Below, piece by piece: positions 1 through 64,000 of a stretch of DNA of 64,000 nt; within the stretch, counting starts at the first letter, position 1; every line of letters starts with the position of its first letter. The notes under the pieces were generated by a model. The model worked only from the letters and a program-made list of their open reading frames with translations, was not told the DNA's origin and searched no databases. Made by a program: the position numbers and the translations under genes. The stretch spans positions 108,597 through 172,596 of the forward strand of contig JAHHHU010000012.1 in assembly GCA_019359175.1 (NCBI GenBank). Direction: 5' to 3'. This DNA is from Phormidium tanganyikae FI6-MK23 (GTDB taxonomy: Bacteria; Cyanobacteriota; Cyanobacteriia; Leptolyngbyales; Leptolyngbyaceae).

Positions 1-256
1 CTCCAATGTCTTCCCATCGCTCTAAGTCCGTTGAAATCGCGCCACAAATCTTGCCTTCTAGCCACCAAGGGCCCGCTTGACTTGAACCTTGCAAGTAGAA
101 CAAACGGTAGATATCACCATCTTTTAAAATCCAAGGATCCCAACTAGGATAGCTATTCCACAGTGAGAAAAGTGCGCTTAAAGCCCTGGCTCTGCCTCTT
201 GGTAAGTGTCCGAGTAGCTGTGCAGTGGTTTGATACAGGGTGCTATTAAATTTCAT
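1..256 (-). CDS. N-terminal part of a probable beta-propeller glycoside hydrolase (cut by window edge)
   Basis: This reading frame is open on the minus strand from an ATG at 256 to the window edge, about 85 residues, and was too short for the ORF track. The peptide contains SWDPWILKDGDIYRLFYL, followed by a segment with ISTDLERWEDIG. Such an opening blade, with an Asp beside Trp-Pro-Trp, is typical of five-bladed beta-propeller enzymes of the GH32/43/68 type. The family call rests on that short stretch only. The start overlaps the last 11 bases of the upstream glycosyltransferase gene, so the two are probably co-transcribed as part of the polysaccharide locus. The substrate cannot be told, and the catalytic residues lie partly outside the window. 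Confidence 0.6.
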   Translation of the reverse strand, partial: MKFNSTLYQTTAQLLGHLPRGRARALSALFSLWNSYPSWDPWILKDGDIYRLFYLQGSSQAGPWWLEGKICGAISTDLERWEDIG

Positions 257-1454
257 GATGTTGCTCTGATGTAGGACGATCGCTAAAAAAATTAGACACT
301 CGATGTTCAGGAAGACCCAAAACTTCTAAATACTGCTCTGTACAAGTTTCTAACGTGAACTGCTTTAGCCACTGGGGATCAATGTTGCGGGCTGGATGAG
401 AGATCGCATTCACGATCGCATCTGCGATCGCTTGACCATCACCCACAGGGGTCAACGTACCATACTTGCCTTGAGCTAGGATCTCCGCAGGGCCGCTTTC
501 GCAATTTGTTGAAATGACAGGAGTTCCTACTGCCAGCGCTTCTACCAAAACATTGCCGAGTCCCTCCCAAGCAGAAGATAAGACAAACACAGCCGCTTTT
601 GCCATGTACGCATAAGGATTTTGCACAAACCCTAGTAAAGCAACATCGTCAGTTAAATTCAACTCCTGAACTAAAGCCATCAGTTGTTTTTGCTCAGGCC
701 CATCTCCCAGAATGATCAGTCGAGCAGGTTGAACTTGCCGCACTTGAGCAAAGGCACGAATCAGCGTTGGAAAATCTTTTTGCGGGGACAATCGCCCTAC
801 AGCAAGTACTATAGGCGGTTCGTTAGGAGCAAACCAAGGATGTGCTACGGGGGCTTGAGAAAGCGTCAACAGTTCAGGTAGCACAATTGGATTATAGATG
901 ACACGAATGCGATCGCTCTTTAACCGAGTAATTTGAGCAAGATCGTCTGCTACCCCTTGAGAGACGGCAACAATTCCATCTGCCCAAGGATAAAACAGTC
1001 GCGCCGCCATTGGAGTCATCTGAACAGACCGCTGCGGAATCCGCTTTGCTTCTAACGAAAGATGGTTGTGTTCTGACACAATAACGCGGGTTGATACACC
1101 TGCTAGCCGCTTTGCCCACAGTGCAATTTCACAAGGATAGTGCAGAGCTGCAAGGAGGGTCGTCGGGCGCACTTGTCGGAGATATTGAGTCAGTTTCGGC
1201 AGGCTTGAAGGCATCCATTCCGCTTTGAGATCGACGATGCGAATCTCCGGTTGAATCTGTGCTAGATAAGGACCCTCGGCTCTCGCAAGCACCAAATCGA
1301 CTCGCAATCCTCGATCGATAAAACCACGAGCTAAATTTAGCATCGCTTTCTCGGCTCCGCCCCCATACAATCCCCGCAGAAAGATCGCGACATCCGGTGT
1401 GGCTTGTGCCCGTAAAGCCTGTTGCGCTTCGCTCACAAAATCGTTCACAATCAT
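246..1454 (-). CDS. GT4-family glycosyltransferase
   Basis: A 402-residue GT-B fold retaining glycosyltransferase that would move a sugar from a nucleotide-sugar donor onto a growing lipid-linked or surface glycan. The N-terminal domain has the loop GLYGGGAEKAMLNLA (about residues 29-43). The C-terminal Glycos_transf_1 domain starts near VLAVGRLSPQKDF (about 217). It carries the donor-site E-x7-E motif in AWEGLGNVLVEALAVG (about 297-312). Length is normal for the family. The start overlaps the stop of the upstream GT4 gene by 4 bases (ATGA), showing translational coupling in the polysaccharide operon. Donor and acceptor specificity cannot be read from the sequence. Confidence 0.9.
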   Translation of the reverse strand: MIVNDFVSEAQQALRAQATPDVAIFLRGLYGGGAEKAMLNLARGFIDRGLRVDLVLARAEGPYLAQIQPEIRIVDLKAEWMPSSLPKLTQYLRQVRPTTLLAALHYPCEIALWAKRLAGVSTRVIVSEHNHLSLEAKRIPQRSVQMTPMAARLFYPWADGIVAVSQGVADDLAQITRLKSDRIRVIYNPIVLPELLTLSQAPVAHPWFAPNEPPIVLAVGRLSPQKDFPTLIRAFAQVRQVQPARLIILGDGPEQKQLMALVQELNLTDDVALLGFVQNPYAYMAKAAVFVLSSAWEGLGNVLVEALAVGTPVISTNCESGPAEILAQGKYGTLTPVGDGQAIADAIVNAISHPARNIDPQWLKQFTLETCTEQYLEVLGLPEHRVSNFFSDRPTSEQHHEI

Positions 1455-2602
1455 CGTCTCACAACCTTATCGATCGTTGTTTGTGAGGGCAAGCGCTTTA
1501 AGGCTCTCCGCTCCTCTGCCAAATCTTTCATCAAGGTCAGAACTTTGTTGTAGTTGGTCTGACCATTAAACCGCTCTTCGGCTAAACGACGACTCGCGAT
1601 CGACATCATCCGCCGTTTTGATTCATCACCGATTAGCATTCTTAAAGCAGTCACCAAAGTACCTGCATCTGAAGAAGGCAAAAGCAGACCATTCACGCCT
1701 GTTTCGACCTGTTCTCGAATCGCACCAACATCTGTCGCAATCACGGGCAAACCTGAAGCCATTGCTTCCATCAGCACATTCGGATAACAGTCTGCCTGAC
1801 TTGGAAACACAAAAATATCTGCTGCCGCATACAGTTCTTTTAGCTCCGGACTGTTCGCAGCGAGGTTCTGATACACTTGCACGCCTTCGATCCCCGATAA
1901 TTTCTCAGCAACCTTTGCATCTTTTGTCACAATATCTAAAGTGCAGTCGCTCCCGATCGTGCGAAAAGCTTCAATCAGCGTGTGTCCTCCTTTGCGAACG
2001 AAATCGCCGCCCACGAACAACAATCGCACCGGATGATGAGTGGGTCGATCGAGTCGAAACTGCCATTGCTCTAAATCGACTCCCGGTGGAATCACGATCA
2101 CTTTATCAGCAGGAACACCATAGTCAGTGATCAAGGAATCTTTGATCCATTGACAGAACGCGACGAGAGCGGTGGCAGCATGATAGCTATTTCGATTCCA
2201 TAAGAACTTTTGACGGTCTAGCAAAGCATTTCCGCCGACCTTGTGTTCGTAGCCAGCCCCTACGCTGTCATAGTTCAGCGGTGTCGCATCAGTAGAGATA
2301 ATCGTTGGAATTTGCTGCATCAAGGACGACGCGAATAGAGCAACGGTCTGTGTGTGTAAAAATAGACCATCAAGAGCCTGAACGTGCAAGGACGATCGAA
2401 TCGCATCACGGGCACGCAAACTCGACTTTAGTGACCAATTTGTCCGAACAATCGGCAGATGCTCCCAAAGATCGTTCTGGTTTGCTTCGATCGGTAACCA
2501 GGTTGGACAAACGCTCGGATCTTGCTTTACCCACTGCCTGAGATTTTGGTAGTGGGTGACGTGCCCTAACATTTGTTCTACTACAAAGCCGAAATTAAAC
2601 AT
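1451..2602 (-). CDS. GT4-family glycosyltransferase
   Basis: A 383-residue GT-B glycosyltransferase. The C-terminal Glycos_transf_1 domain begins at about residue 190 with VRLLFVGGDFVRKGGHTLIEAF and ends with the E-x7-E-like donor motif in QADCYPNVLMEAMASGLPV. The first Glu of that motif is replaced, as in a subset of GT4 enzymes where the second Glu is kept. The upstream neighbour in the transcription direction is the degenerate GT2 gene at 2634-2995. The downstream GT4 overlaps this stop by 4 bases. It has the same FVRKGG/FERKGG donor-loop style as the gene at 3082-4188, suggesting these two are related paralogues. The role is assembly of an extracellular polysaccharide; the substrate is unknown. 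Confidence 0.88.
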   Translation of the reverse strand: MFNFGFVVEQMLGHVTHYQNLRQWVKQDPSVCPTWLPIEANQNDLWEHLPIVRTNWSLKSSLRARDAIRSSLHVQALDGLFLHTQTVALFASSLMQQIPTIISTDATPLNYDSVGAGYEHKVGGNALLDRQKFLWNRNSYHAATALVAFCQWIKDSLITDYGVPADKVIVIPPGVDLEQWQFRLDRPTHHPVRLLFVGGDFVRKGGHTLIEAFRTIGSDCTLDIVTKDAKVAEKLSGIEGVQVYQNLAANSPELKELYAAADIFVFPSQADCYPNVLMEAMASGLPVIATDVGAIREQVETGVNGLLLPSSDAGTLVTALRMLIGDESKRRMMSIASRRLAEERFNGQTNYNKVLTLMKDLAEERRALKRLPSQTTIDKVVRR

Positions 2603-2633
2603 AATTGTGGTTCTGGTTGAGAGAGCTTGAAAA

Positions 2634-2995
2634 TCACCTTGCCAAGAGTTGCCTTGCTGTCGTGATGACTGACTCGGACTGCTTTGAAGGAAAGGAAGTA
2701 ATCACCGCAATCTTAAATATTGCTTTTAACAGCGTTTTCCACCGCCAGAGGATAGTCAAGTCGTTTTTGATCGCGTGTTGGAAGAACTGAGCCGCCATTC
2801 TGCCGTTTTGCTGCGTCGAAGGAACTTGAAGCGCTTTGAAGGTGAGGTAGTGATAGAGATGAGCAAGACTGCGCTTTTTTAGGTGTTGCACGTCTAGATC
2901 TGAAACAGTCTGGTTTAACATAGAATAGACTCGATCGTTTCTCTAATGAATGTCTCACCATTAAAAACAGGAATAATGACAGAGATTAGCGGCAT
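2634..2995 (-). pseudogene. Degenerate GT2 glycosyltransferase (frameshift plus large internal deletion)
   Basis: Reading the minus strand from an ATG at 2995 gives MPLISVIIPVFNGETF and then RETIESIL, the classic opening of a GT2 (GT-A fold) glycosyltransferase, which stops at 2915. The next frame continues with LNQTVSDLDV, which is what normally follows ESIL in GT2 proteins, so a small indel has shifted the frame near 2918. After SDLDV the sequence jumps directly to a helical C-terminal tail (LAHLYHYLTFKAL onward, ending at 2634), like that of many GT2 enzymes. The nucleotide-binding DDGSTD motif, the DxD and roughly 200 residues are missing. The track's 95-residue ORF 2634-2921 is the tail of this remnant, not an intact gene. 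Confidence 0.75.
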
Positions 2996-3081
2996 AGTAC
3001 ATTTAGGTGAAACGGTTTAAATCGGATCTACTGGGAGCATTGCTAGCCTTACAGAACAGAACTTTATCCTCAGATATTGAT

Positions 3082-4188
3082 TTAGATAGCGATCGTCTCT
3101 CTAATCGTTTTAGCGATCGTACTCCAGTTTAATTTGGTTTTCACTTTAAGTCGCGCTGCCTGAGACATTGAAACTAACACATCGGGATGATTGAGCAAAT
3201 CAATCAAATAATTTGCTAATTGTTCAGCCGTGAGTGAATTCAATACAATCCCATCGACTTTATGATCCACAATTTCGGGCATTCCATCGTGATCGGAAAC
3301 GACACAGGGAATCCCATAATTCATCGCTTCCATCAAAAAGGTCGGGAAGGGGTCACAATCGGCAGGAGCAACGACTAAATCTGATTGTAGAAACAACCGA
3401 TGTAGCTCTGAACGCGATGCGATATGTCCCGGATTTTCAATACCCGATTCCTCGATCGATAGTTTTTTACCAATCACGACAAGTTTTGCTTCGGGGATCG
3501 CTTGCTTCACCTGTCTAAAAGCCTCTAACACCAATGCTCCGCCTTTGCGCTCAAAGTCTGAGCCATTAAACAAAATTTGTCGGCTACCAAACGTTTTGTC
3601 TCCAGCATAAGGCTGTTGAAAATCGCCTGAAGATCCAACAACGGTAACTTTGTGATCCGGCACGTCATAATCTTGAATCAGCGATGCCTTCACAACATGG
3701 CTCATACTAAAAATATGCTTTGCTTTTGCATAAGCCAACCGCTCACACTCAAACCAAGCCTCACGCGATCGAGCATTTAAAAAAGTCGCCCAAGCAGACC
3801 AGTTCTTTTCAGCTAAAGCCGTTGTGTAATCTAACAACATCACATAAGGAATCGTGCAATTCTTCCAAACCGGACTATAAGTTCCAAATAGCTGAAAGAT
3901 TAGATCGGGCTGCTGATTTAGATGCTGAATTTGCCGTTCAGCGCGTTGGGACTTTAATACAAATGCTGCTTTGTTTTTTTGAAACACTGCATTCGCTGCA
4001 CTTAATGATCCCGTTCGCAGCATCAACAGACTTTTCAGCGCAGTTCTCGGTAACTTTGCTTCGTACCACTCACTTTGTCTAGGAGAAAAGTGAATGTGAT
4101 CAAAATGACTCGACAAAGCTTCAAACAAACAGCGATGTCGATCGAGAAACAAGGATTCACCCGTCACCAGAACAGTTTTGATCTCCAT
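3082..4188 (-). CDS. GT4-family glycosyltransferase
   Basis: A 368-residue GT-B type glycosyltransferase. The N-terminal half has little recognisable similarity, as usual for acceptor domains. The C-terminal half holds the donor domain with RQILFNGSDFERKGG (about 203-217), AKLVVIGKKLS, and the donor-site segment ADCDPFPTFLMEAMNYGIPC (about 277-296), which retains the second Glu of the E-x7-E motif. It is separated from the downstream GT4 gene by about 480 bases that contain only the GT2 pseudogene. Upstream, the DUF6625-like gene ends 19 bases away. It is probably part of the same polysaccharide operon. Acceptor and linkage are unknown. Confidence 0.87.
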   Translation of the reverse strand: MEIKTVLVTGESLFLDRHRCLFEALSSHFDHIHFSPRQSEWYEAKLPRTALKSLLMLRTGSLSAANAVFQKNKAAFVLKSQRAERQIQHLNQQPDLIFQLFGTYSPVWKNCTIPYVMLLDYTTALAEKNWSAWATFLNARSREAWFECERLAYAKAKHIFSMSHVVKASLIQDYDVPDHKVTVVGSSGDFQQPYAGDKTFGSRQILFNGSDFERKGGALVLEAFRQVKQAIPEAKLVVIGKKLSIEESGIENPGHIASRSELHRLFLQSDLVVAPADCDPFPTFLMEAMNYGIPCVVSDHDGMPEIVDHKVDGIVLNSLTAEQLANYLIDLLNHPDVLVSMSQAARLKVKTKLNWSTIAKTIRETIAI

Positions 4189-4206
4189 CGTTCTTCTCGC
4201 AAAAAA

Positions 4207-5151
4207 TTAGTGGCTTGGACTGCCAAACAGCGATAGTTCACTTCTAGAATCTGCCACTTCTAGAGGTGTGAACCCTAAAGGACTAATACAAAAGCCTTGA
4301 CTTAAATCAGTGAAATCGGGATCAATCAATCGCGGTAGAGCTTCCCAAGCTGCTAGATCGCCATACCGCTTGCGTAAATATCGACTCGATTTCCAATTCA
4401 TAAAATGTAAGTACATTAGCTCTTGACCTGTTTCAACGGTTAGTTTGCCTCGATACCAAGACCATTGCTCTGGATAGTTATAGCTCCCGTCCATCCAAGG
4501 GCGATCCGACAACACCGTACTAAAACGCTCTTGAAATAAATGACGATGTTTGTAGGAATCAACAGTGCCCCAAAGGTTACGGAGTGCAGGGGGAAGCCGT
4601 TTGCGCCCACACAGTAACTTCGTAAAATAACCCTCATCCATTGGAACATTCGTTGGCTGGCTCATTAGCTCTTGCCAATTTGGAATTTTGCGAAACGCAT
4701 TGATCCACTGTTCGGTATTTTTGATCAAAAATAGATGCCCAGAAACGCGATCGCGGTGAGTTGATATCGTGTTGTGACTCAGCACTGAATCAGTGTAAAA
4801 AGCCCGCAAATCTCCATAAATTACATCCACATCCCCAAAGCCAAAGTAGTCATACCCGTCTAGATACTCCTGATGAATCCATCCGTAAGCAGGTCTAAGA
4901 TTGCAAACCGTGTAGGAAGAACTTGTTCTAAAGTGAATTCCTAAGCGATCGGAAACTAACTGCTGATAGTCTTGAAAGCTAATGCTGACAAAGCGAACAT
5001 TCGGAGGCGCATCTTCAGGCACAGGACAATCGGTAAAGAAAAGCCAATCGATCGTTGAATTCCATCGGCACGATTCTAGATAGAACCGGAACCATTCGGG
5101 AAAACACCCGAAATAAGGCATTAGAAAGAGAATTTTTTTCGGCATAAGCAT
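4207..5151 (-). CDS. DUF6625-like probable GT-A glycosyltransferase
   Basis: A 314-residue protein that begins PKKILFLMPYFGCFPEWF and continues SCRWNSTIDWLFFTDC, an N-terminus I associate with the DUF6625 family of polysaccharide loci. YDYFGFGDVDVIYGDL (about residues 109-124) contains a D-x-D that could bind a divalent metal and nucleotide-sugar, as in GT-A enzymes. No membrane segment is obvious. An alternative start two codons later (MPKKI) is equally possible. It lies between the flippase and a GT4 gene on the same strand, fitting a role in building the repeat unit or a side chain. The enzymatic function is inferred from the D-x-D and context, not proven for the family. Confidence 0.65.
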   Translation of the reverse strand: MLMPKKILFLMPYFGCFPEWFRFYLESCRWNSTIDWLFFTDCPVPEDAPPNVRFVSISFQDYQQLVSDRLGIHFRTSSSYTVCNLRPAYGWIHQEYLDGYDYFGFGDVDVIYGDLRAFYTDSVLSHNTISTHRDRVSGHLFLIKNTEQWINAFRKIPNWQELMSQPTNVPMDEGYFTKLLCGRKRLPPALRNLWGTVDSYKHRHLFQERFSTVLSDRPWMDGSYNYPEQWSWYRGKLTVETGQELMYLHFMNWKSSRYLRKRYGDLAAWEALPRLIDPDFTDLSQGFCISPLGFTPLEVADSRSELSLFGSPSH

Positions 5152-5188
5152 TATAAATTACAGCAATGACACCCTTGGACAGAAGAAT

Positions 5189-6622
5189 CTACCGACCCGG
5201 ACGAAAAGCGAGAACACGATCGACTAACTTACTCAGAAACGTTTGGTATTGAAAGAACTGTTGAGGAATCAGCACCCGAATACAGCATAGATAGATCAGC
5301 AAAAATGTAAAAGGTTTCAGCAACAACGGCAGTGGTAGCGAAAGCGCAATTCCTGGAATACTCAGCAGAACTGGAATAAAGCAGGGGAGCAAAAACTTTT
5401 TCAGCGACCAGTGGAGTTGTGTACACGCTGTCCACCAGTAGTAAATCGTCCAGCAAATTCCCAACACCAACGCAACTGCCAAACTAACGCCTACAATTCC
5501 ACCTTGATAAGCACCGATGACAAAACTCGCGATCGCAATCGGAGCAATCTGAAGGCTGACTCTAGCATTCACGTCAGGGCGACCTTTTGCCACTAACATC
5601 GAATACAGCGGCGAATTCACAACCCGAAAATAGGCGTAAAACAACAACCCAGGCAGCACCGTGCAAATCGCGATCCACTTCGCACCAAAGAGCAAAGTCA
5701 CCACTTGTGGATCAAGTACTAAAAAAATCAGCGCATAGATCGGAGCCGCAATAAAAGCAATCTGCTCTACAACTTTAAACAGAGCATTTTCTTGTTTGTC
5801 AATCGGCAATTGAGCAAAAACTGGCATCCCCAATTGATTGAGCAACGAACTCAGGATTCCTGAGAGCGTCATCGACAACTGATACGCCAGGTTATAGTAT
5901 CCCAGACTCGCGCTGCCTAATATCTTCCCAACTGCGAAATTGTCCGCATTAAAACTGAGATACAGCCCAAAGCTCGAACCCACCGCACCCAAACAGAAAG
6001 TCAAAACCTCTGATCGAACACCTGGATCAATCTGGAGCCGAAACGGATATTTTGCATAACACCAGGTCAGTAGACAATTAACGAGACAAGAAGCCGTATC
6101 TCCGATCACGAATGACCAGTATCCCAATCCCAGTAAGGCGGCTCCAGTCGTGAACAGCAATCGCGTGATCGAATTTGCCAGACTAATATTTGCTAAAGTC
6201 TGATACTGCATCCGCCGAGTCATGATCCCGGAATAAACATAAGTCGCAGAAGACAGCAGCAAATTGAAGGAAAAAACAATCAGAATTCCAGTCAGTGCAG
6301 GCTCATTAAAGAAGTGCGCTACAAATGGAGCAGCAACAATCATCGCCACTGCTAACCCCAAGCCAATCAGTAAGCTAATCGTATAAGTTGTATTGACATA
6401 CTTAGGATTATCCGCACCTTTGTAAACAATAAAAGTCCCCGCTGTATCTTGAGTAAATAGCGTAAAAAATGACCAGAAAACATAAGCGATCCCAATCACG
6501 CCAAAATCCGCAGGTTGGAGCAATCGCGCCAATACTAGACTACTCAGAAAAACAAAAATTCGAGTCACAAACGTGGCATAGGTAATCCACAATCCACTTT
6601 TGATCAGTGAGGTTGGCTTCAT
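5189..6622 (-). CDS. Wzx-type oligosaccharide flippase (MOP/PST family)
   Basis: A 477-residue polytopic membrane protein that would flip undecaprenyl-linked oligosaccharide repeat units across the plasma membrane. It opens with LIKSGLWITYATFVTRIFVF, typical of PST-family polysaccharide transporters, and has ILARLLQPADFGVIGIA-like text near residues 30-50 (seen here as LVLARLLQPADFGVIGIAYV). Roughly twelve to fourteen hydrophobic helices follow to the C-terminus. Length is normal. Its start overlaps the stop of the upstream GT2 gene by 4 bases (6619-6622). No Wzy polymerase or Wzc/Wza export gene is visible in the window, so those must lie left of position 1 or elsewhere. Confidence 0.88.
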   Translation of the reverse strand: MKPTSLIKSGLWITYATFVTRIFVFLSSLVLARLLQPADFGVIGIAYVFWSFFTLFTQDTAGTFIVYKGADNPKYVNTTYTISLLIGLGLAVAMIVAAPFVAHFFNEPALTGILIVFSFNLLLSSATYVYSGIMTRRMQYQTLANISLANSITRLLFTTGAALLGLGYWSFVIGDTASCLVNCLLTWCYAKYPFRLQIDPGVRSEVLTFCLGAVGSSFGLYLSFNADNFAVGKILGSASLGYYNLAYQLSMTLSGILSSLLNQLGMPVFAQLPIDKQENALFKVVEQIAFIAAPIYALIFLVLDPQVVTLLFGAKWIAICTVLPGLLFYAYFRVVNSPLYSMLVAKGRPDVNARVSLQIAPIAIASFVIGAYQGGIVGVSLAVALVLGICWTIYYWWTACTQLHWSLKKFLLPCFIPVLLSIPGIALSLPLPLLLKPFTFLLIYLCCIRVLIPQQFFQYQTFLSKLVDRVLAFRPGR

Positions 6623-7578
6623 GGATTTTTGCTCTCTGATACATTAAGCGATCGCCCAATAATTTGCTTCGCTAAAGGCGCAAACTGCACTGCGATTAAA
6701 GTCAGCAGCGATCGGGGATCATGATAAAAAATAGAGCGATCGGCTGACCAAACTTGCCGCATCAACTGTTGAGCTTGCTTTGTGTCTCCTGCTGTTAGCG
6801 CCAAGCGCGATAAAAAGCGGTACATATGAGCATAAGCCGTCGGCATCCACGGTTCAAGTTCTGCTTGAGAACAGTGATAAGCAGATTGGATCACTCGCTC
6901 ATGAGATCGCTGCATTTGCGCCACGTTAAACGACAGCCCAGAAGGGCGAACTCGGTAGCAGCAGAGCGCACGAGATTCCCGGTAAAACTGCCATCGTCGA
7001 GTTGCCGCCACTCGCAGCCAAAAGTCGAGATCCTCAGAGCTACGCAGAGTCTCATCAAACTCTCCCACCTCGTCGATTAGAACTCGACGAAACACAGCAT
7101 TTGAGCCATGTCCGACAAAGTTCTTGCAGAAGAGCGATCGCAGCGGATCTGATGAAATAGGCTTGCCGCTCAGAGACATCCAGCTTGGCTTACCATCGTC
7201 GCGAATAATTTTTGAAGCACTGTAGACTACACCGATGCGGGAATCGCGATCGAGACACTGAACATGATTTGCAAGTTTGTCCGCTTCATAGCGATCGTCG
7301 CCATCTAGCAGCGCAATGTAATCCGCTTTTACCTGATGAATTCCAGCATTGCGGGCGGATGAAAGTCCCCCGTTCGATTTTTTTAGCAATCGAAAGCGCG
7401 AATCTCTTTGGCAAAATCGTTCAGCGACTTCCGCAGTACTATCGGTAGAGCCGTCATCAACTACGATCGCCTCGAATGCTTCTAGAGACTGACGCTCCAG
7501 GGACATCAAAGCTTCTTCAAGATAAGCGCAAACATTGTAAGCCGGAATGACAACACTGACTCTAGGATGAGTACTCAT
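6619..7578 (-). CDS. GT2-family glycosyltransferase
   Basis: About 319 residues with a GT-A fold. It begins RVSVVIPAYNVCAYLEEAL, then has VVDDGSTDSTAEVA, the nucleotide-binding motif, and IALLDGDDRYEADKL with the metal-binding D-x-D. SSEDLDFWLRVA supplies the ED box of the catalytic base. The track starts at 7623, but an ATG at 7578 is preceded by AGGAG at good spacing and matches the family's usual N-terminus, so I chose it. The 3' end overlaps the flippase start by 4 bases. It is intact, unlike the GT2 remnant at 2634-2995, and gives a template for what that gene lost. Substrate is unknown. Confidence 0.9.
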   Translation of the reverse strand: MSTHPRVSVVIPAYNVCAYLEEALMSLERQSLEAFEAIVVDDGSTDSTAEVAERFCQRDSRFRLLKKSNGGLSSARNAGIHQVKADYIALLDGDDRYEADKLANHVQCLDRDSRIGVVYSASKIIRDDGKPSWMSLSGKPISSDPLRSLFCKNFVGHGSNAVFRRVLIDEVGEFDETLRSSEDLDFWLRVAATRRWQFYRESRALCCYRVRPSGLSFNVAQMQRSHERVIQSAYHCSQAELEPWMPTAYAHMYRFLSRLALTAGDTKQAQQLMRQVWSADRSIFYHDPRSLLTLIAVQFAPLAKQIIGRSLNVSESKNP

Positions 7579-7648
7579 GAAAAACTCTCCTGTACGTTGT
7601 GACCCTAGCAGAAGGTTGTCCACAACAGAACGATAACGCCTTAATCAA

Positions 7649-8377
7649 CTAACAAGCCCCACGACCCGTAAATACGATCGAGATCGTTTTTGCAATAATC
7701 TTGAGGTCATAAAGGGGATGCCATTGAGTTTGATACTGAAGGTCAAGCGCTAAAATTTGCTCAAAGTCCTGAACTTCGGATCGCCCGCTAACTTGCCATT
7801 CACCTGTCATTCCAGGTTTGACGTTGAGCCTCTGCCAGTGATGAGACTGATAATGCAGGATTTCATCTTCAGTCGGAGGGCGAGTTCCGACCAAGCTCAT
7901 ATCTCCCAGTAACACATTCCAAAACTGCGGCAGCTCATCGAGACTGGTTCGCCGCAAAAAGCGACCGACTTTTGTAACGCGGGGATCATGCTTGTTCTTA
8001 AACACCAGTCCTTTTGCTTCGTTGCTCACTTGAGCTTTCAAAGCATCCGCATTGTTCACCATTGAGCGAAACTTGCACATATAAAACGGTTGTGCTAGCA
8101 ATCCAAACCGCTTCTGAACATAAAAAATTGAACCTTTGCTCTCTAGCTTAATTGTGATCGCAATTGGAACAAAAACTAGAGACAAGAACAATAATCCCAC
8201 GAGACTTCCAACAACATCTAGCGATCGCTTAAACATTGAGGAGGCAGAACGATGTGGAGACTGCGACTTGAATAATGCTGGAATCAAAAGATCAGAAGCT
8301 GGCACCAAATCTGGAAACGTTGTTGTCTTCACTCTACTTAGCACCCGTTGAAAATAAGAGAACGATTCAAGCAGCAA
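7649..8377 (-). CDS. Polyprenyl-phosphate sugar-1-phosphate transferase (initiating sugar transferase)
   Basis: A 242-residue protein of the bacterial sugar transferase family (PF02397; WbaP/WcaJ/EpsL type), which links the first sugar-1-phosphate to undecaprenyl phosphate. After a 45-residue cytoplasmic stretch comes [15 protein letters not shown], a membrane re-entrant helix, then [34 protein letters not shown] and [12 protein letters not shown], the conserved catalytic signatures. [15 protein letters not shown] follows. It lacks the four-helix N-terminal extension of WcaJ, so it is the short type. The track start is TTG with no clear ribosome-binding site; the ATG at codon 48 just before the helix would be too late for typical members, so the start is uncertain. 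It is the first minus-strand gene of the cluster. Confidence 0.9.
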
Positions 8378-9029
8378 TGTCTGTAATAAAGTCCGTCATA
8401 AATGCACATAGCCCATGTGTATACGAGAAAATAGAGCGTAACAATCTCTTTCTAAAGGAGTAAGACTGTCGTTCTTCATCAAAATTCTAAATAGATAGCT
8501 ATTTTTATAAAGTTTGTATAAAGTAGTAGCAAGGATTCAAAACTCGGTTGTTAGGGAATCACGAGAATTGTGAAAGAACCTAGCAGGTTACAGGCTGTGT
8601 GAATCGATGTCATATCAAGCAAAGCGACTTAGTATCAGTCTTTTCCGCAACAACGTACCACAACAACAATAAAAATTCTCTTCGTTACCTACTGCTTTCG
8701 GTAGATGGACTGAGCATTGAACGCTTCCTATGATTCACCGAAGTGTGAAGACTGGTTAGAACTGAGTGTTCCATCGCATAAGAAGAGAGATGTTGTAACT
8801 GAGACAGCTTCTCGATCGAGACAGATTCGGCAAACTTGTGATTTTTCAATTTCGTCCTTGAAGTGAAGACTTTTAAATAGAAGTGCTAGCGTGACAAGAT
8901 TTGCTGTCATTGCTACCTCTCAAGGTTTCGTCAAGTTAGCAAGCTCTAATGTGTGCTTTTATCAGGGTCATCTCCTGATGGATTGGAATTTAGCATCTCT
9001 TTAGCAGAACTAACTTCAATGTTCGCAAA
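8378..9029. other. 650-bp divergent intergenic region of the polysaccharide locus
   Basis: This gap lies between the minus-strand sugar transferase and the plus-strand WecG-like gene and must hold promoters for both arms of the cluster. The sequence is AT-richer than its surroundings around 8480-8530. I cannot point to a convincing -35/-10 pair. One 60-codon minus ORF (8728-8910) has GAGAGG five bases before its ATG, but no recognisable domain or coding signature, so I do not call it a gene. No repeats or hairpins stand out. Confidence 0.5.
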
Positions 9030-9977
9030 ATGAAGTCACCTAAGCATCTACCGTTTATGATTGAGCAAACAAGGATTAAGCAAGCACGATCGCACGAGTT
9101 GGAAAGTCCACCGAGTTTAAGTGTGTATCTATTAGGACGGCGCATCACGTTCATGACGGTTTCTGCGATCGTCGACGCGATTCATACTGCTTGTGTCGAA
9201 GGAACAAAGCTAACCGTGGCAAATTATAATGTCCATAGCTTTAATTTATCGATGCAGCTACCTTGGTTTTACAATTTTCTCCAAAGCGCAGAAATCGCTC
9301 ACTGCGATAGTATTGGCATTCTCAAAGCAATTCGCTGGATGGGACTGAAGCTGCCTTTGGAATACCGCGCTTCATACAGCCTCTTGATGCCGAAATTGCT
9401 AGCTCACTGCAATCAGCATGGGTTTTCTATGTTTCTCTTAGGCGCAGAGCCTGAGTGTCTAGATGCAGCGATCATGAAAGTCGAGCAGCAGTATCCAGAC
9501 CTAGAGATCAACGGGCATCACGGGTACTTTGACATGCAAGATCCGTATGAGAATGGGCAGGTGATGCGACAAATCAATCAGGCGAAACCAAAGATCTTAG
9601 TCGTCGGTATGGGAATGCCCACTCAGGAAGACTGGATTCGGTTGAATCGGGATCAGTTAAATGTGAATGTGATTATGCCAGGAGGGGCAGTTATCGATCG
9701 CCTAGCAGGAGCGGTTCCTTCATGCCCATCGCTCTTATCGAACATCGGTTTAGAGTGGTTCTATCGGTTATGTCGTGAGCCAAAACGTTTGGCAACGCGC
9801 TACTTGTTAGGCAATCCAGCGTTTTTGTTTCACATTGCTTTGGCGAAGGCGCATTCATTCTCTCTGAAAGTGCAGCAGATGGAGCCGATTATTTCTAAAA
9901 AACTTTGTACCGACTCTGCCAAAGCGAGTCTGGAGCGTTCTGACGATCGATTAATTGAGGCTGACCCGATTCCATAA
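9030..9977 (+). CDS. WecG/TagA/CpsF-family (GT26) glycosyltransferase
   Basis: A 315-residue inverting glycosyltransferase family that adds the second sugar (for example ManNAcA or ManNAc) to a lipid-linked primer. It shows TVANYNVHSFNLSMQ, then AHCDSIGILKAIRWMG, the ...D-(S/G)-x-G... donor-site region. Near the C-terminus are ILVVGMGMPTQEDWIRLN and MPGGAVIDRLAGA, the typical GxGxPxQE and GGxxD-like family blocks. A segment FSMFLLGAEPECLDAA matches the usual FLLGG.pe. box. The start at 9030 leaves about 30 residues before the core, slightly long. It is transcribed away from the minus-strand cluster, and its stop is followed 44 bases later by the GT14 gene, so the two probably form one transcript. 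Confidence 0.88.
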   Translation: MKSPKHLPFMIEQTRIKQARSHELESPPSLSVYLLGRRITFMTVSAIVDAIHTACVEGTKLTVANYNVHSFNLSMQLPWFYNFLQSAEIAHCDSIGILKAIRWMGLKLPLEYRASYSLLMPKLLAHCNQHGFSMFLLGAEPECLDAAIMKVEQQYPDLEINGHHGYFDMQDPYENGQVMRQINQAKPKILVVGMGMPTQEDWIRLNRDQLNVNVIMPGGAVIDRLAGAVPSCPSLLSNIGLEWFYRLCREPKRLATRYLLGNPAFLFHIALAKAHSFSLKVQQMEPIISKKLCTDSAKASLERSDDRLIEADPIP

Positions 9978-10020
9978 CTCTCAAATACATTCCTGCTATG
10001 TTCCTAAGTTCCAAAATGTC

Positions 10021-10962
10021 ATGAAGGTTTGTTATCTTATCCAAACACATCGGGAACCTGCCCAGATTGAGCGCTTAGTCCGGCGCATTAAATCCCTAAG
10101 TCCCAATGCTCAGGTTCTAGTGAGCCACGATTTTACGAATTGTGAGTTAAAGCGATCGACGTTTGCTGACTTGTCTGATGTCGCTATTATTGCATCACGG
10201 GGAGGGAGAGGAAACTTCTCGATCGTGCAGAGCTATTTGGATGCGATTAAATGGTTGCTTGATTCGGGCAGTGATTTTAGCTGGTTGCTCAATCTTTCAG
10301 GACAAGACTATCCGATTCAGCCACTTTCTCAAGTCGAACAGTCTCTTTTTCAATCAGACTATGATGGATTTGTTCATCATTTTGAGGTGTTTTCAAAGCA
10401 GAGTCCTTGGAAACGGAATGAAGGCTATACTCGCTACCACTATAGATATCGAGTTCTCGTGAATTCTCTTCCTGAGTGGCAGAAAGAACTCCTAAAACCC
10501 GCTAAAATCTTGAATTATATTCAGCCCTTTTTTAGAGTGAACTTTTCTTATGGCATTACTTTAGGATTGAAGATCTCGCCCCCCTTTACTCAAGATTTTG
10601 TCTGTTATGGTGGCTCATTTCTATGTACGCTGTCGAGAAACTGTGTAGAGTATCTACAGAAATTTGTAGAGTCAAATCCTGATATCATTGACTACTATAA
10701 AGGGGTAGCGATTCCAGATGAATGCTTTATTCAAACGATATTAGTGAATAGCAACTTATTTAAGCTATCGAATGACTGCAAACGCTATTTTGATTTTTCA
10801 CAAACGCGCAACGGTCATCCTCGAATTCTCTCATCTAATGATTTTCCGGCTCTGATAGAGAGTCAGGCTCATTTTGCTAGAAAGTTTGACCCAATGGTTG
10901 ATAGCAATATTCTTGATCTCATCGACAAAACAAGCCTCGAAAAGTCCACGCTTTCAGCTTAG
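10021..10962 (+). CDS. GT14-like beta-1,6-N-acetylglucosaminyltransferase family protein
   Basis: About 313 residues of the core-2/I-branching type (GT14, PF02485). It begins MKVCYLIQTHREPAQIERLV, has ANFS-like text (GRGNFSIVQSYLDAI), then WLLNLSGQDYPIQPLSQV, the family's SGxDYP hallmark, and VAIPDECFIQTILVN, matching the conserved PDE-x-F-x-Q/H catalytic Glu. The ORF track starts at 9955, inside the upstream gene. The ATG at 10021 fits the family start (YLIqtH close to the N-terminus) and was chosen, although no strong ribosome-binding site precedes it. A paralogue with the same motifs is at 22694-23575. Bacterial members modify surface glycans, but donor specificity is not established here. 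It ends flush against the convergent SDR gene. Confidence 0.85.
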   Translation: MKVCYLIQTHREPAQIERLVRRIKSLSPNAQVLVSHDFTNCELKRSTFADLSDVAIIASRGGRGNFSIVQSYLDAIKWLLDSGSDFSWLLNLSGQDYPIQPLSQVEQSLFQSDYDGFVHHFEVFSKQSPWKRNEGYTRYHYRYRVLVNSLPEWQKELLKPAKILNYIQPFFRVNFSYGITLGLKISPPFTQDFVCYGGSFLCTLSRNCVEYLQKFVESNPDIIDYYKGVAIPDECFIQTILVNSNLFKLSNDCKRYFDFSQTRNGHPRILSSNDFPALIESQAHFARKFDPMVDSNILDLIDKTSLEKSTLSA

Positions 10963-11751
10963 CTAATTGCGCCCAAACCCTAAGATCGTTTTCCAAAGAC
11001 TTGCTACAGCTTCACGAGGTAGAACACGAGGAAACGCTGCTAGAAGTTGATTCGCTGAATTGCCAGGAATCACGATCGATTGTCGCTGATCCAATGCTGC
11101 CAGCGTTTCTCTAACAACCACAGTTGCAGGAGTCTCTACCCAAGCTGCGGCATCCACCAGAACGGATGGAAATCCTGCCTGCTTAAAAAATGCTTTTCCA
11201 GCAGGCCCAGGACAAACCGCCAGAACATGAACATTGTATTTCTGATTCTCCGCCCAAAGCGCCTCACTAAAACTCAGAACAAAAGCTTTCGTGGCTGAAT
11301 AAATAGAGAAGTAAGGCATCGTCTGAAATGCAGCAACCGAAGCAAGATTAACAATGCTTCCTGAACGCTGTTGACGCATTGGTTGTAAGAAACGATGCGT
11401 TAGATCAACAAGTGCCAAAATGTTGAGTTGAATAATTCTAAGCTGCAACTCACGATCGTTTTCTGCAAAATCGCCATAATCCCCAATTCCAGCATTGTTG
11501 ATCAATAAGTCGATCGCGATCCCTTTTTGCTGAACTTGCTCAAACACGATCGCGGCGGCTGTCGGCTCAGTCAAATCCTGCACAATGATTTCCACTGGAA
11601 CCCGATACTGAGCTTGCAGAGTGTGGGCTAACTGCTCTAACTTGTCTTGCGATCGCGCAATCAAAACTAACCCATACCCCCGAGCCGCTAACTCCTGAGC
11701 AAAGATAGCCCCAATTCCTGCTGAAGCCCCTGTGATCAATGCTGTGACCAT
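10963..11751 (-). CDS. SDR-family oxidoreductase
   Basis: A 262-residue classical short-chain dehydrogenase/reductase. TALITGASAGIGAIFAQEL gives the Rossmann TGxxxGIG dinucleotide motif near residues 6-13. LLINNAGIGDYGDF holds the NNAG box, and VNLASVAAF followed by YSATKAFVLSF gives the catalytic Ser and Tyr-x3-Lys. An Arg after the second strand (LIARSQDKLEQL) favours NADP(H). The acyl-chain or sugar substrate cannot be told; many close relatives are annotated as DltE-like short-chain reductases. It is convergent with the GT14 gene, with no gap between stops, and is preceded by a hairpin that closes the CPBP gene, so it is likely transcribed alone. Confidence 0.9.
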   Translation of the reverse strand: MVTALITGASAGIGAIFAQELAARGYGLVLIARSQDKLEQLAHTLQAQYRVPVEIIVQDLTEPTAAAIVFEQVQQKGIAIDLLINNAGIGDYGDFAENDRELQLRIIQLNILALVDLTHRFLQPMRQQRSGSIVNLASVAAFQTMPYFSIYSATKAFVLSFSEALWAENQKYNVHVLAVCPGPAGKAFFKQAGFPSVLVDAAAWVETPATVVVRETLAALDQRQSIVIPGNSANQLLAAFPRVLPREAVASLWKTILGFGRN

Positions 11752-11815
11752 TACTTTAAACTTCCGAAACGGTTTGATTCGTAGATAGCCTGATGACTAT
11801 GCTGCAAAATTGCTT

Positions 11816-11854
11816 CAAACCGCAAACCTTCCTTTGGACAGAGTTTGCGGTTTG
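11816..11854 (-). terminator. Hairpin terminator after the CPBP protease gene
   Basis: CAAACCGCAAAC and GTTTGCGGTTTG form a perfect 12-bp stem with a 15-base loop. It lies about 20 bases past the stop of the minus-strand CPBP gene, and on that strand the stem is followed by AAGCAATTTTG, a weak T-rich tail. It separates CPBP from the SDR gene on the same strand. Confidence 0.65.
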
Positions 11855-11873
11855 CGATCGTAACTGCAATTTT

Positions 11874-13382
11874 CTAAGCCACACTGCCTAATAGAAAGAG
11901 TGCTAACAACGTTCCACTATTCCAAAGTGCATGAAGTAGCACCGATGCCATCAGGTTTTGAGTGCGGGTATAAACGAATCCTAAGATAATTCCTAGAACA
12001 GTTAAAGGTGCGACTTCCGATAGGCTGAGATGCACGATCGCGAAAATCAACCCGCTCAACAAAATCGCCTGCCAAGTACTGAAATACTTCGTCAGTGAGG
12101 CTAACAGAAAGCCCCGAAAGAAGATTTCTTCAAACAACGGAGCCGCGATCGCTGCCGTGACGAAGAATAGAATCAGCGCGATCGGATCTCGACCCTCAAG
12201 CGCGATCGACAACAATGGATTACTGCCGCCTCGCCCCTGCCAAACCTTGTCATTTAACCAAGAAATGCCCGCAACTAAAGGATAAGCGGCTGCATATCCC
12301 CCGATCCCCCAAAGCCACCATCGACCTTTGAGAGTAAATCGGAACCAATTATTCTCGATCGGCAAAAACTTCTTGATCGAAAGATACAGAACCCCTAGTC
12401 CGCCTGCCGCCAGAAGAAGATAAGTAATCAATGCTAAAAAGGCTCGATCGCGGACTGTAAAAGCTGCGGGATCAACTTGAAACGCCGATTTTGCAACCAG
12501 CAATCCCACAGGTAAGAGAACCTGCCCGATCAGTAGTTGTCCCACCGCAAAGAAGCCCACAACCAAAACCTGCCAAGTAATTTCGTAATCCCAAGGCACT
12601 GTCCACTTGATCAAATTTGTTCCAACCAGCAAAGAGTTTTTTCGACTGATCAACCATTGCCCACCCAAAAACAGCAGTATCCCAAAGCCGAGAATGAGCG
12701 CAATCGTTGGAACTGCATTTGCGCCAATCCACTTCGCTAGGGCTTGCTGAGAAACTTGCTGTTCTGTGGTGCGAAGATCGCTCAACACATCCGATCTCTG
12801 TTCTAAGGTGTAGAGCTTTTCGAGCGAGCGACTGCGAAACCAGCCTGTGAGATTTTGTTTCAGAATCGGTTCAGCTCTGGGCGGTAAGGTGTTCTGCCAA
12901 AGTGCCGTTAGGATGTCAGCGGTCGATCGCAAGCCGCGGCTTTTCTGCGTTTGAGGGGCAGTCAGAGTTGCCCAGCTTTTCAGTGCGGCATCGACTTGAT
13001 TTTGTTGAGCTTGGAGAATGCCAATCCTGACATCGAGTTCATCGCGCAACGTTTTTTGTTTTGCCAGTTCTACGGTGAGCGGTTTGGCAGAATCGGAAGC
13101 TGGACTTGCTTCGATCTGGGTTTGCGCTGAAGAAATCGCTTTCTCGACCGACGATCGCGTTTTTTGATAGGACTCTAGCGCGGTTTTTTGAGGATTGCGA
13201 TCGGTGAGTGGCGCTGTGTTGGAATCGCCCTGATACTGTGCCGCTTGAAGCAGCAAATCCGTTTGAGAAAGCTCTAATCGGCTTTGGAACTGGGGTTGAT
13301 TCCAACTGCTGATGAGATCCAGCGCGATCGCCGCGATCGCCACTAGAGTCAGCCCCCATAATAAAATCCGCTTCGGTGTCAT
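11874..13382 (-). CDS. CPBP-family intramembrane metalloprotease with long N-terminal region
   Basis: A 502-residue membrane protein. The C-terminal third is a CPBP (CAAX-protease/bacteriocin-processing, ABI) domain with APLFEEIFFRGFLLASL (Glu pair at about 418-419 and Arg at 423), AIVHLSLSE (His about 451) and LLHALWN (His about 484), the metal-binding set. At least six hydrophobic segments cover about 220-500. The N-terminal 200 residues start with one membrane helix (ILLWGLTLVAIAAIALDLI) followed by a charged, Gln-rich stretch predicted to be largely helical and extracytoplasmic, which makes this protein much longer than the minimal family. The domain order helix-soluble-CPBP is common in cyanobacteria. 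Its substrate is unknown. Confidence 0.88.
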   Translation of the reverse strand: MTPKRILLWGLTLVAIAAIALDLISSWNQPQFQSRLELSQTDLLLQAAQYQGDSNTAPLTDRNPQKTALESYQKTRSSVEKAISSAQTQIEASPASDSAKPLTVELAKQKTLRDELDVRIGILQAQQNQVDAALKSWATLTAPQTQKSRGLRSTADILTALWQNTLPPRAEPILKQNLTGWFRSRSLEKLYTLEQRSDVLSDLRTTEQQVSQQALAKWIGANAVPTIALILGFGILLFLGGQWLISRKNSLLVGTNLIKWTVPWDYEITWQVLVVGFFAVGQLLIGQVLLPVGLLVAKSAFQVDPAAFTVRDRAFLALITYLLLAAGGLGVLYLSIKKFLPIENNWFRFTLKGRWWLWGIGGYAAAYPLVAGISWLNDKVWQGRGGSNPLLSIALEGRDPIALILFFVTAAIAAPLFEEIFFRGFLLASLTKYFSTWQAILLSGLIFAIVHLSLSEVAPLTVLGIILGFVYTRTQNLMASVLLHALWNSGTLLALFLLGSVA

Positions 13383-13538
13383 GAAATTCTCTTAATACGC
13401 GCAGAGTGTCTTCCCGTTATTTTAGAAAACAGAGCGTCGATCGCACTTAATTTTTACTGGCTTCAGATTTAGCGTGAGTGAAATTTAGCTACCCGAACAC
13501 GATAAAATCATCCTGACTTTTTGCCCTAACAATTTCTT

Positions 13539-14864
13539 ATGACGACTCGTGTAATTCTCGTGCGCCACGGTGAAAGCAGCTACAACGTTGAAAAAAGAGC
13601 GCAAGGGCATTGTGATCTCTCGACGCTGACCGAGAAGGGTGAAAAGATGGCAACCCAAGTTGCAACGGCCCTAAAAGATTTGAAATTTGATGCGGTCTAC
13701 AGCAGTCCGCTACAACGCGCAAACCGTACCGCTGAACTGATTTTGGCAGGTCTAGATCATCCGCCCGCCCCTCAAATCACCGATGATCTCAAAGAAATTA
13801 ACATTCAGCCTTGGGAAGGAATGCTGTTCACGGAAGTCGCTGAGAAATACCCAGAAATGTATGCTCACTGGCATTCCGAGCCGCATAAAGTGAGCATGAC
13901 GCTCCCCGATGGCAGTGAACTTGTCCCTGTGCTGGATTTGTATCAACAGGCGGAACGATTTTGGCGATCGATCCTGCCCCAACATCCAGATCAAACGATC
14001 CTGATTGTCGCGCACAGCGGCATTAATCGCGCTTTGATCAATACTGCGATCGGACTTGAACCCGCTGATTATCAACGCTTCCACATTTCCAACTGTGGCA
14101 TCAGCGTGCTGAATTTCTCCGGCAGTTTTGGCGAACAGGTGCAAATCGAATCGCTGAACGTGACATCACATCTGGGCGAAACGATTCCCAAACTCAGACC
14201 CAATCATAAAGGCGCTCGTCTCTTACTCGTGCGACACGGCGAAACGGAATGGAATCGTCAGGGACGGTTTCAGGGTCAAATCGATGTGCCGCTGAATGAC
14301 AATGGACGAGTGCAAGCAGGTCAAGCCGCAGAATTTCTAAAGTCGGTACAAATCGATACAGCCATCAGTAGCTCGATGGCGCGTCCAAAAGAAACCGCAG
14401 AGATCATTCTCAAATATCATTCTGAAATTGAACTAAAACTGCGCGATGACTTACGCGAAATCAGTCACGGACTTTGGGAAGGCAAATTTGAATCTGAGAT
14501 CGAAGCCGACTATCCTGGTTTGCTGCATCAGTGGCAAAAACATCCTGAGACGGTGCAAATGCCAGAAGGTGAGAATCTACAGCAAGTTTGGGATCGTGCC
14601 GTTGCAGGTTGGAGTGCGATCGTCGAATCGGCTCAACCTGGAGAAACGATTCTCGTCGTCGCTCACGATGCCATTAACAAAGCGATTCTTTGTTACGTTT
14701 CCGGTTTGACTCCCGCTGCTTTCTGGAGCTTCAAACAAGGAAATGGCGCGGTGAGCGTGATTGATTACCCGAATGGAGCCGATGCAACTCCCTTACTGAT
14801 GGCGATGAATATCACAACGCATTTGGGGGGCGTTTTGGACAAAACTGCAGCAGGCGCACTTTAG
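13539..14864 (+). CDS. Tandem two-domain histidine phosphatase (phosphoglycerate mutase-like)
   Basis: A 441-residue protein with two consecutive histidine-phosphatase domains. Domain 1 (about residues 1-215) opens VILVRHGESSYNVEKRAQG, with the RHG phospho-acceptor, SSPLQRANRTA and IVAHSGINRAL. Domain 2 (about 225-430) repeats this as LLLVRHGETEWNRQGRFQG, SSSMARPKETA and VVAHDAINKAIL. Both keep RHG, the following Arg and the late His, so both could be active. Cyanobacterial proteins of this layout are variously annotated as phosphoglycerate mutase, alpha-ribazole phosphatase or phosphoserine phosphatase; the sequence alone does not decide. It starts after a 156-bp gap divergent from the CPBP gene. 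Confidence 0.9.
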   Translation: MTTRVILVRHGESSYNVEKRAQGHCDLSTLTEKGEKMATQVATALKDLKFDAVYSSPLQRANRTAELILAGLDHPPAPQITDDLKEINIQPWEGMLFTEVAEKYPEMYAHWHSEPHKVSMTLPDGSELVPVLDLYQQAERFWRSILPQHPDQTILIVAHSGINRALINTAIGLEPADYQRFHISNCGISVLNFSGSFGEQVQIESLNVTSHLGETIPKLRPNHKGARLLLVRHGETEWNRQGRFQGQIDVPLNDNGRVQAGQAAEFLKSVQIDTAISSSMARPKETAEIILKYHSEIELKLRDDLREISHGLWEGKFESEIEADYPGLLHQWQKHPETVQMPEGENLQQVWDRAVAGWSAIVESAQPGETILVVAHDAINKAILCYVSGLTPAAFWSFKQGNGAVSVIDYPNGADATPLLMAMNITTHLGGVLDKTAAGAL

Positions 14865-14873
14865 ACACACAAA

Positions 14874-14893
14874 AGACAGACAAAACTCTGTCT
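14874..14893 (+). terminator. Short hairpin after the histidine phosphatase gene
   Basis: AGACAGA and TCTGTCT form a 7-bp perfect stem with a 6-base loop ten bases after the stop. No T-run follows on the plus strand, so it may be a processing or 3'-end stabilising hairpin rather than an intrinsic terminator. Confidence 0.35.
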
Positions 14894-14965
14894 AAGGATT
14901 GCGAAACTATCCTGACTGTGTGATATTTATCACGTTAAGGATAATTAGCCTTTATCCGATCGTAT

Positions 14966-15886
14966 ATGGCAACCTCTACAGTGTTTGCATTAGCCTTTGC
15001 TTCTGCGTTTGCGTCCGCTTCATCTGCCTCGACTTTGCCGCTGCTCGAAATGTTTCCGGTTCAGACTGGTGTGTCCGCTCAGTCTAAACTTCAACCCGAA
15101 TCTAGCCTCCAGCCAGAATTCTCTTCGACGATTGCATCGAATTGGACTCGCCAATCTCCTCGATCGGGGGGACAGCTTTACCTGCAACGCCTAGCCGCTT
15201 TGCAAATCGGAAAGCTCTACACTCGATTGCCCAGCGATAGTTTTGGTGAAGTGTGGAAAGATGCGATCGTGCAGCCAACGTATCAACAATGGCGAAAACT
15301 ATTGGCATTGGAATCGAAAGCGGTATCGAAGCGAAGAAGCGATCGAGATCTTTCGATTCTACTCGGAGATTCTCTCAGCTTGTGGTTTCCCGGCGATCGC
15401 TTAAAGCCGTCTCAAATCTGGCTAAATCAAGGAATTTCTGGCGATACAACCTGGAATATTTTGGCAAGGCTGCCGGATTTGGTGAATACGCGACCGTCAG
15501 AGATTTATCTGATGGCAGGTATTAATGATTTAAAGATGGGTGCGAGTGATTCGGAAATCGTTTGGAATATTCAGCGAATCATTACGCAACTTCAGACGAT
15601 GCACCCGAACGCGAAAATTATTGTTGAGTCAATTTTACCAACGAGGTCGCCGCGAATTCCCAACGATCGGATCGCAGGAATCAATCGGCAGTTAAATACG
15701 ATCGCTCAACAAACAGGCGCGACTTACCTAGATTTGTTTTCTCAGTTTGCGGATCAAGATGGGCAAATCCTAACGGAGTATACTACCGATGGGATTCACT
15801 TGAGCGCTCAAGGATATGCAGCTTGGCAATCTGTCTTCCAAGAGTCAAGTAGTAAAGTTGCAGCGTCTCCGGTTTCAAATCAATGA
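14966..15886 (+). CDS. SGNH/GDSL-family hydrolase
   Basis: A 306-residue probable exported or membrane-anchored esterase. The N-terminus (STVFALAFASAFASASSAS) is a hydrophobic, Ala/Ser-rich stretch that could be a signal peptide. The catalytic domain has ILLGDSLSLWFPGD (block I, Ser nucleophile), NQGISGDTTWNIL (block II Gly), LMAGINDLKMG (block III Gly-x-Asn-Asp) and TTDGIHLSAQGY (block V Asp-x-x-His). All four SGNH residues are present. The substrate could be an acyl ester, an acetylated sugar or a lipid; nothing decides between them. It starts 101 bases after the phosphatase stop, with only a weak hairpin between, and is convergent with the kinase gene. Confidence 0.88.
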   Translation: MATSTVFALAFASAFASASSASTLPLLEMFPVQTGVSAQSKLQPESSLQPEFSSTIASNWTRQSPRSGGQLYLQRLAALQIGKLYTRLPSDSFGEVWKDAIVQPTYQQWRKLLALESKAVSKRRSDRDLSILLGDSLSLWFPGDRLKPSQIWLNQGISGDTTWNILARLPDLVNTRPSEIYLMAGINDLKMGASDSEIVWNIQRIITQLQTMHPNAKIIVESILPTRSPRIPNDRIAGINRQLNTIAQQTGATYLDLFSQFADQDGQILTEYTTDGIHLSAQGYAAWQSVFQESSSKVAASPVSNQ

Positions 15887-15986
15887 TTGTAATTGCTGTT
15901 AAATACATCTCCCTGCTACGTTGATCACTCGCCCGTGGGATGGAAATCGCAATGGAGCAGAGAAACTTTCTTTAGGACTCTATCAT

Positions 15987-17687
15987 CTAGCAGCCCTCTA
16001 GAGGAATTTCAATCACAAACTCTGTACCTTGCCCAAGTTCAGAACTGCAAGAGAGCAATCCCCCATGTCGCTCAGTCACAATCTGATAGCTAATCGCAAG
16101 TCCCATTCCTGTTCCAACCCCCACAGGCTTAGTGGTGAAAAAAGGATCAAAAATACGCTTTGCTGTTTCCTCAGCCATTCCAATTCCGGTATCTGCAACG
16201 CGAATCCTCACCGAGTTTGAGTCCGTAAGCTCAGTCACGATCGTAAGCCTCAGCGGGTTGGTGCTGTCTTGCTGAAAAGCTTCTTCGATCGCGTCGATCG
16301 CATTTGCAAATAGATTCATCAACACCTGATTGAGTTGTCCCGCATAGCATTCCACTAAGGGAAGCTTTCCATATTGTTTGACAACCTCGATCGCGGGACG
16401 TTGATTATCTGCTCTAAGACGATGCTGCAAAATCATCAGCGTACTTTCAATCCCAAAATGCAGATCGACTTCCTTAGAATCAGATTCATCCAATCGCGAG
16501 AAGATGCGGAGTGATAGCACAATGTCCCGAATCCGTTCTGCGCCAGTTTGCATCGAAGCCAGTAGCTTTGGCAGATCGCTGATCAGAAAATCGAACTCGA
16601 TCGCATCAATTTCAGCTTGTAGCGTCGGTGCAGGATGGGGATAGTGCTGCTGATAAAGGTTGATGATGTGCAGCAAGTCCCGAATGTGGTCTTGGGCAGG
16701 ACTGAGATTGCTATAGATAAAGCTAACCGGATTGTTAATTTCATGCGCGACTCCTGCAACCAATTGACCCAAAGACGACATTTTTTCGCTTTGAATTAAC
16801 TGAGTCTGTGCCTGTTTTAGATTGTAGAGCGCTTGCTCAAGCGACTCTGTTTTCTGTTGAAGTTGTTCTTCAGCTTGCTTGCGCTCCGTAATATCGTCAT
16901 ACGTGCCCAAAATTCCGATCACGTTGCCTTGATCATCCCGCAGCGGAATTTTGCTAGTATCTGCCCAAGTTTGCTTACCGTCTGCCTGAAGTAGCGTTTC
17001 AATAATGTGCATTTGTGGAATTCCATGACTCACGACTTCAGCATCACAAGCTCGAAACCACTCAGTTTCTTCGGGTGTCCAAGGCAAATCATAATCTGTT
17101 TTACCTACAATCTCGCTCGGATCACTCAGTCCCGCAACAGTAGCAAATGATCTATTACAGCCTAAGTAAACTGAATTTATATCTTTCCAGAACACCAGTT
17201 GGGGCGTGTTGTTGATCACAATTTGTAGAAGCTGCTCGGACTCTTGACGGTCTTGCTGCGATCTCTGTTGTTCTGCCTGTAGACAAACTCGTTCGGTGAT
17301 GTCGTTTTGAATGCCGATAATCTGTACGACTCGTCCCGCAGAATCAAAAATCGGTGAGAGTGTTAACTCATTCCAAAATAAAGTGCCGTCTTTGCGATAG
17401 TTTCGTAGTGTGACTGTACAGCTTTTCTGCGATCGTAAAGCTTGCTGCATCTGTTGAATCGCAGGCTGATCGCGATCGTCTCCCTGCAAAAACCGGAAAT
17501 TCTTTCCCATCACTTCAGCAGCCGTGTATCCTGTCGATCGCTCAAACACCGGATTGACATAAATAGCAGGAAAATCAGGTTGTTGAGCATCAGCGATCAC
17601 AATTCCGACAGGGCTTGCCGCAATCGCTTGCTGCCAATTGATAGAAGCCAAAATCGTAGAGTGCTGAGAAGCGACCGAAGTATCCAT
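15987..17687 (-). CDS. PAS (LOV-like) - PAS sensor histidine kinase
   Basis: About 566 residues, soluble, with no membrane helix. In the track's numbering, residues 25-138 form a PAS domain with striking LOV character: [24 protein letters not shown] and GIQNDITER keep the flavin-contacting Asn, Gln and Asn residues, but the photoactive Cys of NCRFLQ is Phe69. A second PAS (about 150-280) and a coiled coil lead to the histidine box [16 protein letters not shown] and an HATPase domain with N-, G1- ([11 protein letters not shown]) and G2-boxes (GTGMGLAI). No receiver domain is attached and no response regulator is adjacent. The track's start is TTG; the ATG at 17687 is preferred, although neither has a clear ribosome-binding site. 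Confidence 0.88.
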
Positions 17688-17874
17688 GAGAAGAAGCGTC
17701 AATAGAGTTGTATCAATTCTTCCCTGAAGTGAAGAATTAGAACGTCAAAACCTTGAAACGACAAGATGCCTAGAAGCTAATCCCGCGCTCAATTAGAAAG
17801 CAATCCTTGAGGAGAGGATTGAATCCGCGTCTGATCGCTACAATGGAATCTGTCTTCATTCCTCGATCGATATT

Positions 17875-20793
17875 TTGAGCGCTACTCATTCCCCCAAAAT
17901 TGTCCTCGTAGACGGTCACTCTCTGGCATTCCGCGCTTATTTTGCTTTTGCAAAGGGTCGCGATGGTGGCTTACGCACTTCCACTGGAATCCCCACCAGC
18001 GTTTCCTACGGCTTTCTCAAAGCACTACTCGAAACCGTCGAAGCGGAAAAACCGGATTATTTAGCGATCGCGTTCGATCTGGGCGGGGCAACCTATCGCC
18101 ACGATGCCGACGAAACTTATAAAGCGGGTCGCCCTGAAACCCCCGAAGATTTCATGCCGGATCTAGAAAATCTTCAGGAAGTTTTGAAGGCGATGAATTT
18201 ACCAATCGTCATTTCCAAAGGATATGAAGCAGATGATGTGATCGGGACGATGGCGCGAAGGGCAAGCCAGGAAGGATTCAGCGTCAAAATTTTGAGCGGC
18301 GATCGTGATTTGTTCCAGTTGGTTGATGCCGATGGAAAAATCAAGGTGCTGTATATGAGTACAACCTACGGCAAAGGTGCGCCGCCGCCAAAAGAATTTG
18401 GAGTAGAGCAAGTAAAAGAAAAGCTTGGTGTGCTGCCGTCTCAAGTGGTAGATTACAAAGCGCTCTGTGGCGATCCGTCCGATAACATCCCCGGTGTCAA
18501 AGGCATCGGCGAGAAAACAGCAGTTCAGTTGCTTACGACTTACGGATCATTAGAGAATGTTTATCAATCGATCGAGGAAATCAAAGGCGCAGTCAAAAAG
18601 AAATTAGAAACTGGACTCGAAGATGCACGTCATTCGCAGTGGATGGCACAGATCCATCTAGACGTGCCGTTAGATGTTGATCTGGAGACTTGCAAACTTC
18701 AAGGATTCAATGAGGAAGCACTAAAGCCATTGATCGAGCGATTAGAATTCAAATCGTTCTACAACAAAATTCAGAAATGGAAACAGCAACTCAGCGGTGA
18801 AAGTGATACAGAACTGACCGAAACCGAAGGGTCAAAGCAAGCGGAGATCGAAGCTCCAATGATTCCGCAGTATGCCGATGATGATCTGTGGTTCTTTAGT
18901 GCGGAAGAAACCGAGAGTTCTGAGAAATTTGAACCCGTGTCGATCGCGCCTCAAATCATTGATACTCAAGCGAAACTTGATGCACTGATCAAGCGTCTCA
19001 AAACACACACAAATGATAAATCGCCCGTTGCTTGGGACACCGAGACGACTGATCTCGATCCGATCAAAGCAGACCTAGTTGGAATCGGTTGCTGTTGGGG
19101 TTCAGAATCCGATGAGATCGCTTACATTCCCGTTGGACATACATCAGGCACGAACCTCGATCGGTCGATCGTTCTCGAAGCCCTCCGCCCGATCCTCGAA
19201 GATGTCAAATATCCGAAAGCATTTCAAAACGCAAAGTTCGATCGCTTAGTGTTCCGTTTCCAAGGGATTGATGTAGTAGGCGTTGTCTTCGATACGATGT
19301 TAGCGAGCTATATTCTCAATCCTGAAGCAAGCCATAAACTCAGCGATCTGAGCTACCGCTACTTAGGAATTCATGCCCAAGAGTACGTAGACCTTGTTCC
19401 CAAAGGTAAGCACATTGGTGAAGTAACCATTCCTGCGGTTGCGAACTACTGCGGCATGGATGTGTATGGCACATTTAGCTTAGTGCCAAAACTGCGATCG
19501 GAGCTTCAAGAACTTCCAAAACTCTACAAGCTGTTCATCGACATCGAACAGCCGCTTGAACCTGTTTTAGCCGAGATGGAAGCAACAGGCGTGAGAATCG
19601 ATCGACAGTATCTAGAAGAATTCTCGAAAAAGCTGAAAGAAGATCTCGATCGAATCGAGCTAGAAGCTTACGAAGCCGCAGGAGAAAAGTTCAGTCTCGG
19701 ATCGCCGAAACAATTGAGTGAATTGTTATTTGAGAAGCTAGGACTCGATCGAAAGAAATCCCGCAAGATCAAAACTGGCTATTCAACGGATGCCGCTACC
19801 TTAGAGAAACTTCAAGGGGATCATCCGGTCGTAGATGCGATCGTCGAACATCGAACCTTGACCAAACTCAAGTCAACCTACGTTGATGCATTGCCCACTC
19901 TGATCAATCCAAAGACCGATCGCGTTCACACCGACTTCAATCAAGCGGTCACCTCAACAGGTCGCCTCTCTTCTTCCAATCCCAACCTACAAAACATCCC
20001 AATTCGGACTGCCTTCAGCCGCCAAATCCGCAAAGCCTTCATTCCCGAAGATGGTTGGCTGATGGTCGCTGCCGACTATTCCCAAATCGAACTGCGAATC
20101 CTAGCCCACCTGAGCCAAGAACCCGTCTTACTCGAAACCTACCGCAATAACGAAGATGTCCACTCTCTCACCGCCCGATTGCTCATGGAGAAAGAAGATA
20201 TCTCCTCCGAAGAACGACGACTCGGCAAGATCATTAACTTCGGCGTGATCTACGGCATGGGCGCACAGCGATTCGCGCGAGAGGCGGGAGTTCCATCAGC
20301 TCAAGCCCGCACCTTTATCGATCGATTTAACAGTCGCTATCCCCTCGTATTCGAGTATCTCCAGCAGATGCAGCGAGAAGCGATCGCCAATGGCTATGTC
20401 GAAACGATCGAGGGACGACGACGCTACTTCAATTTCTCATCAGATTCGGTGCGAAGGCTCCGAGGCACATCACCCGACCAGATTCAACTCGATAAGCTGA
20501 AGTTGCGCGATCAGTTTGAGGCGGGAGCACTCCGAGCCGCAGCAAACGCGCCGATTCAAGGTTCCAGCGCAGACATCATCAAGATTGCAATGGCACAGTT
20601 GCACGAGGTCTTGAGAGCTTACCCTGCTCGATTGTTGCTGCAAGTGCATGATGAATTGGTATTCGAGGTCGAACCCGATGCGTGGGAAGAGTTGCAGCCT
20701 AAGATCAAGCGAGTCATGGAGAATGCTGTTTCTTTGAGTGTGCCGTTAATGGTAGACATTCGAGCCGGAAACAACTGGATGGAAACTAAATAA
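17875..20793 (+). CDS. polA: DNA polymerase I
   Basis: A 972-residue family A polymerase for lagging-strand maturation and repair. Residues 1-290 form the 5'-3' exonuclease/flap domain (KIVLVDGHSLAFRAYFA, KGYEADDVIGT, GDPSDNIPGVKGIGEKTA). About 350-545 is a 3'-5' exonuclease domain with intact Exo I (AWDTETTD), Exo II (FQNAKFDRL) and Exo III (YCGMDVYGT) residues, so proofreading is likely. The C-terminal polymerase has motif A (AADYSQIELRILAH), motif B (RRLGKIINFGVIYG) and motif C (LLQVHDELVFEV). The start is TTG; no in-frame ATG lies upstream, and the first residues of the domain follow at once. The start region is preceded by a 7-bp hairpin (CAATCCT/AGGATTG at 17801-17821). An MntA/HepT pair follows after 17 bases. 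Confidence 0.96.
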   Translation: MSATHSPKIVLVDGHSLAFRAYFAFAKGRDGGLRTSTGIPTSVSYGFLKALLETVEAEKPDYLAIAFDLGGATYRHDADETYKAGRPETPEDFMPDLENLQEVLKAMNLPIVISKGYEADDVIGTMARRASQEGFSVKILSGDRDLFQLVDADGKIKVLYMSTTYGKGAPPPKEFGVEQVKEKLGVLPSQVVDYKALCGDPSDNIPGVKGIGEKTAVQLLTTYGSLENVYQSIEEIKGAVKKKLETGLEDARHSQWMAQIHLDVPLDVDLETCKLQGFNEEALKPLIERLEFKSFYNKIQKWKQQLSGESDTELTETEGSKQAEIEAPMIPQYADDDLWFFSAEETESSEKFEPVSIAPQIIDTQAKLDALIKRLKTHTNDKSPVAWDTETTDLDPIKADLVGIGCCWGSESDEIAYIPVGHTSGTNLDRSIVLEALRPILEDVKYPKAFQNAKFDRLVFRFQGIDVVGVVFDTMLASYILNPEASHKLSDLSYRYLGIHAQEYVDLVPKGKHIGEVTIPAVANYCGMDVYGTFSLVPKLRSELQELPKLYKLFIDIEQPLEPVLAEMEATGVRIDRQYLEEFSKKLKEDLDRIELEAYEAAGEKFSLGSPKQLSELLFEKLGLDRKKSRKIKTGYSTDAATLEKLQGDHPVVDAIVEHRTLTKLKSTYVDALPTLINPKTDRVHTDFNQAVTSTGRLSSSNPNLQNIPIRTAFSRQIRKAFIPEDGWLMVAADYSQIELRILAHLSQEPVLLETYRNNEDVHSLTARLLMEKEDISSEERRLGKIINFGVIYGMGAQRFAREAGVPSAQARTFIDRFNSRYPLVFEYLQQMQREAIANGYVETIEGRRRYFNFSSDSVRRLRGTSPDQIQLDKLKLRDQFEAGALRAAANAPIQGSSADIIKIAMAQLHEVLRAYPARLLLQVHDELVFEVEPDAWEELQPKIKRVMENAVSLSVPLMVDIRAGNNWMETK

Positions 20794-20810
20794 TCCGGAG
20801 GGAGAAACAA

Positions 20811-21119
20811 ATGGAGCAGACATTACCGATCGTGATTCCTCAAGGCGCACTTGCAGAGTTCTGTCAGCGACATCATATTCGTAAGCTATCGCTATTTGGT
20901 TCGGTGCTACGGGATGATTTTACGGATCAGAGCGATGTGGATTTTTTAGTGGAGTTTGAACCAGGAAAAGTGCCGGGCTATATCCGCTTGTCAAGAATGG
21001 AAACTGAACTTAGTGAGATGATTGGGCGCAAGGCGGATTTGAGAACGCAAAATGAACTGAGCCGATATTTTATGCAAGAAGTTCTAGATTCGGCTGTGGT
21101 GCAATATGTCCAAAATTGA
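20811..21119 (+). CDS. mntA: MntA-type nucleotidyltransferase antitoxin
   Basis: A 102-residue minimal nucleotidyltransferase. FGSVLRDDFTDQSDVDF carries the family's GS-x10-D-x-D motif (Gly30-Ser31, Asp42, Asp44) for metal and nucleotide binding. In characterised MntA/HepT pairs the antitoxin inactivates the toxin by transferring AMP groups from ATP onto a Tyr of HepT. It starts 17 bases after the polA stop, behind a GGAGG ribosome-binding site, and its 3' end overlaps the hepT start by 14 bases, so the two are translated together. A second pair with the same motifs occurs at 36682-37322. Confidence 0.9.
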   Translation: MEQTLPIVIPQGALAEFCQRHHIRKLSLFGSVLRDDFTDQSDVDFLVEFEPGKVPGYIRLSRMETELSEMIGRKADLRTQNELSRYFMQEVLDSAVVQYVQN

Positions 21120-21438
21120 TGATGTTACTCGTCTAAGGCATAGGCTCGACGCTGCGACAGAAGCCTGCGAGATGATTTCTGGAAAAACTAGAAATTCATT
21201 GGATACAGACAGAACACTTTCTCTTGCACTCGTGAAATTAACTGAGATCGTAGGAGAAGCGGCAGCTAATGTTTCAAAGGAAAAACAAAATGAACTCTCG
21301 CAGGTTCCTTGGAGAGATGTTATCAGCATGAGGAATCGACTGATTCATGCTTATTTTGATGTGGACCTAGATATTGTTTGGCAAACTGTTACTGAAGATT
21401 TGCCACTCCTGGTGGAAGCATTGCGGATCATTCGTTAG
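21106..21438 (+). CDS. hepT: HepT-like HEPN-domain ribonuclease toxin (DUF86)
   Basis: A 110-residue all-helical HEPN protein. MRNRLIHAYFDVD (residues 75-87) keeps the R-x4-H-x-Y motif (Arg76, His81, Tyr83): Arg and His form the RNase site of the dimer, and the Tyr is the residue AMPylated by MntA in studied systems. It overlaps the antitoxin gene by 14 bases, the usual layout with the antitoxin first. All catalytic residues are intact, so the toxin appears functional. Similarity to the second copy (36682-37029) is confined mainly to the C-terminal half (VPWR, R-x4-H-x-Y, IVW). Confidence 0.9.
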   Translation: MSKIDDVTRLRHRLDAATEACEMISGKTRNSLDTDRTLSLALVKLTEIVGEAAANVSKEKQNELSQVPWRDVISMRNRLIHAYFDVDLDIVWQTVTEDLPLLVEALRIIR

Positions 21439-21553
21439 AGTCTCGCTCTCTACCAATTTTCTACAGTTTCGTTCCTGAAGACGGTTTCTCCTGCACTTCT
21501 ACGGAATTGGCAAAACGGCAGTGTAAAGATTGAGATTTTTACACTATCTAGAA

Positions 21554-21635
21554 TGGGCGGAGGGAGAATCGAACTCCCATACCTTTCGGTGCCACATTTT
21601 GAGTGTGGTGCGTCTACCAGTTTCGCCATCCGCCC
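21554..21635 (-). tRNA. tRNA-Leu (CAA anticodon)
   Basis: On the minus strand the sequence folds as a class II tRNA. The acceptor is GGGCGGA paired with TCCGCCC, the D-arm has GCGAAACTGGTAGACGC, and the anticodon stem CCACA/TGTGG encloses CTCAAAA, giving anticodon CAA. A long variable arm (CACCGAAAGGTAT) and a T-arm GGGAGTTCGATTCTCCC follow. The discriminator is A and CCA is not encoded. It decodes UUG leucine codons. It lies between the hepT gene and a GT2 gene, with no integrase nearby. Confidence 0.95.
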
Positions 21636-21753
21636 TTGGATGTCTTAACTAATATACCGCATCGATCGCATTTCAATCAAGAATTAATTATTCATTCGTG
21701 AAGATCGAGCGGGCAAATGATGGCACGATCGAGAAAGTTGCTGATGACGTGCC

Positions 21754-22701
21754 ATGTTGCCAAAGTACTCTCTGATCATTCCGATCTACAACGAAGAAGC
21801 CACGATCGCAGCGTTATATGATCGCGTTTGTGCGGTGATCGATCGCTTTGATGCGCCAGCCGAGCTAATTTTGATTAACGATGGCAGCAAAGATCGATCG
21901 CTTCTTTTAATGCGCGAACTGCACGATAAAGATCCGCGTGTTTGCTATCTCAGTTTGGCGAGAAACTTTGGACATCAAATCGCAGTGACCGCAGGATTGA
22001 ACTATGTCCGGGGTCGCGTTGTGATTGTGTTAGATGCAGATTTGCAAGATCCACCAGAACTGATTCCAGCCCTGATTGAGCAGTGGAAGCAAGGCTATCA
22101 AGTCGTTTACGCTCAACGGACTGAGCGACGCAGAGAAGGCTGGTTCAAGCGATTCACCGCGTATGTGTTTTACCGATTGCTCAAACAGCTTGCAGATGTC
22201 GATATTCCAACGGATACCGGAGATTTTTGCTTGATGGATCGGCAAGTGGTTGATTTGTTGAACGCCATGCCAGAGCGCAATCGTTATATTCGAGGACTGC
22301 GATCGTGGATTGGATTTCGTCAGACAGCAGTGAAGTTTGAGCGCGATCCACGCTTTGCAGGCGACGTGAAGTATACATTTCATCAGTCGCTTGCATTAGC
22401 AATTAGTGGTTTAGTTTCATTCTCAAAAGTTCCTCTTCGCATTTCGACTTATGTGGGCTTATTTTCCGCATTTGTGGCAGTCGTCATGATGATTTTAGTG
22501 TTCTATTGGCGAATCGCTTATCCTGCTTCACCGCTGACCGGACTAACCACGATCGTGGTTGCGATCTTCTTTCTCGGTGCAGTTCAACTACTTAGTATTG
22601 GAATCTTAGGAGAGTATATCGGGCGAATTTACGAAGAAGTTAAAAACCGCCCGCTTTATACACTGTCTGAAGTCGCAGGGTTTGAACATCAAGCTAAGTG
22701 A
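21754..22701 (+). CDS. Membrane GT2 glycosyltransferase, GtrB/dolichol-phosphate mannosyltransferase type
   Basis: A 315-residue enzyme that would transfer a sugar from a nucleotide donor to a polyprenyl phosphate. The GT-A domain (residues 1-230) has [28 protein letters not shown] and [15 protein letters not shown] (D-x-D). [16 protein letters not shown] and RSWIGFRQ are the usual acceptor-loop signatures of GtrB-like proteins. Two C-terminal hydrophobic helices (about 232-258 and 267-292) match the GtrB topology, followed by [15 protein letters not shown], a conserved tail. It begins 118 bases downstream of the tRNA-Leu gene on the other strand. The 3' end overlaps the convergent GT14 gene by 8 bases. 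Confidence 0.92.
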
Positions 22702-23575
22702 AAATAATACGATCGAGATCATCCAACACGGGCGCATTTGGGGGAAACTTGCGGGCAAAATGCGCGGATGAGGCTTGTATCTTGGGTAAATCAGATCGAT
22801 CGAGCGTCTTTGGATGCGGTTCTCCGGCTGACCAATCTTTGTATCGCCAGTCATTCGTATCCACCTTCAAACTCGGTGAATTTGCAACGATCGTGTGAAA
22901 ATACGACTCATCCGCAAACATCACCGATCGATAATGTGCGGCAATCTGAGGATGAGTATGGTGATAGTCGAGAATGTAATCGATCGCCCGCTGATTTGCA
23001 CAGAACCATTGTTGACCTGCATAACACTGAAAGTTCTGCTTAAAAGGAACAAACGGCTTCATCAAGACCATCGGTTTTAACCGCAGTTTTTGCCAGTTCA
23101 AATCGAGCAAATCCGCCACGAGTTTTGGCATCGGTATCCATCGCGTATAGTAGCGGGCATACATTTCTCGATGCCAATCGCTCTGAAAGTTCGGCGGCTG
23201 AATGTGCTGCCAGAAGATGTGAATATCCGCTTGACTTGCTTCTAAATCCGCCACAATTTGATTACCCGACTTGATCGGATAATCAGAGCTACTCAGTAGA
23301 ACTGTCCACTTTGGACGATCGCGAATCTGCTGCATCTGCGCCATCGCCCTCATCATCGCCTCCACTAACGAAAACTCTCCCCAGCGCGTTCGGACAGGGG
23401 GCTGCACGAATGTGATGTTTTCAGAAAAGTCCTCGATCGACAATGGACATTGTGAAAAATCGTGGTGGCAGACGATCGGCGGATGATCAAATAAGCGATT
23501 TAAGCGATCGACCAACCGCTGGATCTGGTTTGGGTGCGAATGAGTCAGCAAGATAAATCCAACAGTTGGTGACAT
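22694..23575 (-). CDS. GT14-like beta-1,6-N-acetylglucosaminyltransferase family protein
   Basis: A 293-residue paralogue of the gene at 10021-10962. It has [20 protein letters not shown] at the start, [30 protein letters not shown] (the family SSxDYP box) and [15 protein letters not shown] (DE-x-x-F-x-T, the catalytic Glu region). The C-terminus SSAHFARKF matches SQAHFARKF of the other copy. It is located 6 bases after the S9 peptidase gene on the same strand, so it is probably read through from it. No signal peptide or membrane anchor is visible, suggesting cytoplasmic action on a lipid-linked or soluble glycan. The acceptor is unknown. Confidence 0.85.
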
Positions 23576-23581
23576 AGGCGA

Positions 23582-25498
23582 TTAGAGATTAGAAATAGGA
23601 ACAGGCTCAATTTTATCCGCAGGCTCGTATTTAAACACCTGTGAATAGAAATAAAATTCTCCATCTAGCGCACGTTTGATGTTTTCTGCTTTACGAAATC
23701 CATGTTGTTCACCCTCAAACAACACATACGCAACGGGCAATCCCTTCTGCTTCAAAGCTTCGACCATCATTTCCGCTTGATTGGGCGGCACAATTTTATC
23801 TTCGTCGCCTTGGAAGAAAATCACCGGACACGATAAATGATCGACCGCACTAATCGGAGAACGCTCGTCATACAAATCCGATCGCTCTGGATAAGCTCCA
23901 ATTAAACCGTCGAGATAACGCGATTCAAATTTGTGCGTGTCTTCGGCTAAAGCTTTGAGATCACTCACGCCATAGTAACTTGCACCTGCTTTGAAGGTAT
24001 TTCGGAAAGTCAAAGCACACAGCGTTGTGTATCCGCCCGCACTACCGCCCGCAATCACTAAGCGATCTCCATCCGCTTTTCCTTGTTCTGCGAGATACTT
24101 CGCCCCATTTGCACAGTCATCGACATCGACAATGCCCCAAGTTCCTTTCAAGCGTTCTCGATAAGCGCGACCATATCCCGTACTGCCGCCATAGTTCACA
24201 TCCAACACGGCAAAGCCTCGACTCGTCCAGTACTGAATGCCCAAGTTAAAAGCAGCAGAAGTAGAAGCGGTTGGGCCTCCGTGACTTTTCACTAACATCG
24301 GTGGGCGTTCGCCTTCGGGTGCAGTGTAGTCTTTATTTCTGGGTGCGTAATACAAAGCGTGAGAGGTGAGATTGTTCTCGGTTGGAAATTCGATCGCTTC
24401 AGGAGTCGAAAGATAACCCGGATCGATTCGCAGTTCGCTAGCTCGTCGCAGCACTGTAAATTGCTGAGTGTTTAGATCGTATTTGACAATCGCAGTTGGT
24501 TCCGTCGATGACCCGCCGACAAACACGGCGTGATCTGAGCAGACTTGTAGCCCTGCGATGCTCGTAAAAGGTGATTCGATCGGAATCAATTCGCGTGTGT
24601 TTAAACTCAAACTTGCAAAGCAACTTAACCCATTCTCGGTGTAGCTACAAATGATTTTATTGCCTGCAAATCCATAAGTAGACATCCCAAAAACCCACAG
24701 CGGTAAGCCGAATTCAGCCGCTTTTTCACAGAGCGAATCAGTGGTTTGATCAGTTGGATTCCAGCGATAGAAATTCCACCAGCCTGTGCGATCGCTAATA
24801 AAAATTAAACTGCCATCTGGCGACCATTCTGGCTGAAAAATTGATTCTTCCAGCCCGCCCGCAATCTTTTCAGGTGTGCCTAATCTGCCATCAAGCTCAA
24901 TTTTAGCTGTCCATAATTCCGTTCCATCCCAAGGCATATTCGGATGATCCCAGCAAATCCAACTGAGTCGAGAACCATCCAGACTCAAACGCGGAAAAGC
25001 ATAAAAATCGGAACCAGAAACGAGAATTGTTTGGCTTTGATCGGTCAGCGAAATTGCCACGATCGTATTCTCAACCGTTTGGCTTTGATGATCTTCTCGC
25101 ACACAAATTAAGCGATTTCGAGTTTTGTCTAAAACCGCATCTGCATATCTTAAGGGTGCTTCTGGTGTAAGCGAGATCGGTTCAGTTCCGACCTTTTGCT
25201 GATAAAGCCGCTGATCCCCAAAGTTGGAGAAATAAACGGTTTCATCGGCAATCATAAAAGCTCCACCTCCGTATTCATGCACCCGTGTTCGCGCATTAAA
25301 CGGTAACGGAGTCACCTCGATCGTTTGACCATTCTCTAAATATTGAATAATCAGATTGCGCCCTCCCTCGGTTGGGCGGGACTCGCTCCAGTAAATCGTG
25401 TTGCCATCGAGCTTAATTTGTCCGAGTCCGATCGCCCCTGCCACAATTAGATCCGAGCTAATCGGGGACTTCCAAGCGCCATAGGATGCCACAGTCAT
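23582..25498 (-). CDS. S9-family prolyl oligopeptidase (acylaminoacyl-peptidase-like)
   Basis: About 638 residues. The N-terminal half is a WD/TolB-type beta-propeller (for example [20 protein letters not shown]) and the C-terminal third is an alpha/beta-hydrolase. The nucleophile elbow is [16 protein letters not shown] (Gly-x-Ser-x-Gly-Gly), the Asp lies in [16 protein letters not shown] and the His in [13 protein letters not shown], so the triad is complete. It would cleave short peptides or acylated amino acids in the cytoplasm. The track begins at 25540, but ATG at 25498 has GGAGA at the right spacing and gives [13 protein letters not shown], the normal family start. The GT14 gene follows after 6 bases. 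Confidence 0.93.
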
Positions 25499-25779
25499 AA
25501 AATTCTCCAAACCGCTCACAAAATTGCTTCTACCAGACATCTAAACTATCGCGATCGCACCCTGAAGGATTGCAATACATCTCAAATTGAAGGAATCTTC
25601 CCGCATTAAAGATTCGTGTTACAGTGAAAAATGAGAGGTGTCTCACTCGGTTGATTCGTTTGTTTTTTCTGAACAGTGGCTCGTTCGTTTTCATCGAAAC
25701 TAGCAAGTTTGTTTGAGCTAAAGCAGGCATACTCCGATGCGATTGCCTCGATCATTTCTGGTTCTGGAGATCTTTTTCA
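25499..25779. promoter_or_regulatory. Divergent promoter region and long leader of the RRM gene
   Basis: About 280 bases separate the S9 peptidase from the RNA-binding protein gene. A long untranslated leader is usual for cyanobacterial rbp genes, and the sequence here (T-rich 25650-25700, GGAGA at 25768) fits that. No confident -35/-10 pair can be named. The 66-codon minus ORF here lacks coding features. Confidence 0.35.
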
Positions 25780-26085
25780 ATGTCGATTTATGTAGGTAAC
25801 CTATCTTACGAGGTTACACGGGAAGATTTGACCGAAATCTTCGCAGAGTACGGATCTGTTAAGCGCGTTCAGCTTCCAGTTGATCGTGAAACTGGACGGA
25901 TGCGTGGGTTCGGATTTGTGGAAATGGAAACGGATGCCGAAGAGGATGCTGCGATCGGAGCCCTAGACGGTGCGGAATGGATGGGTCGCGATTTGCGCGT
26001 AAACAAAGCAAAGCCTCGTGAAGAATCGGGTGGCGGAGGTCGCAGTGGCGGCGACCGTCGTGGCGGATTTTCACAACGCTATTAA
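25780..26085 (+). CDS. Small RRM RNA-binding protein (cyanobacterial Rbp type)
   Basis: A 101-residue protein with one RNA recognition motif and a short glycine-rich tail. RNP2 is IYVGNLSYEV (residues 3-12) and RNP1 is RGFGFVEME (43-51). The tail is ESGGGGRSGGDRRGG. This is the architecture of the cyanobacterial RbpA/D family, cold- or stress-inducible proteins thought to bind AU-rich mRNA and, in some cases, to localise photosystem mRNAs near thylakoids. GGAGAT-type ribosome-binding sequence precedes the ATG. The gene is monocistronic, closed by a strong terminator at 26104-26139. Confidence 0.95.
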   Translation: MSIYVGNLSYEVTREDLTEIFAEYGSVKRVQLPVDRETGRMRGFGFVEMETDAEEDAAIGALDGAEWMGRDLRVNKAKPREESGGGGRSGGDRRGGFSQRY

Positions 26086-26103
26086 TTTGATTCGCTAGAA
26101 TTG

Positions 26104-26139
26104 ATTCCCCTGTGGTCTTACGATCGCAGGGGAATTTTT
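26104..26139 (+). terminator. Intrinsic terminator of the RRM gene
   Basis: ATTCCCCTG and CAGGGGAAT form a perfect 9-bp stem with a 14-base loop, followed directly by TTTTT, 18 bases after the stop. The track's next ORF (26101) starts inside this structure, one reason to move that gene's start to 26152. Confidence 0.85.
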
Positions 26140-26151
26140 AGCGTGGGAAAG

Positions 26152-26445
26152 ATGAGAGCAAGAATCGAGAGCGAGATTTTGTATTTGCATCACGAGGATG
26201 TGCCGCCGTTCAAAAAAGGCGGGTCGATCGTGCGAAATAGCTATTTTTGGGCGCTGAAGTCGATTTCTGGACGAGCAAAGCGGGGACGCGATTGGGAATA
26301 TGAACCGGAAGTCTGGTTCGCCTTGCAGCGAATGTTGTTATCGTTTGCCGAATCGGGATATTTGGGACTGTCGGAAACGATATTGGAATTTTCAGACACA
26401 GATTTGATACCGGATGAATTGCGATCGATTTCAACCCGGATTTAA
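26152..26445 (+). CDS. Small hypothetical protein
   Basis: With the ATG at 26152 this encodes about 97 residues (MRARIESEILYLHHEDVP onward). I do not recognise the family. It is rich in aromatic and charged residues, has no membrane helix or signal, and a FKKGG / SGRAKRGRDWEYEPE stretch makes the middle basic. The track's TTG start at 26101 would place the first 17 codons inside the RRM terminator, so it is unlikely. Codon use resembles its neighbours and the frame is intact, with HIP1-like GATCGT sites, which supports a real gene. The DUF3891 gene begins 95 bases later on the same strand. Confidence 0.55.
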   Translation: MRARIESEILYLHHEDVPPFKKGGSIVRNSYFWALKSISGRAKRGRDWEYEPEVWFALQRMLLSFAESGYLGLSETILEFSDTDLIPDELRSISTRI

Positions 26446-26540
26446 GGCGCATTCCTGTGATGGAATATTCGATCGCGGGATGGATTCGCTCAAACCATTC
26501 GACCGACTACGATTCGTTCTGTTGTTCATCCATAACCGCA

Positions 26541-27281
26541 ATGATCGTTAACGCAACTCAAAACGGGTGGCAAGTCATTTACCACCGCGCTCATGCTCTT
26601 CTTGCGGCTCAGATCGCTGGACAATGGCACAGAAAGGACTCTCCGCCCCGTTTGTACGAAACCGTCGCCGCAATTTCTCACCACGACGACTTAGAACGTG
26701 AATGGGAAGAAAATAATTTGAATAAAGCAGGCACACCCAAAGACTTTACGCAAGACACCGATCAGGAAACGGACTATCACAGCTTAAGAAAGCACATCGA
26801 AGGTTCGCTTTATCGCGGTCGTTGGGTAGCTTTGCTAGTTTCAATTCACCTGCTTCGATTGAATGGATCAAAACGCGGAACTTCTCCCGAAGCGGATGCG
26901 TTTCTAGATGAGCAAATCGAGAGCCAAAAACGCTGGCGCGAAGATTTAGGCATCTCAGAAGAACAAGCCACGCAAGCTTATGACTTTTTGCAATGGTGCG
27001 ATCGCTGTTCTTTAATCCTTTGCCAGCAAGAACTTCCGGCAGACGAACGCCGACTTGAAATCAGTAAAGCGCATGACGGTCAAAGCTACGATATCAAACA
27101 GCTTGAAAACGGTTTAGTTACTGTAACGCCGTGGTGCTTTCAAGACGACCAATTTACCGTAAACGTCGAAGCGACTGTTTTATCTCAAGTCAAATATGAG
27201 AGCAATACTGAACTAACCGAAGCGCTGAAAAATGCACCCCGTAAGCTTTTAGAATGGAAGTTTGTGAAAGATGTCGCCTGA
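26541..27281 (+). CDS. DUF3891 family protein
   Basis: About 246 residues. The chosen ATG gives MIVNATQNGWQVIYHRAHALLAAQIAGQW, which matches the usual N-terminus of DUF3891 proteins; the track's earlier start adds 28 residues of poor quality. A conserved AAISHHDDLEREW (about residues 52-64 from this start) and LHRxx-type helices suggest a small, mostly helical fold with His-Asp clusters that could bind metal. This resembles an HD-like arrangement, but that is inference. Function is unknown. It overlaps the following GAF gene by 11 bases, implying translational coupling and perhaps a shared signalling role with the response-regulator kinase beyond it. Confidence 0.8.
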   Translation: MIVNATQNGWQVIYHRAHALLAAQIAGQWHRKDSPPRLYETVAAISHHDDLEREWEENNLNKAGTPKDFTQDTDQETDYHSLRKHIEGSLYRGRWVALLVSIHLLRLNGSKRGTSPEADAFLDEQIESQKRWREDLGISEEQATQAYDFLQWCDRCSLILCQQELPADERRLEISKAHDGQSYDIKQLENGLVTVTPWCFQDDQFTVNVEATVLSQVKYESNTELTEALKNAPRKLLEWKFVKDVA

Positions 27282-27798
27282 AATTGCCGAACTGCTTAAA
27301 ACAAATTCTGCTCATGCACTGCCGGAATTAATGGAGGCGATCGCGCAATGCTTAAACACCGATCGCTGTTTCCTTTACCTGCGTGATCCGAAAACTCGTC
27401 TCGGTCGGGTTCCCTTCTGCTGGACTCGTAGCCGGGAAGTTCCGACCGTTTACGATGAAGACTGGAAGCCCGAACCCGAATCGCTGCCCGATGAAGATCC
27501 AATGTTTGCTGCGGCTCTCGCGACGAAGCCTTCAATCTTTGTCGAAGATGTCACGACGGCAAGTTCTGATGTATTAAACGCAGAATTCGAGCGTGAGAAC
27601 TTTGGACACCGGGCATTGATTCACGGGCATCTTTGCTACGATGACCAGCTTTGGGGCGTATTGCAGCCCTGTTTAATGAATCAATCGCGAGTCTGGACAG
27701 ACGAAGAACGATCGATTTTTAGCCAAATTGTAGACAAGATTACCCCAATCGCTGTTCAGTACATTGAACAACAAGCGAAAAATCCCCCAGAAGAATGA
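27271..27798 (+). CDS. Stand-alone GAF-domain protein
   Basis: A 175-residue protein consisting of a single GAF domain: LMEAIAQCLNTDRCFLYLRDP at the start, then FVEDVTTASSDVLNAEFE, and HGHLCYDDQLWGVLQPCLMNQSRVW, the usual core strands and helix. There is no Cys in the position used for covalent bilin attachment that I can recognise as a phytochrome or CBCR signature, so a small ligand or protein interaction is more likely. It overlaps DUF3891 by 11 bases and sits 74 bases before a receiver-kinase gene, suggesting a three-gene signalling unit. Confidence 0.85.
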   Translation: MSPEIAELLKTNSAHALPELMEAIAQCLNTDRCFLYLRDPKTRLGRVPFCWTRSREVPTVYDEDWKPEPESLPDEDPMFAAALATKPSIFVEDVTTASSDVLNAEFERENFGHRALIHGHLCYDDQLWGVLQPCLMNQSRVWTDEERSIFSQIVDKITPIAVQYIEQQAKNPPEE

Positions 27799-27872
27799 GG
27801 TGCAGGGTTACAAAAGTCGTGTTTATTACATTTGATAACCCCGAATGACTCTGCCCATCGCAGGTGGATTGC

Positions 27873-28982
27873 ATGAACCACTCCCCTTTCACCCAATCCC
27901 GCACGATCGATCGCATTCTTGTGGTTGACGATACACCCGATAATTGTCTGCTGATTCAAGCAATCTTGCAGGATGAAGGATACCAGGTTGAACTGGCGGA
28001 CAGCGGCAAGGAAGCTTTACGAATCATTGAGCAGTCACCGCCGGATCTGGTGTTGCTGGATGTGATGATGCCGGGAATGGATGGCTATGAAGTCACCCGC
28101 CGGATTCGCGCGAATGCTTCACTGCCGTTTATGCCGATTTTGCTGACGACAGCATACGATCAGCCGAGCGTCGCTCAAGGTCTAGACACGGGTGCGGATG
28201 ATTTTATTCGCAAGCCTGTTCACTTTGATGAATTGTTAGCGAGAGTCCGCGCTCTGCTTCGTTTAAAGCACAGTGTGGACGAGCGCGATCAGATTGCCCG
28301 TCAGCGAGAAGATTTTGTTTCCCGACTGACGCACGATTTAAGAACGCCGCTAGTCGCTGCCGATCGAATGTTGAATCTAATGTCTCAAGGGGCGTTAGGT
28401 GAACTTTCTGGTGATGTGAATGATGCGATCGGAACAATGATCCGCAGCAATGCGAATCTGCTAACGATGGTGAATACGCTCCTAGAAGTGTACCGCTACG
28501 AGGCAGGACGAAAGACCCTAATATTTTCGCCTGTGAACTTAGCGGAACTGGCTCAAGAAGTCGTAAAAGAACTTTCGCCGCTTGCGATCGATAAACATCT
28601 ATCCCTGAAGCTAGAATTCAGCGAGGGTGAAAACTTTACTGCAAAAGGCGATCGTTTAGAGCTTTATCGCGTGATGACCAATCTCATCGGAAACGCGATC
28701 AAGTTCACGGATGAAGGTGCTGTTACAGTTCGTTTGATTAAAGTCGATACGGGCTTAGTTCCTGCAATTAAGCTTGAGGTTCAGGACACGGGATCTGGAA
28801 TTTCAGAAAGTGATCGAGCGAGTTTGTTTGAGAGCTTTAATCCTGGGAAACATAAGCGATCAGGTAGTGGATTAGGATTACACCTCACTCGTCGAATTGT
28901 AGAAGCGCACAATGGCAGAATTAACGTAACGACGGAACTTGATAAGGGAAGTACGTTCACGGTTTATTTACCAACCCATTAG
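27873..28982 (+). CDS. Hybrid receiver-histidine kinase (REC-HisKA-HATPase)
   Basis: About 369 residues. An N-terminal receiver domain shows RILVVDDTPDN, LVLLDVMMPGMDGYE (phospho-acceptor Asp) and KPVHFDEL. After a short linker comes the HisKA box REDFVSRLTHDLRTPL and an HATPase domain with NLIGNAIKFTDEG (N-box), VQDTGSGISESDR (G1) and GSGLGLHLTRRIVEAH (G2). The protein is soluble. The REC-first order is common in cyanobacteria, where the receiver modulates the attached kinase. The track start is GTG at 27864; the ATG at 27873 has AGGTGG at proper spacing. The output partner is not encoded nearby. A long inverted repeat follows. Confidence 0.92.
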   Translation: MNHSPFTQSRTIDRILVVDDTPDNCLLIQAILQDEGYQVELADSGKEALRIIEQSPPDLVLLDVMMPGMDGYEVTRRIRANASLPFMPILLTTAYDQPSVAQGLDTGADDFIRKPVHFDELLARVRALLRLKHSVDERDQIARQREDFVSRLTHDLRTPLVAADRMLNLMSQGALGELSGDVNDAIGTMIRSNANLLTMVNTLLEVYRYEAGRKTLIFSPVNLAELAQEVVKELSPLAIDKHLSLKLEFSEGENFTAKGDRLELYRVMTNLIGNAIKFTDEGAVTVRLIKVDTGLVPAIKLEVQDTGSGISESDRASLFESFNPGKHKRSGSGLGLHLTRRIVEAHNGRINVTTELDKGSTFTVYLPTH

Positions 28983-29025
28983 AGCGCTCTTCTCGCTGAA
29001 AACTCTGCCTGAACTATACTCGATC

Positions 29026-29069
29026 GTAGCTACCTTAATCGCGGTTATTTCAGCGATTAAGGTAGCTAC
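29026..29069. terminator. Perfect 17-bp inverted repeat between convergent genes
   Basis: GTAGCTACCTTAATCGC and GCGATTAAGGTAGCTAC pair perfectly around a 10-base loop. It lies 43 bases after the kinase stop and 3 bases before the ctaB stop, so it most simply acts as a bidirectional terminator. Unlike standard intrinsic terminators, no T-run follows on either strand. It could also be a copy of a dispersed palindromic repeat. Confidence 0.6.
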
Positions 29070-29072
29070 AAC

Positions 29073-30044
29073 TTAGAATACGGTTCCAACGACTACTTGA
29101 ATCTGTTGGACAATCACGCTTACAACTTGTCGCGTTGCAGGTAATGAATCAATCCCCATTCCCGCACACAGCAGCATCATGTACAGAATTGAATACTTGA
29201 ACGTCGAGCGAGCCACCATCAGATCTGACGGAGCCTGCATCAAATCCCAAGCTTTCTGCACAAAAATTCCACCGAGTAAAAGCGCGATCGCAGCATATAC
29301 CGCACCCATGACGTGCAGCGGATAGACCAACAATAGCGACACCGGAATCAAAGCCAGCGTGTAGTAGAAAATCTGCTTACTCGTCGGTTCATTGCCATTG
29401 ACCACAGGCAGCATCGGGACACCCACTTTCGCATAATCTTCGCGAATCAGAATCGCCAATGCCCAGAAGTGCGGAGGAGTCCAGAGAAAGACGATCGCAA
29501 ACAGCACCCAAGCTGCCCAGCTTAGATCGCCCGTTACCGCAGCCCAGCCGACTAACGGCGGAATCGCACCCGCAGCACCACCGATCACAATGTTCTGAGT
29601 GCTATGACGTTTCAGCCAATGCGTGTAAACGACAACATAAAAGAAAATGCCCGACATTGCCAAACAAGCACTGAGCAGATTAGCGAAGTATGTTAGCAAT
29701 CCAAAGGAAGTTACCGCTAATACGATCGCAAAGAGCAACGCATCGCGGGGACTCACTCGACCCGAAGGAAGCGGACGGCTGCGAGTGCGCTCCATGATGT
29801 AATCGATATCTCGATCGTACAAACAGTTAATCGTGTTCGCTGATCCTGACGCAAATGCACCACTGATCAACGTCACGATCAACAATACCGGATCAACTTG
29901 TCCTTGAGCCGCAATCCACATTCCGCCCGCCGTGGTAATCAGGAGCAGTATGATGATGCGAGGCTTTGTGAGTTGCCAGTAGCTTTTAATGACTTGTAGA
30001 AAATCTTGATTGTGGCGAATTACGCCTGTTACTGAATTTTGCAT
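29073..30044 (-). CDS. ctaB: Heme O synthase (protoheme IX farnesyltransferase)
   Basis: A 323-residue UbiA-family membrane enzyme that farnesylates heme B to heme O for the terminal oxidase. [20 protein letters not shown] leads, followed by the first Asp-rich motif [23 protein letters not shown] (N-x3-D-x3-D). The second Asp-containing region is [28 protein letters not shown], a block diagnostic of CtaB. About nine hydrophobic helices are visible. It follows ctaA by 33 bases on the same strand, so the two form a heme A biosynthesis operon, placed divergently to the oxidase subunits they serve. Confidence 0.96.
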
Positions 30045-30077
30045 TTTTATCTTCGGTCAAACGAGAGAGCAGGAAAG

Positions 30078-31004
30078 TTAGGCTTCAACTTTGACGATCT
30101 GACCCTCAGCAGAGTCACGCAAAGCTAACACTGTAAAGACAAGTAATGTTCCAAGTAAGGCGGCTCCGGTAGCTTGGTGGGCAACGGTGAGGGGTTCTAC
30201 TTGGAGCCGTAAACGGAATGTTGCAACACCCAAAGTGATTTGAAGAACTAGCAGCAATCCAGCAACATTGATGAGGCGACGAAGTAAAGGATGAAGTGCA
30301 GGAGTGCGCCAAGCCAGAATCACTAAGGCGAGAACAGAGAGCGTTGGAGGGACAATGCCCGCAATGTGACTATTCATGATTGTACACAACTGCGATTGTC
30401 CGAAGCATTGATGTAACGCCCACTGCGACGAAACCAAGCCTCCTAAGATGCTTTGAAAGTAGACAAATCCGGTTGCGGCGATTCCAACTAGCCGAAGTTT
30501 TCCAACTGTTCCTGTTCCTTGATAGGGAAGCAGCATTGTTCCGATCGCTAAAAGCGCACTGAAGAACAATAATCCTGTTCCCAAGTGCGCTGTCACAATA
30601 TCGAAACGGAGAAGTTGCGTCACGGTTAAACCGCCCAAAACGCCTTGAAATACAACTAAAAATAGAGCAAACAAAGTCGCCCAAGGTGTCCACTTCGGCA
30701 AATCGCGACGGAACCAATAGGAAACCGCAACAAGCGCGATCGCACCAAACCCGATCGTGGTCGCAATCAATCGATGAAACCACTCTAGAAACACTTCGAG
30801 GTTCATCTGGTCGCGCGGCACAATCTCCCCGTAGCACAGGGGCCAATCTGGACAAGACAAGCCTGCATTCATCACCCGTGTCGCACTGCCCAGCGCCATC
30901 AGAAACAGCGTCGAGAACGCCAGAGCAAAAACGAGGCGGGTAATCCAACTGCGAGCCTGAGTCGGATGAGAAATCGTAGAGGGATTAAACAATGAATCAG
31001 ACAT
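30078..31004 (-). CDS. ctaA: Heme A synthase (COX15/CtaA family)
   Basis: A 308-residue polytopic protein with about eight membrane helices that oxidises the C8 methyl of heme O. MALGSATRVMNAGLSCPDWPLCYGE is the conserved first loop, with the Cys pair, and EWFHRLIATTIGF, VTAHLGTGLLFF and VAHQATGAALLG hold the His ligands for two hemes. The second Cys pair lies in ALHQCFGQSQLCTIMNSHIAG. Length is normal. Upstream of ctaB by 33 bases. About 400 bases separate it from the divergent ctaC, where the promoters of both units must lie. Confidence 0.95.
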   Translation of the reverse strand: MSDSLFNPSTISHPTQARSWITRLVFALAFSTLFLMALGSATRVMNAGLSCPDWPLCYGEIVPRDQMNLEVFLEWFHRLIATTIGFGAIALVAVSYWFRRDLPKWTPWATLFALFLVVFQGVLGGLTVTQLLRFDIVTAHLGTGLLFFSALLAIGTMLLPYQGTGTVGKLRLVGIAATGFVYFQSILGGLVSSQWALHQCFGQSQLCTIMNSHIAGIVPPTLSVLALVILAWRTPALHPLLRRLINVAGLLLVLQITLGVATFRLRLQVEPLTVAHQATGAALLGTLLVFTVLALRDSAEGQIVKVEA

Positions 31005-31408
31005 AATTAGTTCCGAAAAGCGGATAGTAGTTCCTTAGAAATAAAAGTTCATCGATCGCGGAGCATCTGCTCTAGGTTCTACTTTAATGACGTAATCTCC
31101 GATTGGGGTCGAGTTTTGGAAATTCTTCGGATTTCAGCAAAACCAAAACCACACCGCATCGCTCTCAGGCTCGATCCCAAAAAAAACATTAAACTTTAAG
31201 GTTTTCGATCGCCCTTTTCGAGAAACCTGCCCTAACGTGGAGGAAGACTAGATTGGATTAACAAGCGTTCTCGAAAATACAGTTTCCTCTGAGCGTCGGA
31301 ATTTTTGTCATAGCGGCAACTAGCAGCATCGATCTCTACCCAAATGCTGTTTACCCAATATCCAGAATCTAGAACCCTTGAAGTAGTTATAGGCAAGATT
31401 GGTGAGCC
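31005..31408. promoter_or_regulatory. Divergent ctaA / ctaC intergenic region
   Basis: About 400 bases between the heme A genes and the oxidase subunit genes. It is AT-rich around 31170-31210 and contains an A8 run. No promoter pair or palindrome can be assigned with confidence. The 64-codon minus ORF crossing it (31232-31426) shows no coding character. Confidence 0.35.
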
Positions 31409-32479
31409 GTGAACATTCCTAGTCAAATTTCAACTCTCCTCGCGGGTATCGTTCTGACGCTCGTAAGCCTGTGGTACGGTCAGAACCACAATCTGCTCCC
31501 TGTGGCAGCGTCCGAGGCAGCCCCGCTGATTGATAAGTTGTTTAATGCAATGCTGACGATCGGCACTGGCATTTTTCTACTCGTCAGCTTTGTGCTGATT
31601 TATTCTTCCTTTCGCTTTCAGCGAGAGCCAGGTGATCTGAGTGATGGCCCTCCAGTGCATGGCAACATTCCACTCGAAATTCTTTGGACAGCAATCCCTG
31701 CCGTGATCGTGCTGGGAATTTCAGTGTTTAGCTTTGAAATTTACAACACTGAAGGCGGAATGAATCCGATGGATCATTCGATGGCGGCGCATGGAAAACA
31801 GCAGCATCAAGTTGCTCATGTACGTGGAGCCGCGATCGCTGCCCCGTTGATCGCGCAAGCTGACCCCAATCAGGCAAAGACTGAAGAAGTGCGGGAGAAC
31901 GCGGCGACAAGAGCGATCGAGGAAGATATTCCTGCTCGTCGTGATGCTCCGGCAAATGGAATTGTTTCCCCGAAAGCGGGTTCGATTTCCCCGGCAAATA
32001 GACAAGAACCACTTGTAATCAACGCAGCAGGAATGCAGTACGCCTGGTTGTTTACCTATCCAGATGAAATTATTGTAGGTGAGCTACACTTGCCTGTGGG
32101 TCGTCCGGTCGTGATGAACATCACTGCGAATGATGTAATTCATGCGTTTTGGGTTCCAGAGTTCCGATTGAAGCAAGACGCAGTTCCGGGACGACAATCT
32201 GAAATTCGCTTTACCCCGACGGTCGAAGGCGATTATCCCGTGATCTGTGCGGAACTGTGCGGTGCGTATCATGGAGCCATGAGATCTCATGTGGTGGTGG
32301 AATCGCCGGAAGCTTATGAAACGTGGTTACAGAGCATGAAAGTGGCTCAGGCGGATGAAAGCGATCTTAGAGTTGCCCTCAATCCTGCTCAGATGACCGA
32401 TACCGAATATCTCGCGCCTTACGCTCAGAAAACCGGTGTGACTCCTGAAATGCTCAATCACCTTCATCCGATGAGCTGA
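31409..32479 (+). CDS. ctaC: Cytochrome c oxidase subunit II
   Basis: A 356-residue subunit with two N-terminal membrane helices (about 8-25 and 50-68, with a further hydrophobic segment 92-110) and a periplasmic/lumenal cupredoxin domain. The CuA ligands are all present: His245 (VIHAFWVP), Cys280, Glu282, Cys284, His288 and Met291 (CAELCGAYHGAM). Between the second helix and the cupredoxin core lies an unusual low-complexity insert, about residues 117-200, that begins with a His/Met-rich run (MDHSMAAHGKQQHQVAH). The start codon is GTG; the following MNIPSQISTLL fits other cyanobacterial CtaC proteins. First gene of ctaCDE. Confidence 0.95.
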   Translation: MNIPSQISTLLAGIVLTLVSLWYGQNHNLLPVAASEAAPLIDKLFNAMLTIGTGIFLLVSFVLIYSSFRFQREPGDLSDGPPVHGNIPLEILWTAIPAVIVLGISVFSFEIYNTEGGMNPMDHSMAAHGKQQHQVAHVRGAAIAAPLIAQADPNQAKTEEVRENAATRAIEEDIPARRDAPANGIVSPKAGSISPANRQEPLVINAAGMQYAWLFTYPDEIIVGELHLPVGRPVVMNITANDVIHAFWVPEFRLKQDAVPGRQSEIRFTPTVEGDYPVICAELCGAYHGAMRSHVVVESPEAYETWLQSMKVAQADESDLRVALNPAQMTDTEYLAPYAQKTGVTPEMLNHLHPMS

Positions 32480-32523
32480 CTTCTGCTCTGAACTGGAGCC
32501 GCTCTTTTTCTTAATACTTTGCT

Positions 32524-34284
32524 ATGACACAAGCAGCCCAAATTCAAGAACAAGCAAATCTCCCCGCTCACGGTCAAGAACCGGGAGATTGGAAACGCTA
32601 TTTTAGTTTTAGTTCTGACCACAAAGTGATCGGGATTCAATACCTGGTCACGACTTTCGCCTTTTATCTGATCGGCGGCGTGTTGGCGACAATGGTTCGG
32701 ACAGAGTTAGCGACTCCAGAATCCGACTTTGTGAGCCGCGAAGTTTATAACAGTTTGTTCACGGTTCACGCGACGGTGATGATCTTTCTGTGGATTGTGC
32801 CTGCGGGAACTGGAGGCTTTGGAAATTATCTTGTGCCATTGATGATCGGGGCGCGAGATATGGCGTTTCCGAAGCTCAACGCATTGGCATTCTGGATTAT
32901 TCCGCCTGCTGGGATTATGTTGCTCAGTAGTTTCTTGGTTGGTGCGCCAGGAGCTGGATGGACGAACTATCCGCCATTAAGTTTGATCAGTGGGAAAGCT
33001 GGAGAAATGATCTGGATTCTCAGCGTTTTGTTGCTGGGAACTTCGTCGATTTTGGCGGCAGTGAACTTTCTCGTCACGATCTGGAAGATGCGAGTACCAG
33101 GAATGGGCTGGAATCAGATGCCGCTCTTTTGTTGGGCAATGTTCTCAACTTCGATCTTGGTGCTGATTGCGACTCCAGTATTGGCTGGCGCATTGATTCT
33201 GCTGTCGTTTGATGTGCTGATTGGTACGTCGTTCTTCAATCCCACAGGTGGCGGCGATCCGATCGTATATCAGCACTTGTTCTGGTTCTACTCGCATCCA
33301 GCCGTGTACATCATGATCTTGCCTGTGTTCGGCATGATCTCAGATATCATCTCTGTTCACGCGCGGAAGCCGATTTTCGGATATAAAGCGATCGCTTATT
33401 CCAGTCTCGCAATTTGCGGCTTGGGCTTGATCGTATGGGTTCACCATATGTTCACCAGTGGAACACCGCCCTGGATGCGGATGTTCTTCATGATCACAAC
33501 GATGATCATTGCCGTCCCGACGGGGATCAAGATCTTTAGCTGGCTGGCAACGCTTTGGGGCGGGAAATTGGACGGCAGTTCAGCATTACTATTTGCGATG
33601 GGATTTATCTCCCTCTTCGTGGTAGGCGGTATTAGCGGCGTAATGGTCGCATCTGTTCCATTTGATATTCACGTTCACGATACTTACTTTATTGTTGCTC
33701 ACCTGCACTATGTGCTATTTGGTGGCAGCGTCTTTGGACTGTATGCCGGGTTCTACCACTGGTTCCCGAAGATTACAGGACGAATGATGAATGAGACTTG
33801 GGGCAAGGTTCACTTTTGGTTGAGCTTTGTTGGGTTTAACTTAGCCTTCATGCCGATGCACAAGTTGGGCTTGGAAGGAATGAACCGTCGGATTGCTGAG
33901 TATGATCCCAAGTTTGCGACGTTGAATTTGATTTGTACGATTGGTGCTTTTCTGCTGGCGATTTCGACGATTCCGTTCATCGTGAATGCGGCGTGGAGTT
34001 GGTTACGGGGTGAGCCTGCGGGTGATAATCCTTGGCGTGGTTTGACGCTGGAATGGATGACGACTTCGCCGCCTCCGGTTGAAAACTTTGATGCTGATCC
34101 GGTGCTGGCAACAGGCCCTTACGATTACGGTATGGGTTCTCGATCGACTGAAGTTGATGTCCCATTCTCGGATGCAAGTGATCCAGCACTTTCTGCTGGG
34201 CCGAGTTCGACTTTGAGAGCAAAACCTGATCCAGTCGTCGCGGCAAATCCAAGCGATCGAGGAACCGAAAGCAACAATCGATAA
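32524..34284 (+). CDS. ctaD: Cytochrome c oxidase subunit I
   Basis: A 586-residue, twelve-helix catalytic subunit of aa3-type oxidase. FTVHATVMIFLWIVPAG carries a low-spin heme ligand, WFYSHPAVYIMILP gives the CuB His and its cross-linked Tyr, and FDIHVHDTYFIVAHLHYVLFGG holds the remaining heme ligands. FTSGTPPWM follows the CuB His pair (WVHHMF). The last 80 residues (from about 505) are a Pro/Ser-rich tail (TSPPPVENFDADPV onward) typical of cyanobacterial CtaD but poorly conserved. It follows ctaC by 44 bases. A small hairpin at 34291-34317 separates it from ctaE and may set subunit ratios. Confidence 0.97.
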   Translation: MTQAAQIQEQANLPAHGQEPGDWKRYFSFSSDHKVIGIQYLVTTFAFYLIGGVLATMVRTELATPESDFVSREVYNSLFTVHATVMIFLWIVPAGTGGFGNYLVPLMIGARDMAFPKLNALAFWIIPPAGIMLLSSFLVGAPGAGWTNYPPLSLISGKAGEMIWILSVLLLGTSSILAAVNFLVTIWKMRVPGMGWNQMPLFCWAMFSTSILVLIATPVLAGALILLSFDVLIGTSFFNPTGGGDPIVYQHLFWFYSHPAVYIMILPVFGMISDIISVHARKPIFGYKAIAYSSLAICGLGLIVWVHHMFTSGTPPWMRMFFMITTMIIAVPTGIKIFSWLATLWGGKLDGSSALLFAMGFISLFVVGGISGVMVASVPFDIHVHDTYFIVAHLHYVLFGGSVFGLYAGFYHWFPKITGRMMNETWGKVHFWLSFVGFNLAFMPMHKLGLEGMNRRIAEYDPKFATLNLICTIGAFLLAISTIPFIVNAAWSWLRGEPAGDNPWRGLTLEWMTTSPPPVENFDADPVLATGPYDYGMGSRSTEVDVPFSDASDPALSAGPSSTLRAKPDPVVAANPSDRGTESNNR

Positions 34285-34290
34285 ACCCTG

Positions 34291-34317
34291 AAAGGATGAA
34301 GTTAGGCTTCATCCTTT
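34291..34317 (+). terminator. Hairpin between ctaD and ctaE
   Basis: AAAGGATGAAG and CTTCATCCTTT form a perfect 11-bp stem with a 5-base loop, six bases after the ctaD stop. The tail GTCCTTCATTC is not a clean T-run, so partial termination or mRNA processing is more likely than full termination. The ORF track's ctaE start (34296) lies inside this stem. Confidence 0.6.
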
Positions 34318-34337
34318 GTCCTTCATTCTTCAACACC

Positions 34338-34955
34338 ATGACTACTACCGATCCTGCAAAAACTTCTCTCAACTACCACCACGAAGCGACCGCAGAAGCT
34401 CACCATCATGAACACCCAGATCTCCGCATTCCGGGCATCATCGTGTTTCTTGCCGCAGAAGGCATGATCTTTCTGGGTCTATTCATGGCTTATATCGCGT
34501 TTCGCGCCGTAACACCCGTTTGGCCCCCTGAAGGAACACCGAAGCTTGAACTATTACTGCCAGGAATTAACACGGCGATTCTGATTGGAAGTAGCTTTGT
34601 AATTCACAACGCGGATACTGCAATCAAGAAAAATGATGTGAAGGGATTGCGGCTATGGTTTGGAATCACCGCAGCAATGGGTTTGGTGTTCTTAGTCGGT
34701 CAGCTTTATGAGTACTTCCATTTGGAATTTGGGCTGAAGACAAACATTTTTGCCAGCACGTTTTATGTCCTGACGGGATTTCACGGGCTGCACGTTTGTT
34801 TCGGGTTGATTCTAATTTTGGCGGTACTTTGGCGATCGCTAAAACCCAATCACTACAACAGCGAAAAACATTTCGGAGTCGAAGCGGCTGAAATCTATTG
34901 GCACTTTGTCGATGTGATTTGGATTATTTTGTTTTTGCTGCTGTACATTTTGTAG
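34338..34955 (+). CDS. ctaE: Cytochrome c oxidase subunit III
   Basis: About 205 residues with five hydrophobic helices, the shorter bacterial form of COX3. The N-terminus is His-rich (NYHHEATAEAHHHEHPDL). Conserved segments are FLAAEGMIFLGLFMAYIAFR, YVLTGFHGLHVCFGLI and AAEIYWHFVDVIWIILF, the last being diagnostic of the family. The track's ATG at 34296 lies inside the intercistronic hairpin; the ATG at 34338 gives MTTTDPAKTSLNYHHE and normal length, so it is preferred. It completes the ctaCDE set and is closed by a strong terminator. Confidence 0.94.
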   Translation: MTTTDPAKTSLNYHHEATAEAHHHEHPDLRIPGIIVFLAAEGMIFLGLFMAYIAFRAVTPVWPPEGTPKLELLLPGINTAILIGSSFVIHNADTAIKKNDVKGLRLWFGITAAMGLVFLVGQLYEYFHLEFGLKTNIFASTFYVLTGFHGLHVCFGLILILAVLWRSLKPNHYNSEKHFGVEAAEIYWHFVDVIWIILFLLLYIL

Positions 34956-34968
34956 ATTTGATTAGCCT

Positions 34969-35010
34969 AAAAAACGGACAGGGTGATTGGTGTTGCCCCG
35001 TCCGTTTTTT
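34969..35010. terminator. Bidirectional intrinsic terminator between ctaE and nadE
   Basis: AAAAAACGGAC and GTCCGTTTTTT form an 11-bp stem around a 20-base loop (with extra GGG/CCC pairing possible). There are T-runs on both strands, serving the plus-strand ctaE and the minus-strand nadE, whose stop is 4 bases away. Confidence 0.9.
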
Positions 35011-35014
35011 ATTT

Positions 35015-36685
35015 TTAAATTTGAGCAATCCAACGACTCGCGATCGGCATTCTCCATCCGGTTCCAAAAGCGCGATCTGTCACTTTTAATCCCGGTGGCG
35101 CTTGCTTGCGTTTGAATTCTGAAATCCGAACTAATTTGACGACTCGTTCGACGATCGCGGCTTCGTGTCCTGCCTTAACGATTTCTGCGGGAGATTGGTG
35201 CTGATGAATATAGCGATCGAGAATATCATCCAACACATCATATTCTGGCAGTGAGTCTTGATCTTTCTGACCCGGTTTTAGTTCTGCGCTTGGCGGTTTT
35301 ACTAAAACATTCATGGGGATGATTTCTTGAGATCGATTAATCCATTCACAAAGTTTGTAGACTTTCGTTTTTGGGACATCTGCGATCGCGGCTAATCCAC
35401 CATTCATGTCACCGTATAACGTGCAATATCCCACAGCGATTTCAGATTTGTTTCCAGTTGAGACTAAAAGATGTCCAAATTTATTCGACACTGCCATTAA
35501 TAAAGTGCCACGAATCCGAGATTGTAAGTTCTCTTCTGCTAATCCAAATGGCGTTCCCGCAAACAATGGATTGAGTGTGTGATCAAAACATTCCATCACA
35601 GTTCCGATCGCTAACGTTTGCGTTTGAATTCCCACATTTCGAGCGAGATCTAGCGCGTCCTGAATCGAATGATCAGAACTATAAGGAGAAGGCATCAAGA
35701 TACCGAGAACGTTCTCTTTTCCAACTGCTTCAGATGCGATCGCTGCAATCAAAGAGGAATCAATTCCCCCACTCAAGCCCAAGACAATCTTAGAGAATCC
35801 ACATTTGCAGGCATAGTCTCGCACACCCAAAACCAATGCTGACCACAGTTCAGCTTCCTCACAATCGGGTGGAGCCACGATCGAGCTTTTCTCGAAGTCT
35901 TGTTTTTCACGGTTGTACTCAAGGACTAACCAATCTTCTTCAAAGCCAACTGCGCGCGCGATGAGTTCGCCTTTTTTGTCGATCGCAATACTTGTCCCAT
36001 CAAAGACCAGATCATCATTGCCACCGACCTGATTCGCATAAATCAAAGGTTGATTAAATCGCAATGCTCCATGTCGCAACATGGCTTCTCTAAGTTTTTG
36101 CTTTCCAACCGTGTAAGGCGATGCTGAAAGATTGATCGTAAACTTCACGCCTGCTTGGGCTAAATCAGCGATTGGGTTCAACGTATAAGTCCGTTTTCCC
36201 CAAAATTCCTCATCGTTCCAAAGATCCTCACAGATTGTTACTCCAATGTGAACACCATCTAACTCGAACTGATTCGGCTGATTTCCGGGTTCAAAGTAGC
36301 GATCTTCGTCAAATACGTCGTAAGTTGGCAACAACCGCTTGTGAAAGACTTTCAGAATGTTGCTTTTCTCGATCAATGCCACGCTGTTAAACAACGGTTT
36401 TCCACCTGTAGAGATTGCTCCAGCATTTGGCTCAACTGTTCCAACTAACACTGCAACACCTTCAGGCAGCTTTGATGCAAGTTCTGAAAGTTGCTCTACC
36501 ATTGTTGCAACAAAGTTCGGATCAATCAATAGATCACGAGGTGGATAACCACTGAGTGAAAGCTCCGGAGTGAGGAGCAAACGAACGCCTTCAGAAGCTG
36601 CACGATCAGCAGCTTTGAGAATTTTGTTAGCGTTACCTTGGATATCTCCGATCGTAGGATTGAGTTGTGCGATCGCAATTTTCAT
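35015..36685 (-). CDS. nadE: Glutamine-dependent NAD+ synthetase
   Basis: A 556-residue two-domain enzyme making NAD from nicotinate adenine dinucleotide, ATP and glutamine. Residues 1-270 are a nitrilase-type glutaminase: TPELSLSGYPPRDLL (Glu), KRLLPTYDVFDEDRYF (Lys) and GVTICEDLWNDEEFWG (Cys). The C-terminal synthetase has the PP-loop VLGLSGGIDSSLIAAI, STGNKSEIAVGYCTLYGD and KPPSAELKPGQKDQDSLPEY. The start overlaps the hepT stop by 4 bases (ATGA), so translation is coupled to the toxin gene upstream. It is the last gene of the six-gene NAD operon and ends at a bidirectional terminator. Confidence 0.96.
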   Translation of the reverse strand: MKIAIAQLNPTIGDIQGNANKILKAADRAASEGVRLLLTPELSLSGYPPRDLLIDPNFVATMVEQLSELASKLPEGVAVLVGTVEPNAGAISTGGKPLFNSVALIEKSNILKVFHKRLLPTYDVFDEDRYFEPGNQPNQFELDGVHIGVTICEDLWNDEEFWGKRTYTLNPIADLAQAGVKFTINLSASPYTVGKQKLREAMLRHGALRFNQPLIYANQVGGNDDLVFDGTSIAIDKKGELIARAVGFEEDWLVLEYNREKQDFEKSSIVAPPDCEEAELWSALVLGVRDYACKCGFSKIVLGLSGGIDSSLIAAIASEAVGKENVLGILMPSPYSSDHSIQDALDLARNVGIQTQTLAIGTVMECFDHTLNPLFAGTPFGLAEENLQSRIRGTLLMAVSNKFGHLLVSTGNKSEIAVGYCTLYGDMNGGLAAIADVPKTKVYKLCEWINRSQEIIPMNVLVKPPSAELKPGQKDQDSLPEYDVLDDILDRYIHQHQSPAEIVKAGHEAAIVERVVKLVRISEFKRKQAPPGLKVTDRAFGTGWRMPIASRWIAQI

Positions 36686-37029
36686 GATGGTGGTAAATTC
36701 AAAATTTGCAAGATTTCTAAGATTTGCGGCTTGATATTGGGTATCTCGATTTCAATAATTTCCCAAACAATGTTGAAATCAATTCTCAAATAGTCGTGAA
36801 CCAGTACATCTCGAAATCCAGCCATCCGTCGCCAAGGAACGTCTGGGTAAGCTTGCTTGATTTCCGAAGAGAGATTCTTGGTTGCATCACCAATGACCTG
36901 AAAATTCCGAACGACAGCATCTTGAATCAACGTGGACGCTTCAAATGCTTCTCGTCCCTCGGAAGTGTATTCTTCAATTCGAGCAATGCACTCTGCAATA
37001 CAGTTGATGTTCAATCCATCATCAATCAT
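36682..37029 (-). CDS. hepT: HepT-like HEPN toxin (DUF86) inside the NAD operon
   Basis: A 115-residue helical HEPN protein. GFRDVLVHDYLRID (residues 71-84) keeps R-x4-H-x-Y (Arg73, His78, Tyr80), the RNase and AMP-acceptor motif of HepT toxins, and VRNFQVIGDATKNLS and FNIVWEIIE match the DUF86 family. It overlaps mntA upstream by 4 bases and nadE downstream by 4 bases, both as ATGA. That makes it the middle of a continuous coupled coding run. All motif residues are intact, so I infer an active toxin. It is a distinct lineage from the copy behind polA. Confidence 0.9.
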   Translation of the reverse strand: MIDDGLNINCIAECIARIEEYTSEGREAFEASTLIQDAVVRNFQVIGDATKNLSSEIKQAYPDVPWRRMAGFRDVLVHDYLRIDFNIVWEIIEIEIPNIKPQILEILQILNLPPS

Positions 37030-37322
37030 AGTGAAACTGCCTCTTTTAGAACGCGATCGCGGATTCTCTCATGTAGCATCTTCTCAGTTGCAACATCGAC
37101 ATCTCGTCCTAGCAGATCCTCAAGATCTTGGATGAGCCCAACAGGAAACCAAGAACTATGATTTGTACCCATCTCAACTAAGAAATCAATATCACTTTCA
37201 CTGTTTGCTTCACAACGTGCCACTGAGCCAAAAACTCTAATGTTGTAAGCCCCGTGCTTTTTGGCGAGCGCTAAAATTTCTTCTCGCTTATCGGCTAATA
37301 GTTCCTCAATTCCAAGTCCCAT
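37026..37322 (-). CDS. mntA: MntA-type nucleotidyltransferase antitoxin inside the NAD operon
   Basis: A 98-residue minimal nucleotidyltransferase with VFGSVARCEANSESDIDF: GS at 32-33 and Asp44/Asp46 give the GS-x10-D-x-D motif. The studied reaction of this family is AMPylation of the HepT Tyr using ATP. It starts 10 bases after the nrtR stop and its 3' end overlaps hepT by 4 bases. The helix before the motif (ADKREEILALAKKHGAYNIRV) is the typical start of this subfamily. Its location means its expression follows the NrtR-controlled NAD genes rather than its own promoter, unless an internal promoter exists. Confidence 0.9.
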   Translation of the reverse strand: MGLGIEELLADKREEILALAKKHGAYNIRVFGSVARCEANSESDIDFLVEMGTNHSSWFPVGLIQDLEDLLGRDVDVATEKMLHERIRDRVLKEAVSL

Positions 37323-37332
37323 AGTTTTGAAC

Positions 37333-38040
37333 TCAAATGAACACTAAAGGCTTATCTTTTAATGGCGCAAATGCTTCTGCATCAAAGCGATATAAACTCG
37401 CAGGTCGCCCCGCACCCCTTGAAACTTTTACACCTGTATCTGAGAGAAAACCGAGCTTTAATAACCTCGATCGAAAATTAGAATAATCCGAGAAACTCTC
37501 ACCTAAAACTGTTGTATAAAGCTGAAACAAATCACTCAATGTAAACAGTTCAGGCAACACATCAAACGCAACCGGGCTGTATTCTAATTTATTCCTTAAA
37601 CGGCGATGACCATACTCTAAAATCTTGTTGTGATCAAATGCGAGTTGGGGCAATTGATCGACAGGATACCAAGCAATTCCGCTCACCCCATCTGCAATTA
37701 GTTCGGCCTCCGCAAATCGAACTAATGCGAAATAACTAACAGATAAATATCGCACTCCATAGCTATCTTCTGCCTCCCGCGGATCGCGATCGGGCCCTCC
37801 AAATGTATACAACTGCTCTAAATAAAGATTCCTTGCCCGAATCTTCTCTGACAAGATCCGATAGGCTGCATCTTCGAGTGATTCCCCTTGTCTCACCAAT
37901 GTTCCAGGCAAACACCACTGCCCCAAAAACGGCTCCTCATGGCGCATCACTAGCAAAACCAGTAAGCGATTCTGCGCTGTATCTACGGAAAAAATTGCGT
38001 TATCGACTCCCACTCTGAAATCTGCAAGCTTCTCCCCCAT
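37333..38040 (-). CDS. nrtR: NrtR-type transcriptional regulator of NAD metabolism (degenerate Nudix + winged helix)
   Basis: About 235 residues. The N-terminal Nudix-like domain begins LADFRVGVDNAIFSVDTAQN and continues RLLVLLVMRHEEPFLGQWCLPG. The Nudix box QGESLEDAAYRILSEKI lacks the REUxEE glutamates, as expected for regulators that bind ADP-ribose-like ligands instead of hydrolysing them. The C-terminal part (SDLFQLYTTVLGESF, NFRSRLLKLGFL) is the NrtR winged-helix DNA-binding domain. The ATG at 38040 overlaps the nadD stop as TAATG and matches family starts; the track's start at 38076 would add 12 residues. NrtR usually represses NAD synthesis genes, here probably its own operon. Confidence 0.88.
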   Translation of the reverse strand: MGEKLADFRVGVDNAIFSVDTAQNRLLVLLVMRHEEPFLGQWCLPGTLVRQGESLEDAAYRILSEKIRARNLYLEQLYTFGGPDRDPREAEDSYGVRYLSVSYFALVRFAEAELIADGVSGIAWYPVDQLPQLAFDHNKILEYGHRRLRNKLEYSPVAFDVLPELFTLSDLFQLYTTVLGESFSDYSNFRSRLLKLGFLSDTGVKVSRGAGRPASLYRFDAEAFAPLKDKPLVFI

Positions 38041-38627
38041 TAATGAACTGGTTGTTTTTCTGTGTGTGCGTGGCATTGATAAAGTTGCTCCCGATCGATA
38101 TAAGCCTGAATCGAAGCTGTTACCCCGGACAAGTCACAGCCTTCGCGATACGCGGTCGAAGACACATCAGGAACCGTCGCAGGCGCGATCGTCGTTTTTG
38201 CTCCCAGTGCTGCTAACCGATTTAAATCTTCTGTCTCAAATTGATAACGCGATCGTGGAATCACGAGAAGGTGAACTCGCTGCAATAGTTCTGCCACGCG
38301 ATACCACTTCGATAATTGCCGCGCGACATCAAAACCCACAACTAGAGTTAATTCTGCATTCGGATAGCGCTCTTGAATACGATCGACCGTCACGATCGTT
38401 CTCGGATGGCTCAATTCTGGATGAACTTGCACGTTAGAACAATTCAACTCATCCACGAGAATCTTCAACATCGCTGTCCGTTGCGCTAACTCCGTTTGAT
38501 GCGATTTAAACGGATTATCTGCTGCCCACACTGCAACGTGATCGAACTGTCCAGCCAGCCAGCGCAAAATCTCTAAATGTCCAGTCGTAGGCGGATCGGC
38601 ACTGGTTCCGAATAGCGCAATTTTCAT
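38040..38627 (-). CDS. nadD: Nicotinate-nucleotide adenylyltransferase
   Basis: A 195-residue nucleotidyltransferase that adenylates nicotinate mononucleotide. KIALFGTSADPPTTGHLEIL carries the (H/T)xGH ATP-binding motif, and VSSTAYREG is the C-terminal (I/V)SSTxxR signature. AADNPFKSHQTELAQRTAML and LVVGFDVARQLSKWYR are the substrate regions typical of NadD. The start overlaps the pncB stop by 4 bases (ATGA). Its stop is fused to the nrtR start as TAATG. It supplies the immediate substrate for nadE at the end of the operon. Confidence 0.92.
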   Translation of the reverse strand: MKIALFGTSADPPTTGHLEILRWLAGQFDHVAVWAADNPFKSHQTELAQRTAMLKILVDELNCSNVQVHPELSHPRTIVTVDRIQERYPNAELTLVVGFDVARQLSKWYRVAELLQRVHLLVIPRSRYQFETEDLNRLAALGAKTTIAPATVPDVSSTAYREGCDLSGVTASIQAYIDREQLYQCHAHTEKQPVH

Positions 38628-39973
38628 ACAGACTGGCTCCTGTCTCGGCGACGAGTGCGATCGGTTAATTCAGAAAGCGCTTGGGATAGTTCTACCGGAA
38701 TTGCGGTTGGATTTTCAAGCTGTCGTGCGGATTTTGGCAAATTCTCAACATTTGCTGTGGTGCGATCGCGAATTTGAGCGATCGTTTCTGGTTCAGCGAT
38801 TCGCTGTCCCTGCTTGAAAACTAATTGTAGTAAAGGAACTTCCCCGTTTGGATCTTCGGTTACAAGTCCTAAACGATCGCGCATTCCCGTCTGCCGAAAA
38901 ATTTGCTTGCGCCCTGGATAGGTCACTTTTCCGGTCGCCTCTTTCATCACCGGAATTCCATCAATTTCAGCGAGTTTGTACACTCCATTCACGGGCGCAC
39001 CTGTCACCAGTTGAGTTCCCAAACCATAGCCGTCGATACAAGCTCCGTTTGCCTTCAAGTCCGCAATTCGATACTCATCGAGGTCACCACTGGCAAAGAT
39101 CGAAACTCCAGGCAACAGCAATCGAACTTTTTTCGACAAATTCAACAAGTCGCCCGAATCAATCCGCACGCCGGAAAGCTGAATTTCTCCAGCTTTGAGT
39201 TGTTTTGAAAGAGTCTCCGCTGCCGCGATCGTATCGTAAGTATCAATCAATAAGGGCGCACCGGGAAAATAACGATGAAACGCGGTGAAAGCTTCGGATT
39301 CGGTTCCTTCGATCGCGCTCAATGCCATCACGAGGGAATGCGCCATCGTTCCAGTCGGTTTACGCCCCAGCTTCAAAGCCGCTAACACATTCGAGGTCGC
39401 GTCTAATCCGCCTGCTAACGCTGCACGAGCCGCCCAGATCGAACCCTGCGGGCTGAACGCGCGTCGAGTCCCAAACTCTAATAATGTGGCATTTTCGCCC
39501 GCGGCATCCCGCATCCGAGCTGCACGAGTCGCTACTAGGGTTTGGTAGTTCATCGTATTGAGCAAGTAAGTCTCCACTAACTGCGCTTGCCACAATGGAG
39601 CTTCAACCCGCAACAACGGTTCATTTGCAAACACCGCTGTCCCTTCTGGCACTGCCCAAACATCTCCTTCAAATCGAGATCCTTCTAGCAGTGTCCAAAA
39701 CTGTTCTGGTGCATGGTCAAAAATGCCCGTTGCTTGTAATGCTAAAATTTGAGCTTCATTAAACCGAAAATTCTCTAAATATTTCAATGCTTGCGCCAGT
39801 CCCATCACGATTAAATAGCCAAATCCCTTCGGCAATCGGCGCACTGAAAGTTCAAAACTCGCACGTCTTTGGTCTAAGCTTTCCCCGACGTAACAAGCTG
39901 CCATTGTTAACTGATATAAATCGGTCAACAAACTGTAATCTTCTGGACGAATCACGAGTTCAAGATCTTCCAC
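38624..39973 (-). CDS. pncB: Nicotinate phosphoribosyltransferase
   Basis: About 449 residues, first gene of the NAD salvage operon, converting nicotinate and PRPP to nicotinate mononucleotide. Conserved segments are SLLTDLYQLTMAACYV at the N-terminus, ETYLLNTMNYQTLVATRAAR, LLEFGTRRAFSPQGS (with the catalytic His position replaced by the usual cyanobacterial variant text) and VRIDSGDLLNLSKKV. The track begins at a TTG at 39994, but AGGAGG lies inside that extension and sits 6 bases before a GTG at 39973, giving VEDLELVIRPEDYSLL. I therefore use the GTG. A promoter with an operator-like palindrome lies about 65-95 bases upstream. Confidence 0.92.
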   Translation of the reverse strand: MEDLELVIRPEDYSLLTDLYQLTMAACYVGESLDQRRASFELSVRRLPKGFGYLIVMGLAQALKYLENFRFNEAQILALQATGIFDHAPEQFWTLLEGSRFEGDVWAVPEGTAVFANEPLLRVEAPLWQAQLVETYLLNTMNYQTLVATRAARMRDAAGENATLLEFGTRRAFSPQGSIWAARAALAGGLDATSNVLAALKLGRKPTGTMAHSLVMALSAIEGTESEAFTAFHRYFPGAPLLIDTYDTIAAAETLSKQLKAGEIQLSGVRIDSGDLLNLSKKVRLLLPGVSIFASGDLDEYRIADLKANGACIDGYGLGTQLVTGAPVNGVYKLAEIDGIPVMKEATGKVTYPGRKQIFRQTGMRDRLGLVTEDPNGEVPLLQLVFKQGQRIAEPETIAQIRDRTTANVENLPKSARQLENPTAIPVELSQALSELTDRTRRRDRSQSV

Positions 39974-40039
39974 CCAAATCCTCCTTGGATTCAAAAGGGT
40001 TCTGAGAGTTAGGGGGCAGACTGAGATTGCTTCTTCTAA

Positions 40040-40066
40040 ATTATAGTTGTTTTAACCAAAAGTCAA
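40040..40066 (-). promoter_or_regulatory. Promoter of the NAD operon with NrtR-operator-like palindrome
   Basis: On the minus strand TTGACT and TATAAT are separated by 15 bases, about 65 bases before the pncB start. Overlapping the -35 and spacer is TTAAC-CAAAA-GTCAA, an inverted repeat TTRAC-N5-GTYAA with one mismatch, where a repressor would block RNA polymerase. Because nrtR is the third gene of this operon, NrtR is the obvious candidate. The assignment is inferred from position and symmetry. Confidence 0.5.
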
Positions 40067-40355
40067 GCTTAAAAACTGGAGAATTTTTCGCGCAAGGCTT
40101 ATGAAAACTGGAAAAATTATAGTGCATTTAACAAGAATAGTGTACCCGCTGACTTCGCTCTCAAAAATAGAGTGGCTCTGCTGATATTAAGAGAATGTTG
40201 CGATCGTGCAACTTCTACTCCGCTTTCATAATCTGATTCAAACAAAGAATACGAAGCCTAAAGAAAGACAAATTAACTCAACTTTCTTCTAAATAAATAA
40301 TGCAATCCCTAGCTATCTTTTAAGGAATCCCTCATAATGAACTATTCGCAGATTC

Positions 40356-40372
40356 GTGAATGAATCATTCAC
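40356..40372. promoter_or_regulatory. 17-bp palindrome upstream of the 53-residue protein gene
   Basis: GTGAATGA and TCATTCAC flank a single central A, an ideal dimer-binding site. It lies 52 bases before the start codon at 40424 and about where a -35/-10 region would be, so it may be an operator. No cognate regulator is identifiable. Confidence 0.4.
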
Positions 40373-40423
40373 CCAGATAGATTGTTTTGCTTGATCTAAC
40401 GCAAACTTCAGAGGTGGTTTATT

Positions 40424-40585
40424 ATGGCTATTCCGAAAGCAGTAGACGAATTGATGAACTATTTTTCAGGTGCAGTGACTCGCATCTTCGGCTTAAGTGA
40501 CGATGCTTATCCAGGAACCGGACTTCAGCCCTTTAGCGGGGACGTTTATGACAAAAAGCACGTTAAAAAACACTTCGAGCGCTAA
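40424..40585 (+). CDS. 53-residue small conserved-looking protein, not in the ORF track
   Basis: The frame from the ATG at 40424 encodes MAIPKAVDELMNYFSGAVTR, then IFGLSDDAYPGTGLQPFSGD and a Lys/His-rich end (KKHVKKHFER-like). GAGGTGG lies six bases before the ATG, a good ribosome-binding site. The first 24 residues can form an amphipathic helix, and the second half has a YPxTGxQPFxGD core that I recall from other small cyanobacterial proteins, without having checked. It stands alone, between a palindrome upstream and a hairpin with T-run downstream, so it is a monocistronic gene. No function can be stated. Confidence 0.75.
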   Translation: MAIPKAVDELMNYFSGAVTRIFGLSDDAYPGTGLQPFSGDVYDKKHVKKHFER

Positions 40586-40625
40586 CGCGACAACGTGCTT
40601 CAGGGTCTAGATTTGTAACATTCAG

Positions 40626-40661
40626 AATCGGTAGCAGTTTAATTACTTCTGCCGATTTTTT
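40626..40661 (+). terminator. Terminator of the 53-residue protein gene
   Basis: ATCGGTAGCAG pairs with CTTCTGCCGAT (10 of 11 positions, one G-U), loop TTTAATTA, followed by TTTTTTG. It lies 40 bases after the stop. Confidence 0.75.
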
Positions 40662-40761
40662 GTGTGCGATCGCATCTTTGATTAAATTCTTAAAATCCCT
40701 GAACACAACCAACACCAAAATGGTATAAGGACAGAATTGAATCTGTATCTGCTCGAAGGGA

Positions 40762-41454
40762 ATGACTGAACTCGATTTTGTCTTACTTACGGTCTATTTT
40801 TTGTGTGTTACCTACGTTCTCTACCAGATGGTGACTTCGTTTAACGATGAATTTACTATTTGGCTCGATCAAGAGTATCTAAATCAGCAACTCACAGCCC
40901 TGAATCTAAAAGACAGCATTGGGATCAGCTTCAAATTCGAGAATCGTTACGAATTCGACAAGCTGAAGAAATTACAGATCCGCATCACCAATAAATCGAG
41001 CGAGCAAGCGCTCTATGTCGATTGGGACTACTGCGCCCTCACCGATCAGTATGAGCCATCTCGATCGCGGCGCGTGACCCGTTCCGTTTCTGGTTCGCCC
41101 ACCGATGTATTTCAGCGCCAAGCCTTTAGCGCGATCGCACCCGGCAAAACGTTAATGGAAGACCTGTTTGCAGAAGATATGCTGACCCGCAAAGATGGCG
41201 GAGTCCCTCTGCAAGCCAGTGAAACCGTTCTAAGTTTCACGAAGCCCAATAAGAAAGCCTCCGCAGCGAAAAAGAAGCTTTTCCAAAAATTTATGTCCGG
41301 CGAGGAACTGTTCAAATTTGAGCTTTACTTAGTCCTAAGATTTGTCGGATTTGGCTCAACTCCAGGCGGCGATCGTGTTTCGATCGTCTGCCGCCTCAAC
41401 GTTCGTAAACTCGACTGGACAGCCGGACTTCCCTGGAATCCCAAATTGCCCTAA
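40762..41454 (+). CDS. Hypothetical membrane-anchored protein
   Basis: A 230-residue protein that I do not recognise. One N-terminal hydrophobic helix (FVLLTVYFLCVTYVLYQMV, residues 6-24) is followed by a soluble domain of alternating strands. A stretch with KLQIRITNKSSEQALYVDWD (about 70-89) resembles an immunoglobulin-like or beta-sandwich edge, and a Lys-rich loop (TKPNKKASAAKKKLFQKF) lies near 155-172. The start follows GAAGGGA. The protein ends 25 bases before rnpB on the same strand. Transcription could run on into rnpB, though rnpB usually has its own promoter. Confidence 0.7.
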   Translation: MTELDFVLLTVYFLCVTYVLYQMVTSFNDEFTIWLDQEYLNQQLTALNLKDSIGISFKFENRYEFDKLKKLQIRITNKSSEQALYVDWDYCALTDQYEPSRSRRVTRSVSGSPTDVFQRQAFSAIAPGKTLMEDLFAEDMLTRKDGGVPLQASETVLSFTKPNKKASAAKKKLFQKFMSGEELFKFELYLVLRFVGFGSTPGGDRVSIVCRLNVRKLDWTAGLPWNPKLP

Positions 41455-41479
41455 CCCGCATCGGCTAGACTGGAGATTA

Positions 41480-41875
41480 GAGAAGAGTTAGCGAGGTGGT
41501 TGCAGATTCGCTTGAATCTGAGGAAAGTCCGGACTCCCAAAAACCCAAACTTGCTGGGTAACGCCCAGTGCGCGTGAGCGTGAGGAGAGTGCCACAGAAA
41601 AATACCGCCCGCTCGTCGGGTAAGGGTGCAAAGGTGCGGTAAGAGCGCACCAGCAGTATCGAGAGGTGCTGGCTCGGTAAACCCCGGTGGGGAGCAAGGT
41701 CGGACGAAACAAGGGTTGGGTTTTTTCCTGTTTCGGTGGGTCGTCGAATTCCGCGTGAATTTGGGCGATCGAGAACCGCTTGAGGTTGGAGGTAACTCCA
41801 ATCCCAGATAGATAACTGCCCTCTGCGTGGCCTAGCACAATGAGAACAGAATCCGGCTTATGTCTAACTCTTCTC
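41480..41875 (+). ncRNA. rnpB: RNase P RNA (bacterial class A)
   Basis: The catalytic RNA that matures tRNA 5' ends. The ends pair as AGAAGAGTTAG (41481-41491) with CTAACTCTTCT (41864-41874), forming P1. Conserved P4 and core text is clear: GAGGAAAGTCCGGACTCCC near the 5' end, then AGGTCGGACGAAAC-like sequence, GATAGATAACTGCC and ACAGAATCCGGCTTATG at the 3' end. Length of about 395 bases is normal for cyanobacteria. A T-rich stretch follows P1. Three track ORFs that cross it (41451-41801, 41488-41877, 41626-41811) are artefacts of this RNA. The protein partner rnpA is not in the window, but rnc follows two genes later. Confidence 0.97.
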
Positions 41876-42099
41876 AACTTTTTAACGAATACGGAGAAAT
41901 GCTTAAATTGTTGCGGAAAACACGGAGCATTTCTCGCGATCGCAGCTTCAAGATTGCAAGAAATCTTCTCTGAACGTTATCACCTTAAGCCCAATTCTGG
42001 ACATTGCTTTAAACTGCGTCTAGCAATATGTAGATTCAGCAAAGTCCGTATTCCTCAATTCATCCAACCCTGTCCTTCAGTCTAGGATGAAGATGTTAA

Positions 42100-42142
42100 G
42101 CGCCTGCGATGTCAGGCAACTTCTCACCTACAGCCGTGTAGG
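42100..42142 (+). promoter_or_regulatory. Two short hairpins in the leader before the gene at 42151
   Basis: Between rnpB and the next gene lie GCCTG...CAGGC (around 42101-42115) and CCTACA-GCCG-TGTAGG (42127-42142), the second a perfect 6-bp stem with a GCCG loop, 8 bases before the GTG start. They may be a structured leader or processing sites. The rest of 41876-42150 shows nothing that I can support. Confidence 0.35.
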
Positions 42143-42150
42143 GCAAGTCT

Positions 42151-42759
42151 GTGAAAAGCCAAGCTTCCACTCTCGAACTTCCGCCCGCCTGTGAGATTCC
42201 CCTCTCACAAGAATCGCTCTTCGCTATCAGTGAACATAAGAAAAGTGGATTGATCCTTTGTAAGCAATATCACGCAGAATTCGCGGGCCCTGGGGCAGCG
42301 GTGAATTGCGCGGTTGAGCCTGCCTATCGCGCTGTGATTGCGATCGGATCTCCTGAACTCATCACGACAAAAACGTTTGAGGATCGCCGCAGAGCATACG
42401 GACGTAGAATTCAATGGGGGCGCTGGTTACAAAGAATTGTTGAACATCCCGATCCGATGATCCGCTCTGAGAAACTATTAGCCGGATTTGAAGAATTCTT
42501 TGGGCGGCAGGTGGTGGTCGGATTGCCGAGTGAGGTTTTAGCGCTGTTGGCGGGAGTCTTTCCAGGCGCGATCGAGCAGGTGAGATCGCAACACTGGCGT
42601 AGTAGCAAAATTGGCACGATGCCCTTTCTTCCAGGTTCCGACCAGCTTAAAGTCACAACAATCCCTCTGAACACCCAAGAAATCCCAGCCGTTCCGCTGT
42701 TAACGACTGCAACCGTCAGTGAAATCGAGCGCACTTATGCCGTTTTGAAATCAGCCTAA
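42151..42759 (+). CDS. Hypothetical protein between rnpB and rnc
   Basis: A 202-residue soluble protein that I do not recognise, starting at a GTG. Internal features include VEPAYRAVIAIGSPELITTK (about 53-72), FEDRRRAYGRRIQWGRWLQRI, basic and aromatic, and VVVGLPSEVLALLAGVFPGAIEQV in the middle. There is no membrane helix or signal peptide. The basic, Arg-rich centre could contact nucleic acid, but this is weak inference. It lies on the same strand as rnpB (276 bases before) and rnc (59 bases after), so a link to RNA processing is conceivable through position only. Confidence 0.7.
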   Translation: MKSQASTLELPPACEIPLSQESLFAISEHKKSGLILCKQYHAEFAGPGAAVNCAVEPAYRAVIAIGSPELITTKTFEDRRRAYGRRIQWGRWLQRIVEHPDPMIRSEKLLAGFEEFFGRQVVVGLPSEVLALLAGVFPGAIEQVRSQHWRSSKIGTMPFLPGSDQLKVTTIPLNTQEIPAVPLLTTATVSEIERTYAVLKSA

Positions 42760-42818
42760 TTTGTCTGAGAGCCGATTCACCCCCTACGATAGAATCAGCC
42801 TGATTTTTTATTGCACTG

Positions 42819-43535
42819 ATGACTCTTGCCTATCCGCGCCGCCAGCAGGAACTTCGCGCCCTTGCTCAACGATTGGGAGTATCGCAACTCGACGCGATCG
42901 ATTGGAATCTGATGGATTTGGCGCTAATTCACGTGACGTTTTCTGCAGATCGCAATTATGAACAATTAGAGTTCGTGGGCGATGCGGTCGTGAAATTGGC
43001 AGCAGCGGAATTTTTGCTCAAGGCTTATCCAGATCTGAAAGTCGGAGAATTTACAGCGCTGCGATCGGTGTTAGTCAGCGATCGTATTCTCGCCAAAATT
43101 GCGGATTCTTTTGGATTCGATCGTTATCTTCTCGTTGCTCCGAGCGCAAAATCTGACCCTGCCGGACGCGATTCTCGCCTTGCCGATTCGCTAGAAGCCG
43201 TTCTTGCCGCCCTCTATCTCAGCACCCATAATCTCAGCCTGATTCATTCCTGGCTCGATGAACAATTTCAGCCGCTTGCTGAGGAGATTCTTGCCGATCC
43301 TGCCCGTCAAAACTACAAAGCCGCACTGCAAAACTGGACGCAAGGACATCAAAAAACCCTGCCTGAATATCGCACTCAAGAAACCGGGAATACTCACAAC
43401 GATCCCCAACGCTTTGTCTCAGAGGTCTGGATTCAAGGACGCTGCATGGGACAAGGCACAGGTCGATCGCGTAAAGCTGCCGAACAAGCAGCGGCACAAG
43501 AAGCGTTTTTAGTGCTGAGCCGTCAGGAGACTTAA
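42819..43535 (+). CDS. rnc: Ribonuclease III
   Basis: A 238-residue double-strand-specific endonuclease. The catalytic domain (about 1-150) has NYEQLEFVGDAVVKLAAAEF, the RNase III signature with the Glu and Asp of the active site, and RDSRLADSLEAVLAALYLS, which supplies the second Asp/Glu pair. The C-terminal dsRBD (about 163-235) has NYKAALQNWTQGHQKTLPEY and GRSRKAAEQAAAQEAF, the usual alpha-beta3-alpha ends. Both domains are full length, so it is a standard Rnc and not a mini-III. It processes rRNA precursors and structured mRNAs. Confidence 0.93.
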   Translation: MTLAYPRRQQELRALAQRLGVSQLDAIDWNLMDLALIHVTFSADRNYEQLEFVGDAVVKLAAAEFLLKAYPDLKVGEFTALRSVLVSDRILAKIADSFGFDRYLLVAPSAKSDPAGRDSRLADSLEAVLAALYLSTHNLSLIHSWLDEQFQPLAEEILADPARQNYKAALQNWTQGHQKTLPEYRTQETGNTHNDPQRFVSEVWIQGRCMGQGTGRSRKAAEQAAAQEAFLVLSRQET

Positions 43536-43571
43536 CCCCGACCTGCCAGCCGAACTTCTGGAGGAACGGGT

Positions 43572-44582
43572 ATGTCAGAGCAGAGTACGATCGCGCTTTT
43601 CGGCGTTGGTCGATGGGGCGTTCATTTATTGCGAAATTTCTTACAGCACCCAAACGCGCGAGTGGTCGCGATAGTTGATCCTTGCTTGGAGCAGTTAGAA
43701 AGCATCGCACAGCGGTTTGAGTTGGATCAGCGCATTTTTTTCACGACGCAATGGCAAGATGCGCTGGAATTGAGCGGGTTGGATGCCGTTGCGATTACAA
43801 CCCCGGCAACGACTCATCACGAGTTAATCACAGCGGCACTCAAGCAAAATCTTCATGTTCTCGCCGCGAAGCCACTCACTTTAAGCGCCGCTGAGTCGAT
43901 TCAGCTTTGCCAACTCGCGGAACAGCAGCAGCGGCAGTTAGTCATTGATCACACTTATTTATTTCATCCTGCGGTGATTCGGGGGCGAGAATGGGTTCAA
44001 TCCGGCAAACTTGGCAAACTGCGTTATGGGTACGCGACTCGATCTCACTTAAGCCCAGTTCGCACCGATGTCGATGCGCTGTGGGATTTGGCAATCCACG
44101 ATATTGCAATTCTGAATTTTTGGCTAGGGGAAACGCCGTGTCAAGTTGAGGCGAAAGGATCGACCTGGTTACAAAAAGGTTTAGCGGATACGGTTTGGGC
44201 GACTTTGATTTATCCTTCTGGGTTTGAAGCGAGGCTGCATCTCAGTTGGCTCAATCCTGATAAACAACGTCGATCGTGCATCGTCGGCGAAAATGGCAGC
44301 TTGATTTTTGACGAACTCGCTCAGGAGCAATTAACGGTGCAGTGGGGAAGATTCGACGAGAAATTTAAACCGATCGAGCAAAGCCGCGAAATTCTTGAGT
44401 TGCCGAATCAAGAGCCGCTCTATCAAGTTTGCAGCCATTTTCTAGAGTGTGTGAAGCAGAATCGAACTTCAGAAATTTCGTCGGGCTGGCTCGGTGCGGA
44501 ATTGGTGCAAACTTTGGTCGCGATGTCGGAATCGATGCGGGAAGGCGGAAAAGCGATCGAGATTCTGAAGCAGGAAATTTAG
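43572..44582 (+). CDS. Gfo/Idh/MocA-family oxidoreductase
   Basis: A 336-residue NAD(P)-dependent sugar-type dehydrogenase. The Rossmann domain opens IALFGVGRWGVHLLRNFLQ (GxGxxG-like). AITTPATTHHELITAALKQN is the common TP-x-x-x-H segment and HVLAAKPLTLSAAES gives the EKP-type motif with Ala for Glu and the conserved Lys. The C-terminal substrate domain has LWDLAIHDIAILNFWLGE with the His-Asp pair. The likely substrate is a nucleotide sugar or inositol-like compound, as relatives are often in glycan pathways. It begins 37 bases after rnc, with a GGAGG ribosome-binding site, and is closed by a hairpin. Confidence 0.9.
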   Translation: MSEQSTIALFGVGRWGVHLLRNFLQHPNARVVAIVDPCLEQLESIAQRFELDQRIFFTTQWQDALELSGLDAVAITTPATTHHELITAALKQNLHVLAAKPLTLSAAESIQLCQLAEQQQRQLVIDHTYLFHPAVIRGREWVQSGKLGKLRYGYATRSHLSPVRTDVDALWDLAIHDIAILNFWLGETPCQVEAKGSTWLQKGLADTVWATLIYPSGFEARLHLSWLNPDKQRRSCIVGENGSLIFDELAQEQLTVQWGRFDEKFKPIEQSREILELPNQEPLYQVCSHFLECVKQNRTSEISSGWLGAELVQTLVAMSESMREGGKAIEILKQEI

Positions 44583-44585
44583 CTG

Positions 44586-44631
44586 GGGAGAACGGGGAGA
44601 ACCAGAAATGATTTTTCCTCCCCGTCTCCCT
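44586..44631. terminator. Hairpin between the convergent oxidoreductase and ppc genes
   Basis: GGGAGAACGGGGAG pairs with CTCCCCGTCTCCC apart from one bulged A, giving a GC-rich stem of about 13 bp with an 18-base loop rich in T. It can serve both convergent genes, though neither side has a long T-run after the stem. Confidence 0.55.
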
Positions 44632-44664
44632 TAGTCTTCACCTAACTAGCCCGGAGAAGTCGCA

Positions 44665-47600
44665 TCAACCCGTATTTCTCATTCCCGCAGCAATGCCGTT
44701 GATTGTAAGCAATGCTCCGCGTAGCAGTTCACCTTTGCTGTAGCGCGATCGCACAACGCCCGAAGCCGCCAAAGTCTTGTGCTGACGCAACCGCTTCAAC
44801 AACGACACCTGCAAGAATCCTAAAGGCACGATCGTACCGTTGCGTAACTGTACCGATCTCTGAAGTTCAGGGTCGCCATCGAGCAGGCGATTGTGTCCGG
44901 TAATCTTCAGCACTAACTCACGAGTCAAGAGATACTCATCGCGAATCTGCTCAAATACTGGAGCAAACCGCTCCCGGTCTTCTGGCTGTGTGAGTTCATC
45001 GACGTAGTGGCTTGCGATTTGTAGATCAACTTTAGAAAGCGTCATTTCAACTCTAGAAATTGCCATTTTGAAGAAAGGCCATTTGTAGTAGAAATGCCGT
45101 AAAAGCTGCATATGTTTCTCTGGTGCTTCATCGAGAAATCCTTGCAGCGCAGTCCCGACTCCGTACCAAGACGGCAGCAAAAATCGGCTTTGTGTCCAGC
45201 TAAAGACCCAAGGAATTGCCCGCAGACTCGCGAGATCTTTTTTGCCGCCGCGACGGGCTGGACGAGAGCTAATTTGAAGCTGACTGATTTCCTCGATCGG
45301 GGTGACTTGATGAAAGAAATCAATAAAATCGGGTTGCTCGTAGATCAGTCCGCGATAGTGAATTCTCGATCGAGCCGCCAACTCTTCCATCACTTGCTGC
45401 CACGGTTCAATTTCATCAAACTTATTCAGCAACAAGCTGCCTTGAATCACTGCGGTCGTAACAGTTTCTAGGTTGTAGAGTGCAAGTTCTGGCAGTGAAT
45501 ACTTCGAGGCAAGCACTTCACCTTGCTCTGTAATTTTGATTCGACCGTTTACACTATGTCCGGGTTGCGCCAGAATTGCTTCGTAAGCAGGGCCGCCGCC
45601 GCGACCGACAGAACCGCCGCGACCGTGAAAAATCCGCAGCACGACCCCATGTTCATCAGCAATGCTTTGGAGGGCTTGTTGAGCTTTATGAATTTCCCAA
45701 TTACTGCTGAGGAATCCAGAGTCTTTATTGCTGTCAGAATAACCGAGCATGACTTCTTGGAGTGCGGTTTTAACCCCGATCGATTCAAATCCACCCGCTA
45801 ATAGTGCTTTGTAGAAGGGCTGATCAAACACACCCTGCATTACGCTAGGCGCTTTCTGTAAGTCTTCCACAGTTTCAAACAGCGGCACGACTTGAATCGT
45901 TCCCAGCCCGGTTGCAGGGTCATAAAGTCCAGCTTCTTTGGCAAATAGCAACACTTCAAGCAAGTCACTAACATCGTGACTCATGCTGATAATGTAAGTG
46001 CGGCAGATATCAAGGCCGAATTCTTGTTGCAGCTTGCGAACCATGCGGAAGGTCGCGATCGCTTCACGAGTGCGATCGGAAAACGGCATCTCTGTGGGAA
46101 TCAAGGGTCTACGAGTTTGTAGCTCGGTGATTAGCCATTCGCACCGTTCCGCTTCGGTCATGTCGTTGTAAGCTTTCGGCAAAACTTGCAGATATTCCAC
46201 AATTTCATTCATCGTTTCTGAATGACGAGGGCTTTCTTGCCGAATGTCGAGATGCGCTAAGTTAAACCCGAAGATTTCAACTTGGCAGATGAGATGTTCC
46301 AGATCGCGACAGCTTAGACCTGTTGCCGCTAAGTTGCTTTGAATTAAACGGAGTTCTGCGAGGAAATCATCGCCCGATCGATAAATCGTAGCTTCGTCGT
46401 ATTCGGGAATTTCTTGCTGTAGTCCGTCGCCGTTGTAGAGAATGTGATTGCGATCAAGCGTGTTCTCTAGCCGCTTGCGAATGTAAGCCAATTTGAGCCG
46501 ATATGGTTCTTGGCGGTAGCGGATCGATAAGAGATCGTACACATCCGGCATTCGCTGCTGATCTTGTTCGAGCGATTCTAGCAGGTCGGGGAGAACATCG
46601 CTCCAGTGCAAAGACAGACTCAGCAAATCGGTTAATGTCTGGATCGATTGAACGTATCGTTCTAAGACTAAACGACGCTGATAACAGGCGGTTTGCCAGG
46701 TAACTTGGGGAGTGACTGAGGGATTACCATCTCGATCGGCTCCTACCCATGAACCAAACTGACAGAAATTGCGGCGCGGCATCTGCATTGTTGGAAATGA
46801 GCCATGAACCGCCTCTTCTAACCGCTGGTACAGATGGGGAATCGCATCGAAAATCACTTCGCGGAAATAGTGCAGCGCGTGATCGACCTCGTCTAAAACT
46901 GTTGGCTTGAATTGATGCAGTTCATCAGTGCGCCACCAGAGACGAATCTCTTCAGTCAACTGATCGCGCAGAGCATCAGCTTCCCAAGAAGAAGAAAGCC
47001 CGATCGCCTTTAAACTGTCTTCAATACTATCCAACTGGCGAAGAATTTTGGCAATTCGTCGCTGCTTATCTCGAATCGTGTGGCGAACAATCTCAGTCGG
47101 GTGAGCAGTAAAAACCAACCAGACATCTAACTGATTGATCAACCGTTCAATCTGTTGGGGTGGAACATTTAGCTGCTTTAACCGGGGAAACAGCCAATGA
47201 AAGGTGCCGATTTCGCGACGAGAAGCCGACTCATGCAAACTGCGCTCTAGAAAGTCGGCTTCAGGTCGTCCCGCATCTTCCTCGGTCGCATACGCTTGAC
47301 GTTTATGTTTTGGATCAGGTTGAGCGTGTCCTTCTCGCGCCATCCGATACTGCAACTGCTGATCGCGCTGTTCGTAATGCTGCTCAACAATATTAATCAA
47401 TTGAAAATAAAGCGCAAAGGCGCGGGCGGCCCGAATCGCTTCATTGAGATCGAGCTTTTCTACGACTTGCAGCACTTCCGACCCGGTAAACGTCGTCGCC
47501 TGCCCCTCTGGAGAACAAATCTGTCTCAGTTGATTCAGCAGATCAACCAATTCCTGCCCACATTCTTGGCGCAACACGGCTTCCCAGAGATCCTCAACGA

Positions 47601-47709
47601 TTCTGAGCCGATGACGCAAAAATAAATCAGACATCAGTGCGGTGACATCTTCGGATGCCGTAGTGATGCTGGCAAAAGATTCGTCGGAAGAAGGGCGGGT
47701 CGAACTCAT
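44665..47709 (-). CDS. ppc: Phosphoenolpyruvate carboxylase
   Basis: A 1014-residue enzyme that fixes bicarbonate onto PEP to make oxaloacetate. Catalytic signatures are [19 protein letters not shown] (catalytic His), [37 protein letters not shown] (the Gly/Arg-rich loop) and [20 protein letters not shown]. The C-terminus [10 protein letters not shown] is the conserved end needed for activity. Two N-terminal segments (residues 1-30) are Ser-rich, but no plant-type phosphorylation motif is visible. It matches normal cyanobacterial length. Convergent with the oxidoreductase gene; a 64-codon small gene lies 69 bases upstream on the same strand. Confidence 0.97.
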
Positions 47710-47778
47710 ACAGTATTCCAGAGAGGTTCAACAATTTTAGGAGAGATGGGCGCGATTGGGGAGATGGCAAACGTTCGA

Positions 47779-47973
47779 CTATGGATTCGGCGGAAAGTCT
47801 AAGCGCGGGAGGCGATCGCCTCTGAAAATTTCTTCGCTCATTGTGCCGAGTTCTTGCAGGGTTTGCACGATCGCATTCCCTCCAACCAAAGCGACCAAAA
47901 CGGGAACCGTTGCTAAACTCAAAGCAACATCGGGATCGAGAAAGCCTAAAATGCGATCGGATTCAGATTTCAT
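47779..47973 (-). CDS. Small conserved-looking cyanobacterial protein upstream of ppc
   Basis: A 64-residue protein with RILGFLDPDVALSLATVPVLVALVGG (residues 7-32), then a short helix and EEIFRGDRLPRLDFPPNP at the end. It has one hydrophobic segment that could insert in a membrane and an acidic-basic tail. I associate the SEEIFRGDRLP-type ending with small cyanobacterial hypothetical proteins, without a database check. The ATG at 47973 and the intact frame, with normal codon use, support a real gene. It lies 69 bases before ppc on the same strand and may share its promoter. Confidence 0.65.
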   Translation of the reverse strand: MKSESDRILGFLDPDVALSLATVPVLVALVGGNAIVQTLQELGTMSEEIFRGDRLPRLDFPPNP

Positions 47974-48366
47974 CAGATTGTAGGTTCCAACGGTAGAGTA
48001 ATCCAGTGTCTAGCGTAACAGTCTAAATTGCACGTCTGTGCATCGTTTCTCTAGATGTATCTAAAGGGATGAGAAAGAAAAACGGAAAAATTTCGGGTTT
48101 AAAACCGAGGAAGCAATCGGCAAGCGGGGTAGCAGCACTCCGGAGTGATACATTAGACTCCGAAAAAGTTGTACCGATGGTGCGGTTTGTGCTTACCATA
48201 ACTAAAAAAAGTGTATCAAAATCAAAAGTTAAGCTTAAATGCAGCAAGGTTGGAAAAATCACATTTTAAGGGCAAACGCCGCAGACCGTGAAGCGATCTC
48301 TGCCCAAGACTATTCCGACAAGACCATCACTCATCGTTGAACATCGCACAGGGAATCAAAATTCGG
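47974..48366. other. 390-bp region between the ppc-side small gene and the modular SGNH gene
   Basis: It must contain promoters for both directions. A perfect 12-bp palindrome CACTCCGGAGTG lies at 48136-48147, followed by a GACTCCG half-repeat. An A7 run and AT-rich text mark 48200-48260. The overlapping ORFs 48023-48262 and 48069-48269 lack convincing ribosome-binding sites or domains. Confidence 0.4.
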
Positions 48367-51300
48367 ATGGGGAATCGATCGCCGTACACGCTCTCTTCGT
48401 CACCACAAGCTGTGGGATCACGGTTGCCATTGCTGCCGTGGCTCTACCGCGTTATCGGCATTCCTCACGTCAATCTCCAAGTGCGGCTGCGCGGAAATAA
48501 TCTCTACCTCTTAGCGGAAGGGCGCGACTGCCCCAATCGATCGCTAATTTTTGAACAGTTGGTGAGATCGCTCTCGAAAACCCAAATCGAAACGCTGCTC
48601 CCGCCCTCACAGCCCAAAATTTATCAAGTAATTCTCTATGGTCGTCGCGTTGGGGAGCCACGTCCACAATGGGCGGAGGTGATTCATCTCGCGCAGATCG
48701 ATCGCTATTTGGAAAACCTCGATGATCCGAAAACTGAGGCAGAAACGACGGTTGCGATCGAGCTTGCAAATTTGGGCATGGCAAGACGCGGAAGACCCGA
48801 TGCGATCGCGCGTTACCTCAGTGAAGCGTTGACGGCGTTGGGAGTTGCGGTGCGGGCGAGTGTGAAATCAGCGGCACTACCCGAAGAAACGGGACTCCCT
48901 CAAACGGCGAATTTAGCTTCAGTATTTAGCAGTACGGCATCTCTCACGCCTCAAGCGTTGTTGAATCGGTTGTGGGTCGTGTGCGAATCGGCATACAGTC
49001 CAGACTCTACGCTGTTGACCGAAACGATCGCGCAAAACCTTCGCGATTTAGAACTCGACGGATTTCGAGATGCGATCGTGTTTAGCCGCGTTCGAGGTGA
49101 AACCGAGCCGGAATGGGTGTTGCGAGTTGATTTGACTCCGCCCCAGGAAATGCTGAAGGATTGGGCGCGTTGGGGAGATGTAGAAGCCCTGACGCGATTA
49201 ATGAACAACGCAGTCCGGGATCAAGGAGTCGAGATTGCCGCGACGTTGATGGATATTACGCTGCACGTTACGGCTCAACGCACAGATGCCCCGGAGAAAG
49301 AACGGGTCTTCGCCGCGATCGCACCTCTAATCGATACGATCGCACCCCAAGGCATTCACGCAATGGCGGTTTACGGACTGAGCGGCACACCGAACCCGAT
49401 GCCGCACTTATCGATCCCTGATGCTCCGGTTTGGGTGCAGTGGATGAATTTACCTGCCGCAGAACATCCCGCTTTATCTGAATCAACGCGGCAGTTAGCG
49501 CAGCAAGGGGATTTAAGTGCGATCGCGTTTCTGCTGACTCGCCAACTCAATCCCAATCTCGATACGCAGTTAGCCACGGGCGGAATTCGGCTTCAGGTGC
49601 GGCAGAAAGAAGATTTGCTGCACATCATGACCGATGCCCCGGTTTGTCCGCCTCAAAGTCAGGTGGGCACAAAAGTCGCGAAATATATCCGATCTCTGAA
49701 TCTTCCCGATGTTCAAGGTGTTCGGATTTACGGGCGACGATCGGGACAAAAGCGTCCCTTATGGAGTTACGGCGTTGATTTTGCAACGCGCGATCATTTA
49801 ATTCCCGAAGCAACTCCAGAATTTGCGGCATCGGATGCGTATGTGGGCGATCTTTTAACCAAAGAACCCGGAGCGCTGACCGTTCCAGAGTTTGAAGACA
49901 CAGAACCAACGATCTGGGATCGACTGATCGAAGCGATTCAGGGCGGCATGGCACGGACTCGAATTTTTACGATCGCATCTGAAACCGCACCCAATACCGC
50001 ACGCGCTACACACTCCGCCGCCCCAAACGAAGTAAAAGCTGCGATCGTCTGGGCAGTTCTCGGAATTTTGCTCACCGTTCAAGCGGATTGGCTACTTGGG
50101 CAATTTGTAAAGCCGTTAATTGCAGCGAAAGCGACCCCGACTGTTTCTCCTGCTCCCTTGCCCCCAGAACAGACCGCATTACCGCAACTCTCGCTACAAA
50201 AGACGGCAGGATTTGACGTGATCGGATCGGGATTCACGCAGTCGGGACAGACGCTAATGACACCGGGATCAGACTCGACGGCACTGCTCGCTTCACCGTT
50301 GAAACCCAAAGCCGCGATCGACACTTCTCGATCGCCTTATCCAACGTTTAACGCGCCTCAGTTGGATGAGAAATTCGTTTTGTATCGGCAGTACGTCGCT
50401 CAAAATGGTGTGCCAGATATTTTAGTAGTCGGTAGTTCCCGCGCGATGCGGGGCATTGATCCGGTGGTTCTAGAACAGACCCTAGCCACCCAGGGATATC
50501 CGGGAATGCGCGTGTTTAACTTCGGGGTCAACGGTGCAACGGTTCAAGTCGTGGATCTGATCGTGCGGCGCGTCTTGGCATCGGAAAAACAGCCGAAAAT
50601 GATTTTATTTGCAGATGGATTGCGGGCGTACAACGATGGGCGACCCGATGCGACGTTTAACGCGATCGTCTCTTCTCCCGGATTCCGCAAGCTTCCCGAA
50701 ATCGCAACTGAATCCGCTCCCAATCCGACTCAGGCATTTACCAAACCCTTAGAAACCATTGCTCGAACGAATACTACGGTTGTCGATCGCTATCAATCTT
50801 TCAACGATCAACTTCTACAGCAAGCAGGTCAACTTTCTACCGTTTGGAACGAGCGCGATAAGCTCCAAACTCTTCTCAAGCGCGGGTTATCTTTCAGCTT
50901 CGCGCCGACCGCAAGTTCTGAACCCGACGGCGAATCGACGATCGCACAAGACGGGCAGGGCTTGATCGATATCAATGGATTTTTGCCGATCTCGAATCGA
51001 TTCAATCCGGTTACTTACTATCAGAAATATTCTAGAGTTGCTGGAGATAGTGATGCGGATTATGCGAATTTCAACTTAGACGGGGCGCAAACTCAGGCAT
51101 TACGATCGCTGGCTCAATACACGAAATCGCAAGAGATTCCGCTAGTCGTACTCAATCTGCCGCTGACTGAAAACTATCTTGATCCGTACCGACGCGATCG
51201 CGAACAGCAGTTTCAGCAATACCTGATGCGACTGTCTGGAGAACTCGGTTTCACCTACCGCGACCTGCTCGAAAATTGGAAGAATACACCCGATTATTTC

Positions 51301-51390
51301 TCTGATCCAAGCCATCTAAACCGCTATGGCGCTCATGCTGTCTCGACTCACATTGCCAAAGATCCGCTGATTCCCTGGAGGAAGCGGTAA
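48367..51390 (+). CDS. Large modular protein: repeated N-terminal domain, one membrane helix, C-terminal SGNH-like domain
   Basis: About 1007 residues. Four divergent copies of a 60-80 residue module are visible in the N-terminal half, around residues 38, 201, 296 and 407. Copies 1 and 4 end with the near-identical YGRRVGEPRPQW and YGRRSGQKRPLW. A membrane helix (IVWAVLGILLTVQADWLL) lies at 560-577, followed by a Pro/Thr-rich linker. The C-terminal domain has VVGSSRAMRGID (Ser nucleophile), FNFGVNGAT and DPSHLNRYGAHA (Asp-x-x-His), an SGNH layout resembling cyanobacterial DUF1574-type and AlgX/DltD-like proteins. It may modify extracellular glycan. The track starts at TTG 48337; I prefer the ATG at 48367, though neither has a strong ribosome-binding site. 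Confidence 0.8.
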   Translation: MGNRSPYTLSSSPQAVGSRLPLLPWLYRVIGIPHVNLQVRLRGNNLYLLAEGRDCPNRSLIFEQLVRSLSKTQIETLLPPSQPKIYQVILYGRRVGEPRPQWAEVIHLAQIDRYLENLDDPKTEAETTVAIELANLGMARRGRPDAIARYLSEALTALGVAVRASVKSAALPEETGLPQTANLASVFSSTASLTPQALLNRLWVVCESAYSPDSTLLTETIAQNLRDLELDGFRDAIVFSRVRGETEPEWVLRVDLTPPQEMLKDWARWGDVEALTRLMNNAVRDQGVEIAATLMDITLHVTAQRTDAPEKERVFAAIAPLIDTIAPQGIHAMAVYGLSGTPNPMPHLSIPDAPVWVQWMNLPAAEHPALSESTRQLAQQGDLSAIAFLLTRQLNPNLDTQLATGGIRLQVRQKEDLLHIMTDAPVCPPQSQVGTKVAKYIRSLNLPDVQGVRIYGRRSGQKRPLWSYGVDFATRDHLIPEATPEFAASDAYVGDLLTKEPGALTVPEFEDTEPTIWDRLIEAIQGGMARTRIFTIASETAPNTARATHSAAPNEVKAAIVWAVLGILLTVQADWLLGQFVKPLIAAKATPTVSPAPLPPEQTALPQLSLQKTAGFDVIGSGFTQSGQTLMTPGSDSTALLASPLKPKAAIDTSRSPYPTFNAPQLDEKFVLYRQYVAQNGVPDILVVGSSRAMRGIDPVVLEQTLATQGYPGMRVFNFGVNGATVQVVDLIVRRVLASEKQPKMILFADGLRAYNDGRPDATFNAIVSSPGFRKLPEIATESAPNPTQAFTKPLETIARTNTTVVDRYQSFNDQLLQQAGQLSTVWNERDKLQTLLKRGLSFSFAPTASSEPDGESTIAQDGQGLIDINGFLPISNRFNPVTYYQKYSRVAGDSDADYANFNLDGAQTQALRSLAQYTKSQEIPLVVLNLPLTENYLDPYRRDREQQFQQYLMRLSGELGFTYRDLLENWKNTPDYFSDPSHLNRYGAHAVSTHIAKDPLIPWRKR

Positions 51391-51447
51391 TTCCTACAGG
51401 AATGTTGCATCAGAAACCTTGAATCGTAAAGGGCAAAGACATCAACA

Positions 51448-51681
51448 ATGGAAAGCATCAAATTTTGTCAGCGCGTTGGACAAGATGGCGTTCTGCATCT
51501 AGAGATTCCTACTGGACTGACAGAGCGAGAAGTAGAAGTGATGGTCATCTATCAGCCCCTTCAATCCGATCACCGATCGCTTGAGCAACTCTACGGCGTT
51601 TGTGCCGATGATCCGATTACACTTGACGATCGTGGAATTTTAGAAAGCTCTGATGATGAGATGGTTGGAGCATTCGACTAG
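51448..51681 (+). CDS. VapB-like antitoxin
   Basis: A 77-residue acidic protein located 2 bases before a PIN-domain toxin gene. It starts ESIKFCQRVGQDGVLHLEIP, a beta-strand pattern seen in some cyanobacterial antitoxin families, and ends with an Asp/Glu-rich tail (ESSDDEMVGAFD) that could occupy the PIN active site. There is no clear AbrB, RHH or Phd signature, so the DNA-binding type is unknown. Assignment rests on size, order and the adjacency to VapC. Confidence 0.75.
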   Translation: MESIKFCQRVGQDGVLHLEIPTGLTEREVEVMVIYQPLQSDHRSLEQLYGVCADDPITLDDRGILESSDDEMVGAFD

Positions 51682-51683
51682 AA

Positions 51684-52076
51684 ATGCGCTACCTGTTGGA
51701 TACAAATGTCTGTGTCGTGTATTTGAATGGTCGTTCACGTTCAGTTTGCGATCAATTACTTTCAATTTCGACTGACGAAATTGCGGTTTGTTCGATCGTC
51801 AAAGCTGAATTATTTTATGGAGCGATGCGAAGCAATAATCCAACTCAAACATTGAATCGGCAACAACAGTTTCTTAGTCGATTTGTTTCACTTCCTTTTG
51901 ACGACGAAGCCGCCCGAACTGGCGGGCAAATTCGGGCACAGCTTGCAATCGGAGGCAGTCCAATCGGGGCTTATGATCTTCAAATTGCTGCGATCGCGTT
52001 AGCAAATCATCTCACGCTAGTCACGCACAACACACGAGAGTTTGAGCGAGTTGAAGAGCTTCAAATTGAAGATTAG
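51684..52076 (+). CDS. vapC: VapC-type PIN-domain ribonuclease toxin
   Basis: A 130-residue PIN protein. The acidic residues are Asp6 (YLLDTNVCV), Glu42 (IVKAELFYGA), Asp98 (GAYDLQIAAIAL) and a late Asn/Thr segment (LVTHNTREFERV), matching the Mg-dependent active site. Family members cleave tRNA or rRNA; the target here is unknown. The gene begins 2 bases after the antitoxin stop. It has no obvious frame damage, so the pair looks functional. It is convergent with the DUF3352 gene, 61 bases away. Confidence 0.93.
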   Translation: MRYLLDTNVCVVYLNGRSRSVCDQLLSISTDEIAVCSIVKAELFYGAMRSNNPTQTLNRQQQFLSRFVSLPFDDEAARTGGQIRAQLAIGGSPIGAYDLQIAAIALANHLTLVTHNTREFERVEELQIED

Positions 52077-52137
52077 GAAATTTGAAATATGAGCAAGCTT
52101 GTAGATGTCAAGCGATTTGTTGCTCTTGAACTCAACA

Positions 52138-53934
52138 CTATCGCTTTAAGCGTGGGGAGAGCGCTAAAAAGCCCTCAAACTGGACTTGATCGCTTGTAAT
52201 CGTACTCGCACCGCTGATACTGCGAATACTGCCCAAGCTATCCTGCACCTGAGTCACAAACGGATTTCCCTGCATCGATCGACCCCCCAAAACGGGCAGC
52301 AAGCCGTTGTTTACAAATGACATAAACGCGCCTTGATTCACATAGAAATAGCCCAAATTTGCATTTGGGAAAGGCTCGATTGCAGATTTAAAATTCGGGG
52401 TTTGGGTGAGATTTCGCGTTGGTTTCGGATTAAATTCACTCAGCGATCCGCCCCCAAATAGCATTAACAGCGTGTTCTCATCTGTCCAACCGTGGCTAAA
52501 GAAATTCAGCGATCGACCGTTGTTTACGGCTCCGTAGTTGATGAAGGGCTGACCCGCGATCGTGCTTTGCTGAACGAGTGGCTTGCCTAAACGTGGTGTG
52601 ACAAACGCTGTAAATTTGTTGAGCGCCGTTTCCGCCGCAGCGCGATCGTCGGTTTGCACCATCATGCCCAGCGCGATATCCATGTTTGAAGAGGTGGCGG
52701 GAATGAATCCTTTATTAGTGGGATAAGCGAATACCACATATTCCCCGTTCATCCAGGGGGCAAGATCGCGATCGTCAACGCCGAAAGCACTCTGCATCGA
52801 CTGCCGCGCTTGTTCTAAGTACTTCTTCCAAGTCGGCTGAGAGTCTAACCCGACTGTCAAAACGCGCCAGTAAAGCGATAAATTCTGGCTGTTTGCGACC
52901 ATGTAATTTACTTCGGGTAAGCGTTGTAGAATTTGGTTGCGAGTCGTGAGCGGAGTCAGCAAATTCTCTGGAACGGCTTGTTTAAGATTCACGCCGAATT
53001 GGGCGCGTAATCCCGTAGATTCAGCCCACACATAGCCTTCTGCGGTGTCGTAAAACTGCGCTAGCGGATCAATTAGGGTCGGATCAAGAGCAAAGTTTGG
53101 CAGGGCAGGAGCATTTGGAGCATTTTTCGTGATTTCTTCTAGCTGAACTTGCTGGATCTGATTGATCGCTTTCAAGGCTTCGATGTACTTGCCGTACAAC
53201 ATCGCGATCGATTGAGCCGATCGCGGATTCTGTTCGATTCGCTGAAACTTAGGATTTTCGGAAAGCTTGCTCTGGGCATCAAGCATTTCTTGGATGGCTT
53301 CAGCAGAATTTGCACTGACAAAATAACCGGGGAGAACTGCGATCGCGAGTTTTGGAACTGGAATCGATACTGCTCTAGGTTTAGGTTTAGGAGGTGTTAC
53401 TGGCTTTTGGTCTTCCTCGATCGCGTAAAGCTCGGTTTCTACTCCACTCCGCTTTTCCGGTTGAAATTCTAAAATTGTTGCGCCTTTGTACTGAATTTCT
53501 TTTGGCGCTTTGCGAAAGGCTCGAATGGAATTGACATATTTATCCAGCGCTGTCTGATCCTTCACCGATGAAACCATCAAAATGCTTTTTGCCGACAGCA
53601 ACGCAACTCCGAACTGATCACCCAACCAAGGCTGAATATCTTCCTCAAAACTGGTTTCCTGATTGGTCGGGTAAAAGATTCTTCCTGGAAACGTCAAATT
53701 GTTTGGAAACAGATTGAATTGGCTTAACGCTTTCCAGCGATCGTTCTGAGTGTTGATCATCACCACACCCAATGTTTCTGCGGGCAAGATTGAAGCCATG
53801 GAAGTCGATCGCGTGACAGGAGAAGTCACTGAGGCAGGTTGAGCCAGAACTTTTGGAGTCGCCAGCGTCAATTCTGGAACAGTAACCAGACTGAGCGCGG
53901 CAAGCGTTGTAAACAAAGAGCGTTTTAGCAACAT
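52138..53934 (-). CDS. DUF3352 family exported protein
   Basis: A 598-residue protein with an N-terminal signal peptide (LFTTLAALSLVTVPELTLATPKVLA, cleavage likely near residue 30), so it should act in the periplasm or thylakoid lumen. The mature chain starts with SMASILPAETLGVVMINTQ and has several repeated segments such as LALDxxxAYVWAES-like text, giving the usual DUF3352 architecture. No catalytic residues are known for the family. The gene stands alone, divergent from the DUF21/CorC gene and convergent with vapC. Confidence 0.82.
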   Translation of the reverse strand: MLLKRSLFTTLAALSLVTVPELTLATPKVLAQPASVTSPVTRSTSMASILPAETLGVVMINTQNDRWKALSQFNLFPNNLTFPGRIFYPTNQETSFEEDIQPWLGDQFGVALLSAKSILMVSSVKDQTALDKYVNSIRAFRKAPKEIQYKGATILEFQPEKRSGVETELYAIEEDQKPVTPPKPKPRAVSIPVPKLAIAVLPGYFVSANSAEAIQEMLDAQSKLSENPKFQRIEQNPRSAQSIAMLYGKYIEALKAINQIQQVQLEEITKNAPNAPALPNFALDPTLIDPLAQFYDTAEGYVWAESTGLRAQFGVNLKQAVPENLLTPLTTRNQILQRLPEVNYMVANSQNLSLYWRVLTVGLDSQPTWKKYLEQARQSMQSAFGVDDRDLAPWMNGEYVVFAYPTNKGFIPATSSNMDIALGMMVQTDDRAAAETALNKFTAFVTPRLGKPLVQQSTIAGQPFINYGAVNNGRSLNFFSHGWTDENTLLMLFGGGSLSEFNPKPTRNLTQTPNFKSAIEPFPNANLGYFYVNQGAFMSFVNNGLLPVLGGRSMQGNPFVTQVQDSLGSIRSISGASTITSDQVQFEGFLALSPRLKR

Positions 53935-54047
53935 GATTGAGGTGAATAGCGTGATAATTGAAATCCTGCTTGAAAGGATGAAGCTACCGAAATCGTTCAG
54001 TAATCTTTACACTAGGGTTCCCAAGAATCCGAATTGTGGCGTTGTAA

Positions 54048-54959
54048 ATGCTAGGAGTGACCACTTTGACGGCTCTAGAAACATTTGAAATTGAAACCGC
54101 AGAAACTCTTGTTAGATTAGCAGTCTTGCTGATCTTCGTGCTAGCAGTTGCATTCTTCGTCGCAGTAGAACTTGCGATCGTCTCCTCATCCAAGGGCGAA
54201 ATCGACTCACTCGCCCGCCAAGCCGATCGCCCCGGAACTCAGAAAGCAGCACAACGAGTTCAGCACGCCCAAAATAACTTGGGGCAGTATCTTTCTGTGA
54301 CGCAAACTGGAACGACTGCCGGGAGCTTATTACTCGGATGGCTCGGAGAAGGCGCAACGGTGTATTGGATCGAACCTTGGATCATGCTGCTACCCATTCC
54401 GCATCTCCCCGTAATGATCACAGTCCATACGATTGCGACTGCGATCGCGTTTCTGATCGTAACGTATGTTGAAATCGTTCTAGGCGAACTGGTTCCGAAA
54501 GTGCTGGCGGCTCACGCTCCGGAAAAAACCGCAATGGCGTTGATTCGTCCGCTTCAGATTTGTTCTTATTTATTTTTTCCGGCTTTGGTGATTCTGAATG
54601 CAACTGTACGACTGTTAACAGGCTGGATTACGAATCGCGATCGCATTGCTGAAGATGAATTTATTCGGAAAGATGAGTATTCTGTTCTACTTGCTGGAAC
54701 GGTTGATATTACAACTGTGAATCAACAATTAAATCTAAGCCTGCCTGCAAGTGATGCCTATCGAACCGCAGCAGGTTTTATGATTCACCACATGAATCGG
54801 GTTCCAGCAACGGGCGATCGATTGCAGTGGGGCGAATTGGAGTTTGAAGCAACGCGCGTGGTAGAAAATCAGATAGAAACGCTTTTGTTGCGTCAGGTGA
54901 CTCGTCCGTTGCTTGAAGGCACACTCGAAAAAACTCTAACCGCCAGTTCTTATGATTGA
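54048..54959 (+). CDS. CNNM/DUF21 transporter-like protein lacking the CBS pair (CorC/HlyC type)
   Basis: A 303-residue membrane protein. Residues 20-200 form a DUF21/CNNM domain: AVAFFVAVELAIVSSSKGEIDSLA, TQTGTTAGSLLLGWLGEGA and VEIVLGELVPKVLAAHAPE, with about four hydrophobic helices. The C-terminal 75 residues form a CorC_HlyC domain (AAGFMIHHMNRVPATGDRLQW). Normal relatives have two CBS domains of about 130 residues between these parts. Here only a short linker (FIRKDEYSVLLAGTVDI) connects them, so the nucleotide-sensing region is missing. A role in Mg2+ or other ion efflux is inferred from the family. The 3' end overlaps the following gene by 8 bases. Confidence 0.82.
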   Translation: MLGVTTLTALETFEIETAETLVRLAVLLIFVLAVAFFVAVELAIVSSSKGEIDSLARQADRPGTQKAAQRVQHAQNNLGQYLSVTQTGTTAGSLLLGWLGEGATVYWIEPWIMLLPIPHLPVMITVHTIATAIAFLIVTYVEIVLGELVPKVLAAHAPEKTAMALIRPLQICSYLFFPALVILNATVRLLTGWITNRDRIAEDEFIRKDEYSVLLAGTVDITTVNQQLNLSLPASDAYRTAAGFMIHHMNRVPATGDRLQWGELEFEATRVVENQIETLLLRQVTRPLLEGTLEKTLTASSYD

Positions 54960-55869
54960 AATTGTGAAATCCGGTGCAGCATTTTACGATCGCACTGCTT
55001 GGGGGCAAATCACGGTCACAGATGACGATCGCCTTAATTTTCTCCATAATCAAAGCACCAATACCTTTAAGCTCAGAAAGCCTGGTGAAGGGTGTGATAC
55101 CGTTTTTCTTACTTCGACCGCAAGAACGATCGATCTGACCACTGCTTATGTTCTAGAAGATTCAGTTTTGCTGCTGGTTTCACCTGGAATCAGTGAAAAA
55201 CTGATCGCATTTCTCGATCGCTATATCTTCTTCGCGGACAAGGTAAAGCTTACCGATGTGACTGAACAAACCGCAGCATTTAGCCTAATCGGTGCAAAGA
55301 GTCATGACATTGTTAAAGCGCTCGGCGCAGAGAGCTTAATCGATCAACCTTACGGAACTCATTGTCTGGTAGATCAGATTCGGATTGCGGTAGGTAGCGG
55401 ATTAGCAACGGAAGGCTACACATTAATATGCGATCGCGCGATCGACCTCAAGCAGAAATTAATTGACCTCGGAGCGACCCAGATCGATGATCCGACTTGG
55501 GATGCACTCCGAATCGAACAAGGTCGCCCGATGCCCGGTTCTGAACTCACAGAAGACTACAATCCATTAGAAGCGGGACTGTGGCACACCATTTCTTTTA
55601 ACAAAGGTTGCTATATCGGACAAGAAACGATCGCGCGGCTCGATACTTACAACGGCGTAAAACAACAGCTTTGGGGAATCAAGCTTAATCAACCTGCGGA
55701 ACCGGGAACAATCGTCACGATCGACAGCGAAAAAGTAGGGCTAATCACCAGTGTTGCAGACTCGATCGGGCTTGCATACATCCGCACAAAAGCAGGCGGA
55801 GCAGGCTTAAAAGTTGATTTGGGCGAAATTGTTGACCTTCCATACTTGACTCGTGAGAAGCAGAATTAA
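54952..55869 (+). CDS. YgfZ/GcvT-family folate-binding protein
   Basis: A 305-residue protein of the aminomethyltransferase fold. NKGCYIGQETIARL (Lys218-Gly-Cys-Tyr-Ile-Gly-Gln-Glu) is the YgfZ signature KGCYxGQE; the N-terminal part has DRLNFLHNQSTNTF. YgfZ proteins use folate in the repair or assembly of certain Fe-S clusters. Its start overlaps the stop of the DUF21/CorC gene by 8 bases, so translation is likely coupled. It is closed by a hairpin before the convergent DUF4330 gene. Confidence 0.9.
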   Translation: MIEIVKSGAAFYDRTAWGQITVTDDDRLNFLHNQSTNTFKLRKPGEGCDTVFLTSTARTIDLTTAYVLEDSVLLLVSPGISEKLIAFLDRYIFFADKVKLTDVTEQTAAFSLIGAKSHDIVKALGAESLIDQPYGTHCLVDQIRIAVGSGLATEGYTLICDRAIDLKQKLIDLGATQIDDPTWDALRIEQGRPMPGSELTEDYNPLEAGLWHTISFNKGCYIGQETIARLDTYNGVKQQLWGIKLNQPAEPGTIVTIDSEKVGLITSVADSIGLAYIRTKAGGAGLKVDLGEIVDLPYLTREKQN

Positions 55870-55892
55870 TCATTCTGTTTCTCACAGAATGA
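55870..55892. terminator. Hairpin between the convergent YgfZ-like and DUF4330 genes
   Basis: TCATTCTGT and ACAGAATGA form a perfect 9-bp stem with loop TTCTC exactly between the two stop codons. T-run support is weak (CTTTTTG follows 6 bases later on the plus strand). Confidence 0.6.
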
Positions 55893-56408
55893 TCAAGACT
55901 TTTTGATCCGAATTGCAACCACGCTACTTGCAAAGTTGTAAGTCGGGCCATCTAGCTCGATCGTGGTTCCCACCTTGACCTTCTCGCCCCCCAACACAGG
56001 CGTTCCATCCACGATCGGAACCTCATTCGCCAATGTCAGCATCATATCTGTCGTCAAAGCAAGCTCTGGACGCGGATCAGGAAACACTTTCAACGTTCCA
56101 TCTGGTTGTGGAGCAGCAACGGTACGCGGCAAGAACTTAATCTCTTTCAGCTTCGCTGTTCCCGATGGCTGCTTCCGCACCAAAATATTAGTCGTATTGC
56201 CAGCTTTGACCACATCTTTTGGATTCGTCGCGCTCAGTCCACGTACTACCACATCCACCTCAACAGCTTGTCGCGTCCCCTGAGCCGATCCCGATGCTCC
56301 CGGAAAGATAAAAATCCCAAACACCACCAGCAGAATCACGAGTGCTGCACCCACATCTAGGATGCTGACTTTACCGAAGAGCCGACCTTGGGAATCCACA
56401 ATAGCCAT
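55893..56408 (-). CDS. DUF4330 domain protein
   Basis: A 171-residue protein with one membrane helix near the N-terminus (GAALVILLVVFGIFIF, about 19-34), preceded by VDSQGRLFGKVSILD, the usual opening of DUF4330. The rest is a soluble domain, probably on the outer face, with a hydrophobic strand pattern such as EVDVVVRGLSATNPKDVV and a pair of NNILVRK-like segments. No catalytic residues are known. Monocistronic in this window; the M48 protease gene lies divergently 180 bases away. Confidence 0.82.
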   Translation of the reverse strand: MAIVDSQGRLFGKVSILDVGAALVILLVVFGIFIFPGASGSAQGTRQAVEVDVVVRGLSATNPKDVVKAGNTTNILVRKQPSGTAKLKEIKFLPRTVAAPQPDGTLKVFPDPRPELALTTDMMLTLANEVPIVDGTPVLGGEKVKVGTTIELDGPTYNFASSVVAIRIKKS

Positions 56409-56588
56409 AGTGATACTTAATCTAGATGTCTTGTGCGTTGCCTTGCTTTATCGTCAATACTCAATCAACGCCAGTCAAGATTAGCATGAGTCTGGGAAGC
56501 GATCGAGCAAATTTCAAGTTCTGCCGCAACTAAATTAAGCCGAATTGCGTCTTGACCCCAAGCGCCTCACGCCTTTCTCTACTGTTCT

Positions 56589-57419
56589 ATGATTACAAAA
56601 ACTTTGCGTCGCCGTTGGCTGTATCCAGTTTTATCGATCGTAATGGTTGCCGGGATTTGTTTCGGTCAGCCGTTAGTCGCTCAAGCAATCTCTTGGGGCG
56701 ATCTGATCCGGGGAGGAATCCAAATTGTTCAAGGCGTTCAGCTTTCTCGCTTGAATGATAGTCAAGAAGCGGATCTCGGTCGCCAAATTAATGATGAATT
56801 GACCAGTCGCCAAGTCCGAATTGTTCGCGATCCGGCTTTGATAGCTTATGTGAATGAAATTGGGCAGAGACTGGTTCCAAGTAGCGATCGCTCTAATATC
56901 CGCTATACCTTTCAAGTCGTCGATGACAAGAGCATCAACGCTTTTGCAACGATGGGCGGCTATGTCTACGTGAATCGAGGTTTGCTAACTGCGGCAGATA
57001 ATGAAGCGCAAGTTGCAAGCGTAATCGGACATGAGATGGGACATATTTCCGGAAAACACGCCCTTAAACAAATGCGTCAAGCAGCAGTACAGCAGGGATT
57101 ACTGGCAGCGGGTGGACTTGATCGCAGTACAGCGGTCAATCTCGGCGTTCAGCTTGCCTTGCGTTTACCGAATAGTCGCCGCGATGAGTATGAAGCCGAC
57201 GAACGCGGATTACGCACCATGAGCCGTGCGGGATATGCTCAATCTGAAATGGTTGCCTTCATGCGAAAACTGCTGAGTTCGTCCTCTCCGCCCACGTTTC
57301 TCGCAAATCACCCAGCAACTTCCGATCGCATTGGGCGGCTCAATCAACTGATCAGCCAGAACCCGGCTCCCGGACGTGCTGGAATCGACACTACAAGTTA
57401 TCGATCGCGACTCCGCTAA
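56589..57419 (+). CDS. M48-family zinc metalloprotease
   Basis: A 276-residue protein with a signal peptide or N-terminal anchor (WLYPVLSIVMVAGICFGQPLVAQA). The zinc motif HEMGH is in SVIGHEMGHISGKHAL, with the third ligand Glu in RRDEYEADERGL. Before it, NAFATMGGYVYVNRGLL is the conserved substrate-cleft strand of M48 (Ste24/BepA-like) enzymes. The C-terminal FLANHPATSDRIGRLN with H-P is typical. It would degrade misfolded or outer-membrane proteins in the periplasm. It follows a normal-looking upstream region and ends at a strong hairpin. Confidence 0.94.
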   Translation: MITKTLRRRWLYPVLSIVMVAGICFGQPLVAQAISWGDLIRGGIQIVQGVQLSRLNDSQEADLGRQINDELTSRQVRIVRDPALIAYVNEIGQRLVPSSDRSNIRYTFQVVDDKSINAFATMGGYVYVNRGLLTAADNEAQVASVIGHEMGHISGKHALKQMRQAAVQQGLLAAGGLDRSTAVNLGVQLALRLPNSRRDEYEADERGLRTMSRAGYAQSEMVAFMRKLLSSSSPPTFLANHPATSDRIGRLNQLISQNPAPGRAGIDTTSYRSRLR

Positions 57420-57424
57420 AAACA

Positions 57425-57460
57425 AAGAACTCCGAGCGTTTCATTTCACTCGGAGTTCTT
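57425..57460. terminator. Terminator between the M48 protease and phosphoesterase genes
   Basis: AAGAACTCCGAG and CTCGGAGTTCTT form a perfect 12-bp stem with a 12-base loop, six bases after the M48 stop and 12 bases before the convergent phosphoesterase stop. T-rich sequence follows (CTGTTTG). Confidence 0.8.
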
Positions 57461-57472
57461 CTGTTTGAACCT

Positions 57473-58228
57473 CTACATTCTCAGAGCTTGTCGCCGTCCA
57501 CGTTTCCGAGGTTCCACTCGAATGGTCGCTTCGTCTAAGGTCAGCGTCCGCACCTGATTTGTATACACATTGACCTGATGAACCCGCTGGTTATCCACTT
57601 CTAGCGCAGTCAGCCACCCGCTTTTCGGATGATACGCTCCCGTATCAATGCCTAACCAACCCCGCCCCCGTGCGATCGCTCCCGGCGTAACACCTTGAAA
57701 CGTAAAAGTGATCGTGTGTCCTGTGATGATCGTTTTATCGGCAAAATAGGGCTGCATCGAGCTGTGAAACTCATCGCGAATCCAGCAGAACTCAGCGTAG
57801 CCTTGTTGCTCGATCGGTAAGTGCGGATTCACACCCGCATGAACTAGCCAAATATCGCCCAAATCCAAATAAGTCGGCAGTGTGCGAATCCATTTTACGT
57901 GCTCAAGCAGCAACTCGATATCGGCATAGCTTGAAACCGTTGCCCGTCCGCCACTCTGTAGCCATGCCTGGAGTGCAGGGGGATGAACTTGCCCATTCGG
58001 AAAGGCTTCGAGCAACAGATGTTCGTGATTGCCGAGGAGCGAGCGATGTGGACTATTTTTGACAAACTCGATCACTTGGCAGCTTTGCGGGCCACGATCG
58101 ATCAAATCGCCCAGAAAATAAACCTGATCCTCCGCTCCAGGCGAGATCGCGTTGAGCAAGTTCATCATCCCTTCGTAGTGACCATGCACATCACCAATCA
58201 CAATTCGACGTGAGGGTTGCTGACTCAT
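57473..58228 (-). CDS. Metallophosphoesterase, serine/threonine protein phosphatase-like (PPP)
   Basis: A 251-residue calcineurin-type phosphoesterase. The metal-binding blocks are IVIGDVHGHYEGM (GDxHG), YFLGDLIDRGPQS (GDxxDRG) and SLLGNHEHLLLEA (GNHE). The later GHTITFTF and GIDTGAYHPKSGWL supply the two His. This spacing matches PrpA/ApaH-type PPP enzymes that hydrolyse phospho-Ser/Thr or diadenosine tetraphosphate. No signal peptide. The C-terminal 25 residues are basic (RVEPRKRGRRQAL). It is alone on its strand in this area, with about 145 bases before the DUF1995 gene. Confidence 0.92.
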   Translation of the reverse strand: MSQQPSRRIVIGDVHGHYEGMMNLLNAISPGAEDQVYFLGDLIDRGPQSCQVIEFVKNSPHRSLLGNHEHLLLEAFPNGQVHPPALQAWLQSGGRATVSSYADIELLLEHVKWIRTLPTYLDLGDIWLVHAGVNPHLPIEQQGYAEFCWIRDEFHSSMQPYFADKTIITGHTITFTFQGVTPGAIARGRGWLGIDTGAYHPKSGWLTALEVDNQRVHQVNVYTNQVRTLTLDEATIRVEPRKRGRRQALRM

Positions 58229-58374
58229 GCGATCGTCCTTCGGAAACAGTTAAGACTAGGAATTAGACACCAGAACACAGCAATAGGGATCTGAGCATAT
58301 GCCACAATTATGCCCTGTCCACTCTCAAGATTTTACTGTAGTCACGAGATTCTCATCATTCCTGGGCCATTCCT

Positions 58375-59097
58375 TCATCTTCCCAAGGCTTTTAGAAATT
58401 GCTGGAATCCCGCGAAGAGTCCAGGTTTCGCCCCTTGCCCCAAAACCCCTGCGAAAATTTCGTCTAACTTTTCCGAATCGGGGCGGTCTTGTTCTTCAGC
58501 AATCAATTGATACTCATCGTCGGGTGCATACCAAACCTGCCACGGAGACGGGTAGCAGCGCAGAATCGCAGACTGATCATCGAGCGGACGCAAATAATAA
58601 CAAGGCTCGATCGTATCTAAAAATCGCTGTCTCAACTGTCGTCCTGCGTAGCCAATCCCGATCGTTGCGACATCTTCCAATTTAGGATTGAGCAAAATGA
58701 CAGGACGTTCGCCTGCGGCATTGCAAATCTGTTCAACCGGATTCACTTCGACCGAGCTTGGCGAGACAAAAACGTAGATTTCGTCGTCGGGGTCAACTTG
58801 TTCTTCAACCGGAGTCGTTTGGCGCGATCCAGCAACATCCAAGCTGCGAATTTGATGCGGAACGTCCTGCCAATCGCGTTTTGCTAGCGCTGCAATCCCG
58901 GAATCCGTAAAAAACAGTTTCAATCCTGACCCTCGATCGCGAAAAATCGAAATGAATTTTTCGGCGATCGGCAGCGATTTCAATTCTGGAAACACGAGTT
59001 CGACCTGCAAGCGGGTGTAACCTGCGGCAAGCGCGGCTTGAGTCGCGCTTTGAGCTTGAGCGATCGCGTCATCTAAAGTATTTGGCAGTTCAGGCAT
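58375..59097 (-). CDS. DUF1995 family protein
   Basis: A 240-residue soluble protein with LPNTLDDAIAQAQSATQAALAAG at the start and YTRLQVELVFPELKSLPIAEKF, the common DUF1995 opening. The middle has DEIYVFVSPSSVEVNPVEQIC and LLNPKLEDVATIG, and the end PWQVWYAPDDEYQLIAEEQDRP. Plant DUF1995 proteins include LPA3, linked to photosystem II assembly; that link is family knowledge that I am recalling, and it may not apply to this protein. No transmembrane helix or catalytic motif. It is divergent from the aldolase gene, with an 85-base gap. Confidence 0.82.
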   Translation of the reverse strand: MPELPNTLDDAIAQAQSATQAALAAGYTRLQVELVFPELKSLPIAEKFISIFRDRGSGLKLFFTDSGIAALAKRDWQDVPHQIRSLDVAGSRQTTPVEEQVDPDDEIYVFVSPSSVEVNPVEQICNAAGERPVILLNPKLEDVATIGIGYAGRQLRQRFLDTIEPCYYLRPLDDQSAILRCYPSPWQVWYAPDDEYQLIAEEQDRPDSEKLDEIFAGVLGQGAKPGLFAGFQQFLKALGR

Positions 59098-59182
59098 ATC
59101 GTTTTATTTTAAACAGCAGTATCTCGGCAAAGCTTATCGTACAATGCGGTCTAGCCTTTATTTTAGAGGAGCGGCGCGATCG

Positions 59183-60082
59183 ATGTTGACTTCCACACGC
59201 GAACTTTTGGAAACGGCGCGGCGACATATTTTCGCGATCGGGGCGTTCAATGTCTACAACCTCGAAGGAGTCAAAGCAGTCGTGAACGCAGCCGAGATCA
59301 GTCGCAGTCCCGCGATGCTGCAACTCCATCCCAGTGCATTGAAATACGGAAATTCTCCGCTCGTCGCGATGTGTCTCGAAGCAGCAGAAGCGGCAACCGT
59401 TCCGATTTCCGTTCACCTCGATCACAGCACTTCGGTAAAAGACATCGATCGCGTTTTACAAGAAGGCGTGCGATCGATTATGGCGGATGGTTCTCCAATG
59501 CCGTATGAGAAAAATCTAGAATTCACGCGCGATATGACACGATTGGCGCATTCATATCACGCGATCGTCGAAGCCGAAATCGGACGTATCAGCGGCACAG
59601 AAGATGGATTAACGATCGCAGAAAAAGAAGCGAAAATGACCGATCCTCAGCAAGCGGTTGAATTCGTTCAAGCAACTCGTGTCGATGCGTTGGCAGTCAC
59701 GATCGGCAACGTTCACGGAGAATACAAAAGCCCACCTCGTCTCGATTTCCCACGTTTAGAAAAGATTCGCAATCTCTTAGAAATTCCACTCGTATTACAT
59801 GGCGCATCGGGACTGCCTGCGGAAATGATTGCTCGATCGATTCAACTCGGCGTGTGCAAATTCAACGTCAACACCGAAGTTAGACAAGCGTATATGCAGG
59901 CGTTGAAAGATGAGATCTGCGGGCAGGAAGAGAAGGATTTATTGGACGTGACCGGAGAAGCGATCGCGGCAATGCAAGAGGTAATTATCGATAAACTAGA
60001 GCTATTCGGCTCAGTCGGCAAAGCTCATTTACACGAAACGCCTTACGCGACCACTTTAGCGGCAGCAGCTCACCGAAATTAG
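59183..60082 (+). CDS. Class II ketose-bisphosphate aldolase, GatY/KbaY-like
   Basis: About 299 residues of a zinc-dependent aldolase. VPISVHLDHSTSVKDIDRV carries the zinc-binding His and Asp, VEAEIGRISGTEDG supplies Glu, and LVLHGASGLP has the second zinc His; the third is in NVHGEYKSPP. The text SIMADGSPMPYEKNLEFTRDM matches GatY-type tagatose-bisphosphate aldolases better than the longer cyanobacterial FbaA. The substrate could be fructose- or tagatose-1,6-bisphosphate. The track start adds 13 residues; the ATG at 59183 has AGAGGAG upstream, although at long spacing (about 12). Closed by a strong bidirectional terminator. Confidence 0.9.
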   Translation: MLTSTRELLETARRHIFAIGAFNVYNLEGVKAVVNAAEISRSPAMLQLHPSALKYGNSPLVAMCLEAAEAATVPISVHLDHSTSVKDIDRVLQEGVRSIMADGSPMPYEKNLEFTRDMTRLAHSYHAIVEAEIGRISGTEDGLTIAEKEAKMTDPQQAVEFVQATRVDALAVTIGNVHGEYKSPPRLDFPRLEKIRNLLEIPLVLHGASGLPAEMIARSIQLGVCKFNVNTEVRQAYMQALKDEICGQEEKDLLDVTGEAIAAMQEVIIDKLELFGSVGKAHLHETPYATTLAAAAHRN

Positions 60083-60096
60083 AGAATCTACTCAAC

Positions 60097-60130
60097 AAAA
60101 AAGGAGCCGATCGACAAAGGCTCCTTTTTT
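60097..60130. terminator. Bidirectional intrinsic terminator after the aldolase gene
   Basis: AAAAAAGGAGCC and GGCTCCTTTTTT form a perfect 12-bp stem with a 10-base loop and T6/A6 ends on both strands. It lies between the aldolase stop and the convergent VKOR stop (18 bases away). Confidence 0.93.
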
Positions 60131-60148
60131 ATTCAGTTTCTAATTCGA

Positions 60149-61144
60149 TTAAGGCTGTTTGCACGTTCTGAACTGATTCTGAAAGTTCTGCGGCCCTTTA
60201 TAGCCAGAATTGTCTGCTAACTGCTGCAAGGTTTGCCGTCCGCTAAAAAACCGCCCATTAATCTGCCAAGTCGGAAATCCTGCTTTTTGCCCCAACTGCT
60301 TCTCAGCCTCTCCTAAAACTCTCTGACAAGTTTCGATTTGAGCATCTTTACCGCCTTCGGCGCACTCAATGTAAGGAAATTCTTTGTACGCCTCTTTACC
60401 AAACAGTTCTTTTTGTTCACAGCAGTGAGGACACCAATAAGCCCCATACATCACAGATCCAGTCTGCTTCAAATGCTGCGCTAACTGAGTCTCCGCATCT
60501 CCCGATGGATTATCAATCAGAAAATAAGGATTTCCCTGAGCATCTGAAATCGTTGCCGCATTCACGGGAACCTGTCCCACCGAAGCGCCCCAAGCGATCG
60601 ACCCAATCAGCGTCACAATTCCAACGATCGAACCTAAAAACACCAACTGTCCACGATCGTTCCAATCGCGCCCAATCAATGTCAGTACAAACATCAGCGT
60701 CGCAAACGTCGCAGATGCGAGGCAGAAATAACAAATCCCATTCACCCCAAACTGCGACACAAATTTAGAGAACATGACGTACATCAAGTAGCCGCTAAAT
60801 AGCAGCATCGCCGTTGCGCCCGCAAAGAGCAGCAACCAGGTCTGATTCTCCAGATTCGTTCGGACAGATTTCTTTTCCTCTGGATTCACAAGCAGCGGAA
60901 CGAGCGCAAACGTTGCCATCGCCAGATATGCCAACAAACCATATAGCGACAGCGGTAGTCCAAATAGCACCGCATACGGGCTTTCTAGCACTCGTTCGCA
61001 TCCCGATGTGGGACACGCCACAACGCTGCTGAACAACTTATTGAAGGTGATGTAGCCCGTATTGAGGATGCCAAGCACTGCGATCGCGCCGATGAGTAGG
61101 CGTGAGTTGCGGTAAATCCAGGGCGTAGAACGTCGGCGAGTCAT
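60149..61144 (-). CDS. Vitamin K epoxide reductase homologue fused to a thioredoxin-like domain
   Basis: A 331-residue disulfide-bond forming enzyme of cyanobacterial type. The VKOR domain (about 12-200) has four to five membrane helices, a loop Cys pair (VACPTSGCERVL) and the redox-centre CxxC in GICYFCLASA. After a linker, the C-terminal thioredoxin-like domain has MYGAYWCPHCCEQKELFG with CPHC. Together they oxidise exported protein thiols and pass electrons to quinone. The fusion matches the homologue whose structure was solved from Synechococcus. It is convergent with the aldolase gene and lies about 200 bases before tRNA-Phe on the other strand. Confidence 0.94.
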   Translation of the reverse strand: MTRRRSTPWIYRNSRLLIGAIAVLGILNTGYITFNKLFSSVVACPTSGCERVLESPYAVLFGLPLSLYGLLAYLAMATFALVPLLVNPEEKKSVRTNLENQTWLLLFAGATAMLLFSGYLMYVMFSKFVSQFGVNGICYFCLASATFATLMFVLTLIGRDWNDRGQLVFLGSIVGIVTLIGSIAWGASVGQVPVNAATISDAQGNPYFLIDNPSGDAETQLAQHLKQTGSVMYGAYWCPHCCEQKELFGKEAYKEFPYIECAEGGKDAQIETCQRVLGEAEKQLGQKAGFPTWQINGRFFSGRQTLQQLADNSGYKGPQNFQNQFRTCKQP

Positions 61145-61351
61145 AATGTGATTTCAACGGGAGTGGCTCTATACTCTATCAGCGTAACTGCTGCAACGGT
61201 TACTTGTGATCTGTTGTCTATTTTGGCTGACTTTGGGTCGATCGCGCCGTTTGTTTTAAAGACTGCGATCGTGCTTTCAGGTTTCCTTTAAAACTTGCTT
61301 GCAAAGTTGCGCTTCTTTTGTTACGTTAATTGAGCGCTAAAAAACGCGATC

Positions 61352-61424
<73 letters not shown>

Positions 61425-61444
61425 TTTAGATATATCAAACAAAA

Positions 61445-61477
61445 AGCCCAGAGGAAGCGCCTTCTGGGCTCTGTTTT
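61445..61477 (+). terminator. Terminator after tRNA-Phe
   Basis: AGCCCAGA and TCTGGGCT form a 8-bp stem (extended by G-U/G-C) and are followed by CTGTTTTT, 20 bases after the tRNA end. Confidence 0.8.
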
Positions 61478-61539
61478 TGGCAATTTCATCTCAAAGCCTG
61501 ACTTTTCTGTTGGGTGTTTTTAGATGGGTTTAGGCACAA

Positions 61540-61614
61540 AATTGGGGGAAAATTGGGGGAAATTCCAAAGGAAGAAAAATAAGGGCGACGTAGACTAGAG
61601 GACATCTTCCCCCA
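61540..61614 (+). repeat. Tandem AATTGGGGGAA and inverted TTCCCCCA in the integrase leader
   Basis: Two adjacent copies of AATTGGGGGAA lie at 61540-61561, and an inverted copy TTCCCCCA lies at 61607-61614, three bases before the ribosome-binding site CAGGAG. In RNA, UGGGGGAA can pair with UUCCCCCA over 8 bases, so the leader could form alternative hairpins next to the start. Alternatively these are protein-binding arm sites. Confidence 0.6.
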
Positions 61615-61625
61615 CAGGAGTTCCT

Positions 61626-62819
61626 ATGTATTCATCACAGTCGCAGGGCAAAGGTGGCAAGGGTTCTGTCCAGTTCAAAAACACGAAAGGGCGCTTACAA
61701 ATTGTCTTTTCTTATCCGGTTGAAGAAAATGGCGAGATTAAGCGAAAGCGATTTTATATTTCGACAGGCTATGACGACACGCCGCTCAATCGCCAACGTG
61801 TTGGCGGGATTGTCAGCCAACTTCAACGCGATATCGATTATGGCGAAGTAGATCTGAGTCTTCAGAAATATCAGCCGTTCGCTTCCCTCAGCACCGTTTC
61901 CCCCATTCCCCCAATTTCCCCCAATCCACCAGCGAAGACTCAACCTGATCTCAGTGAGTTGTGGGAGCGGTATTCACAATTTAAACGTCCGCAAGTTAGC
62001 CCAAGCACGTACACAAAGGATTTCAAGAAGCATCGTAATCACATTAATCGTTTTCCAAACCAGTCGCTAGAGAACGCATCGATGATTCGCGACCATTTAC
62101 TGAAAACGCTTACCCCCGATGCCGCAAAACGCTGTCTGTCTCAATTGAAATCCTGCTGTGATTGGGCTACTGACGAAGGGCTGATCGAGGTAAATCCGTT
62201 TGCTTCGATGCGAATCAAAGCGCCAAAAGGACTCTCTGAAGATGAAGATGTGAATCCGTTTACAAAAGAGGAGCGGGACTTGATCATTCGGACGTTTGAA
62301 AGCGATCGCTACTATAAGTTCTATACTCCCTATGTTCGGTTTCTCTTCTTCACAGGCGCAAGACCTTCTGAAGTGATTGGATTGCAATGGAAACACATCA
62401 CCGAGAGCGTGATTCAATTCCGTCAGTCGATCGTGGTTTCTGAAGATGGCTTAGTCCTGAAAGAAGGACTGAAAACTCAGCGCAAACGAGATTTTCCAAT
62501 TACGGCTGAGGTGCAGGCAATCTTGGCAGATATGAGACCTGAGAAGGTGAATCCTGAAGAACTAATCTTCAAAAGCCCGAGAGGCAAGTTATTCGACCAA
62601 CACAATTTTGCCAATCGTGCTTGGAAGTCAATTATGGCGAAATGTGGTGTTGCTTACCGAAAGAGCTATCAGTGCAGACATACCTTTATTAGCCTGTGTG
62701 TTGAGGAGCATATTAATAGCACAGCGATCGGGCGATGGACAGGAACCAGTGCAAAGATGATTGATAAGCACTACGGCGCAACGAATTTTACAAATTTGCG
62801 CCCCCCTGATCTCACATAG
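61626..62819 (+). CDS. Tyrosine-type recombinase/integrase
   Basis: A 397-residue integrase. The N-terminal 90 residues are an arm-binding region with FSYPVEENGEIKRKRFYIST. A core-binding SAM-like domain follows (LWERYSQFKRPQVSPSTY). The catalytic domain has Arg in FFTGARPSEVIGLQW, box II SYQCRHTFISLCVEE (Arg-His; the first His is Gln/Cys-like here) and the Tyr in KMIDKHYGATNF. A Pro-rich stretch (VSPIPPISPNPP) links the first two domains. CAGGAG at five bases before ATG is a strong ribosome-binding site. It lies 201 bases downstream of tRNA-Phe in the same orientation, the typical position for an element integrated in a tRNA gene. Confidence 0.92.
   Translation: MYSSQSQGKGGKGSVQFKNTKGRLQIVFSYPVEENGEIKRKRFYISTGYDDTPLNRQRVGGIVSQLQRDIDYGEVDLSLQKYQPFASLSTVSPIPPISPNPPAKTQPDLSELWERYSQFKRPQVSPSTYTKDFKKHRNHINRFPNQSLENASMIRDHLLKTLTPDAAKRCLSQLKSCCDWATDEGLIEVNPFASMRIKAPKGLSEDEDVNPFTKEERDLIIRTFESDRYYKFYTPYVRFLFFTGARPSEVIGLQWKHITESVIQFRQSIVVSEDGLVLKEGLKTQRKRDFPITAEVQAILADMRPEKVNPEELIFKSPRGKLFDQHNFANRAWKSIMAKCGVAYRKSYQCRHTFISLCVEEHINSTAIGRWTGTSAKMIDKHYGATNFTNLRPPDLT
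61898..61925 (+). repeat. Three in-gene TTCCCCCAAT-type repeats in the integrase linker
   Basis: TTCCCCCAT, TTCCCCCAAT and TTCCCCCAAT follow one another within the DNA encoding the Pro-rich linker of the integrase. They are inverted copies of the leader repeats 280 bases upstream. The codons encode PIPPISPNPP, so the repeat may be a consequence of the Pro-rich peptide, or the reverse. Confidence 0.6.
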
Positions 62820-62957
62820 GAACTGCCTTTGATATGATTCTATCTTTGTTCGTGAATGCGATCGTAATCATGAACAAATTACAGTTTCAACTATAGCTGT
62901 AGCCAACTGAGACAGGACTTAAACTATAAGAATCCTGATTCTACCCATCGTGCTGCA

Positions 62958-63170
62958 ATGGCAAAAGCTTACAGTGAGGACTTCCGCCGCAAAGTCATGC
63001 AAGCAATTGAGATGGACGGCTTGAAAAAGAGCGAAGCGAGTCAACTGTTCAACATCAGTCGCAACACGATCAACTTGTGGTGTCGGCGCAAAGCTGCAAC
63101 CGGAGACATTTTGCCGAAGCCGCGACAAACACCACCCGTTCGTGGCAAAATCACGGATTGGGAGAAGTTT
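62958..63170 (+). pseudogene. IS630-like transposase N-terminal fragment, interrupted by an IS6-like element
   Basis: The frame encodes a helix-turn-helix start, YSEDFRRKVMQAIEMDGLKK and SQLFNISRNTINLWCRRKA, then PKPRQTPPVRGKITDWEKF. This matches the N-terminal half of IS630-family transposases. After DWEKF the text turns into GLCRKNDKVRRLNFL and stops at 63218, which I read as the left end of the neighbouring IS6-like element. The catalytic DDE domain of the IS630 element is missing from the window; it may lie beyond 64000 on the far side of the inserted element. A TA-flanked start (CTATAGCTGTAGCC near 62895) could be its left end, but this is tentative. Confidence 0.75.
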
Positions 63171-64000
63171 GGGTTGTGTCGCAAAAATGATAAGGTGAGG
63201 AGACTCAATTTTCTCTGACTTCACCCTAAATGGCATCCCAATCTCTGCTTAAGTGGCGGCACTTCTTACCCGCAATCATCTTGCTGAATGTGCGGTGGTA
63301 TTGTTGCTACCCGTTGAGCTACCGGGATCTAGAGGAGATGATGGCAGAGCGAGGGGTCGAGGTGGATCATTCCACGATTCATCGGTGGGTGCTGAGCTAC
63401 GCCCCAGAACTCGATCAACGGCTCCGTCCCCACCTGAACGAAACGAATGATTCGTGGCGGGTGGATGAAACTTACATCGAAGTGAAAGGAGTGTGGAAGT
63501 ATCTTTACCGAGCGGTAGATTCAATGGGCAACACGCTCGACTTCATGTTGAGCGCAAAGCGGGACGGCAAGGCAGCCGCACGGTTTTTCCGCAAAGTGCT
63601 AAAGGCTGAACACACTCAAGCACCACGGGTGATTACCGTGGACAAGAATGCGGCTTATCCGGTGGCAGTCGAAGCCCTGAAAGCAGTCGAAACGCTGGCA
63701 GCAGAGACGGAATTGCGCCAGAGCAAGTACATGAATAACATGATTGAGCAGGATCATCGAAACATCAAGCGATTGACCAAGCCCATGATGGGATTCGGCT
63801 CATTCCACACAGCAAGACGAACCTTGAGCGGGATTGAGGCCATGAGTATGATTCGCAAAGGACAGGCGAAGGGAATCAGCAAAGCGATTATCTTGAATGT
63901 CAAGAATCAAACGTAAACTTGAGGAGTTAGGGAAATCAACGCTATAGAAAAAATCGAAGCACGATAAAGGAGCGACTCACACATCACTGTTGGAGCCACT
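63171..64000 (+). mobile_element. IS6-like insertion sequence (left part, runs to window edge)
   Basis: The probable left end is GGTTGTGTCGCAAAAATG at about 63171-63189, which resembles IS6-family inverted repeats (GG...TGTTGCAAA). It splits the IS630-type gene. The right inverted repeat was sought but not found in the last 84 bases, so the element continues past the window or its right end is degenerate. The transposase gene is 63230-63916. Target duplication cannot be checked. Confidence 0.7.
63230..63916 (+). CDS. IS6-family transposase
   Basis: A 228-residue DDE transposase. RWYCCYPLSYRDLEEMMAERG and EVDHSTIHRWVLSYAPEL are the family's N-terminal HTH region. The catalytic acids lie in WRVDETYIEVKGVWKYLYRAVD (first Asp), VITVDKNAAYPVAVEAL (second Asp) and NNMIEQDHRNIKRLTKPM (Glu). 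All three are present. The C-terminus (KGISKAIILNVKNQT) lacks the usual ...IFG(L/I)A end, so the last residues may be altered. IS6 elements transpose through a cointegrate mechanism, and nested insertions like this one are common. Confidence 0.92.
   Translation: MASQSLLKWRHFLPAIILLNVRWYCCYPLSYRDLEEMMAERGVEVDHSTIHRWVLSYAPELDQRLRPHLNETNDSWRVDETYIEVKGVWKYLYRAVDSMGNTLDFMLSAKRDGKAAARFFRKVLKAEHTQAPRVITVDKNAAYPVAVEALKAVETLAAETELRQSKYMNNMIEQDHRNIKRLTKPMMGFGSFHTARRTLSGIEAMSMIRKGQAKGISKAIILNVKNQT

Follow-up and report, generated by a model that had tools for sequence, protein, structure and literature searches.

The first domain of a sensor histidine kinase encoded in the 64,000-nucleotide stretch analysed here (the window) carries Phe64 at the site of the adduct-forming cysteine of LOV photoreceptors, and a cysteinyl adduct cannot form there. 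Our best explanation, to which we give an even chance on the strength of the sequence, is that the domain is a natural Cys-less LOV (LOV*), in which FMN or riboflavin would still be bound by a pocket remodelled for Phe64 and signalling would proceed by redox or radical chemistry. New here are the Phe replacement with its co-varying pocket, syntenic Cys-bearing orthologues with a reciprocal Trp change, and a genus-wide split in LOV type. The kinase and its surroundings comprise the following features.

15987..17687, minus strand: sensor histidine kinase, 566 aa from the ATG at 17687 (571 aa if the start is the TTG at 17702)
17286..17624, minus strand: LOV-like PAS domain, residues 22-134 (Pfam PAS_9 at 26-132, YtvA-family model, AF2 model, PDB fold matches)
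16875..17213, minus strand: second PAS (PAS_4), residues 159-271 (Pfam)
15996..16772, minus strand: histidine kinase core, with His315 in VAHEINNP and HATPase_c at 451-564 (Pfam and sequence)
17875..20793, plus strand: polA-like gene, the divergently transcribed neighbour of the kinase (context, outside the system)

The domain order of the protein is thus LOV, PAS_4 and histidine kinase (Pfam), in an open frame that is unbroken and with intact kinase motifs. The phosphoacceptor His315 and the HATPase_c domain (E 2.6e-23) identify a sensor histidine kinase; the HisKA match is weak (E 7.7e-4, below the Pfam cut-off). Elsewhere in the window, a 441-aa ORF at 13539-14864 contains a tandem pair of phosphoglycerate-mutase-like motifs (LVRHGE), as read by eye.

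An earlier note on this DNA had described the first PAS as LOV-like without the photoactive Cys, and alignment, structure model and family searches all bear this out. The motifs it listed (20 protein letters, not shown here, and GIQND) are found in order on the minus-strand ORF. Best PDB sequence matches of the domain are short-LOV and other LOV proteins, with E down to 2.8e-35 (phmmer), and since the phmmer alignment with the PDB short-LOV proteins is gap-free around the motif, residue 64 pairs with the LOV Cys. The alignment with LOV domains that the note had proposed as a check therefore upholds its replacement of Cys by Phe; the site it gave stands, and its number depends on the start codon, the ATG at 17687 yielding Phe64 and the TTG at 17702 alone giving Phe69. 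AF2 predicts a LOV fold with a pLDDT of 90.3, and the best PDB fold matches are LOV proteins. Accordingly, the domain has the LOV/PAS fold of a canonical LOV photoreceptor and lacks the adduct-forming Cys in NCRFLQ, with Phe64 instead. Binding of FAD in the manner of NifL or Aer was considered and rejected: in the FAD-PAS redox sensors NifL, Aer and MmoS an F-alpha Trp marks FAD binding (PMC10468136), and the F-alpha helix of the window domain (75-85) has no Trp. Against the YtvA family NCBIfam NF052652, the domain scores 150 bits, below the cut-off of 250, and the 243-position model is matched over 3-130 only, a partial match that is expected because the LOV domain sits on another protein.

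To locate the pocket, AsLOV2 was projected onto the domain, using a reference sequence verified by the positions of C450, N482, N492 and Q513, and a list of contact residues from general background. The alignment places these four residues at Phe64, Asn96, Asn106 and Gln127, respectively, and the relevant positions are as follows, all assigned by alignment.

17565..17567, minus strand: Ala41, at AsLOV2 I427 (also PMC10751770)
17496..17498, minus strand: Phe64, codon TTC, at the adduct-forming Cys site (AsLOV2 C450)
17445..17447, minus strand: Gln81, replacing a phosphate Arg (AsLOV2 R467)
17400..17402, minus strand: Asn96, first flavin Asn (AsLOV2 N482)
17373..17375, minus strand: Trp105 in FWN, equivalent of iLOV W467
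17370..17372, minus strand: Asn106, second flavin Asn (AsLOV2 N492)
17319..17321, minus strand: Ile123, at AsLOV2 F509
17307..17309, minus strand: Gln127, signalling Gln (AsLOV2 Q513)

Yee et al. (PMC4682037) define LOV* in YtvA numbering by G59, N61, R63, F64, L65, Q66, N94, N104 and Q123, with Cys62 replaced. The window domain keeps all nine residues, with the Cys62 equivalent replaced, and the likeness of the motif is thus not due to chance. Three further changes had escaped the earlier note, namely Gln81 at R467, and Ala41 and Ile123 where AsLOV2 has the otherwise bulky I427 and F509. Of the two phosphate arginines of FMN LOVs (AsLOV2 R451 and R467), R65 is kept and the second is Gln81, a site with Arg in 71, Lys in 3 and Gln in 2 of 77 Cys-LOVs. 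The position of another arginine, from PpSB1, is occupied by Ile77. In the 33 columns conserved to at least 90% among the 77 Cys-LOVs, the window domain deviates only once (R81Q), and 73% of the Cys-LOVs show as many such deviations or more. As this count is ordinary, a decay of the domain lacks support, and simple decay appears unlikely.

The changes around Phe64 co-vary. Ala41 is present in 4 of 5 Phe-type rows and in none of the 97 other LOV rows (Fisher p 1e-6, 102 rows), and residue 123 is non-aromatic in 3 of 5 Phe rows vs 2 of 97 others (Fisher p 6e-4, 102 rows), with both p values ignoring kinship: the counts do not represent independent events, as four of these five Phe rows are related to one another. 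In all 77 Cys-bearing rows position 123 is aromatic. I427 of AsLOV2 touches the Cys sulphur (PMC10751770), hence Ala41 would make room for Phe64. Taken together, the pocket looks remodelled rather than decayed.

Relatives with the same replacement are few. A pattern search of 390 cyanobacterial genomes gave 16 matches, among which the LOV domains are the window domain, L121 (= L002), L119, L129 and L132 only, the others having no LOV match; a search for more relatives in 36 genomes from the G233 family and the 2 from the G071 family yielded no further member. L129 (= L039), from Oculatellaceae cyanobacterium Prado106, is a Phe-LOV that is 30% diverged from the window domain, with a different architecture that lacks PAS_4; its retention of the same nine residues, Ala41 and Ile123 argues for the LOV* assignment. 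L002 in the window's own genome (G000:C30:1662-2000) and L119 in the congener G006 are paralogues of LOV-kinase type that combine Phe with Ala41, and in both the second flavin Asn is lost, with Val in its place (VWVEL); judging from this, these two have probably given up flavin binding. L132 (G071:C1:2531567), from another cyanobacterial family, is LOV-like and likewise has Phe instead of the Cys; its first flavin Asn is replaced by Ser, and Met occupies the F509 position.

Whole-kinase orthologues that adjoin polA in the same divergent arrangement are present in two congeners, G005 and G007 (L157:6001-7704 and L158:5528-7231), with 76 and 74% identity. Both possess Cys64 (codons TGT and TGC), Thr41 and Cys105, reading FCNEL; the FWN Trp is thus missing from these two, and is kept in all the others of the 102 LOV rows. 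Thr at position 427 accelerates adduct decay in AsLOV2 (PMC10751770), so by analogy these orthologues may be fast-reverting photoreceptors. The remaining five congeners gave no comparable full-length match to the window kinase; upstream of polA no similar ORF was seen in G006, G001 and G004, and G003 has an ORF there without an assignment.

Which state came first bears on the history, and is compatible with each of the functional readings. In a tree of 102 LOV-domain rows with the Cys column omitted, the window domain, L129, the orthologues (L135/L136) and L119/L121 cluster with an SH-aLRT of 90, in a group whose inner branching order the tree does not fix, and the tree as a whole requires no fewer than 11 changes between Cys and non-Cys. 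We tentatively entertain, at rather less than an even chance, that Phe64 came first in this small clade and that G005 and G007 regained their Cys. All members of the group except the two orthologues have Phe, and the latter also carry the Thr41 and the loss of Trp105 described above. Against this, loss and regain were weighed by parsimony reasoning only, which leaves the two level or favours one by a single step, depending on the branching in the group, and Cys-bearing outgroups enter it once the kinase core is included; in that combined tree, with few usable outgroups, the Phe-bearing rows are split.

Turning to function, the domain may be free of flavin, with Phe64 filling the space above the isoalloxazine site of what would be an apo, structural or dimerisation PAS, or one that accommodates another small ligand. 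We hold this to be a real possibility, yet a doubtful one. The bulk of Phe speaks for it, as this residue greatly exceeds Cys, Ala, Ser and Pro in size and is expected to sit beside flavin C4a, and so does R81Q, with the loss of one phosphate Arg. Ile77 at the PpSB1 arginine position also counts against the LOV* reading, and in the literature searched, we found no measured case of Phe at the adduct-Cys site. The paralogues L002 and L119 furthermore demonstrate a lineage able to abandon the flavin site, and hence that a pocket with both Phe64 and Ala41 can be one that is probably without flavin. On the other hand, all polar signature contacts to flavin are kept in the window domain and in the 30% diverged L129, where they would be needless without flavin, and contacts are indeed lost in those relatives that have probably abandoned flavin.

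Alternatively, a photoreceptor may have been broken recently, with one transversion from TGC to TTC removing the Cys and the domain now drifting, as could be suggested by the Cys of the syntenic orthologues and by codons that are one base apart. We find this improbable: the domain deviates no more than is usual at conserved LOV columns, Ala41 and Ile123 have changed as well and both are common to L129, the frame is open with intact kinase motifs, and identity to G005 is 72% in the LOV part and 79% in the kinase core, without a sharp excess of change. A sequencing or assembly error is hardly credible, as although a single T for G would suffice and the assembly consists of 77 contigs, the pocket changes within the domain are correlated and the same Phe recurs in other genomes (L129, L119 and L132).

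We also surveyed the genus by a profile search of eight genomes, with matches read by sequence, and the counts cover the loci read. The three LOV domains of the window's own genome (G000) have Phe, Phe and Ser, and no canonical Cys-bearing LOV was found there or in G001, G002, G003, G004 and G006 among the loci read. These six genomes all contain Ser LOV-type domains, with Phe types restricted to G000 (two) and G006 (one), while G005 and G007 have three Cys-bearing LOV domains each and neither the Ser nor the Phe type. The genus hence divides, among the loci read, into species with only Cys-less (six of eight genomes) and only Cys-bearing LOV domains (two). All eight genomes also contain more remote flavin-PAS-like domains in which the Cys site is Pro (TPRILQG and similar). 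Separately, a Rubrobacter MAG has one locus (L107) with two LOV-like domains, the adduct site being Cys in one and Pro in the other.

The Ser-LOV group comprises L003 (G000:C76:139705-140043), L139, L140, L142, L143, L145, L146 and L154, with the motif NSRLLQG and the flavin signature otherwise kept, except for Leu or Ile in place of Phe at position 66. It is present in eight genomes from two genera of the family, including G009 and G025 beyond the genus, and two further genera (G011 and G014) have versions with Gly (L144 and L147). The group is probably a Cys-less lineage that is conserved more widely than that of the window.

Returning to the LOV* reading, flavin binding despite Phe64 is the step most in doubt, and from the sequence we consider it only somewhat favoured; given a bound flavin, signalling through its reduction is slightly more probable again. 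Both steps, raised in the earlier note, have indirect support in the kept signature, the ordinary deviation count, the small residues around Phe and Trp105; the note's alternative, that light sensing has been lost, may also hold. Reduction of the flavin would produce the neutral semiquinone. It could come from cellular reductants, in which case the domain would be a redox sensor, or could be driven by light, the electron then being supplied by Trp105 or a neighbouring Tyr; the equivalent W467 is an electron donor in the Cys-less iLOV-Q489D (PMC5645311). Protonation of N5 would then reorient Gln127, and the signal could pass via the I-beta strand and the coiled-coil linker to PAS_4 and the histidine kinase, altering its net kinase or phosphatase activity. 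There is precedent in Yee et al., where Cys-less VVD, YF1 and the natural BAT-LOV* respond through flavin reduction, and neutral-semiquinone signalling without Cys is demonstrated in VVD and YF1 (PMC4682037).

The Cys-less window kinase may consequently respond to redox state, or else to light but with no chemical bond of the usual kind. More speculatively, and with little probability as a whole, a small cyanobacterial clade may have given up adduct photochemistry and turned to redox or radical sensing with a flavin pocket that is packed by Phe and forms no adduct (Cys to Phe, with Ile to Ala at the contacting position), and the G005/G007 branch may have regained the Cys and lost the electron-donating Trp. 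If true, a single syntenic locus would have switched in nature between two chemistries of signalling. Yee et al. (PMC4682037) raise the questions of whether redox flavoproteins gave rise to LOV photoreceptors, and of whether LOVs without the Cys signal in nature. One syntenic kinase with and without the Cys in close relatives, which also differ reciprocally at the contacting Ile and the donor Trp, makes possible a direct comparison of two natural proteins that are about 75% identical.

Natural Cys-less LOVs have been known since 2015, when about 70 were published with several replacements (Yee et al., PMC4682037), and in a 2023 analysis the Cys is present in only 57% of a large LOV cluster and missing in about 43% (PMC10468136). 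Our literature search returned no paper describing Phe at the adduct-Cys site; Yee et al. name Ala, His and Pro among the replacements, and Phe may be among their approximately 70. BAT-LOV* of the halobacterial bacterio-opsin activator and other natural Cys-less LOV-like domains resemble the window domain in keeping the nine residues with the Cys replaced (PMC4682037). BAT-LOV* however has Pro, compared to Phe with Ala41 and Ile123 here, and is fused to receiver, GAF and HTH domains rather than to PAS_4 and a histidine kinase. The C62A form of YF1 (YtvA LOV) and iLOV similarly have a Cys-less LOV core, with Trp at the iLOV W467 site, yet theirs is an engineered small replacement of the Cys, whereas the window has a natural Phe with changed neighbours. 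A redox mode may be common to the window domain and the FAD-PAS sensors NifL, Aer and MmoS, from which it differs in the F-alpha Trp. The top fold matches, the short LOV proteins PpSB2-LOV (7a6p) and PF5-LOV (7r5n), have the same fold and LOV motifs, but possess the photoactive Cys and form adducts. Finally, the Mrub_1259 LOV histidine kinase (9vf7) is a close fold match across the LOV domain and flanking helices (TM 0.92 to the target) and 36% identical to the window domain, in a comparison of fold and sequence identity.

Follow-up and report, generated by a model that had tools for sequence, protein, structure and literature searches.

We found that a short open reading frame (ORF) in the window, by which we mean the whole 64,000-nt stretch of Phormidium tanganyikae DNA analyzed here, is very probably atpT. 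Its product would then be AtpΘ, a small protein associated with the FoF1 ATP synthase of the thylakoid; at a weak proton gradient, it suppresses the reverse reaction of the enzyme, in which ATP is hydrolyzed. An earlier sequence-only reading had left the function of this gene as unknown, which no longer holds, since inhibition of the ATP synthase has already been described for this family, AtpΘ/Norf1. The protein family is thus a known one, and the window gene is an additional member, an atpT gene that had been overlooked before. The assignment names a gene that ORF cut-offs, Pfam, and NCBIfam miss and attaches a testable function to it, and the AtpΘ promoter box is shown here to be conserved across many genera; beyond what is published for Synechocystis, little of the biology is new. 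The features of the locus are as follows.

40333..40338, + strand: CATAAT, probable −10 element of atpT (conservation among homolog upstream regions)
40356..40372, no strand: perfect palindrome GTGAATGAATCATTCAC within the predicted 5′ leader, probably there by chance (sequence; not fully conserved)
40411..40417, + strand: ribosome-binding site GAGGTGG (sequence; homolog sites)
40424..40585, + strand: atpT, encoding a 53-aa protein, most probably an AtpΘ (Norf1) ortholog (homologs, profile matches, primer mapping, purifying selection)
40624..40659, or to about 40662 with the T-run, + strand: intrinsic terminator hairpin with a T-run on its 3′ side (folding, conservation)

A 53-codon gene under purifying selection

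The ORF starts with an ATG at 40424 and ends with a TAA at 40583–40585 on the forward strand, and its size lies below the usual ORF cut-offs. The proposal that a 53-residue gene had been missed here by the ORF track was borne out by a homolog search, which was positive in 69 of 97 cyanobacterial genomes of the same class. Homologs from the same genus had E-values of 4e-20 to 2e-30, and the start, ribosome-binding site, and reading frame were preserved among homologs. A comparison with seven same-genus homologs by codon position showed a strong third-position bias (e.g., 3, 1, and 18 differences at positions 1, 2, and 3), and the nearer five of them gave a dN of 0.03–0.09 versus a dS of ∼1 or more. 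Since the third-position bias is accompanied by homologs in so many genomes, the ORF is not a chance one; on this comparative evidence, it is a real protein gene under purifying selection.

The family alignment shows a conserved core, DDxYPxTGxQPFxG, and behind it a charged tail. Core residues were invariant or strictly conserved in the alignments, and the tail varied among lineages. The hydrophobic moment of the window protein is 0.56–0.57 over residues 3–22, and an AlphaFold model of low confidence (pLDDT 57) predicted a helix at residues 4–22 with the remainder unstructured. This N-terminal helix is probably amphipathic, and such an N-terminus fits a complex-associated protein, in keeping with an earlier suggestion that an amphipathic N-terminus hints at membrane or complex association.

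Identification of the family as AtpΘ

The combination of a short amphipathic helix and, behind it, a DDxYPxTGVQPFxG core suggested Norf1/AtpΘ. Norf1 is identified with AtpΘ, and its gene with atpT, in PMC9241938, which cites evidence that this small amphipathic protein of Synechocystis keeps the FoF1 ATP synthase from hydrolyzing ATP. We searched with a family profile that was built without Synechocystis sequences from an alignment (A1) of the window protein and its relatives; A1 carried one typing error (E in place of D at residue 8 of row 2), and an alignment of the unaltered translations (A2) showed the same core. Exactly one locus was matched in each of the five genomes of a genus that is probably Synechocystis (g60), with E-values of 1.3e-19 to 5e-18.

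The best of these loci (L037) allowed a comparison with primers and offsets published for norf1 of Synechocystis 6803 (PMC5126843; PMC9241938), and four of the published primers mapped at their published offsets. The probe-start primer lies at +10 from the ATG, and the probe-end primer lies across the stop codon (21/28 bases). One promoter primer lies at −471 (20/21 bases), matching the published −328 relative to a start site that is itself at −143; the second lies at −27 (19/21 bases). The L037 locus also encodes a protein of 48 aa, the published length of Norf1. The profile matches, the primer positions, and the length of the L037 protein together identify the family as AtpΘ and the locus as atpT, the tie to Synechocystis 6803 running through this close relative and the primer positions. 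The norf1 probe primer, searched exactly and with three mismatches allowed, had no true site in the class, family, and order samples, the single three-mismatch match being in genome G442; Synechocystis 6803 itself seems absent from these samples, and its relatives are too divergent.

The window protein is ∼40%–44% identical to the Synechocystis-like proteins, and residues common to them, among others, are Y13, A17, R20, F22, Y29, P30, G33, Q35, P36, and G39. Judged by sequence, the window gene is homologous and most probably orthologous to Synechocystis atpT/norf1. Paralogs in some genomes could in principle confuse orthology; by the profile search, the window's genome has a single AtpΘ family member.

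A probable stand-alone transcript with a conserved promoter box

CATAAT was present in 23 of 29 homolog upstream regions versus a mean of 2.9 and a maximum of 8 in shuffles, and outside the genus in 17 of 21 regions versus 1.9 in shuffles. In the window it lies at −91, and its equivalent in L037, GATAAT, directly precedes the published start site at −143 (PMC9241938). CATAAT is therefore a probable −10 element, which would place the transcription start at about 40345. The strong GAGGTGG site reported earlier is present, and most homologs have a similar AGAGGTG/GGAGG site at the same spacing. The gene also has its own terminator, as had been claimed: The hairpin has a folding energy of −16.3 kcal/mol (z −5.7), which no shuffle equaled, and aligned terminators of same-genus relatives keep the stem through changed bases.

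The conserved −10 box and the terminator point to a transcript of its own. Upstream lies a divergent nicotinate phosphoribosyltransferase gene (Pfam), and downstream a gene for a 230-aa protein (40762–41454, + strand) that belongs to no Pfam family and directly precedes the class A RNase P RNA gene (41484–41875). The gene stands alone, with no operon partner pointing to another function. Separately, we noted that the 230-aa protein has an N-terminal hydrophobic stretch; three relatives of the same genus (L009, L012, and L013) likewise carry its start downstream from atpT.

By analogy with Synechocystis AtpΘ, the product of the window gene would act on the FoF1 ATP synthase of the thylakoid, associating with it and inhibiting its reverse reaction at a weak proton gradient, as in darkness or at low energy, sparing ATP. 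In Synechocystis, AtpΘ accumulates in darkness; mRNA stability accounts for most of its regulation and the promoter for some, and RpaB and cyAbrB bind the atpT promoter, a binding known for Synechocystis only (PMC9241938). Homology with Synechocystis AtpΘ likewise suggests that darkness may induce the window gene, with mRNA stability as the main route.

Alternative readings of the locus

The gene had been described earlier as regulated and stand-alone, with an operator-like 17-bp palindrome 52 bases before its start. The stand-alone part is upheld by the terminator, the −10 box, and the lack of an operon partner; the palindrome exists as well (GTGAATGA-A-TCATTCAC, 51 bases before the ATG), and its role as an operator found no support. 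Were it the binding site of a regulator specific to atpT, which would be compatible with the AtpΘ identity, its perfect symmetry over 17 bp, its suitable distance, and the survival of its 11-bp core TGAATCATTCA in the two closest relatives would be accounted for. Yet nothing more of the palindrome is kept in those two relatives, the full 17-mer was absent from the other 33 upstream regions (a few of which duplicate one another) and so, among the 34 regions, is confined to one genome, and much of the genus keeps only one half-site; the CATTCAC half-site was kept in nine upstream regions. A count of perfect palindromes (arms ≥8, spacer 0–4) gave six in the window versus one to seven in five shuffles. 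Furthermore, with a probable start near 40345, the palindrome falls ∼11–27 bases inside the predicted leader, downstream from the conserved −10 box. We therefore rejected an operator role on grounds of conservation, frequency, and position; the upstream regions do not support a conserved regulator site at the palindrome, an atpT-specific site seems highly improbable, and the palindrome is probably a chance feature. When the leader was folded, its stability was not unusual (z +0.7).

Two other readings concern the gene itself. That the ORF is spurious and yields no protein is scarcely credible: Pfam and NCBIfam scans of the 53-aa protein matched no model and a search of solved structures gave no match at E up to 10, as would be expected of such an ORF, but dN is far below dS, the core is conserved across families, the start, ribosome-binding site, and terminator are conserved, and the Synechocystis homolog (Norf1, 48 aa) was detected as a tagged protein (PMC5126843). 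The codon-position pattern refutes it in practice. Another reading accepts the family and holds that this member has diverged in function, its target being, for instance, a different complex of the thylakoid, and that the true inhibitor of the ATP synthase is encoded elsewhere in the genome. The tail does differ among lineages, and a division of labor is possible given that several relatives have a second AtpΘ-family member and some have two or three. However, the profile search found no second member in the window's genome (the only other match was a 12-residue stretch with an E-value of 0.92), the core is strictly conserved, and the window copy bears the conserved promoter box, which together make such a divergence very unlikely. 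We accordingly retain AtpΘ as the identity of the window protein.

AtpΘ-like paralogs in relatives

Several of the additional family members in relatives have distinctive neighbors. In L045 (2271–3100), L046 (reverse strand, hsp20 at 3197–3841), and L049 (2261–3100), a paralog with its own ribosome-binding site starts ∼25–40 bases past the stop codon of an upstream Hsp20-family gene, the Hsp20 assignment being by Pfam in L045 and L046. Given this spacing, the paralog is probably on the same mRNA as hsp20, and the arrangement suggests a heat- or stress-linked operon containing an ATP-synthase-inhibitor paralog. The window's genome lacks an Hsp20-linked paralog. The paralog in L044 (2968–3130; same contig stretch as L003) lies between lactate/malate-dehydrogenase-like and pyridoxamine-oxidase-like genes, with an alcohol-dehydrogenase-like gene also beside it, and its N-terminus, MSLIRWQTIKEL, resembles that of Hsp20 proteins. 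In L048, L050, and L051, AtpΘ-like paralogs were found near a small ComFB-like protein, so called from Pfam matches that were weak and below the curated cut-off in L050 and L051 and by eye in L048.

A narrow literature search returned nothing on Hsp20-linked or L044-type AtpΘ paralogs, and the Hsp20-linked second gene may deserve attention. One speculative and rather unlikely scenario is that the family is split between a general dark-induced copy, represented by the window gene, and a second copy cotranscribed with hsp20 or located near fermentation genes, and that the window palindrome, specific to its lineage, could act as a leader hairpin affecting mRNA stability, an effect with no conservation behind it. 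If the split were true, the brake on the ATP synthase would also be linked to heat or anoxia.

Comparison with known ATP-synthase inhibitors

A search against solved-structure chains at E up to 10 detected no sequence relation between the window protein and the FoF1 ATPase inhibitors mitochondrial IF1 and alpha-proteobacterial zeta subunit; AtpΘ is treated as separate from IF1/zeta, and its inhibition is only partial (PMC9317440). The closest known system is AtpΘ of Synechocystis sp. PCC 6803 (AtpTheta; atpT; formerly Norf1), which is of like size (48 aa vs. 53 aa in the window) and shares with the window protein, itself about 40% identical to the Synechocystis-like proteins, both an amphipathic N-terminus and the core [DN]-x-YP-x-x-G-x-QPF-x-G. 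Both are single genes with their own promoter and Rho-independent 3′ terminator, those of the window being predicted. The two differ in that the window protein has a longer basic tail (KKHVKKHFER) and that the predicted leader of its gene is shorter, at ∼79 nt versus 143 nt in Synechocystis.
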